A stretch of 38,450 bases of DNA, from positions 1 to 38,450 of the forward strand of contig SHYW01000042.1 of the NCBI GenBank assembly GCA_009692615.1, written 5' to 3'. Both the position numbers and the translations under genes were made by a program. The stretch comes from Deltaproteobacteria bacterium (lineage in GTDB: Bacteria; Desulfobacterota; Binatia; UBA9968). This document shows positions 1 to 38,450 of the stretch, in pieces. The notes beneath the pieces were generated by a model, which ran no database searches, was not told where the DNA came from, and saw only the letters and a program-made list of their open reading frames with translations. How positions within the stretch are numbered: the first letter of the stretch is position 1; the number at the start of each line of letters is the position of its first letter.

Positions 1-147
1 CAAATCGAGGCAAAACTAAGGACCCTATTAACCACGAGAGCAAAATGTAATCTGATATAACTTCGCAAAAACTGTAACTCATTACGAAAAAAACGATCTA
101 TCCTCCGCTGCCCTGCTTCCAGGGCAGTTGTTCAGAGGTTCCTTAAG
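1..147 (-). repeat. Left terminal inverted repeat (probable IS5-type end)
   Basis: Bases 1-147 are the exact reverse complement of 38303-38449. Read outward, the repeat starts with CTTAAGGAACCTCTGAACAA and contains a perfect 8-bp stem around a GAAG loop (108-127). The GGAAC...GAACAA start next to TTAA resembles an IS5-group end with a YTAR target, and the element body would lie outside the window (1-142 element, 143-146 TTAA). No transposase is visible. The identity match is seen directly; the IS assignment is inferred. Confidence 0.8.
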
Positions 148-181
148 TCTGCGGGGCCGCTTTCCGTCTGCGGGGCCGCTT
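147..181. repeat. Two-copy direct repeat, period 19
   Basis: The 16-mer GTCTGCGGGGCCGCTT occurs at 147-162 and again at 166-181, separated by 3 bases. It abuts the inner edge of the terminal repeat. No function is apparent. Confidence 0.7.
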
Positions 182-192
182 GTCGGACCCGT

Positions 193-251
193 GTAGGGGC
201 CGACCTGCGTATCGGCCCTCCGAACGGGCGGACACATAGGTCCGCCCCTAC
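193..251. repeat. 59-bp imperfect palindrome (REP/MITE-like)
   Basis: The arms begin with GTAGGGGC and end with GCCCCTAC. The two halves pair along about 27 bases with a handful of mismatches around a short CCGA-type loop. It covers the stop codon (248-250) of the broken solute-receptor gene, so the gene ends inside the hairpin. It has the look of a dispersed GC-rich intergenic repeat, and on the minus strand it might also act as a 3' end structure. Confidence 0.6.
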
Positions 252-1235
252 CTGATCACCCTATCCGCTCGCACCAGCACGTTTGGCTCAACCGTCACGC
301 CGATTTGCTTGGCGGCTATCAGACTGATCACGAGCTCAAACTTCATTGGCTGCTCGACTGGAATCTCGGCGGGCTTGGTGCCTTTCAAGATCTTGTCGAC
401 AAAGTCAGCGGCGCGCCGCCATTGGTCCGTTTGGCTCGGCCCGTAGCTCATTAAGCCGCCGGCCTCAACAAACTCACTGTCTGGATACATCGCCGGCAAC
501 CGGTTCTTTGCCGCGAAGTCCAACACTTGACGTTGCGCAGTATTGATAAGTGGACCTGTGGTCGTAATGAGCGCCTGGGCGCCGTCCCTTTTCGCTCGCG
601 CGAATGCGCTCTCAAAATCGTCAAGGCTTCGCACTGGAAGGGAGAGAAGTTTGAGTCGCAACGCCTTGGCCGCAGCCTCCATGTCTGTAAGGGGCAAGTT
701 TCCCCTCGCACCACCTGATCCCCCCCCAGAGGTAGGCCACCCGGGCAATCTTAGGGAATGCTTCCTTGAGCAGCTCCAACCGCTTGCCATCTAGATCTGG
801 CGACATGAGGCTAAGTCCGGTGATATTCCCGCCTGGTCGCGCCAGGCTGGAAACAAATCCACTTCCTACTGGGTCGCCAGAACCAGCGAATACGATGGGA
901 ATCGTCGCGCTCGCCTTCTTAGCAGCTGAAATAGTCGGAGCTCCGACGGTGACGATGACGTCAACTTTGAGACGGACCAGCTCAGCTGCAAGGTCGGGCA
1001 GCCGTTCGAGTTTCCCTTCCGCATATCGGTACTCAATGACAATGTTTTTTCCTTCGACATAGCCAAGCTCGCGCAGCCGTCGGCGAAATGCTTCGACCCG
1101 GGCCGACATGACGGACGCGGGGGGCGTGACCAGAATTCCTATCCGGGGAATTCTCGCTGACTGCTGCGCCTGAGCTGAAACGGGAAGAGCCAAGAGCATC
1201 GAGCAAAAAGCTCGCCGCGTGATTTTTTTAGTCAT
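248..1235 (-). pseudogene. ABC-type substrate-binding protein (ABC_sub_bind family), frameshifted
   Basis: The two halves of one periplasmic receptor lie in different frames. The N-terminal half (from 1235 down to about 725) has a Tat-like/Sec leader (KKITRRAF, then a hydrophobic run ending AQAQ) and family landmarks such as GYVEGKNI, PIVFAGSGDPV and LARPGGNITG. The C-terminal half (about 725 to 248) continues with MEAAAKALRLKLLSLPVRS and ends RADRVIR. The switch falls at a run of eight C at 720-727 (G on the coding strand), just after the conserved VAYLW segment, so a one-base slip would join the frames. I chose the ATG at 1235 rather than 1253 because GGAGA lies 8 bases upstream. No permease or ATPase gene is nearby. 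The break may be real decay, slippage in vivo, or a sequencing error. Confidence 0.75.
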
Positions 1236-1262
1236 GATTTTCTCCGTTAACAATTTCAGCCC

Positions 1263-1392
1263 GAGGCTGATCCGCCTATGGCGGAGCCTGTTTCAGCCGT
1301 ATCCGCCAAAGGACGGATCAGCCCCAAATTTCCGCAAAAGGACGGACCAGCCTTAAATTGCGTGGCTGGGTTTGGCTGAGGCTGATCCGCCT
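1263..1392. repeat. Cluster of short direct and inverted repeats
   Basis: This gene-free spacer holds GAGGCTGATCCGCCT twice (1263-1277 and 1378-1392). It also holds a 28-bp near-identical direct pair (1303-1330 and 1332-1359) containing GGACGGATCAGCC or GGACGGACCAGCC. The second unit is partly the reverse complement of the first, so the spacer can fold in several ways. No promoter or coding sequence was recognised. Confidence 0.6.
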
Positions 1393-1413
1393 TAGGCTGA
1401 GCCTATTGCCTTC

Positions 1414-2625
1414 TTAAGACTCACCCATCACTTTTTTCATCCGTTCGACGATATCCGGCGGCTGATGAATTACTTCCTTCGCCAACGCTTCGAGCCGCTC
1501 GCCGCTCACCGGCGCGATTTTCCATTGACGCTTCTTCGCTTCAGCGACGAATTCGCCATCCTTCAACATATTCAGATAAGCATCGCGCAAAAGCTTCACG
1601 CGATCGGTTGGAATTCCCGGCGTAGCGAGAATCGGCCGGCCAAACGCGCCGGGGCCGAGCACGACGCGCGCCAGACGTTTTTTTGCCTCCATGCCTTTGT
1701 CGTTTTTTTCCTGGTCCATCAACTCCCAGATCGTCGGAACGTCGGGCAAACGTTGATTGCGCTTGTTGCCGGTCTGAACGAGAAATCTAACGAAGCCGTT
1801 CCTCGCCCAAGTTTTTCCCGGCTCGCGCCCGAAAAACGCGCTGATTGTCGTGCCGCGGCAGTGAATCTCGGTTTTCTCCACTGCGAGGTCGACGTCAGCG
1901 GCGCCGGGATAGCCGGTGACCATGTTGAGTTTAACGCCGAACACTTCTTCGAGCAGTTTCGGAATATAAAAGCCGGTGCTGCCGACTCCCGACGCACCGC
2001 AACGCGGCGCTTCACTAGCTTTGCGCAGATCGAGCAGCGTCTTGTACGGTTGATCCGAGCGCATGAAAAACAGCTCGTCGTTTTCCTCCGGCGTGCCGAT
2101 CCAAGTAAACTTCGCCCAGTCGAATTGCACTTCCTTGCGGCCCAGCAATTGGGCGAAATAAATCGGCGCGGTCACCGCGCCAAGTGTAAGCCCGTCGGGT
2201 TTGGCGATGCTGTAGACATAATTCGCCGCGGTGATGGAACCGCCGCCGGGCATGTTTTGGACGAGGATCTCCGGCTTGCCGGCAATTTGTTTCGGCAAAT
2301 GCTGCGCCACCACGCGCGCATAAAGATCGCTCGCCGCGCCGGCGGAAGCGCCGACGACGATCTTCATCTGTTTGCCTTTGTAGAAGTCGCTTTGGGCTTG
2401 TGCGCTTGAAATAGTCAACATCAGAAGGGAGTGGACGAGTGCGGCGCAAGCGTTTTTCCGAAACCTCCTCGCCCTCCCTTGGAGGGAGAGGATTAGAGGT
2501 GAGGGTGGTGTTTCACGCGTGACGCACGGACCCTCACCCTCGCCCTCTCCCGCAAGCGGGCGAGGGAACGGAAAAGATGAATCGAACGATTTATGATCCA
2601 TAAAACTAAAAATGATCTTGAACAT
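1414..2625 (-). CDS. Tripartite tricarboxylate transporter-type (Bug family) substrate-binding protein
   Basis: This is a periplasmic solute receptor of the Bug/TctC type. The mature part shows the family start FYKGKQMKIVVGASAGAASD, then LVQNMPGGGSITAANYVY and the GxPGAADVDLAVE region, and its size fits the family. The leader is odd. Residues 1-18 or so are followed by about 35 Pro/Arg/Glu-rich residues translated from an inverted pair of REP-like repeats, and only then by a hydrophobic stretch ending SSAQAQ. The ATG at 2625 has GGAG 9 bases upstream, inside the end of the preceding gene (stop at 2631), so it looks translationally coupled. The repeat insertion preserves the frame, but it probably places the signal peptide about 50 residues from the start, so export may be impaired unless an internal start is used. 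No membrane partners (TctA/TctB) are in the window. Confidence 0.8.
   Translation of the reverse strand: MFKIIFSFMDHKSFDSSFPFPRPLAGEGEGEGPCVTRETPPSPLILSLQGRARRFRKNACAALVHSLLMLTISSAQAQSDFYKGKQMKIVVGASAGAASDLYARVVAQHLPKQIAGKPEILVQNMPGGGSITAANYVYSIAKPDGLTLGAVTAPIYFAQLLGRKEVQFDWAKFTWIGTPEENDELFFMRSDQPYKTLLDLRKASEAPRCGASGVGSTGFYIPKLLEEVFGVKLNMVTGYPGAADVDLAVEKTEIHCRGTTISAFFGREPGKTWARNGFVRFLVQTGNKRNQRLPDVPTIWELMDQEKNDKGMEAKKRLARVVLGPGAFGRPILATPGIPTDRVKLLRDAYLNMLKDGEFVAEAKKRQWKIAPVSGERLEALAKEVIHQPPDIVERMKKVMGES
2463..2568. repeat. Inverted pair of REP-like palindromes inside a coding region
   Basis: Two copies of a CCCTCACCC...CTCTCCC-type repeat face each other (about 2463-2511 and 2529-2568) around a short spacer containing CACGCGTG. 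Each copy also folds alone; in the second, CCCTCTCCCGC pairs with GCGGGCGAGGG apart from one mismatch. The arrangement resembles a BIME, but it lies within the leader-coding part of the Bug-type receptor gene. Confidence 0.7.
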
Positions 2626-2630
2626 TCGAA

Positions 2631-3548
2631 CTATCTCCGCTTGCGCTTGGGCGCATACTTCGCTTCGAACTTACTCAACTCGGTCATGCCCGTCGCATCC
2701 CACGGCAGTTTCGCCCCGCCCGTAAAAGGTGTGTCAGGATGCGCCAGCACAAACTCATCCCAAGCACGCATGTCTTTCTTTTTGAATTCTTGAAAGAACG
2801 ACCAGGCGGCAACTTTCAAAACTTGATCGGGTAAAAACGTGTACCACGCCGCGTTGAGGCCGAGCGCTTTATGTTCGGCAAATGTCAACGCGCGCGGCAA
2901 TTGCCCTTTCATCGCCGAGAACGGGCCTTTGACGACTTTGCGCGCGCGCTTGATCTCGGCCACCGAATGCGGCGATTCGAACTGCACCCAGTCCGCGCCG
3001 CCGTCACTTTCGTACAATCGCAAACGCTTGAGCAGCTCGGCCATGCCGCCATTGACCGCGTTGCGCGCGTAACACTGCGCCATGATCACGAAGTCCCGAT
3101 CGATTTCATTCTTGGCGTCCACCGCGACGCGATAGCGTGTCACCGCCTCTTCGCGGGAGATGACGGAAATGCCCGCCGAACCAGTGCGCCGTTTCTGATC
3201 GAGCGGTTGGTCGTCGAGACGAAGCCCAGCGAGGCCGGCTTCGATGCATTCTCTCACCAGCCGGCGCACCGCCATGATGCCGCCATGCCCGGTGTCGCCG
3301 TCGAGGATCACCGGCATCTTGACGCTCTTGGCGATCCACTTGGCGAATTCCACGCATTCGGTCATCGAGAGAATCCCGAGATCGGGTTGGCCGGTGTAGT
3401 TGCCGCCGGTGATGCTGGTGCCGACGAAGCAGGCTTCAACGCCATTAGCCTCCATGATTTTCCCGTGAAACGCGTTGGGCGCGCCGAGCACGGCGAGAAC
3501 TTTATGCTTGCGGCACAGTAATTGGCGCAATTTAGTTGTCGGTTTCAT
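2631..3548 (-). CDS. Isocitrate lyase/PEP mutase superfamily protein, atypical active site
   Basis: This 305-residue protein has the PEP-mutase/isocitrate-lyase TIM-barrel layout. LGAPNAFHGK starts the barrel near residues 21-30, the metal-binding strand is ILDGDTGHGG (81-90, in place of the common VDADTGYG), and LRLDDQ follows (109-114). The catalytic loop that normally reads K(K/R)CGH is KRRTG here (119-123), so the usual catalytic Cys and His are missing. C-C lyase activity of the standard kind is therefore doubtful; a hydrolase, decarboxylase or other variant chemistry is possible. Its ATG overlaps the stop of the upstream amidohydrolase fragment (ATGA), and the Bug-type receptor follows 5 bases downstream, so the three formed one coupled operon. 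Compare the paralogue at 11171-12034, which keeps KRCGH. Confidence 0.8.
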   Translation of the reverse strand: MKPTTKLRQLLCRKHKVLAVLGAPNAFHGKIMEANGVEACFVGTSITGGNYTGQPDLGILSMTECVEFAKWIAKSVKMPVILDGDTGHGGIMAVRRLVRECIEAGLAGLRLDDQPLDQKRRTGSAGISVISREEAVTRYRVAVDAKNEIDRDFVIMAQCYARNAVNGGMAELLKRLRLYESDGGADWVQFESPHSVAEIKRARKVVKGPFSAMKGQLPRALTFAEHKALGLNAAWYTFLPDQVLKVAAWSFFQEFKKKDMRAWDEFVLAHPDTPFTGGAKLPWDATGMTELSKFEAKYAPKRKRR

Positions 3549-3881
3549 GGCGCATACCGCCGATAATATTTTACCGCGTTATCCCAAAACAGTTTTTTCT
3601 TATCTTCTTCCTTGAGCTTCCAGCCCAGCACGGTTTCGACGGTGACTGGAAACCAACTTTCGCCGTGCGGATAGTCCGAGCCGAACATGAGGATGTCGGG
3701 GCCGAGCAGATCGATGACACTTTGGGTGATCGCTTCGCCTTCGGAGACTTCGATGCTCTGAAAGTAGCGCCCACCGGTGACGTAGTCACGAATGGTTTGT
3801 TCCAAACGCGGCAGAGCTTCCGGGCAGAGCTTAGTGTGTTCTTCCAGCCGACTCACCCACGACGGCAGCCAGCCGTGACCC
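3545..3881 (-). pseudogene. Amidohydrolase (metal-dependent hydrolase family), C-terminal fragment
   Basis: Only the last 110 or so residues of an amidohydrolase_2-type enzyme remain: a GWLPSW segment, then ILMFGSDYPHGE with the late-barrel Asp typical of the family, and the closing FWDNAVKYY. Family members are usually three to four times longer. The frame is cut at 3882, exactly where the 77-bp palindrome begins, and it meets a stop codon inside that palindrome. A GTG inside the fragment could still start translation (about 3856), which would keep coupling to the next gene through the ATGA overlap at 3545-3548. An enzymatically active product is unlikely without the N-terminal metal ligands. 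Confidence 0.75.
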
Positions 3882-3958
3882 GTGTTGTAGCAAAGTGATT
3901 ATGTCAGGGGTTAACGGCATTGCCGTTAACCCCTGACATAATCACTTTGCTACAACAC
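3882..3958. repeat. Perfect 77-bp palindrome (38-bp arms, 1-base centre)
   Basis: Positions 3882-3919 are the exact reverse complement of 3921-3958, with a single T at 3920 between them. Identity stops sharply at 3881 and 3959. The inner part reads GGGGTTAACGGCA/T/TGCCGTTAACCCC. It truncates the amidohydrolase on its left and borders the leader of the aldehyde dehydrogenase on its right. Candidates are a MITE-like insertion, a bidirectional terminator-like structure, or a junction artefact. Confidence 0.9.
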
Positions 3959-4036
3959 CAACCGCGCGAATTGTTGACTTCCACCTATGAACATGATTTT
4001 TCTCTAAGTTCTAATCGAAGACTCAGGAGGATTCGT

Positions 4037-5509
4037 ATGGCAAGAATGCTGATAGCCGGCGAGTTGGTCGACTCGGAGAGCGGCGAAACAACAATAATTA
4101 AAAATCCGGCGACTGGAGAGGTCGTCGACAACGTTCCCAAAGGAACCATCAAAGATATTCGGCGGGCTATCGATGCCGCCAAGGGCGCGCTGAAGAAATG
4201 GTCGACCATGGCGCCGTCCAAGCGCGGTGCGATTCTACTCGCCGCGGGCCATACGATTCTCCAACGAGAAAAAGAGCTCGCCACCTTGTTGACCAAAGAA
4301 CAAGGTAAACCGATGCGCGAGTCGATTCTGGAAATCCGCCGCTTCGTGCATACCCTCGATCATTACGGCGGCATGGCGAAAACCATGCGCACCAGCGCGG
4401 TCATGCTCGACACCGGCCGCCATGGTTTGGTGATGCGCAAACCGTTAGGCGTTTGCGGTTCGATTGTACCGTGGAATTTCCCGGTTTCGTTAATGGGCAA
4501 TAAATTAGGACCAGCGTTGCTCTCCGGTAACTGCGTCGTCGTCAAACCAGCCGGTACCACGCCGCTCACCGATTTGGCCACCTGCGAGATCATCGACAAG
4601 GCGATCCAAGACGCCGGCGGCCCCAAGGGCGTTTTGAATTGCGTCACCGGCCCCGGCAGCGTGGTCGGCGAAGAGTTGCTGGTCAATCCGATCGTTAGAA
4701 AAATCGGTTTCACCGGCGCTACCGACACCGGCCGCCGGGTCATGCAGGCAGCCTCAGCCGACTTCAAGCATGTAACTTTGGAACTGGGCGGCAGCGATCC
4801 GATGATCGTCTGCGACGACGCCGATATCGATCGCGCCGTCAGCGCCGCCTCCGTTGGCCGCTTTTTCAATTGCGGCCAAGCCTGCCTGGCGGTGAAGCGG
4901 CTTTACCTATTCGACAGCATCGCCGATGATTTCATCGCCAAGCTGGTCGAGAAAGCGAAAAAAATCAGCATCGGCAACGGTCTCAAGGCTGGCGTCCTGA
5001 TGGGCCCGCTGCATACAAAAGAACAGCGACAAGAAGTCGAAGATCAGGTCGAAGACTCGGTCAAACGCGGCGGCAAGTTGGTCTTCGGCGGCAAGCGGCC
5101 CGCCGGCGAAGATTACGACAAAGGTTTTTACCTGCAACCGACCATCGTCGCCGATGTCGACCCAGCCTCACGCATGATCCAAGAGGAAGTCTTCGGTCCG
5201 GCGCTGCCAATCGTGCGGGTGAAGACTTTGGACCAAGCGATCGAACATGCCAACGGCTCGATCTTCGGCCTTGGCTCGTCGATCTGGACCCGCGATATCA
5301 ACCGCGCCATGTACGGCGCGGAAAATATCGAAGCCGGTTACACCTGGGTCAACTCGGCGCAGATCATCTATGACGAACTGCCCTTCGGCGGCGTCAAGCA
5401 GAGCGGCCTGGGCAAAGAGCATGGTGACGAGGCGATCGATTACTACACCGATTCCAAATCGGTGGTGATCGCCACCGATGTCGGCGGCGAGATCATCGGC
5501 GGCGAGTAA
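4037..5509 (+). CDS. NAD(P)-dependent aldehyde dehydrogenase
   Basis: This cytosolic enzyme of the aldehyde dehydrogenase superfamily oxidises an aldehyde to the acid. Its 490 residues match the family. PWNFP carries the catalytic Asn (147), VVKPAG the cofactor-binding Lys (170), GFTGATDTG the Rossmann region, LELGG the general base Glu (249), and FNCGQAC the nucleophile Cys (283). The ATG at 4037 is chosen because AGGAGG lies 6 bases upstream and MARMLIAGEL is a normal family start. A longer in-frame reading begins inside the palindrome and is rejected. It leads a plus-strand set with a CoA ligase and a class II aldolase, so an aromatic or semialdehyde substrate (benzaldehyde or succinate-semialdehyde dehydrogenase type) is plausible but not shown. 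Confidence 0.92.
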   Translation: MARMLIAGELVDSESGETTIIKNPATGEVVDNVPKGTIKDIRRAIDAAKGALKKWSTMAPSKRGAILLAAGHTILQREKELATLLTKEQGKPMRESILEIRRFVHTLDHYGGMAKTMRTSAVMLDTGRHGLVMRKPLGVCGSIVPWNFPVSLMGNKLGPALLSGNCVVVKPAGTTPLTDLATCEIIDKAIQDAGGPKGVLNCVTGPGSVVGEELLVNPIVRKIGFTGATDTGRRVMQAASADFKHVTLELGGSDPMIVCDDADIDRAVSAASVGRFFNCGQACLAVKRLYLFDSIADDFIAKLVEKAKKISIGNGLKAGVLMGPLHTKEQRQEVEDQVEDSVKRGGKLVFGGKRPAGEDYDKGFYLQPTIVADVDPASRMIQEEVFGPALPIVRVKTLDQAIEHANGSIFGLGSSIWTRDINRAMYGAENIEAGYTWVNSAQIIYDELPFGGVKQSGLGKEHGDEAIDYYTDSKSVVIATDVGGEIIGGE

Positions 5510-5535
5510 GCCGCGAAGCGGATTCCAGATTACAT

Positions 5536-5579
5536 ATTCCAGATTCCAAATTTGGAATATTGAATTTGGCATCTGGAAT
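5536..5579. repeat. Inverted repeat before the CoA ligase start
   Basis: The 17-base arms at 5536-5552 and 5563-5579 pair with one mismatch around a 10-base loop. ATTCCAGATT is also repeated directly at 5522-5531 and 5536-5545. The right arm ends 7 bases before the ATG at 5587 and covers the only GGA that could serve as a ribosome site, so folding could dampen translation. Confidence 0.6.
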
Positions 5580-5586
5580 TGTGACC

Positions 5587-7128
5587 ATGAATGTAGACCT
5601 GCCAGACATCTACAACGCCGCCACGACCTTCGTCGATGAAAACATCGCGCAAGGTCGTGGCGGCAAGGTTGCGATCTACTATCAAGATCAAAAGATCACC
5701 TACCAAGAAGTTTTCGAAAACGTCAATCGTACCGGCAACGCGCTGAAAGATCTCGGCATCGAGATCGAGCAGCGCGTTCTCGTCATTCTGCCGGATTCAC
5801 CCGAATTCGCTTATTCCTTCTTCGGTGCGATCAAGATCGGCGCCGTCGCCGTGCCGACCAATCCTTGGATGTTCGCCAAGGATTACGAATATCTGATCAA
5901 CGACAGCCGCGCCCGGGCCATTGTCGTGCACGAGTCGACGCTGCCCGAGATCGAAAAGATCTGGGACAACACGCCTTTCTTGAAACATGTCATCGTCGTC
6001 GGCAAGCCGAAGGGTAAAGCGCTCTCCTACGAGAATTTAATCGCCAAAGCATCGGACAAACTCGAAGCGGCAAAAACCTTGAAAGACGATGTCTGCTTTT
6101 GGGGCTATACCTCGGGCAGCACCGGCAGCCCTAAGGGCGCCGTCCATTTGCAGCACGACATGATCACGATCAGCGATCTGTTCGTCGAACCGGTGCTGCA
6201 GATGAAAGAAAACGATCTGTGCTTCTCGGCGTCGAAAATGTTTTTCTCCTACGGCTTGGGCAACTCTCTCTACTTTCCTTTCCGTTTCGGCGCCTCCACC
6301 GTGCTTTGGCCGGAGAAGCCGGAGCCGGAAAAAATTCTCCAAGTAATAGACAAGTACAAACCGACATTCTTTTTCTCGGTGCCGACGCTGTTCGCGCGTT
6401 TCCTGCGCATCGATAAGAAGTACGACATGAGATCGCTGCGCACTTGTCTTTCGTCGGGCGAACCTTTGCCACCGGCGCTGTTTCATCAATGGAAAGAGCG
6501 CACCGGTTTGGAACTACTCGACGTCGTCGGCTCCACCGAAGCGACCCATGATTTCTTGGCCAATCGACCTGGTCGGGCGAAAGCCGGCAGCAGCGGCGAA
6601 GTGACGCCGGCGTTTGAAGCGCGCATCGTCGACGACAACGGCCACGACGTGCCCATTGGTGAAGTCGGCAATTTAATGGTCAAAGGCGACGCCACCGCGC
6701 CGTTTTATTGGAACAAGCACGAACAGACCAAGCGCATGATGCAGGGCGAGTGGTTGAAGACCGGCGATACTTATTACCGCGACGCCGACGGTTATTACTG
6801 GTACTGCGGCCGCTCCGACGACATGATGAAGGTCGGCGGTCTGTGGGTTTCGCCCATCGAGATCGAAAACACTTTGATGGAACACCCGGCGGTGCTCGAA
6901 TCCGGCGTGGTGGCGGACGAAGACGCCGACGGTTTGCTCAAGCCGAAAGCTTTCATCCTGCTCAAGAGCGAATATAAAGCCAGCGACGCGCTCAAAGTCG
7001 AATTACAGAATCACGTCAAGAGCAAACTCCAACCGTATAAATATCCGCGCTGGGTCGAGTTCGTCGACGACCTGCCGAAAACCGTGACCGGAAAAATTCA
7101 ACGCTTCCGTCTGCGCACTAAACAATAA
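5587..7128 (+). CDS. Benzoate-CoA ligase family protein (acyl-adenylate forming)
   Basis: This enzyme activates a carboxylic acid with ATP and CoA through an acyl-AMP. The 513-residue product has the AMP-binding P-loop YTSGSTGSPKG (174-184), the GSTEATHDF adenine motif in place of the usual YGxTE, the TGD-containing hinge region, and the C-terminal PKTVTGKIQR with the catalytic Lys. The overall pattern, including DIYNAATTFVDENI at the start and MKVGGLWVSPIEIE, matches the benzoate-CoA ligase group, whose members act on benzoate, hydroxybenzoates and related aryl acids. The exact substrate cannot be read from sequence. I prefer the ATG at 5587 (GTG at 5581 is possible); its ribosome site is weak and lies in an inverted repeat. 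It follows an aldehyde dehydrogenase by 77 bases and precedes a class II aldolase by 23. Confidence 0.88.
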   Translation: MNVDLPDIYNAATTFVDENIAQGRGGKVAIYYQDQKITYQEVFENVNRTGNALKDLGIEIEQRVLVILPDSPEFAYSFFGAIKIGAVAVPTNPWMFAKDYEYLINDSRARAIVVHESTLPEIEKIWDNTPFLKHVIVVGKPKGKALSYENLIAKASDKLEAAKTLKDDVCFWGYTSGSTGSPKGAVHLQHDMITISDLFVEPVLQMKENDLCFSASKMFFSYGLGNSLYFPFRFGASTVLWPEKPEPEKILQVIDKYKPTFFFSVPTLFARFLRIDKKYDMRSLRTCLSSGEPLPPALFHQWKERTGLELLDVVGSTEATHDFLANRPGRAKAGSSGEVTPAFEARIVDDNGHDVPIGEVGNLMVKGDATAPFYWNKHEQTKRMMQGEWLKTGDTYYRDADGYYWYCGRSDDMMKVGGLWVSPIEIENTLMEHPAVLESGVVADEDADGLLKPKAFILLKSEYKASDALKVELQNHVKSKLQPYKYPRWVEFVDDLPKTVTGKIQRFRLRTKQ

Positions 7129-7151
7129 TTCGAATTCGCCAAGGAGATTTT

Positions 7152-7859
7152 ATGGCCACCAACATCAAAGAGCTCAAAGAGCAGCTCGCTTATTCCTGCA
7201 ACATCCTCGCGAACGAAGGCCACTGGGACAACATCCTAGGCCATGTGTCGGTTAGAATCCCTGGGCAGAATAAGATTCTCATGAAGCCGCACAGCTTCGG
7301 CTTCGAAGAAATCCGGCCGCAGCATATTATCGTGGTCGATATTGAATCCGGCAAAAAAACCGACGGCAAGTTCGAGCGCCACTCAGAAGTTTTTATCCAC
7401 ACGGAAATCATGAAGGCACGCAAGGATGTCAACTGCGTCGTCCATTCGCATCCACCCTACGCCACCGCCTTCGGCGCCTTAGGCCAAAAGCTTCGCCCGA
7501 TCAGCCATGAAGGAAATATTTTCTACGAGGGTCTGCCCACCTTCGATTACACCACAGCGTTAATTCGCACGCCGGAACTCGGTGTCGAAGTTGCGAAAAG
7601 CCTCGGCAACTACCGCGGCGTGCTGATGAAAAATCACGGCTCAACAGTCGTCGGGCCGACCATCGAAGTGGCGACACTGTATGCAATTTTCTTAGAAAAA
7701 GCCGCGCGCATTCAGCTCATGGCCACCGCGTCGGGCGATCCTTCTTGGACCAGCGATGCCGAAGCCGCGGTCAAGTACGAGCAGATCTACACGCCGCACC
7801 GCTTGGATTCCATGTGGGACTATTTCGTGCGCCGGGCCAAGAAGCTGCGCAAGTTGTAG
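7152..7859 (+). CDS. Class II aldolase/adducin family protein (aldolase or decarboxylase)
   Basis: This 235-residue zinc enzyme belongs to the family of fuculose-1-phosphate aldolase and of some aromatic acid decarboxylases. The visible site consists of E79 (RHSEVFIH), the HSHPP pair H98/H100, and H162 in KNHG, the usual three-His metal set plus catalytic Glu. AAGGAG lies 6 bases before the ATG. The gene sits right after a CoA ligase, so a role in aromatic or hydroxy-acid breakdown fits better than sugar metabolism. Some class II aldolase homologues act as 3,4-dihydroxyphthalate decarboxylases. It converges with the receptor gene ending at 7888, with no clear terminator in the 28-base gap. 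Confidence 0.85.
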   Translation: MATNIKELKEQLAYSCNILANEGHWDNILGHVSVRIPGQNKILMKPHSFGFEEIRPQHIIVVDIESGKKTDGKFERHSEVFIHTEIMKARKDVNCVVHSHPPYATAFGALGQKLRPISHEGNIFYEGLPTFDYTTALIRTPELGVEVAKSLGNYRGVLMKNHGSTVVGPTIEVATLYAIFLEKAARIQLMATASGDPSWTSDAEAAVKYEQIYTPHRLDSMWDYFVRRAKKLRKL

Positions 7860-7887
7860 GGGCGACTGGTCGGTCGGCGTTGCGGGT

Positions 7888-8871
7888 CTACCTGGTTGCC
7901 GTTCCTTTGAAGAATCCCTGCTTGTCCAGCTCGGCGACGAAGCGCATGTCCGTGAAATCGTCGGGTTTGGCGTTCTTGGCTGCCGGATCGCCCACTGAAA
8001 CATCGGCAAGAACGTTTTCCATGCCTTTGCGTGTGATGTAGGGCGGGTATTCCAGGTTATCGCGGAACTGGTTGTAAGTATCCTCGGCGATTTCAATCTC
8101 TTTGACACGCAAATATTTCTGAATCATTTTCAGCGCCGCGGCTTTGTTGTTGCGAAAAATTTGCACGCCCTCGGCGTACGAGCGGACCACACGGCGGACG
8201 GTTTCTTCATTGGCTTTGATATAACTGCGGCTGGCGCCCACCGCCACCGAGACGAACTCCGGTCCGTCTTTGGCGAGGTTCATCAGTTCGTTCAATCCCG
8301 CCTTGCGCGCTCGGCTGTTGGTCGGCGGCGAAACCACGCCGGCATCGACCTGGCCGGTCATCAATGCGGTTAAAATATTCGGCACTTCCAACAACGGCAG
8401 GATTTGATAATCGCTCTGCTTCAACCCGCCCGAGTTGAGCGCGAACAGCGCCGAAGTGTGGGTCGAAGAACCGACCCGGGTGATACCGATTTTTTTACCG
8501 CGCAAATCGGCGATCCGTTTGATTTCCGGTTTAGCCATCAAAGAAAAAACCTGCCGGTTGGTGGCGCCGACGACAAAAGCGATGTTGGCGCCTTTCAAAT
8601 TCGCCTGCACTTGATTGGCGCCGTCCATGTAGGAAAAACCGATCTCGCCGGCGAGAATCGCTTGGATGCCGCGAGAGCTCGACGCGATGTGCAGCAACTC
8701 GACATCCAAGCCGTTCTTTCTAAACAACCCTTCTTGCTGGGCCATGAACATGCCGCTTTGGGCGCCGGTGACCGCCGTCCAGTTGATCCGCACCTGGGTT
8801 TGCGCCCAGGCCTGAGCCGACAGCAGCAGGATAAATACGGTCGCGGCGATTTTTCCAGTTAGGCTTTTCAT
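7888..8871 (-). CDS. NitT/TauT-type ABC transporter substrate-binding protein
   Basis: This is a periplasmic receptor of the NMT1/SsuA-like fold. A Sec signal peptide (residues 1-23, ending AQAWAQ) precedes VRINWTAVTGAQSGMFMAQQ and the typical EGLFRKNGLDVELL. DLRGKKIGITRVGSSTH and VDAGVVSPPTN are also family features. At 327 residues the length is normal. No permease or ATPase is next to it, so it is an orphan receptor, perhaps sharing a transporter encoded elsewhere. It is transcribed away from the decarboxylase-like gene at 8969, and the two share a 97-base divergent leader. Confidence 0.88.
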   Translation of the reverse strand: MKSLTGKIAATVFILLLSAQAWAQTQVRINWTAVTGAQSGMFMAQQEGLFRKNGLDVELLHIASSSRGIQAILAGEIGFSYMDGANQVQANLKGANIAFVVGATNRQVFSLMAKPEIKRIADLRGKKIGITRVGSSTHTSALFALNSGGLKQSDYQILPLLEVPNILTALMTGQVDAGVVSPPTNSRARKAGLNELMNLAKDGPEFVSVAVGASRSYIKANEETVRRVVRSYAEGVQIFRNNKAAALKMIQKYLRVKEIEIAEDTYNQFRDNLEYPPYITRKGMENVLADVSVGDPAAKNAKPDDFTDMRFVAELDKQGFFKGTATR

Positions 8872-8968
8872 GTTTCTCCTTGGCGTTAAGACTGGCTCAA
8901 AGGTAACAATTCGCGGTGCTAATTCAACCCGTTTGGCAAGCTACAAAAACCGTGTTAGAAACGGCGCC

Positions 8969-9934
8969 ATGAGCAAAAAAGTTCATCTCACGCTCGCCGT
9001 TGGCGACTACGAAAGCATCCGCGCGCTCAAAGAAGGCACGGTGAAAGCCGACGGCATCGAGCTCACCGTGATCACCGATATGAATTCGGATGTGCGCCAC
9101 TGGCGCATGCTGAGAAATCGCGAGTTCGATTGCGCTGAGCTATCGATGTCGAATTATTTAATGGCCAAATACATCGGTTTGCCGTTCACCGCCATTCCAG
9201 TTTTCCTCCACCGCCGGTTTCGCCACGGTTTTATTTTTTTGAACGCCAACAAGGCCATTACCAAGCCGAGCGATCTGATCGGCCGCAAAGTCGGCCTGCG
9301 CAATTTCCAAGCGACGGCGAATTTATGGATTCGCGGCATTCTCGAACATGAACATGGCGTGCCCCACAAAAGTATCAACTGGCTCAAACAAGACGACGAA
9401 GAGGTCGACTGGACGCCGCCAGCGGATTTAGAAATTCACCGCATTCCAGCCGGAAAAAGTATCGAGAAAATGTTGGTCGAAGGTGAAATCGACGCGCTGA
9501 TTCATCCAGAACTGATCCAGCCCGTTCTCGACAAAGACCAGCGCGTTACCCGGCTGTTTCCAAACTATCGGCAACTGGAAATGGATTACTTTAAACGCAC
9601 GGGAATTTTTCCGATCATGCACACCACCGCGATCAAGCAAGAGATCGTCGACAAGTATCCCTGGGTGCCGATCAATCTCTACCAAGCTTTGGAAGCGTCG
9701 AAGAAAGCCGCGTATAAGCGCATGGAAAATCCCCGCATCGTGCCGCTCGCCTGGTTTCGCTCGTTCTTGGAAGAACAGGAAGAGGTGCTCGGCACCGATC
9801 CATGGGTTTACGGCCTAGGCGAGGTCAATCGCAAGGCGCTGGAAACCTTGATGCTGTATTCACAAGAGCAAGGGCTTCTGGGCAGAAAAATGGCCCTCGA
9901 CGAACTGTTTATCAATACGGAGGCGCACTCTTAA
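8969..9934 (+). CDS. 4,5-dihydroxyphthalate decarboxylase-like protein (periplasmic-binding fold)
   Basis: This 321-residue protein starts KKVHLTLAVGDYESIRAL and carries VKADGIELTVI, FDCAELSMSNYLMA and FLHRRFRHGFIF, which match proteins annotated as 4,5-dihydroxyphthalate decarboxylases. That family has a periplasmic-binding-protein fold but no signal peptide, and none is seen here when the ATG at 8969 is used. Earlier in-frame starts from 8870 give a long unconserved leader and are rejected. Function is uncertain: many such homologues in uncultivated bacteria may be binding proteins or enzymes on other substrates. An SDR gene starts 2 bases after the stop. Confidence 0.75.
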   Translation: MSKKVHLTLAVGDYESIRALKEGTVKADGIELTVITDMNSDVRHWRMLRNREFDCAELSMSNYLMAKYIGLPFTAIPVFLHRRFRHGFIFLNANKAITKPSDLIGRKVGLRNFQATANLWIRGILEHEHGVPHKSINWLKQDDEEVDWTPPADLEIHRIPAGKSIEKMLVEGEIDALIHPELIQPVLDKDQRVTRLFPNYRQLEMDYFKRTGIFPIMHTTAIKQEIVDKYPWVPINLYQALEASKKAAYKRMENPRIVPLAWFRSFLEEQEEVLGTDPWVYGLGEVNRKALETLMLYSQEQGLLGRKMALDELFINTEAHS

Positions 9935-9936
9935 TC

Positions 9937-10653
9937 ATGGCTGTAAACAACGTCGCAATCGTTGCCGGCGTCGGGCCTGGCACAGGAGCGTCATTGGCGC
10001 GCGCCTTCGCGCGTGAAGGCTATGCCGTTGGCTTATTATCGCGCCATGCCCAATCGAGCGAGCCGGTGGCCAATGATATTCACAACAGCCGCGGCAAAGC
10101 GCTGTTCGTCGCCACCGATGTAACCGATCGCCAGAGCGTCAACGATGCCGTGGCAAAAATTCGCGAAAAGTTCGGACCGATCAGCGCCTTTGCCCACAAC
10201 GCCAGCGGTTATGGCCGGGCGTCATTCCTAGAAATGGACCCCGAGCAGGTGCGCCAATCCTTCGAAGCCAACGTCATGGGCGCGGTCTATCTGGCCCAAG
10301 CGACGATTCCCGACATGCTTAAAATTGGCCATGGCTTCATCGCCTTGACCGGCGCCACGGCATCGCTGCGCGGCCGGGCCGGCTTCGCGCCCTTGGCCAT
10401 CGGCAAGTCGGGGCTGCGCATGCTCGGCCAATCCTTGGCGCGGGAATTCCACCCAAAAGGTATCCACGTCGTCCACGTCATCGTCGATGGCCAGATCGAC
10501 ACGCCGAAGCTTCGGACCAGAGAGCCTAAACGCGCCCTCGATACGGTTATTCCCCCAGGCGCCATCGCCGATTCGATCATCGCGTGCCTCAAACAACCGG
10601 TTAACGCTTGGACTCAAGAAATCGATCTGCGCCCCGCTGTCGAGAATTTCTAG
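9937..10653 (+). CDS. Short-chain dehydrogenase/reductase family protein lacking catalytic Tyr
   Basis: This 238-residue Rossmann-fold protein has the glycine motif AGVGPGTGAS (10-19), DVTD (61-64) for the adenine site, and HNASG in place of NNAG. In the catalytic stretch, Lys157 (AIGKSGLR) is present but the position four residues earlier, normally Tyr, is Leu153, and the usual Ser is not obvious (LTGATAS). The general SDR mechanism would therefore need a different acid, or the protein is not an oxidoreductase of the standard type. The start at 9937 lies 2 bases after the upstream stop, with GGAGG inside the end of that gene, so the two are co-expressed. Confidence 0.82.
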   Translation: MAVNNVAIVAGVGPGTGASLARAFAREGYAVGLLSRHAQSSEPVANDIHNSRGKALFVATDVTDRQSVNDAVAKIREKFGPISAFAHNASGYGRASFLEMDPEQVRQSFEANVMGAVYLAQATIPDMLKIGHGFIALTGATASLRGRAGFAPLAIGKSGLRMLGQSLAREFHPKGIHVVHVIVDGQIDTPKLRTREPKRALDTVIPPGAIADSIIACLKQPVNAWTQEIDLRPAVENF

Positions 10654-10710
10654 CGGATTGATCTTACAGCGTTATTGTCGTAGATTCCCGACACCTATTG
10701 TATGCACCGG

Positions 10711-10729
10711 AGCCATTCAAAAAATGGCT
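10711..10729 (+). other. Small hairpin ahead of a ribosome site
   Basis: AGCCATT (10711-10717) pairs perfectly with AATGGCT (10723-10729) around CAAAA. The GGAGGGG ribosome site of the next gene begins a few bases later. It has no T-run, so it is not a clear terminator. Confidence 0.45.
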
Positions 10730-10746
10730 TCAGGTAAGGAGGGGCT

Positions 10747-11112
10747 ATGTTCGGCAAGGGCGTATTTCAAGAAGAAGAAAACCTACTGCGGGATATCATT
10801 CGCAGCGTCGACAAAAAGATCGATTTTTCCGCTAAAGAAGGTGAAGGCACCAAGTTCATCGTCCGTCTCAAACTGCGCAATCACGAAGGCGATGTGATGC
10901 TCGACCTGGAAGATCTCAAAGCCGCGAAGAAAGACATGATCCGGCGCCATCAGGTCAGACAAAAAATCAAAGCCCGCAGCGAGCACTTGGACGAGACTCG
11001 TTACGGTCATGACATCATGGGCCGGCAAACTGCGAGAATGCTGAAAGCGGCGCCGAAACTCGAACCGATGGCGCAGCGTGGCGGCTTCGGCCGCGGTGGA
11101 CCGCGCCGATAA
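10747..11112 (+). CDS. Small charged protein of unknown function
   Basis: I do not recognise this 121-residue protein. It has a strong ribosome site (AAGGAGGGGCT just before the ATG). Its middle is rich in Lys, Arg, Glu and Asp (DLEDLKAAKKDMIRRHQVRQ) and probably helical, and the tail is Gly/Arg-rich (QRGGFGRGGPRR). No signal peptide, membrane segment or Cys pair is seen. The segment EGEGTKFIVRLKL faintly resembles the last strand of a histidine-kinase ATPase domain, but the rest of that domain is absent. The Arg/Gly tail could bind nucleic acid. It lies between the SDR and the isocitrate-lyase-family gene, on the same strand. Confidence 0.6.
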   Translation: MFGKGVFQEEENLLRDIIRSVDKKIDFSAKEGEGTKFIVRLKLRNHEGDVMLDLEDLKAAKKDMIRRHQVRQKIKARSEHLDETRYGHDIMGRQTARMLKAAPKLEPMAQRGGFGRGGPRR

Positions 11113-11170
11113 TTTTTCATCGCCGACATCATAATAATAATTAATTCCAATCAGTGACCGCAGAGGCGTC

Positions 11171-12034
11171 ATGGGAAAAGCGCAACTGATTCGCCACGCC
11201 TTGGCTCAGCATGGACAGCTGATCATGCCCGGCGTCTACGATGCCCTAAGCGCCAAAATCGCCGCCCGCGCCGGTTTCGAAGTTGTTTTCATCACCGGCT
11301 ACAGTCTTTCGGCGACGCTTTTGGGCGAGCCCGATTTCGGTTTATTAACCCAAACCGAAGTCGTCAGCGCGGCCCAGCGAATCTGCTCGGTGATCGACAC
11401 ACCGGTGATCGTCGATGCCGACACGGGCTATGGCAATGCCATTAACGTCATGCGCACGGTGCAGGATTTGATCCGTGCCGGCGCTGGCGGAATGTTTCTC
11501 GAAGATCAAGTCTGGCCCAAGCGCTGCGGCCATATGAAGGGGAAACAGGTTATCCCACTTGACGAGCAGGTAAAAAAGCTTAAAGCCGCGGTGGAAGCCA
11601 AAGGCGATAATGATTTTTTCATCGTCGCCCGAACCGACTCGCGCCAAGCTCTGGGTCTTGATGAAGCGATCAAGCGCGGTAAGGCATTCAAAGATGCCGG
11701 CGCCGACGCGGTTTTCATCGAGGCGCCTGAATCCAAAGAGGAAATGAAAGAGATTTCCCGCCAAGTGGCCGGTCCGCTGGTTGCCAACATGCTGGAGCGC
11801 GGCGTCACACCGCTGATGGAACCCAAAGAACTAAAAGAATTAGGCTTTGATTTGGTTGTTTGGCCCCTGGCGCCGCTCTATTCGGTCGCCAAATCGTTGA
11901 CCGATGTTTATACGACGCTTAGACGGGATGGCTCGACTCTGGCTATTTTGGATAAGCTTATGCCATTCGATGAGTTCAATGGTATCGTCGGCCTCAACGA
12001 AAAATACGCTCTCGACGCAAAATATAAAAGCTAG
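11171..12034 (+). CDS. Isocitrate lyase/PEP mutase family protein (oxaloacetate decarboxylase or methylisocitrate-lyase-like)
   Basis: This 287-residue TIM-barrel enzyme has the full family signature: PGVYDALSAKIA (20-31), VDADTGYGNA with metal-binding Asps (81-90), LEDQ (110-113) and the catalytic loop KRCGH (117-121). Relatives cleave or decarboxylate small 2-oxo or hydroxy diacids: methylisocitrate, 2,3-dimethylmalate, oxaloacetate. The sequence alone does not pick one. AGAGG lies a few bases before the ATG. It ends 19 bases from the convergent dnaN gene. It may finish a catabolic route started by the CoA ligase and aldolase upstream. Confidence 0.87.
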   Translation: MGKAQLIRHALAQHGQLIMPGVYDALSAKIAARAGFEVVFITGYSLSATLLGEPDFGLLTQTEVVSAAQRICSVIDTPVIVDADTGYGNAINVMRTVQDLIRAGAGGMFLEDQVWPKRCGHMKGKQVIPLDEQVKKLKAAVEAKGDNDFFIVARTDSRQALGLDEAIKRGKAFKDAGADAVFIEAPESKEEMKEISRQVAGPLVANMLERGVTPLMEPKELKELGFDLVVWPLAPLYSVAKSLTDVYTTLRRDGSTLAILDKLMPFDEFNGIVGLNEKYALDAKYKS

Positions 12035-12053
12035 TTATGTAAAAGTGAAAACG

Positions 12054-13160
12054 TTATAGCCGCATCGGCATTAACACGTACAGATAGCCATCGACACCGC
12101 TCTTGCGGATCACACTTGGGCTAAGTTCGTCCTTAAGTTCAATATCGATCTCACCGTCGCCGGTCAGCACGCCCAAAACATCCATCAGGTAGCGTGCATT
12201 GAAGCCGATGGAAATAGTTTTACCTTTGTAATCCGCTTCAATATCTTCCACCGCCTCGCCTAAGTCAGGATTGTTCGCCGAGATTGCGACTTTACCGTTG
12301 GTGAACTCCATGCGCACGCCCTTATAACGCTCGCTGGAAAGAATCGACACCCGGCGCAAAGCTTGCAGCAACTCGTCATGATCGAGCTTAGCGATGTTTG
12401 GATTACCCTGGGGAATCACTTTCGTGTAGTCGGGAAATTCGCTATCGATCAAGCGCATAAACAGCTCGACCTTGTCCTTGATGACTAACCCCATGTTTTC
12501 TTTGAATCCCAAGGAAACCACACCGTCATCGCTGCTCTCCAGCAGCTTTTTGAGTTCGGCCAATCCTTTGCGCGGCAGGATCACACCTTTGGTCAAACCG
12601 AGAGAACCGAGAGTTTTTTCTTCGAAGGCTAAGCGATGGCCGTCGGTGGCGACCATTTTCACGTTGCCGTTATCACCCTGTTCGATAAACACACCGGTCA
12701 AGCCATAACGGGTTTCATCACTGGAAACCGAAAAGATCGTTCGCTCGATCATTTGCCGCATGGTCGAAGCCGGCGTGGTCGATAAACCCTGACTATCGAA
12801 TTTGGGAAACTGGGGAAATTCCTTGGCATCCATGCCGACGATTTTAAAAACCGATTTACCGCTGCGGATTTCCACCCAATCGTTATCTAAACGCTTCAAT
12901 TGCACTTGGTCATTACGCACTTCACGAATAATTTCGTAAAGTTTTTTCGCGCTGACCGTGACCGTTCCTTCTTTGACGACATCGCCTTCGACCGCCCCAC
13001 GAACGCCGATCTCAAGGTCGGTAGCGGTAATGCGAATTTCTTTTTTTTGCGCTTCAATCAGGACGTTAGCAAGGATCGGCATCGTATTACGCCGTTCGAC
13101 AATGCTCTGTGTCCAATAAAGCGTTGCGAGGAGATCTCCGCGCTTGGCTTTAATTTCCAT
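12054..13160 (-). CDS. dnaN: DNA polymerase III beta subunit (sliding clamp)
   Basis: The ring-shaped clamp tethers the replicative polymerase to DNA and docks many partners. The 368-residue length, the opening MEIKAKRGDLLATL, the mid-protein ATDGHRLAFEEK and the C-terminal end YLYVLMPMRL with the partner-binding pocket are diagnostic. Three repeated clamp domains of about 120 residues fit the length. GGGAGG lies a few bases before the ATG. It is downstream of dnaA on the same strand, separated by a 219-base region that carries origin elements. Confidence 0.97.
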   Translation of the reverse strand: MEIKAKRGDLLATLYWTQSIVERRNTMPILANVLIEAQKKEIRITATDLEIGVRGAVEGDVVKEGTVTVSAKKLYEIIREVRNDQVQLKRLDNDWVEIRSGKSVFKIVGMDAKEFPQFPKFDSQGLSTTPASTMRQMIERTIFSVSSDETRYGLTGVFIEQGDNGNVKMVATDGHRLAFEEKTLGSLGLTKGVILPRKGLAELKKLLESSDDGVVSLGFKENMGLVIKDKVELFMRLIDSEFPDYTKVIPQGNPNIAKLDHDELLQALRRVSILSSERYKGVRMEFTNGKVAISANNPDLGEAVEDIEADYKGKTISIGFNARYLMDVLGVLTGDGEIDIELKDELSPSVIRKSGVDGYLYVLMPMRL

Positions 13161-13178
13161 ACTGCCTCCCCTAACTTC

Positions 13179-13231
13179 TATTTTTTAATATATATATAAT
13201 AATTAGTAGTAATAGTAGGGGTTGTGGATAA
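13179..13231 (-). promoter_or_regulatory. oriC basal unwinding element (DnaA box, G-run, DnaA-trios, AT-rich tract)
   Basis: On the plus strand the order is an AT-rich tract (13179-13203), then TAGTAGTAATAGTAG (13204-13218), then GGGT, then TGTGGATAA (13223-13231), a perfect DnaA box in reverse. Read from the box, this is box, G/C spacer and five DnaA-trios running into the AT-rich region. That matches the basal unwinding system described for bacterial origins. It lies in the dnaA-dnaN spacer, as in Bacillus. The rest of the spacer (13232-13379) shows only weak box-like sites. Confidence 0.82.
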
Positions 13232-13379
13232 AGCACAGAAACGCTTTTACTGAATCAAATCGGCAAGCTACCTTGTGACTTCGGTAAGGTCGAAATCTGT
13301 TCTTTTCACTTTAACCTAAGCGTGAACGCGTTTAGTCCATACAAGTTAACAGTTCACCTGCCAGTTAATCACAGGTTGT

Positions 13380-14732
13380 TCACATATTTTTACGGATGTT
13401 AAGATTTATTTCGAGCTTCTCAATGGTGTTGAGCATGTGGGGATCTTCTTTGATTTTTCGCTCAATGGTTTTTGACGCGTGAATCACGGTGGAGTGGTCG
13501 CGGCCGCCAAATTTATCGCCGATCGTTGGGAATGAAGTTTCGGTGTGCTTGCGGCACAAGTACATGGCCATCTGGCGCGGCAGAGCGATGTTTTGGGTAC
13601 GCCGTTTGGCTTTGAGATCGCCAATCTTGATATTGAAATAATCGCAAATGGTTTTTTGAATGCTCTCGATGGTGACTTCGCGCTCGGAGCTTTTCAGACT
13701 GTGGACTAGAACTTCTTTAGCGAAATCGATGGTGATCAAAGTCTTGGTCAGCGAAGAAAAAGCTTCCAGACGTGTCAAAGATCCTTCCAGCTCGCGCACG
13801 TTGGAATCGATATTCGAAGCCAGGAAGATCGCCACGTCGTGGGGCAGCAGCACATGCTCGGCTTCAGCCTTTTTCTGTAATATCGCCACCCTGGTTTCCA
13901 TATCCGGCGGCTGAATATCGGCGATCAAACCCCATTCGAAGCGATTACGCAGGCGATCTTCAAGGCCGGGAATCTCTTTGGGGAATTTATCCGAGGTAAT
14001 GACGATCTGTTTATGCGATTCGTAAAGCGAGTTGAAGGTGTGAAAGAACTCTTCTTGAGTTCTTTCCTTGCCGGCGATGAACTGGATATCGTCGACGATG
14101 AGAATGTCGACGTTGCGAAATTTCTTTTTGAATTCGTCCATCTTATCGCGCCGAAGCGATGCGATCAGCTCGTTCATGAAGGATTCAGAACTGAGGTAGG
14201 CAATTTTTAAGCCTGGCTTTTGCGCCACCGCGCGGTGACCGATGGCGTTGATCAAGTGCGTCTTGCCGAGACCGACACCGCCGTAGATAAACAGCGGGTT
14301 GTAATGTTCGCCAGGCTGATTGGCCACCGCCATACAAGCCGCATGAGCGAATTGATTACTCGCACCTATAACGAAGTTATTGAAGGTATACTTCTGGACG
14401 AGATTATTTTTATTGAGGGCTGGCTGTGCCGATGGTGTTGGTTCCTTTTGCAGCTTTTTTTCTTGTCTCGCCGCAGATGCGGGTTGCTCTAACTTGGCAT
14501 TGATTTCGAATGTCACCGTTACGTCATGTTTGCTGATCGAAGTTAGAGCCGTTTCGATTTGCCGTAAATAATGTTCGGTCAACCAATCGCGAAAAAATTT
14601 ATTCGGCACCGCCAAAACGATTTCATTTTTATTTTTTGCCGCGAAACGAACTGGCTTGAACCAGGTATCGAAGTTTTGTTTACCAATCCGCTCTTTTATT
14701 TCGGCCAGGGCATCAGCCCAAAGTTCTTCCAT
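13380..14732 (-). CDS. dnaA: Chromosomal replication initiator protein DnaA
   Basis: DnaA binds its boxes at oriC and opens the duplex. In this 450-residue protein, domain I is residues 1-80 (FDTWFKP), the linker is about 81-110, and the AAA+ domain has Walker [10 protein letters not shown] (151-159) and Walker [10 protein letters not shown]. Domain IV carries the helix-turn-helix, including the DnaA signature [11 protein letters not shown] near the C-terminus. The ATG at 14732 fits the usual start ([11 protein letters not shown]), although no clear ribosome site is visible. A 38-bp palindrome with two DnaA-box-like sites lies about 50 bases upstream, which suggests autoregulation. Confidence 0.97.
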
Positions 14733-14783
14733 AGTTTTATCGTTAAGAGACTGAATTTATGTAAAAACCCCGAAAAATAGTTA

Positions 14784-14821
14784 CGCACAAAGTTATCAAC
14801 AGCTGTTGATAACTTTGTGCG
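14784..14821. promoter_or_regulatory. 38-bp perfect palindrome with two DnaA-box-like sites
   Basis: The halves meet at 14802/14803. They contain TTATCAACA (14793-14801) and its mirror TGTTGATAA (14804-14812), each one base from the consensus DnaA box TTATCCACA. It sits between dnaA and the divergent hemL, close to where the dnaA promoter should be. It could be a second origin half and an autorepression site. Confidence 0.7.
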
Positions 14822-15119
14822 GGTCAAAAGACGCGTGTATTATGAAAAACGGAAGCCGCATCAATCAGTCGAAAGCTGGTGAGTTTTCTCTTCGTTCGCG
14901 GTTGGCGTGGTTGTGACCCGTTGCAAACCATAAGAAAGAAAAAAAATTCACCGTCAAAAAAAATAAACGTAGAAATTATTTTCACTGTGTTTCGGAAGGA
15001 TTTGTAATAGTCCTTTTCAAATTCTATTGCAAGAAAAAAACTCTAAGAAAAAATAATTTTATCACGATAATTTATTGACGGTGCAAGATCGCGATGTTAG
15101 CACTGTTGACGCGCAGCTT
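14822..15119. other. AT-rich noncoding spacer between dnaA palindrome and hemL
   Basis: About 300 bases with no convincing gene. It is markedly AT-rich, with many A-runs from about 14930 to 15075. No further good DnaA box, no tRNA and no terminator was found. No well-spaced promoter for hemL could be fixed, although one must lie here. It may belong to the origin region. Confidence 0.5.
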
Positions 15120-16406
15120 ATGACAAACTCAGAAAAAAAATTTTCCCTTGCTTTACGTAGAATTCCTGGCGGCGTGAACAGTCCGGTGCGCGCTTGGAAG
15201 TCGGTGGGCGGCACGCCGCGCATGATTTCCCGCGGCAAGGGAAGCGCTATCTATGATTGCGATGGTAATCGTTACATTGACTTGGTCGGATCCTGGGGAC
15301 CGTTGATTCTCGGCCACGCGCATCCGAAAATTGTCCAAATCCTCAAACAAACCGCGGCGCGCGGCACGACTTTCGGCGCGCCGACCTATGGCGAAGTCGA
15401 ATTGGCCGAGTTGGTCACCAGCTTGATGCCGTCGATTCAGAAATTGCGGCTGGTGAGTTCCGGAACCGAAGCGACCATGAGCGCGATCCGGCTCGCGCGC
15501 GCTTTTACTCAGCGCACCAAGCTGGTGAAATTCGACGGCTGTTACCACGGTCACTCGGATGGCTTGTTGGTAAAAGCCGGCTCCGGCGTGGCGACTTTGG
15601 GTTTGCCGGATAGTCCTGGTGTGCCGCGGTCATTCGCTCGCGAGACTTTAACGGCGAAGTATAATGATATTCAATCGTTGCAAAAATTATTCGATCGTCA
15701 CGGCAAGTCCATCGCTGCGCTGATCGTCGAACCGATCTGTGGCAACATGGGTGTGATCTTACCGCAGCCAGGGTTTCTCGCGGCGCTCAGAAAAATCACC
15801 CAACAGTATGGAACGCTACTGATCTTCGATGAAGTCATCACCGGTTTCCGCGTCGGGCTCGGCGGCGCGCAAAAACTGTTCAACGTTAAACCCGACTTGA
15901 CCTGTTTAGGAAAAATCCTTGGCGGCGGCTTGCCCTTAGCAGCATTTGGCGGCCGGCGCGCGATCATGGATCAGTTGGCACCACTGGGGCCGGTGTACCA
16001 AGCAGGAACATTGTCAGGAAATCCCTTAGCGGTGGCCGCTGGAATGACTACATTGAAACTTCTGTCTCGTCCCGAAGTTTATGCACAACTAGACGCAAAG
16101 GGAAAACGGTTGGAAGAAGGATTCAGAAAAGTTCTCAGTAGGTACCAATTAAAAGCGACGATCAATCGCTTGGGCTCCATGCTGACGCTCTTCTTCGGCG
16201 TAGGTAAGGTTGATAACCCGGACGACGCCCGACATTGTGACCGGGAAATGTTCGCCCGTTATTTTCACGCCATGTTGGCTCGTGGGATTTATCTGCCGCC
16301 CGCGCCGTTCGAAGCGATGTTTGTATCCTTGGCGCATTCAAATAGCGATTTAGATAAGACAATCGCCGCATTCGACGACTGGATTAGAAAAACCCGGCGC
16401 GATTGA
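15120..16406 (+). CDS. hemL: Glutamate-1-semialdehyde 2,1-aminomutase
   Basis: This PLP enzyme makes 5-aminolevulinate from glutamate-1-semialdehyde in the C5 haem pathway. The 428-residue product opens with the family hallmark RRIPGGVNSPVRAW, has the SSGTEATMSAIRLAR phosphate-binding region, FDEVITGFR with the PLP-contact Asp, and the Schiff-base Lys265 in TCLGKILGGGLP. A TTG (15075) or GTG (15081) start is open upstream, but the ATG at 15120 puts PGGVNSP at the usual distance from the start. No strong ribosome site precedes it. It is divergent from dnaA and reads towards the F0 operon. Confidence 0.94.
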   Translation: MTNSEKKFSLALRRIPGGVNSPVRAWKSVGGTPRMISRGKGSAIYDCDGNRYIDLVGSWGPLILGHAHPKIVQILKQTAARGTTFGAPTYGEVELAELVTSLMPSIQKLRLVSSGTEATMSAIRLARAFTQRTKLVKFDGCYHGHSDGLLVKAGSGVATLGLPDSPGVPRSFARETLTAKYNDIQSLQKLFDRHGKSIAALIVEPICGNMGVILPQPGFLAALRKITQQYGTLLIFDEVITGFRVGLGGAQKLFNVKPDLTCLGKILGGGLPLAAFGGRRAIMDQLAPLGPVYQAGTLSGNPLAVAAGMTTLKLLSRPEVYAQLDAKGKRLEEGFRKVLSRYQLKATINRLGSMLTLFFGVGKVDNPDDARHCDREMFARYFHAMLARGIYLPPAPFEAMFVSLAHSNSDLDKTIAAFDDWIRKTRRD

Positions 16407-16440
16407 ACCGCCAACCCCTTCATGCTAAAAAATCACCTCT

Positions 16441-16728
16441 GTGGGGGAAGAAGGGGAACACCCCGATAAGCGCCAAGACGACCAAGCTCCCTTCCTGCGC
16501 CGAGCGGGCTTATACTTAGGAGTAGCCTTCGAACTGCCAGGCACGATCATCGGTGGTCTGGTAGTAGGTTATTATCTCGACCAATACCTCGGCACGTCAC
16601 CTTGGCTGCTGATCGCGTGCACCGCAATCGCGTTTGCCGGGGCCTTTGTAAGATTGGTGCGGTGGGCCAGGTTTTTTGCCCGCGAGCGCAATGGAAACGG
16701 CAGCGAAAAAGACGATACTGCGCATTGA
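16441..16728 (+). CDS. AtpZ/AtpI-family small membrane protein
   Basis: This 95-residue protein has two membrane segments (about residues 24-46 and 54-72) joined by the short loop YLDQYLGTSPW, which is typical of the ATPase_gene1 group encoded at the head of F0 operons. The start is a GTG at 16441. Relatives assist ATP synthase assembly or cation supply. Its last 38 bases overlap the next gene, so the two are coupled. Confidence 0.75.
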   Translation: MGEEGEHPDKRQDDQAPFLRRAGLYLGVAFELPGTIIGGLVVGYYLDQYLGTSPWLLIACTAIAFAGAFVRLVRWARFFARERNGNGSEKDDTAH

Positions 16729-17068
16729 GCTTTGGCATACGCTCTTGCTGCTAAGCCTGTGGGTTACGCTCGGAGCGAGCAAGTTCATCGATCCAACAGC
16801 ATTACTCGTCGGCGGCGTGTTCATGGGCATCAACTTTCTCCTGCTCAGTTTCGGCGTCGCCATGGTGCTGACGCCGTTGGCCGGTAAAGGCCGAGTTAGA
16901 GTGGGAGTCGGGCTACTAGTTCTAAAGATTATTATTTTTCTCGGGCTTCTAACCGCACTGTTTTTTCGCTTTGATATAGACGCGCTTTCATTTGCTTTAG
17001 GATTTTCAACTTTGATCGTCGCCATCGTCATCGAAACATTGCGTAAAACGATTGCGTTAGGGACATAA
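16691..17068 (+). CDS. atpI: ATP synthase subunit I-like protein
   Basis: This 125-residue protein has four hydrophobic segments, roughly residues 13-31, 36-58, 72-92 and 97-116, as in AtpI, an accessory membrane protein that helps c-ring assembly. The ATG at 16691 (METAAKK) is preferred over TTG at 16676. It begins inside the preceding gene and ends 4 bases before atpB. Sequence conservation in this family is weak, so position in the operon is the main evidence. Confidence 0.75.
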   Translation: METAAKKTILRIELWHTLLLLSLWVTLGASKFIDPTALLVGGVFMGINFLLLSFGVAMVLTPLAGKGRVRVGVGLLVLKIIIFLGLLTALFFRFDIDALSFALGFSTLIVAIVIETLRKTIALGT

Positions 17069-17072
17069 GATT

Positions 17073-17855
17073 ATGGAACATCCATTTACTTGGTATAACT
17101 GGCTACCCGAAGGCTTGCAGCATTCGCTTGGCGATCACACTTTTTTTGCCATCGTCGCCGTTTTGTTCTTGGTGCTATTTGCTGTAATGGCTCGTGGCGC
17201 CTTGGTCAAAGCGCAGGACGCCACGGTTCCGGCGGGTGAGCTTGGTTCGCGTAATATTGCCGAGTTGATCGTTCAACTGATCGTCAGTCAAAGCGACGCC
17301 ATCATCGGCAAGGCCGGACGCAAGTACGTGCCGTTCTATGGAACGTTTTTCTTCTTCATTTTGACCAGCAACTTGATGGGACTCTTGCCCGGCTTCGGCG
17401 CGCCGACGGCTAATCTCAATACCACCATCGGTCTGGCTCTATGTTCTTTCATCGGCTACAACGTGATCGGCGTGCGCGAGCAAGGCATGAGCTATTTCAA
17501 ACATTTCGTCGGCCCGATGACCAGCTTGCCCGGTAGCAGCATCATTTCCAAGCTCGCGTTCTTGCCCCTGCTGCTCATTTCCGTAATGTTTTTCTTTATC
17601 CTTGAGTTGTTTTCCCATGGGTTTCGGCCGGTTTCTCTGTCTTTACGTCTATTCGGTAACATGATGGGCGATCACCAAGTGATCGGCGCGTTTATCGGTT
17701 TGACCAAGTTGGTGGTGCCGGTAGCCTTTTACGTGATGGGGACACTGGTTAGTTTAATTCAAGCTTTCGTTTTCACATTGTTGAGCATGATCTACGTCGC
17801 CTTGGCGATCAGCCACGGCCATGACGAAGAACATGGACATGAGGCACATCACTAA
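17073..17855 (+). CDS. atpB: F0F1 ATP synthase subunit a
   Basis: The a subunit forms the proton half-channels beside the c-ring. The 260-residue protein has five to six membrane helices and the essential Arg in the SLRLFGNMMGDHQVIGAF helix. An early segment, FFFILTSNLMGLLPGF, is also diagnostic. The C-terminus is His-rich (HGHDEEHGHEAHH), which could bind metal or simply be a tail. It lies between atpI and atpE. The F1 genes are not in the window, so F0 and F1 appear to be encoded apart, as in several deltaproteobacterial groups. Confidence 0.95.
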   Translation: MEHPFTWYNWLPEGLQHSLGDHTFFAIVAVLFLVLFAVMARGALVKAQDATVPAGELGSRNIAELIVQLIVSQSDAIIGKAGRKYVPFYGTFFFFILTSNLMGLLPGFGAPTANLNTTIGLALCSFIGYNVIGVREQGMSYFKHFVGPMTSLPGSSIISKLAFLPLLLISVMFFFILELFSHGFRPVSLSLRLFGNMMGDHQVIGAFIGLTKLVVPVAFYVMGTLVSLIQAFVFTLLSMIYVALAISHGHDEEHGHEAHH

Positions 17856-17924
17856 GCGACGGGCCGTTGTGGAGAGGATGAGGAAAGAGGAGTGGCAGGC
17901 CTAAGACGCTGGAAAGGAGGAGGG

Positions 17925-18251
17925 ATGAAGAAGCTGTTTGCCTTTTTTGCTATGCTGTTTTTGAGTTTGATGGCAACCGGGTTAGCCATGGCTGCCGAAG
18001 GCGCCGCCGCGGGCGGCGATGGGCAAGTCAAAGGCACGTTGGCACTGGCCGCTGGTATTGCCGTCGCGCTCGCTTCCTTTGGCGCCGCTTTGGGCCAGGG
18101 CCGTGTTGGCGCAGCCGCGATGGAAAGCATCGGACGCAATCCGAACGCCGCCGACAAGCTGTTCTTGCCGCTGGTTCTAACCTTGGCGTTGCTCGAAGCG
18201 TTGGCGCTCTATGGTTTCGTTATCGCGATTCTCTTGCAGGGAAAGATCTAA
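17925..18251 (+). CDS. atpE: F0F1 ATP synthase subunit c
   Basis: The c-ring protein is 108 residues from the ATG at 17925, which follows GGAAAGGAGGAGGG. A cleavable-looking leader (residues 1-27, ending GLAMAA) precedes the two helices. The polar loop reads GRNPNA, and the ion-binding Glu lies in LALLEALALYG. The pattern GQG in helix 1 with EALALYG in helix 2 is like chloroplast H+ c subunits and lacks the ES/T pair of Na+-type rings, so a proton ring is likely. An upstream in-frame ATG at 17892 is rejected. Confidence 0.93.
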   Translation: MKKLFAFFAMLFLSLMATGLAMAAEGAAAGGDGQVKGTLALAAGIAVALASFGAALGQGRVGAAAMESIGRNPNAADKLFLPLVLTLALLEALALYGFVIAILLQGKI

Positions 18252-18273
18252 TTACTGAATCGCTCGAATCGAG

Positions 18274-18308
18274 AAGGGGTGGGGGGAATTCTCCCCACCC
18301 CTTTTTTA
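18274..18308. terminator. Strong bidirectional-type terminator
   Basis: AAGGGGTGGGG (18274-18284) pairs with CCCCACCCCTT (18293-18303), and the EcoRI-like GAATTC centre extends the fold. T6 follows on the plus strand, as expected for an intrinsic terminator of the atp operon. The convergent dCMP deaminase gene stops at 18309 and could use the same stem. Confidence 0.85.
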
Positions 18309-18767
18309 TTAGCTTGGCAATTGCACTGCGTACAAGTGGACTTGGGTATAGCGCAGAAGTTCTTCTAGAGTGTGGAGCTTGTAGGGTTTCAAATAGAAAA
18401 TATCTTTGATGCCAGTGTTGACCAGCACTTTGAGGCAGTGAATGCACGGCGTGTGGGTAATATAGATAGCGCCGTCCTTAATAGTGGAGCCGTTTTTCGC
18501 CGCTTGGGCGATGGCGTTCATCTCCGCGTGAATGGTGCGAAAGCAGTTCTGCTCGGTGTCGCCATTGGGCGTCTTCGATTCGTAGATCAGACAACCGACA
18601 TCGGTGCAGTGGGGCATACCGGCTGGTGCTCCATTATAACCTGTCGCGAGAATGTTTTTGTCGCGCACGATCACGGCGCCGACTTTGGCCCGGGTACAGG
18701 TCGAACGCTCGGCCACCTGTAAGGTGATGGTCATGAAATATTGATCCCAGCTCAATCGTTCGCTCAT
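18309..18767 (-). CDS. dCMP/cytidine deaminase family protein (probable dCMP deaminase)
   Basis: It deaminates dCMP to dUMP, feeding thymidylate synthesis. The 152-residue protein has the zinc site of the family: H80-A-E82 (TIHAEMNA) and the Cys pair in THTPCIHC (108 and 111). ATGYNGAPAGMPHC and an extra zinc-type set of Cys/His before the HAE motif are features of ComEB-like dCMP deaminases. Its start is 3 bases after the stop of the SAM hydroxide adenosyltransferase gene, so they are co-transcribed. It ends against the atp terminator. Confidence 0.9.
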   Translation of the reverse strand: MSERLSWDQYFMTITLQVAERSTCTRAKVGAVIVRDKNILATGYNGAPAGMPHCTDVGCLIYESKTPNGDTEQNCFRTIHAEMNAIAQAAKNGSTIKDGAIYITHTPCIHCLKVLVNTGIKDIFYLKPYKLHTLEELLRYTQVHLYAVQLPS

Positions 18768-18770
18768 GTT

Positions 18771-19556
18771 TTAATCCGCTTTGGCGGCGAGGGTGACTTT
18801 GTCGCCGATCTTGGCACCGGTGCGCTGCCGCGCGCTACCTTTATTAAGCGCAATCTCGAGCAGGCCCCAGCTGTTGAATACACAGGCGAATTCGCCGGCG
18901 CCGACCATCGAATAGTTAGCCGAAATACCGCCGACCTCGACCGGACCGAGGGAAATGCGCATCCGATCTTTTGCGAGGCCGGTCAATTCGCGCTCGCGGA
19001 TGTTGACGAATAGATTGCCGAAGTTGTCGATGTAAATGATCTCCCCCTCGATGCGTTGATCTCGGCGCATCGGCTTGGGGATGATGAGATCAACAAAGCT
19101 GTCCAGTTTCTCACCGAACTCGGTGGCCGGTACGCCGAGTGATAGATGTGCCGCTACCGGCGCGAAGACTTCTCTGGCGTGAAATGTGTTGCTGGTCGGG
19201 TGAAGCTGGAAATCTATGTTCGACAGCAGCGTGATGCTGCTCGGTTGTTTGCGCTCAAAGGCGACGCTCAGCACGCCATTGTCCGGTCCGATGTAGAAAC
19301 TGCCGTCGAATTCGATCAGGATCGGCCGGCGCGAGCTGCCGACACCGGGGTCGACGACGACAACGTGAATGGTGCCGGGCGGAAAATAGCGAATCGAGTG
19401 TTGCAAGATCAATGCGCCCGCCATGACATTCTGCGGCGGCACACCGTGGGTCAAGTCGATCACATGGGCATCGGGATTGATCGCGTAGATCACCCCTTTC
19501 ATGATTCCCACGAAAGAATCCTGATAGCCAAAATCGGTGGTAAGCGTAATCAGCAT
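18771..19556 (-). CDS. SAM hydroxide adenosyltransferase (DUF62 family)
   Basis: This family splits S-adenosylmethionine with water/hydroxide to adenosine and methionine and is related to fluorinase and chlorinase. The 261-residue protein shows TLTTDFGYQDSFVGIMKG at the start, VVVDPGVGSSRRPI with catalytic Asp69 and Arg76/77, PDNGVL, and TFHAREVFAPVAAHL with the catalytic His126. The Asp-Arg-His set is the hydroxide-type one, so halogenase activity is not expected. Its biological role is unclear. It may salvage or dispose of SAM next to nucleotide metabolism, given its close coupling with the dCMP deaminase. Confidence 0.9.
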   Translation of the reverse strand: MLITLTTDFGYQDSFVGIMKGVIYAINPDAHVIDLTHGVPPQNVMAGALILQHSIRYFPPGTIHVVVVDPGVGSSRRPILIEFDGSFYIGPDNGVLSVAFERKQPSSITLLSNIDFQLHPTSNTFHAREVFAPVAAHLSLGVPATEFGEKLDSFVDLIIPKPMRRDQRIEGEIIYIDNFGNLFVNIRERELTGLAKDRMRISLGPVEVGGISANYSMVGAGEFACVFNSWGLLEIALNKGSARQRTGAKIGDKVTLAAKAD

Positions 19557-19696
19557 AGCCTAAAGCGCAACATCAGCGCTAGTGTAGAACGAATCCAACC
19601 ATTCAGCAAAAGGATTTTCACTCAAGTTCGGTCAAGCCGGCAGACTAATCAAGAAATCGCCCTAGCGTCAAGTTACGGAGGAGTGCTTCTTTTCGC

Positions 19697-20079
19697 ATGT
19701 TTCGTCCTCTGGTGCATCGCAACTACGCGCTCTTTTGCTCGAATGACTTGATCGCGTCGGTGGGCTAATTCGTCCGCGAAGGACATTTATACTGATAGCG
19801 GGCGAAATCACCGGCTCGCCCATCGCTATGGGCATAATCGGCTTTGACTTCGCGCACATCGTCGGCCCGTCTCTCGGCGGGTTGTTGATTCTCTGGATCG
19901 GCGAAGGTTTGGGTTTGCCGGTCACCGCGCCGGGCATCGGAACGGTGTTGTCGCTCATCGTCCTTGGCATTTTGAAAGAACGTTGGGAGCGCAAAATATT
20001 GCTCTGGTATTCCGCCAAGCCGACGCCGTTGTTGCTGATGCTATTTGTTTATCGCGGGCTCTCAGGCTGTCGATCGTAG
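19697..20079 (+). pseudogene. MFS transporter remnant
   Basis: MFRPLVHRNYALFCSNDLIASVG after the ATG at 19697 matches the N-terminus of MFS_3-type exporters (RHRNYxLFxxGQLIS) and stops after 23 codons. A second piece in another frame (about 19790-20079) reads MGIIGFDFAHIVGPSLGGLLI, the family's central helix, followed by unrelated or degraded sequence. Together they make a gene with a large internal deletion and frame loss. An upstream GGAGG remains. No working transporter can be made. The gap from 19557 to 19696 shows nothing else. Confidence 0.75.
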
Positions 20080-20126
20080 TGCTCGGCTAGCTCGGCTGGC
20101 CGACCAAGAAAACGGCGGAGAAAATT

Positions 20127-21074
20127 TTATAGTTCTTCCAAGACCGCGGCGAACAGCAACGGCACCATGATCTCCATGTGGCCGGTGAGATGGTAACCCT
20201 TGCCGCCGTTCATGGTCGGGCGGTTAACCACATTGGTCAGCGGCCGGTAGTGCTGCAAGAAATCGAGATTGACCGTGGTTAGGTTGCCAACGGGATTGCC
20301 GAGATTGCGCGCAAGACTGACCGCCTTTAAGAAAACTTCCGGCAGGATCACCGCCGAACCGAAATTCAAATAAATGCCGCGATCCAAGGTCGCCACCACC
20401 GAGGTCAGCGTGCGAAAGTCGCGCAAACTGCAATCGCCGAGCGCTTTGCCGTCGGCTTTGGGATGCATATGAATGATGTCGGTCCCGATGGCAATGTGCG
20501 ACGTAACTGGTATACCCAATCTCGCGGCGGTCGCGAGAATGCTCAACTTTCGGTGCGGCAAACGATTCTTGTTGATCGCTTGGCCCACTGCGGCGCCGAT
20601 GCCTAACTGGTTTTTCGAGCCTTCGCCAATCGCTTGATTGATAAACGCGCCGGTTTCTTCGCCCATGCCGAAGCTGCCGTCGGTTAACGTTGCGGCAACA
20701 TCTTCCGACGTCTCGCCCATAAACGCGAGTTCGAAGTCATGGATCACGCCGGCGCCGTTGAGCGCGATGGCGTGGATAATCCCACGTTCCATGAAGTCGA
20801 TAATCAATGGACTCAAGCCGACTTTGATGGGGTGCGCGCCCATGCCGAGAAGCACGGTTTTTTTCTGCCGATGGCAATCGGCGATCTTGCGCGCGATCGC
20901 TTTTAAATTCTGCGCCGCGAGGATGTCGGGCAGGCCGCGGATGAACGCGCGTACGCTTAAGCCTTTGTTAATTTTCTTGCCGAGCAGAGCGGTCTGAACT
21001 TTGCTGAACCGTTTGCTGACCGGATAGGTGCGAACTTTGCTGAAGTCCAAGGGTTTGAATCGTTTGGGCGGCAT
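20127..21074 (-). CDS. Conserved protein, possibly deoxyhypusine-synthase-like
   Basis: The 315-residue product (ATG at 21074, 4 bases after the gmhA stop) has glycine-rich strands with a nucleotide-binding look: VLLGMGAHPIKVGLSPLI, ALNGAGVIHDFELA, GSFGMGEETGAF and IAIGTDIIHMHP. The order and the GAGVIHD segment recall the NAD-binding DHS-type fold, but I could not see the lysine motif that defines true deoxyhypusine synthases, and bacteria lack eIF5A. Function is therefore open. A longer in-frame start at 21272 overlaps gmhA and gives low-complexity sequence, so it is rejected. It is the last gene of the long minus-strand array. Confidence 0.6.
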   Translation of the reverse strand: MPPKRFKPLDFSKVRTYPVSKRFSKVQTALLGKKINKGLSVRAFIRGLPDILAAQNLKAIARKIADCHRQKKTVLLGMGAHPIKVGLSPLIIDFMERGIIHAIALNGAGVIHDFELAFMGETSEDVAATLTDGSFGMGEETGAFINQAIGEGSKNQLGIGAAVGQAINKNRLPHRKLSILATAARLGIPVTSHIAIGTDIIHMHPKADGKALGDCSLRDFRTLTSVVATLDRGIYLNFGSAVILPEVFLKAVSLARNLGNPVGNLTTVNLDFLQHYRPLTNVVNRPTMNGGKGYHLTGHMEIMVPLLFAAVLEEL

Positions 21075-21078
21075 GCAC

Positions 21079-21657
21079 TTATTTCGCGGCGAAAAGTTTT
21101 TGGTCGACGATGTCGCAGAGCACATGGCCGACGAGAATGTGGGTTTCCTGGATGCGCGCGCTATTTTTGCCCTCGCCGGCGCGCAGCAGGTAATCGACGT
21201 TGCCGACCATCTTGCCGCCGCTGCCGCCGGTGAGACCGATGGTGGAGATCTTAAACTGTTTACAGGTTTCAATGGCGGCTAGCACGTTGGGTGAATTGCC
21301 GCTGGTGGAAATCGCGAGCGCAATATCGCCGGCTTTGCCGAGGGCTTGAATCTGCTTGACGAAAATTTGCGAGTAATCGTAATCGTTGCCGATGGCGGTC
21401 AACGCCGAAGTGTCGGTGGTTAACGCCAGCGCCGGCAGCGGCGGCCGTTCGATTAAGAAACGGTTAGTGAATTCCGCAGCGATATGTTGCGCGTCGGCGG
21501 CGCTGCCGCCGTTGCCGAAGAGTAAAAGTTTGTTGCCGCTCTTAAACGCCGCGATGACGGCGTCGATGGCTTGCATCAAGGTGTCGATATTATCGCGCAG
21601 GAAAGCTTGCTTGACCCGGATGCTTTCGTCGAAAGCGTTGACGATGGCGTCTTTCAT
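21079..21657 (-). CDS. gmhA: D-sedoheptulose-7-phosphate isomerase
   Basis: This SIS-domain enzyme starts heptose synthesis for lipopolysaccharide (sedoheptulose-7-P to D-glycero-manno-heptose-7-P). In the 192-residue protein LLFGNGGSAADAQHIAAE holds the phosphate-binding loop and metal ligands H58/E62, and AISTSGNSPN is the second SIS loop. Q170 and H178 complete the zinc set. The ATG at 21657 overlaps the stop of the cupin gene (ATGA). The rest of the heptose pathway is not in the window. Its presence implies a Gram-negative outer membrane. Confidence 0.92.
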   Translation of the reverse strand: MKDAIVNAFDESIRVKQAFLRDNIDTLMQAIDAVIAAFKSGNKLLLFGNGGSAADAQHIAAEFTNRFLIERPPLPALALTTDTSALTAIGNDYDYSQIFVKQIQALGKAGDIALAISTSGNSPNVLAAIETCKQFKISTIGLTGGSGGKMVGNVDYLLRAGEGKNSARIQETHILVGHVLCDIVDQKLFAAK

Positions 21658-22772
21658 GCGCTTTTTTCGTAGTGCTTGGACATTTGGCTGGAAACGCCTT
21701 TTTTCGCCAAGGCTTGGTCGAACCACTGGCGCACGATCAACTCTTCGTCGGCGTATTCGATCTGCGAGCCGCCCTTTTTGCGATCGACGGAGGGCTGATA
21801 GCGGCTGCCCAGGCCCTTGAATTTTTTGCTGCCGAAGGCGCGCAGAGCTAAATAGCGCGCCGGCCGGACGCCGGCGTTGAAGTGCTGATGCCACCAATTT
21901 TCCGGTGGCACCACCATGCTGCCTTCGCGCCATTCATACTTTTTTATTTCCGCGCCGTCGGGCCAGATTAGCGAATAGCCTTCGCCGCCGAGAATGATCG
22001 CATGGGCGCCGGCGCCGTGGAGGTGGGCTTTTTTGTAAGTTCCGACGGGAAATTCCGAAATATGACAGGCGGTGGTGTTTTCCGAAAGCTCGAACTTGAT
22101 GTTGCTGCCGCCGGCGCCGCGCACGTCATAGTCCATTAATTTAAAGTTACGCGCGTCGGCGACAAAATTAGTCTCCCAAGCATTGCCGGCGAATTTGAAA
22201 CCTTTGAAATCGCCGGACAACAGATTGCCCTCGCCGTTAAAATATCCCTGGTGGGCATCGAAGCGATCGTTGAAAGCAAAATCGTTGTGGAAGATGAAAT
22301 CGAGATTGTGTAGCAGGTTGATCATGGTCGGCGCGGTGGTGACCGCCAAGTAGCGCGCCGATTCGCTGCCGCTGCCGTTGTAAAGTTGATGCCAAGTGTT
22401 TAACGGCGGCGAGAATAACGAGCCCGCATGCCATTCGAACGTCTGCTTCTGGTTTTCATGGTTCCAAACCGTGGTAGCGCCGCTGCCGCCGATGACGTAA
22501 ATCGTTTCTTCAAATAGTTGACGCTGCGGCTTCAAACTTTTTCCCGGCGGGATCTCACAGATATAAGAATTATTCACCTGGCCGGCGCCTTCCATTTGCA
22601 GGAACGCGCCGTTGCCGTCTTTGCGCTGCCAAGGTTCCAAGTGAACCTTGCGGATATCCTCGACGAAGAAACTCTTGATGATCGGGATGCCTTCGCCCTC
22701 GACCCATTTATCGTAGCTCGATTTGGCGCCTTCCGGCGTCTCGCTGGATTCTTCTTTCTGTGCCTTCACCAT
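21654..22772 (-). CDS. Bicupin protein of unknown function
   Basis: This 372-residue protein has two cupin domains and no signal peptide. Domain 1 (about 65-150) has PPGKSLKPQRQLFEETIYVIGG with the motif-1 Glu but Gln/Arg where the HxH pair is expected, then PPLNTWHQLYN. Domain 2 (about 235-315) has AHLHGAGAHAIILGGEGY, with HxH followed by His rather than Glu, then PPENWWHQHFN. Domain 2 probably binds metal and domain 1 probably does not. It overlaps gmhA by 4 bases and follows the DegT aminotransferase by 54, so a sugar-nucleotide or surface-polysaccharide role is possible. Dioxygenase-type activity is an alternative. Confidence 0.75.
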   Translation of the reverse strand: MVKAQKEESSETPEGAKSSYDKWVEGEGIPIIKSFFVEDIRKVHLEPWQRKDGNGAFLQMEGAGQVNNSYICEIPPGKSLKPQRQLFEETIYVIGGSGATTVWNHENQKQTFEWHAGSLFSPPLNTWHQLYNGSGSESARYLAVTTAPTMINLLHNLDFIFHNDFAFNDRFDAHQGYFNGEGNLLSGDFKGFKFAGNAWETNFVADARNFKLMDYDVRGAGGSNIKFELSENTTACHISEFPVGTYKKAHLHGAGAHAIILGGEGYSLIWPDGAEIKKYEWREGSMVVPPENWWHQHFNAGVRPARYLALRAFGSKKFKGLGSRYQPSVDRKKGGSQIEYADEELIVRQWFDQALAKKGVSSQMSKHYEKSA

Positions 22773-22826
22773 GATTTTACCGCCGTAAAATTTTTACCAT
22801 AGGGTCGGCGCAGAAGAAAGCGCGCT

Positions 22827-24026
22827 CTAGCGTCGGTAGAAAGCGCCGATACGCGCGACGACGGTCTCTTGCTGGCCGGCGGACAATTCCGGATAGAGCG
22901 GTAGCGCCAAGACTTGGCTCGCCGCCAGTTCGGCGTTGGGAAAGTCGCCCGCTTGGTAGCCCAAATCGGCGAAACATTTTTGCCGATGGAGCGGTAGCGG
23001 ATAATAGATCTCGCTTTGCACGCCATGGTCGGTGAGAAACGCTCTTAACTGATCGCGCCGCTCAGCGCGGATCACGTAATTGTTGAAAACATGCGACATG
23101 TCTTTGCTCGCCGGCGGAATCGCCAAAATCCCAGGGCCGAGAATGCCACTCTGATTGAATAAGCGAAAGTAGTTGTCGGCGCGCTGAATTCGCTCTGCGC
23201 ACCACGATTCTAAGTGCGCTAGTTTAACCGTCAGCACGGCGGCTTGGAGGGAGTCGAGGCGCGAGTTGATCCCGGTGAGCTCGTGGTGATACTTGGCGCT
23301 CTCGCCGTGCATGCGCAGCATGCGCAGACGCTCGGCCAATTCTATCGAATTCCCGCTCACTAGCCCGCCGTCGCCGAAACCGCCCAAAGTTTTGCTCGGA
23401 AAAAAAGAGAAGCAGCCCAGCGCGCCGATGTTGCCGGCGAATTCTAATTCGCTGTTAATTTCCAGGCGTGCGCCGCAAGCTTGGGCGACATCCTCGACGA
23501 TGGCCATGGGATACTGTTTAGTAAGCGCGAGGAATTCATTCATGGCGCAGCATTGGCCGAACAGATGCACCGGCAATAACGCTTTGATCGGCCGGCCGGT
23601 TTTTATCTCAATCGTCACGCCGTCGCGGACGTTTGTGTGTTCGCTGAGGAATTGTTTGAGCGCCTCGGCGGACAGCAAATAATTACCGGCATCGATGTCG
23701 ACGAACAGCGCCGCGGCGCCAAGCCGGGTGATCGATGAAACTGTCGAAAAAAAAGTGAACGGTGTGGTGATGACAGCGTCGCCGGGGCCGATCTCTAACG
23801 CCATCAAAGCGAGCAGCAGCGCGTCGCTGCCCGAGGCGACACCGACAGCGTGGGAACATTGTAAATAATTCGCCATCTGCGCTTCAAAGCGCGTCACCGC
23901 CGGGCCGAGGATGAACTGCTGGCTCTCGACCACTTCGTCAATCGCTTCGCGCAACTCGTCGCGCAACTTGCCGTACTGCGCGCGCAGGTCAACGATGGGA
24001 ATTTTGTCGGGACTGGGATCAGACAC
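22827..24026 (-). CDS. DegT/DnrJ/EryC1/StrS family aminotransferase
   Basis: This PLP-dependent sugar aminotransferase type has 399 residues. IPIVDLRAQY opens the protein as usual, VASGSDALLLAL binds phosphate, IVEDVAQACGA carries the ring-nitrogen Asp, and FSFFPSKTLGGFGDGG has the Schiff-base Lys212. The end LPLYPELSAGQQ is also typical. These enzymes add an amino group to nucleotide-bound 4- or 3-keto sugars for surface glycans or natural products. Its start overlaps the HD gene's end by 8 bases. With gmhA and the bicupin it suggests envelope sugar metabolism. Confidence 0.92.
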   Translation of the reverse strand: MSDPSPDKIPIVDLRAQYGKLRDELREAIDEVVESQQFILGPAVTRFEAQMANYLQCSHAVGVASGSDALLLALMALEIGPGDAVITTPFTFFSTVSSITRLGAAALFVDIDAGNYLLSAEALKQFLSEHTNVRDGVTIEIKTGRPIKALLPVHLFGQCCAMNEFLALTKQYPMAIVEDVAQACGARLEINSELEFAGNIGALGCFSFFPSKTLGGFGDGGLVSGNSIELAERLRMLRMHGESAKYHHELTGINSRLDSLQAAVLTVKLAHLESWCAERIQRADNYFRLFNQSGILGPGILAIPPASKDMSHVFNNYVIRAERRDQLRAFLTDHGVQSEIYYPLPLHRQKCFADLGYQAGDFPNAELAASQVLALPLYPELSAGQQETVVARIGAFYRR

Positions 24027-25419
24027 TGGTTTTAACGGCGGAGCGGCCTTTTAACGCGCTTTCGGCGACTTCGGAAAGTAGTTGGTCATGTTCGTGATCG
24101 AGGGCGAAGACGCGGAACTGGACGATCTTCGAGGGAATGAATTCAAACAACTCCGCCAGCGATTCCTTGGTGATCTCGCCGCTCGACGGATCGTAGATGT
24201 GAATCTGTTTCTTGCCCATGGCGAAGGGATTTTCCGGCCGCGGGTCTTGAGTCGCCATGTCGACCCGGAAGACCAAATCGCGCAGGGCGCTCGGCAACTT
24301 GGCGCGAATGCGTTTTTCCCAATCGGTGTCTTGAATCAGATCGACGCCGTATTGCAGTTCATTCAACGACAGCGTGCGGTCGTAGGCCATCTTCCATTTT
24401 ACTTCGCGGTGCAGCACGGATTCCCATTCTTTGCCGAGCGCTTCCAGCTCGCCCTTATCGCGCCGCCAGTGGGAAACCGCTTCGAGCAGCGACCAATCGG
24501 TGAGGTAAAGATAATCCTCCATATGTTCCAGTGGATTACCGGAGAACAATACTTTCATAGTTTCGGGAAAAATATCGCGCAGATGTAAGTCGATGGCACG
24601 AGTGGTGCGATGATAATAGACATTGGTGTAAAGATAGAGCCGGGCGTTGAGAAAAGCTGTCAAGGCATTGTTGCCGGCCTTGTGCACGGTCAAGCCTTTG
24701 GCCGTAAAAAACGTGTAATGCATCAGCCGCTCGCGGTCGACCGGGCCGGGATGAACGCCGCACATGTAGGAGTCGCGCGATACATAGTCAAGATTGTCGA
24801 AAGTAAAAATGCCGCCGGTGAGAGGTTGAAGGAAACGCACCCATTTTGGTTTAAGGTTGTCCTCTTTGCCATTTTTCTTGATCGGAAAGGCGACATCTTC
24901 GGGACGCAATTCTTCGCCGGCCGCGAACGGCCCGCTGGGGCTGCGGCGCAATTGACGAATAACGTCGCCGAGATGCTTCTGAATAATCGTCTGGCCGAGA
25001 TCCTCATGGGTGAGATCGTAGTTATGCAAAAAATTATCGTCGAAGAAATGGCCGAATGGGCCGTGGCCGATGTCGTGCAACAGGCCGACCACGCGCATGT
25101 ACTGTTCGATGAACGGCGCCGACGGACATTCGTCGCCCAAAACTTTGCGCAGCGATGGATAGAGATGTTTACCGAACTCGCCGGCGAAATGCATGGAGCC
25201 CAAGGAGTGTTGAAACCGGCTATGCTCCGCCGACGGATAGACCCAGCGCGCGCTTTGCAGTTGATAGATATAACGGAGCCGCTGCACCCAGGGCGAATCG
25301 ATGAGCGCTTTCTCGGTCACCTCGCCTTTTTTCTCCGGCACGGTGAACTGAATATATTTGTGGATCGGATCGGCGATCAGCGCCGTGCCGCCATATTCGT
25401 TGTCGATTAACTGCTGCAT
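24019..25419 (-). CDS. HD-domain phosphohydrolase (SAMHD1/dGTPase-like)
   Basis: This 466-residue protein has the SAMHD1-type HD core. HSRFQHSLG (H71), GLLHDIGHGPFGH (H115-D116) and LDYVSRDSY (D211) give the full H...HD...D metal set. Relatives hydrolyse dNTPs or other nucleotides. The C-terminal half is long and less typical and might be regulatory. The substrate is not readable from sequence. It overlaps the DegT gene by 8 bases. Upstream, 71 bases without a gene separate it from archease. Confidence 0.88.
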   Translation of the reverse strand: MQQLIDNEYGGTALIADPIHKYIQFTVPEKKGEVTEKALIDSPWVQRLRYIYQLQSARWVYPSAEHSRFQHSLGSMHFAGEFGKHLYPSLRKVLGDECPSAPFIEQYMRVVGLLHDIGHGPFGHFFDDNFLHNYDLTHEDLGQTIIQKHLGDVIRQLRRSPSGPFAAGEELRPEDVAFPIKKNGKEDNLKPKWVRFLQPLTGGIFTFDNLDYVSRDSYMCGVHPGPVDRERLMHYTFFTAKGLTVHKAGNNALTAFLNARLYLYTNVYYHRTTRAIDLHLRDIFPETMKVLFSGNPLEHMEDYLYLTDWSLLEAVSHWRRDKGELEALGKEWESVLHREVKWKMAYDRTLSLNELQYGVDLIQDTDWEKRIRAKLPSALRDLVFRVDMATQDPRPENPFAMGKKQIHIYDPSSGEITKESLAELFEFIPSKIVQFRVFALDHEHDQLLSEVAESALKGRSAVKTSV

Positions 25420-25490
25420 CTTCGCTGCGCTCAGAATTTCACATTACAGATTTCAGATTTCAAAAAAGACAACCGGGTTTATTGCGCGAT

Positions 25491-25916
25491 TCACAGTTCG
25501 AAGATCACTTGGGCGGTCCACCGGTTGCCGGTCTTTTCCATGCGGCTTTTGTGGGCCGCCACCGAGGCGATTTCTTGTTTCACTTCATGGCGGTCGGGAT
25601 CGACTTTTTCGCCGCGCGCTTCGGCCTTGACGCTAGTGTCTTTGACTTGGATGATTTTGAATTCCTTCAACAGATAACCGTTGTTCTGGTACAGATAGAG
25701 CAGTTCGCGCATCCAGTTGACCATCAGATCGTCGCGGTCGTTGCCCTCGATCTCCAGCGCGATGGTCTCTTTCATTTCAACAGTCGCCATGTCGGTCATG
25801 ACATCGAACAGGGCGAACGCCGAGTTAGTGTAAAGCTCGGCTTGGGTGGTGCCGGTGACGCGCACCGCCATCTCGGTGTGATGGGTGGTTATACGATACG
25901 GTTTCGGGTTATCCAT
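25491..25916 (-). CDS. Archease
   Basis: Archease activates RtcB-type RNA ligases by helping form the ligase-guanylate. The 141-residue protein has the family pattern: THHTEMAVRVTG near the start, ALFDVMTDM, WMRELLYLYQ and the C-terminal KQEIASVAAH metal region. No rtcB is in the window. The gene starts 6 bases after a small Cys-pair gene and belongs to a tight set with larB. Confidence 0.85.
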   Translation of the reverse strand: MDNPKPYRITTHHTEMAVRVTGTTQAELYTNSAFALFDVMTDMATVEMKETIALEIEGNDRDDLMVNWMRELLYLYQNNGYLLKEFKIIQVKDTSVKAEARGEKVDPDRHEVKQEIASVAAHKSRMEKTGNRWTAQVIFEL

Positions 25917-25922
25917 AATCGA

Positions 25923-26228
25923 TCAGCCCTTGGCGTGGTGCTCCGCGAACTGCACTTCGTGAGCGCGCGTGTCAACTAGCGCGCGCCGGCCTGTAATGTC
26001 GTCATCCAATCGTTGCCGGATCTCCGGGCGGGCATAGCATTCAACGCAGGTAAAAATGTCGATGGGTTGGCTCAGTCGCAAATAGCGATGGGGCGGCGCG
26101 TCTTGTTTCGGATTTACCAAATAGTCCACTTCGCTGTGACCGGTATGGAGTCGATAATAGTCAACCTGATAATTTTTCGGCTGATGGGCGGTTTCGCGAA
26201 CCGCTCGGCTGCAGTGAAAGCACTGCAT
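25923..26228 (-). CDS. Small protein with two CxxC pairs (zinc-ribbon-like)
   Basis: I do not recognise this 101-residue protein beyond its Cys pairs. C3-x-x-C6 (MQCFHC) and C61-x-x-C64 (FTCVECYA) are spaced as a split zinc site. The middle holds YRLHTGHSEVDYLV, and the tail is charged and His-rich (AHEVQFAEHHAKG). There is no signal peptide or membrane segment. It is fitted between larB (9-base gap) and archease (6-base gap), which suggests co-expression and perhaps a shared metal or RNA-related role. Confidence 0.7.
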   Translation of the reverse strand: MQCFHCSRAVRETAHQPKNYQVDYYRLHTGHSEVDYLVNPKQDAPPHRYLRLSQPIDIFTCVECYARPEIRQRLDDDITGRRALVDTRAHEVQFAEHHAKG

Positions 26229-26237
26229 GCCTCCTAT

Positions 26238-26987
<750 letters not shown>

Positions 26988-27049
26988 CGGTTAAAGCGGG
27001 GCATAATTGCTCATGGAAGAAATATTTTAAACTTTATTGGCTTGGGGAG

Positions 27050-28042
27050 CTACTGTTTTTTGAAATGATCGTGGCCTTTGAGCTTCACGGGCAGCGGTTT
27101 TCCCGCGCCATCGATGACGGTGATTCCTTGCTTAGTCGTGACGCAACTGCCGATGCGGGTGATTTTCACTTGGGCTTGGCGCGCTAATGTTTCCAACCGT
27201 TGACGCTGATGGCGCCGGGCGCAAAATAATAGTTCGTAGTCTTCACCACCGCTGAGCGCCAAGCTTGTACCATTTTTTCCGGCGAGCGCACGGTAAGCGG
27301 TGGATAGCGGCAATTTTTCATTCGACACCGCCGCGCCGGTGTCGCTCGCTTTGCAGATATGTCCTAAATCCTGCAGCAGGCCGTCGCTGATATCGATCAT
27401 CGCCGTGGCGCATTTCTGCTGCGCCAACAGCGCGCCAGCGGCGAGCCGCGGCGTCGGTCGGTGGTGGCGCGCCAATAGGCGAAGCATGGTTGCTGACTGT
27501 GTACCTCGGGATTTTTTGCGCAACAGCTCCAGGCCGAGTGCCGAGTCGCCCAAGGTGCCGGTGACATAAATATCGTCACCAACTTTCGCGCCGCTGCGCT
27601 GCACCGGCTGTTCCGGCGGCGCGCCGATCAGACAAACTGAAATGATCAAAGTTGGCGAAATGTTGGTGTCGCCGCCGATCAGCGCAACCTGAGTCTTACG
27701 GGCGAGACTGTTGAAGCCGCGAAAAAATTCATCGATCTGTCGGCTATCGAATTTTGCCGGTATGCCGAGAGAAAGCATTGCGTAAGCGGGCACGCCCCCC
27801 ATGGCGGCGATGTCGCTTAAGTTGACCGCTAGGGACTTGTAACCGAGGTCGAAGAGCGAGGTCCATTTGAGATTGAAATGAATGTTTTCGATCAAAACGT
27901 CGGCGGTGATCAGCGACGAGCCGGCGCTATGGTCGACCCAGGCGCAATCGTCGCCGATGCCGATGCGCACGCCGCGAGAGCTTGTGCCCATGCGACGAAT
28001 CCGTCCGATGAGGCCGAATTCTCCGAGCCGGCTAAGTTTCAT
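27050..28042 (-). CDS. thiL: Thiamine-monophosphate kinase
   Basis: It phosphorylates thiamine monophosphate to the active diphosphate. The 330-residue protein starts LGEFGLIGRI and shows IGIGDDCAWV (metal/ATP site), NLSDIAAMGG, ALIGGDTN and ISDGLLQDLGHI, all family landmarks of the PurM-like fold, with SGGEDYELLFC near the C-terminus. It lies 31 bases after lon on the same strand. Confidence 0.94.
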   Translation of the reverse strand: MKLSRLGEFGLIGRIRRMGTSSRGVRIGIGDDCAWVDHSAGSSLITADVLIENIHFNLKWTSLFDLGYKSLAVNLSDIAAMGGVPAYAMLSLGIPAKFDSRQIDEFFRGFNSLARKTQVALIGGDTNISPTLIISVCLIGAPPEQPVQRSGAKVGDDIYVTGTLGDSALGLELLRKKSRGTQSATMLRLLARHHRPTPRLAAGALLAQQKCATAMIDISDGLLQDLGHICKASDTGAAVSNEKLPLSTAYRALAGKNGTSLALSGGEDYELLFCARRHQRQRLETLARQAQVKITRIGSCVTTKQGITVIDGAGKPLPVKLKGHDHFKKQ

Positions 28043-28073
28043 GAGCTGCGGCGTGACTGATGCGCCAGGTTGC

Positions 28074-30566
<2,493 letters not shown>

Positions 30567-30711
30567 TAAAACTCCAATCCTGCCGACAACTTAATCACAG
30601 TGGGAACCCAGGTCAACAACAAACTTGACCGTTGTGTGAATTCGTCAGCAAATTATTGCGCCGGGAAATCCTCAAGCGGGTGGCGTTCGGACGCACCCGG
30701 CGGAGAAAACA

Positions 30712-31797
30712 CTAACCGAATAGTTCTTTCATCTTGTCGAAGAAGCCCTTGGCGAGCGGATTGCCGTCTTCGCCCAGGGTGGCGAACTCTTTGAGCAGCT
30801 CTTTTTGCTTGGCGGTCAAATGGGTCGGAGTTTCGACGGTGACGCGCACATGTTGATCGCCCATCTGGTAGCCTTGCACGTCCTTCACCCCTTTGCCTTT
30901 CATGCGAAAGACTTTGCCCGACTGGGTGCCGCCGGGAATTTTCATCTTTACTTTGCCATCCAGCGTCGGCACGTCGATTTCCGCGCCCAGGGCGGCTTGG
31001 ACGAAACTGATCGGCACATCGCAAATGATGTCTAAGTTTTCCCGGATGAAAATCGGATGGGACTCCACTTGAGTGACGACATAGAGATCGCCCGGTGCGC
31101 CGCCCGCTGGTGCGGCTTCGCCTTCGCCGCGCAGTTTGAGCCGTGAACCGTTGTCGACGCCGGCGGGAATTTTTACGCTCAGCGTGTGCATGGAGCGCAC
31201 TCGACCGGCGCCGCCGCAGCTGGCGCAGGCTTCTTTGATCACCGAGCCCTGGCCGTGACATTGATTGCAGGTACGCGAGACGCTGAAAAAACCTTGCTGA
31301 AAATTGACCTGACCGCGGCCGCGACAGGTCGGACAAGTTTGCGGCGCAGTGCCCGGTTTAGCGCCGTTGCCATGGCAGGTTTCGCAGGCGCCGTGGCGCG
31401 GAATCTTGATTTTTTTCTCCGCGCCGGCCACCGCTTCTTCAAATTTTAGCGTCAGATTGTAGCGTAGATCTTCGCCCCGGCCCCGGCCGCGTCGACCGCC
31501 GCCGCCAAAAAATTCGCCGAAGATATCGCCAAAGACATCTTCGAAGCCGCCGGCGAAGGGACCGCTATCACCGAACGCGGCGTGGCCGTATTGATCGTAC
31601 TGAGCGCGTTTTTGGGCGTCGGAGAGCACCGAATAGGCTTCGGAAACTTCTTTGAACTTTTCTTCCGCTTGCTTGTCGCCGGGGTTACGGTCCGGATGAT
31701 ATTGCAAGGCCGACTTGCGATAGGCCTTCTTGATTTCATCTTCAGTGGCGCTGCGGCCGACGCCGAGCAATTCGTAGTAGTCGCGCTTGGTGCTCAA
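30712..31797 (-). CDS. dnaJ: Chaperone DnaJ
   Basis: DnaJ is the co-chaperone that stimulates DnaK ATPase. The 361-residue protein has the J domain with HPD at 34-36, a Gly/Phe region, and the four zinc modules [24 protein letters not shown] and CASCGGAG, all intact. The C-terminal substrate-binding part is normal. It follows dnaK after a 107-base spacer holding a perfect hairpin. Confidence 0.97.
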
Positions 31798-31834
31798 TGG
31801 CGATCCCCTAAAATTCTTGCATTCCGTATAAGTG

Positions 31835-31875
31835 ACGAAGCCCCTCGCACCAACAAACTGGAGCAGGGGCTTCGT
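31835..31875 (-). other. Intercistronic hairpin between dnaK and dnaJ
   Basis: ACGAAGCCCCT (31835-31845) pairs perfectly with AGGGGCTTCGT (31865-31875) over a 19-base loop. On the minus strand no T-run follows, so it is more likely an attenuator or an mRNA stabiliser than a full terminator. It could lower DnaJ relative to DnaK. Confidence 0.6.
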
Positions 31876-31904
31876 TGAGCGAGGTAACTAGACTTGCGCG
31901 GTGA

Positions 31905-33824
<1,920 letters not shown>

Positions 33825-33890
33825 CTTGATTGCTCCTCAAAAACTAATTTCGACAATGCGTTATTCACTTGGCGTGCGAATGGATTTTAT

Positions 33891-34535
33891 TTAATCATCG
33901 CTTGGGTCGTTTTCAACCTTGTCGCCGTCATTTTTTTTCTCTTTCGTTTCTAGCGGCTTAGCTACAATGACTAGGGACGGCCGCAGGAGCCGGTCGCGAA
34001 ACAGGTAGCCCTTGTGAAGTTCGTCGACGACACTGTTGGATTCATGGTCGTCGCTTGCCATCTGAGCTATCGCTTCATGCTTCGACGGATCGAAGGGTTG
34101 ACCTGCCGCCGAGATTTGGCTGACGCCAAATTTGCTCAGCACATCCAAGAATCCCTTAAGCACCATCTCCACGCCTTCGACCAGCGGCTTACCGTTGTCG
34201 CCACCGGCGGCGTGGGCGATAGCGCGTTCCAAGTTGTCGAGTACCGGTAGAATTTCTCTCAACAAGGTTTCATTGGCGAAACGAATCGCCTCGTCGCGCG
34301 CCAGCGCGTTGCGCTTCTTGAAGTTTTCCGCTTCCGCGACTTGGCGCACGTAGCGATCATAGTTATTCTTGGCTTCAAGCTCTTTGGCCGTTAATTGTTG
34401 CCGCAAGCTTGTCAGCTCATCGACGGTTTCAGCATTAGAATCAGCGCGATCATCGGCGCCGGAATCTCCTTTGGGTTGATTTTCACTGGCTGCGCCAGTG
34501 CTCTCATCAGAATCTAGTTTTGTTTCTCCACTCAT
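33891..34535 (-). CDS. grpE: Nucleotide exchange factor GrpE
   Basis: GrpE is the DnaK exchange factor and thermosensor. The 214-residue protein has an acidic, disordered start, a long coiled coil (LRQQLTAKELEAKNNYDRYV) and the C-terminal beta domain with SKFGVSQISAAGQPFDPSKH and GYLFRDRLLRPSLVIVAK. It is the first gene of the heat-shock cluster and has a good sigma-70 promoter 35-60 bases upstream. Confidence 0.96.
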   Translation of the reverse strand: MSGETKLDSDESTGAASENQPKGDSGADDRADSNAETVDELTSLRQQLTAKELEAKNNYDRYVRQVAEAENFKKRNALARDEAIRFANETLLREILPVLDNLERAIAHAAGGDNGKPLVEGVEMVLKGFLDVLSKFGVSQISAAGQPFDPSKHEAIAQMASDDHESNSVVDELHKGYLFRDRLLRPSLVIVAKPLETKEKKNDGDKVENDPSDD

Positions 34536-34569
34536 GTCGCGCCATGTCTCCCTACGTCATGGTTGCGGC

Positions 34570-34598
34570 AATGTAATCACGATAGATTTAGCTGTCAA
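34570..34598 (-). promoter_or_regulatory. Sigma-70-type promoter for grpE
   Basis: On the minus strand, TTGACA (34593-34598, perfect) is followed 17 bases later by TACATT (34570-34575, 4/6). Transcription would begin near 34563, some 28 bases before the grpE ATG. No CIRCE operator and no correctly spaced sigma-32 site was seen nearby. Confidence 0.65.
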
Positions 34599-34635
34599 GT
34601 TTTTCTATCTTGAAAACCCCTGATATTTTATATAG

Positions 34636-34665
34636 TTGTCTGCTCTCATAAAAAAATGATATAGT
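34636..34665 (+). promoter_or_regulatory. Probable sigma-70-type promoter for recO
   Basis: TTGTCT (34636-34641, 4/6) and TATAGT (34660-34665, 5/6) are 18 bases apart. A start near 34672 leaves about 23 bases of leader if the recO ATG at 34695 is used. Confidence 0.5.
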
Positions 34666-34694
34666 TCGTTCAACCGTTTGTGACCAGTTCAATT

Positions 34695-35477
34695 ATGCCT
34701 CCCAGCCTTGTTACACCCGCCATTGTACTGCGCTCCCGCCCATTTGGGGAATCTGACAGAATAGTTTCTTTTCTCACTGCGGACTTTGGCAAAATCACCG
34801 GCATCGCTAAGGGCGCGATGCGCTCACGTAAGCGCTTTGTCAATTCATTGGAGCCCTTCGCTCAGGTCAACCTACACTTTCAAGACCGGGCGCAAAGCGG
34901 TTTAGCATTTATTGTAGCCGCCGATTTGGTCGTTGGCTATCGTCATTTGGCGCGCAGTCTGGAAACCATTTCCCATGCCGCTTATTTGGTCGAGATTACC
35001 GATGGCTTAGTCGGCGAACGCGAAGAAAGTATGGCGGTCTATCATCACCTGCGCGATGGTTTGCGCCGCTTGGAAGAGCATGGCACATCGTTCCGACTGT
35101 TAATCGCGTTTGAGCTAAAACTATTGCGCCTCGTCGGTTATCAACCGGTGCTGGATAACTGCAAGCGTTGCGCCCACGAATTTCCCGATCCAGAGATTAC
35201 TCTATGGTACTTTAGTCCGGCCGATGGCGGTGTCTTGTGTAACAGCTGTGCTAGCGTGCGCCGGGAGGCCTTACCTCTAGGCGCCAAAGCCATCGAAATC
35301 TTAACCGCGCTCCAGGCGGAACCGAACAACCTGCCATCGTCCCTGTCATTACCTATGTCAGTGATCAAGGAAATGCGCGCGGCGATCGAATTTTTCATTC
35401 AATTTCACATGGTGCGACAAATCAAATCGGCGGCTTTTCTGCAACAGTTTTCCCCGGCGTTTTCCGCCACGAACTAG
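34695..35477 (+). CDS. recO: DNA repair protein RecO
   Basis: RecO anneals DNA and loads RecA with RecR. The 260-residue product starts with the hallmark TPAIVLRSRPFGESDRIVSF of the N-terminal OB fold. It continues with GIAKGAMRSRKRF and a middle zinc finger of two Cys pairs, CKRCAHEF and CNSC. The C-terminal helical domain is normal. The ATG at 34695 is favoured over GTG at 34680, which would sit only about 8 bases from the predicted transcript start; neither has a clear ribosome site. It diverges from grpE. Confidence 0.92.
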   Translation: MPPSLVTPAIVLRSRPFGESDRIVSFLTADFGKITGIAKGAMRSRKRFVNSLEPFAQVNLHFQDRAQSGLAFIVAADLVVGYRHLARSLETISHAAYLVEITDGLVGEREESMAVYHHLRDGLRRLEEHGTSFRLLIAFELKLLRLVGYQPVLDNCKRCAHEFPDPEITLWYFSPADGGVLCNSCASVRREALPLGAKAIEILTALQAEPNNLPSSLSLPMSVIKEMRAAIEFFIQFHMVRQIKSAAFLQQFSPAFSATN

Positions 35478-35545
35478 CCCAGTTCGTTTAAGCATCAGTC
35501 CACACGACAATATCAATCACCAGGACAATCCTTAGAGTGAATCCA

Positions 35546-38269
35546 ATGTCTGTTAAGAAAAAACAATTGTTCTTTTTTGGCAATGGTAAGGCCGAAGGCA
35601 GCGCGAAAATGCGTGAGCTGCTTGGTGGCAAGGGCGCCGGCCTTCATGAAATGACCCGTATCGGTGTGCCGGTGCCCCCGGGGTTCACCATGAGCACGGA
35701 GGTTTGCAGTTATTATTACGCCCATGGTGGGCAGTTTCCGCGCGACCTCAAAGCCCAGGTTGCGGCTAATTTGGCGCGGATGGAAAAAATTCTTGGCCGC
35801 GGTTTCGGCGCCGCCGATAATCCGTTGCTGCTCTCGGTGCGTTCCGGGGCGCGCGAATCGATGCCGGGGATGATGGATACGGTATTGAATCTCGGGCTTA
35901 ACGATCAGACCGTGCAAGGGCTGATCGATCGGACTCACAATCCCCGCTTCGCCTTCGATTGTTACCGGCGCTTTATTCAAATGTACGCCGATGTCGTGCT
36001 CGGCATCAAAACCAATGGCAAAGCTGCCAGCGATCCCCTTGAAGTGATTCTCGAAGAGAAGAAAAAAGCCACTGGAGCGCGGAGCGATACTGAACTCAAT
36101 GCGCAGGCGCTTCAAGAACTGATCGGCGAATACAAAACCGAGATCAAGCGCCGTCTGGGAAAAGATTTTCCCGAAGAACCGTTTGATCAGCTCTGGCGCG
36201 CCATCGGTGCGGTGTTCGGTTCGTGGAATAACGACCGTGCCATCGCCTATCGTGGGCTCTACAAAATTCCCAATAGCTGGGGCACCGCGGTCAACGTTCA
36301 AGCGATGGTGTTCGGTAACCTGGGCGACGATTGCGCTACCGGTGTCGCCTTTACACGTAATCCGGCAAGCGGCGAAAAACGTTTTTACGGCGAATTTTTA
36401 GTCAACGCCCAAGGCGAAGATGTGGTCGCCGGCATTCGCACGCCCCGCCCGATCATCGAGCTGAATCAATTGATGCCGAAAGCCGCGCGGCAATTGCAGC
36501 AAGTCGCTAAACTGCTTGAGCGTCATTATCGGGAAATGCAGGATATCGAGTTCACCGTCGAATCGGGAAAGCTCTGGTTGTTGCAAACCCGCACCGGCAA
36601 ACGCACCGGTTTCGCCGCCGTGTGCATCGCCGTCGACATGGTTGCCGAAGGCATCATCAAGAAACAGGACGCCCTACGGCGCATCGAACCGGATCAGCTC
36701 AATCAACTACTGCGGCCGATCTTCGATCAAGAGAAAATCGATCTGGCGCATCGAACCGGACGCTTGCTCGGTCGCGGCCTACCCGCCGGTCCGGGTGCGG
36801 CCACCGGGCGCATCGTGTTCCACGCCGACGATGCCGTTGAGTGGAAAAAACGCGGCGAGCGCGTGGTGCTCTGCCGCGTCGAGACCAGTCCCGACGATAT
36901 TCGCGGCATGGACGCGGCCCAGGGAATTTTAACCGCTCGTGGTGGGATGACTTCTCACGCGGCGCTGGTGGCGCGCCAAATGGGTAAGGTTTGTGTCGCC
37001 GGTTGCGAAGTGCTCCATATTGATTATGCCAAGCACACGCTGCGCGTCGATCATGCCGAGCTTAAAGAAGGCGACTGGATTTCCATCGACGGCAGCACCG
37101 GCGAAGTGATCGAAGGCGAGATTCCGACTTTGCCTTCGGAAGTGCTGCAAGTGCTGGTGGCGCGAACCATGAATGCCAAGCAATCGCGCATCTACCCGCG
37201 TTTCGCCAAGCTCATGCGTTGGGCCGATGAAACGCGAAAATTGGGCGTGCGCACCAACGCCGATCAACCCGACCAAGCCGAAATCGCCAAGGCTTTCGGT
37301 AGTGAGGGCATCGGCCTATGCCGCACCGAGCATATGTTTTTCCAAGGCGATCGCATTCAAGCGGTGCGTGAAATGATTCTCGCCGAAGATGAAGCTGGCC
37401 GCCGGCGCGCTTTGGCTAAGCTCTTGCCCATGCAGAAGCAAGATTTCAAAAGTATTCTGGCGATCATGGGCGGTTTGCCGGTAACCATTCGCACCCTAGA
37501 TCCGCCGCTCCATGAATTTCTACCAAAGAATGACGCTGAGGTTTTCGAACTCGCACAGGTCATGGCGATCCCCGTGGAGGTTCTCCGCAACAAGGTCAAC
37601 GTGCTTCAGGAATTTAACCCGATGCTCGGCCATCGCGGTTGCCGCTTGGGAATTTCATATCCCGAGATTACTGAAATGCAGGCTCAAGCGATCTTCGAAG
37701 CGGCCTGCGAACTACGTCGCGAGGGGAAAAATCCCTTTCCCGAAGTGATGATCCCCCTGGTCGGTTCGCGTCAAGAGTTGCACGAGCAGAAACTGATCGT
37801 CGAACGCATCGCCCAAGAGACGCAGCAAAAGTATCGCGTCAAAGTCCGCTATCTCATCGGCACCATGATCGAGTTGCCACGCGCTTGCATGGTCGCCGAC
37901 GAAATCGCCGAGGAGGCGGAGTTTTTCTCCTTTGGCACCAATGATCTAACCCAAACCTGTCTCGGCCTTTCTCGCGACGACGCCGGTAAGTTCCTACCGA
38001 GCTACGTCGTCCACGGATTGTTACCGGAAGATCCCTTTGTCAGTATCGATCGCGACGGGGTTGGGGCGCTGATGCGCATCGCCGTCGCCAAAGGTCGAAA
38101 AAAGCATAAACAATTGGAGATTGGAATCTGCGGCGAACATGGCGGCGAGCCCAATTCGGTGGCTTTCTGCCATGAAATCGGCCTCGATTACGTTAGCTGT
38201 TCCCCTTATCGGGTGCCGATCGCCAAGTTGGCCGCGGCCCAAGCGGCGTTGGGAAAGCCTTCCCAATAG
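35546..38269 (+). CDS. ppdK: Pyruvate, phosphate dikinase
   Basis: The enzyme interconverts pyruvate, ATP and phosphate with PEP, AMP and pyrophosphate. About 907 residues match the family. [22 protein letters not shown] opens the ATP-grasp domain. The phosphohistidine lies in [11 protein letters not shown] (His471), and ICGEHGGEP carries the catalytic Cys862 of the TIM-barrel PEP site. A GTG at 35537 is also possible as start. Neighbouring recO is a common arrangement in deltaproteobacteria. It could supply PEP for gluconeogenesis from the acids released by the catabolic genes in this window. Confidence 0.96.
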
Positions 38270-38302
38270 CCAGGGTTGCCGCCCTTTGTCTGCCAGCCGA
38301 GG

Positions 38303-38449
38303 CTTAAGGAACCTCTGAACAACTGCCCTGGAAGCAGGGCAGCGGAGGATAGATCGTTTTTTTCGTAATGAGTTACAGTTTTTGCGAAGTTATATCAGAT
38401 TACATTTTGCTCTCGTGGTTAATAGGGTCCTTAGTTTTGCCTCGATTTG
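38303..38449 (+). repeat. Right terminal inverted repeat (probable IS5-type end)
   Basis: Exact reverse complement of 1-147. TTAA is at 38304-38307, and the element-like sequence starts at GGAACCTCTGAACAA (38308) and runs off the window. The stem 38323-38330/38335-38342 is the same hairpin as on the left. The only sequence between the ppdK stop and this repeat is a 33-base spacer. Confidence 0.8.
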
Positions 38450-38450
38450 C

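Follow-up and report, generated by a model that had tools for sequence, protein, structure and literature searches.

The spacer between dnaA and dnaN in the contig studied here very probably contains the site at which the chromosomal origin is unwound, in the form of a single-box basal unwinding system (BUS). This reading draws on sequence, location, conservation and GC skew. The window, by which we mean the whole analysed stretch of 38,450 nucleotides, is an entire contig of a 5.05-Mb assembly in 186 contigs. Its minus strand encodes DnaA (13380–14732; 450 amino acids) and DnaN (12054–13160; 368 amino acids), with 219 bases between the two genes. DnaA has the full Pfam domain set (Bac_DnaA at 5.6e-74, Bac_DnaA_C and DnaA_N), and DnaN matches DNA_pol3_beta, DNA_pol3_beta_2 and DNA_pol3_beta_3. 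The closest named DnaA proteins share 45–53% identity with that of the window and are spread over several phyla. At the positions that we take to align with I190 (single-strand binding) and R264 (arginine finger) of the Bacillus subtilis protein, the window DnaA has isoleucine and arginine. Elsewhere, recF/gyrB and rpmH/rnpA are common neighbours of dnaA and dnaN; here they are not the adjacent genes. A PEP-mutase-family gene (11171–12034) lies next to dnaN and is convergent with it, and a class III aminotransferase gene (15075–16406) lies next to dnaA and is divergent from it.

Read in the sense of dnaA and toward dnaN, the spacer carries TTATCCACA, ACCC, CTA CTA TTA CTA CTA and then ATTATTATATATATATTAAAAAAT. 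The first of these is a DnaA box on the minus strand at 13223–13231 (TGTGGATAA in plus-strand letters), a perfect consensus with 0 mismatches in the proximal position, which is the position kept in the order. It is followed by a GC-rich gap of 4 bases (13219–13222; GGGT on the plus strand), five in-phase DnaA-trios on the plus strand (13204–13218; TAG TAG TAA TAG TAG, or 3'-GAT GAT AAT GAT GAT-5') and an AT-rich tract (13180–13203) that is predicted to be the first DNA to melt. A+T content is 92% in 25-base steps over 13173–13209. Each of these parts had been named in a first-pass annotation of this DNA (a consensus box, a G-run, five in-phase trios and an AT-rich tract), and each is present. 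Two weak DnaA-box-like sites on the plus strand, each with 2 mismatches, face the main box: TTAATCACA at 13365–13373 and TTGTTCACA at 13376–13384, the latter overlapping the dnaA stop codon. A solitary perfect DnaA box also occurs at 7393–7401, away from the origin region.

The predicted assignment of this element to the known BUS is made on sequence. The published loose rule (PMC8287927) asks for a box with at most 2 mismatches, a gap of 0–16 bases and at least three in-phase NAN trios; the window element has 0 mismatches, a gap of 4 and a run of eight NAN trios, five of which are [G/A]AN. It lies at a predicted origin, as judged from the dnaA–dnaN spacer and the window's skew minimum, with partial backing in relatives. 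Single-box sites were themselves predicted by that rule in the 2,070-species survey reported there. The element resembles the incC BUS of B. subtilis (boxes 6 and 7 plus DnaA-trios) in its dnaA–dnaN spacer, box orientation, trio pattern and the AT-rich tract beyond the trios, and the Bacillus-type loci that we scored have the same 4-base GC-rich gap. The likeness ends at the boxes. Bacillus-type tandem-box sites have a second, more conserved box in the distal position, whereas the window has its consensus box in the place of box 7 (proximal) and nothing recognisable as a box in that of box 6 (distal), where the best 9-mer has 5 mismatches. In the survey as described (PMC8287927), the better or sole box peaks 10–13 bases from the trios; here the sole box lies 4 bases away, which counts against the origin reading. 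The earlier description of the element as textbook stands for its anatomy and not for the placement of its only good box. The finding is sound, belongs to a kind already known and is a little less textbook than had been claimed.

GC skew places the origin in the same spacer. The cumulative skew of the window has its minimum at base 13178, and a V shape of this kind was reached by none of 10,000 shuffles of 500-base blocks. We also examined local stretches from ten relatives, giving 11 with the window, and 0.80 Mb sampled more widely from one of these relatives (G009), a single 4.21-Mb contig from a different family of the same order. The local minimum falls within the spacer in 6/11 stretches (the window, G016, G010, G005, G009 and G021) and within 100 bases of it in 8/11, adding G014 and G020. 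In the remaining three it is displaced by 1.9 kb (G017), 5 kb (G027) and 19 kb (G032, at the edge of the stretch). In all 11, the 13-kb arm next to dnaA has negative skew and the arm next to dnaN positive skew (arms are shorter where contigs end). At the chromosome scale, the interpolated minimum of G009 lies at 2.50–2.54 Mb and its dnaA at 2.485 Mb (from 40 samples, each 20 kb long, covering 0.80 of the 4.21 Mb), with a second, almost equal dip at about 2.03 Mb. The second dip and the three displaced minima weigh against the origin reading. GC skew had been proposed as a check of the first-pass claim that a DnaA-trio element marks oriC: the claim itself is borne out by the spacer location, the window's minimum, the element's recurrence at the corresponding site across the order and the skew of G009, and the check succeeds in the window and most stretches, with the three displaced minima as exceptions.

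The arrangement is conserved across the order. Among 35 genomes searched, 32 had a dnaA match, and 30 loci, including our own, were studied (G001 and G028 had no locus). By a score that treats proximal and distal boxes symmetrically, with a cut-off of 7, the element occurs at the same place in 26/30; a close relative (L084) carries it. The other four (L086, L094, L100 and L102) have a trio run that breaks early and fall below the cut-off, which counts against the origin reading, and the expectation that relatives would keep the trio pattern is upheld with these exceptions. With the first trio as the anchor of the alignment, the central base is identical in 30/30 for trios 1 and 2 and is kept in 28, 29 and 28 of 30 for trios 3, 4 and 5, and the third position varies freely in trios 4 and 5. 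If the central adenine is the part of each trio that counts, as in the NAN rule (PMC8287927), a near-invariant centre beside a free third base is the pattern to be expected. The CACA end of the box is retained in 27–28 of the 30 loci, the gap measures 4 bases in 28 and 3 in two, and box, gap and trio phase are conserved over two families.

The position of the strong box sets the order apart from the loci with which we compared it. In the order (n=30), at the cut-off of 7, the better box is proximal in 22 loci and distal in 0; 4 loci are tied and 4 fall below, under weights that were set after the order's spacers had been seen. Of the 80 named loci, which are the top DnaA matches across the genome collection and, where scored, mostly Bacillota, 31 have the better box in the distal position and 4 in the proximal, 2 are tied, 26 fall below the cut-off and 17 are too short. 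For the phylum, 158 genomes were searched and 154 had a match; among the 89 loci analysed from outside the order, the better box is distal in 19 and proximal in 7, with 2 ties, 59 loci below the cut-off and 2 too short. The contrast persists at a cut-off of 9, where proximal, tied and distal counts are 20/1/0 in the order, 2/2/27 in named loci and 3/0/11 in the phylum outside the order, with no false hits in 870 shuffled phylum spacers. An alternative best-place scoring finds the element in 30/30 order loci (26 proximal and 4 tied), but it rewards a proximal box and is biased in that direction. We rely on the counts of 26/30 passing and 22 proximal because they come from the symmetric score with a cut-off.

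This contrast raises the possibility, toward which we lean less than we lean away, that the origin lies here but that a strong box beside the trios, order-wide, makes a distinct BUS variant. With the same reserve, the first DnaA might touch the first trio directly, leaving a second DnaA on a distal box unnecessary. Arguing for such a variant are the proximal preference of the order at both cut-offs, the mismatch counts in the window (0 proximal, 5 at the best distal site) and the report that only the upstream box is needed in B. subtilis in vitro (PMC8287927). Counter to this, mismatch counts differ from affinities, the compared loci are related by descent and the Fisher values make no correction for this, several order members retain a weak distal site with 2–3 mismatches, the majority of loci outside the order fall below the cut-off, and the weights were picked with the order's spacers in view. 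In addition, the survey, as described, already admits single-box sites. A strong proximal box is also compatible with the solved BUS complex, because there DnaA1 occupies box 7 (proximal) and DnaA2 box 6 (PMC10721633). Stated for the whole order, a reversed BUS, in which the strong box abuts the trios, the distal box has decayed and the first initiator sits directly on trio 1, is a tentative proposal that we find somewhat doubtful.

A second conserved cluster of DnaA boxes, missing from the first-pass annotation, lies 60 bases before the dnaA start. It consists of a perfect 36-bp palindrome (14785–14820) containing two convergent copies of TTATCAACA (14793–14801 on the plus strand and 14804–14812 on the minus strand), with a third, weak box, TTACGCACA, at 14781–14789 on the plus strand (2 mismatches), separated by 3 bases from the closer of these two copies. 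The 22-base core of the palindrome occurs at a single place in the assembly at up to 2 mismatches. Throughout the order the pair is mostly TTATCCACA-N2-TGTGGATAA, with 0 total mismatches in 18 of 30 loci, at most 1 in 24 and at most 2 in 27, and most of the order loci listed have a comparable third site after the pair. In the nearest relative (L083) the arms of the pair differ, being TTGTCCACA and TTATCAACA. By this comparison, the left arm in the window looks like a copy of the right arm that extends over another seven bases, a change for which one template switch at an imperfect palindrome would suffice. A convergent pair with a 2- or 3-base centre (at most 2 mismatches) also lies upstream of dnaA in 38 of the 80 named loci, from several phyla.

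It is very unlikely that this upstream cluster is the main functional origin and the BUS subsidiary to it. The pair recurs far beyond chance (27/30 order loci and 38/80 named loci, against 0/600 and 0/1,600 shuffles, respectively, at 2 or fewer total mismatches). However, the skew of the window is lowest at the BUS, some 1.6 kb from the cluster, and DnaA boxes at dnaA promoters are known from autoregulation in Escherichia coli and B. subtilis, as described in PMC8203912. The cluster resembles those promoter boxes in grouping a short way upstream of dnaA, and differs from them, as they are described there, in its convergent pair 2 bases apart, its weak third box and its perfect 36-bp palindrome. 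We suggest that the cluster probably serves DnaA autoregulation, local supply of DnaA to the origin, or both.

Within the spacer, the extent to which chance could produce the element depends on the rule applied. The loose rule passes 18.8% of 1,000 shuffled spacers and on that account is little proof by itself. A strict rule asks for a box with no more than 1 mismatch, a gap of 3–5 and at least five [G/A]AN trios. Drafted with the element in view, it was satisfied once when the spacer was dinucleotide-shuffled 20,000 times and never in 30 shuffled copies of the window. In the 5.05-Mb assembly, the only exact match to the 24-base pattern TTATCCACA-N4-CTN-YTN-YTN-YT is the window element, and one further place matches at 2 mismatches; the same pattern run backwards as a control has three matches at 2 or fewer. 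As a rival reading, the dnaN leader might owe its box and trios to chance or to a role in transcription, with the origin elsewhere. The leniency of the loose rule and the local skew minima off the spacer speak for it, but the strict-rule frequency, the conservation of box, gap and trio phase over two families and the skew minimum at 13178 make it scarcely credible.

For the unwinding site favoured here, the steps of opening can be proposed by analogy with B. subtilis, from which we infer binding, loading strand and melting (as described in PMC6669920 and PMC8287927), and helicase loading beyond them. The helix-turn-helix domain of DnaA would bind the box at 13223–13231. An oligomer of ATP-bound DnaA would then assemble on the plus strand in the direction of dnaN, covering 13218 to 13204 and continuing into the AT-rich tract. 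By stretching that strand, the oligomer would open the duplex at about 13180–13218, and DnaB helicase would be loaded at the opened DNA, probably with DciA. The leftward fork would run co-directionally with dnaN and the rightward fork head-on with dnaA. DnaB was found in the assembly. DciA had no match in the 186 contigs, which counts against the origin reading; this may perhaps reflect an assembly gap. Loss of DciA as a feature of the lineage was considered and rejected because 32 of 34 order genomes, our own counted among the 34, have the protein.

Looking across the analysis, the predicted unwinding site of this uncultivated lineage is narrowed to about 50 bases, and the strand onto which DnaA would load is predicted with it. 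Specialists may find one result of interest, the contrast in box position. If the proximal preference holds across the order, it would provide a natural contrast with B. subtilis, in which the upstream box is the one reported to be needed in vitro (PMC8287927). If the BUS of these bacteria is truly reversed, the order would constitute a natural experiment on which box position guides the loading of DnaA onto a single strand.
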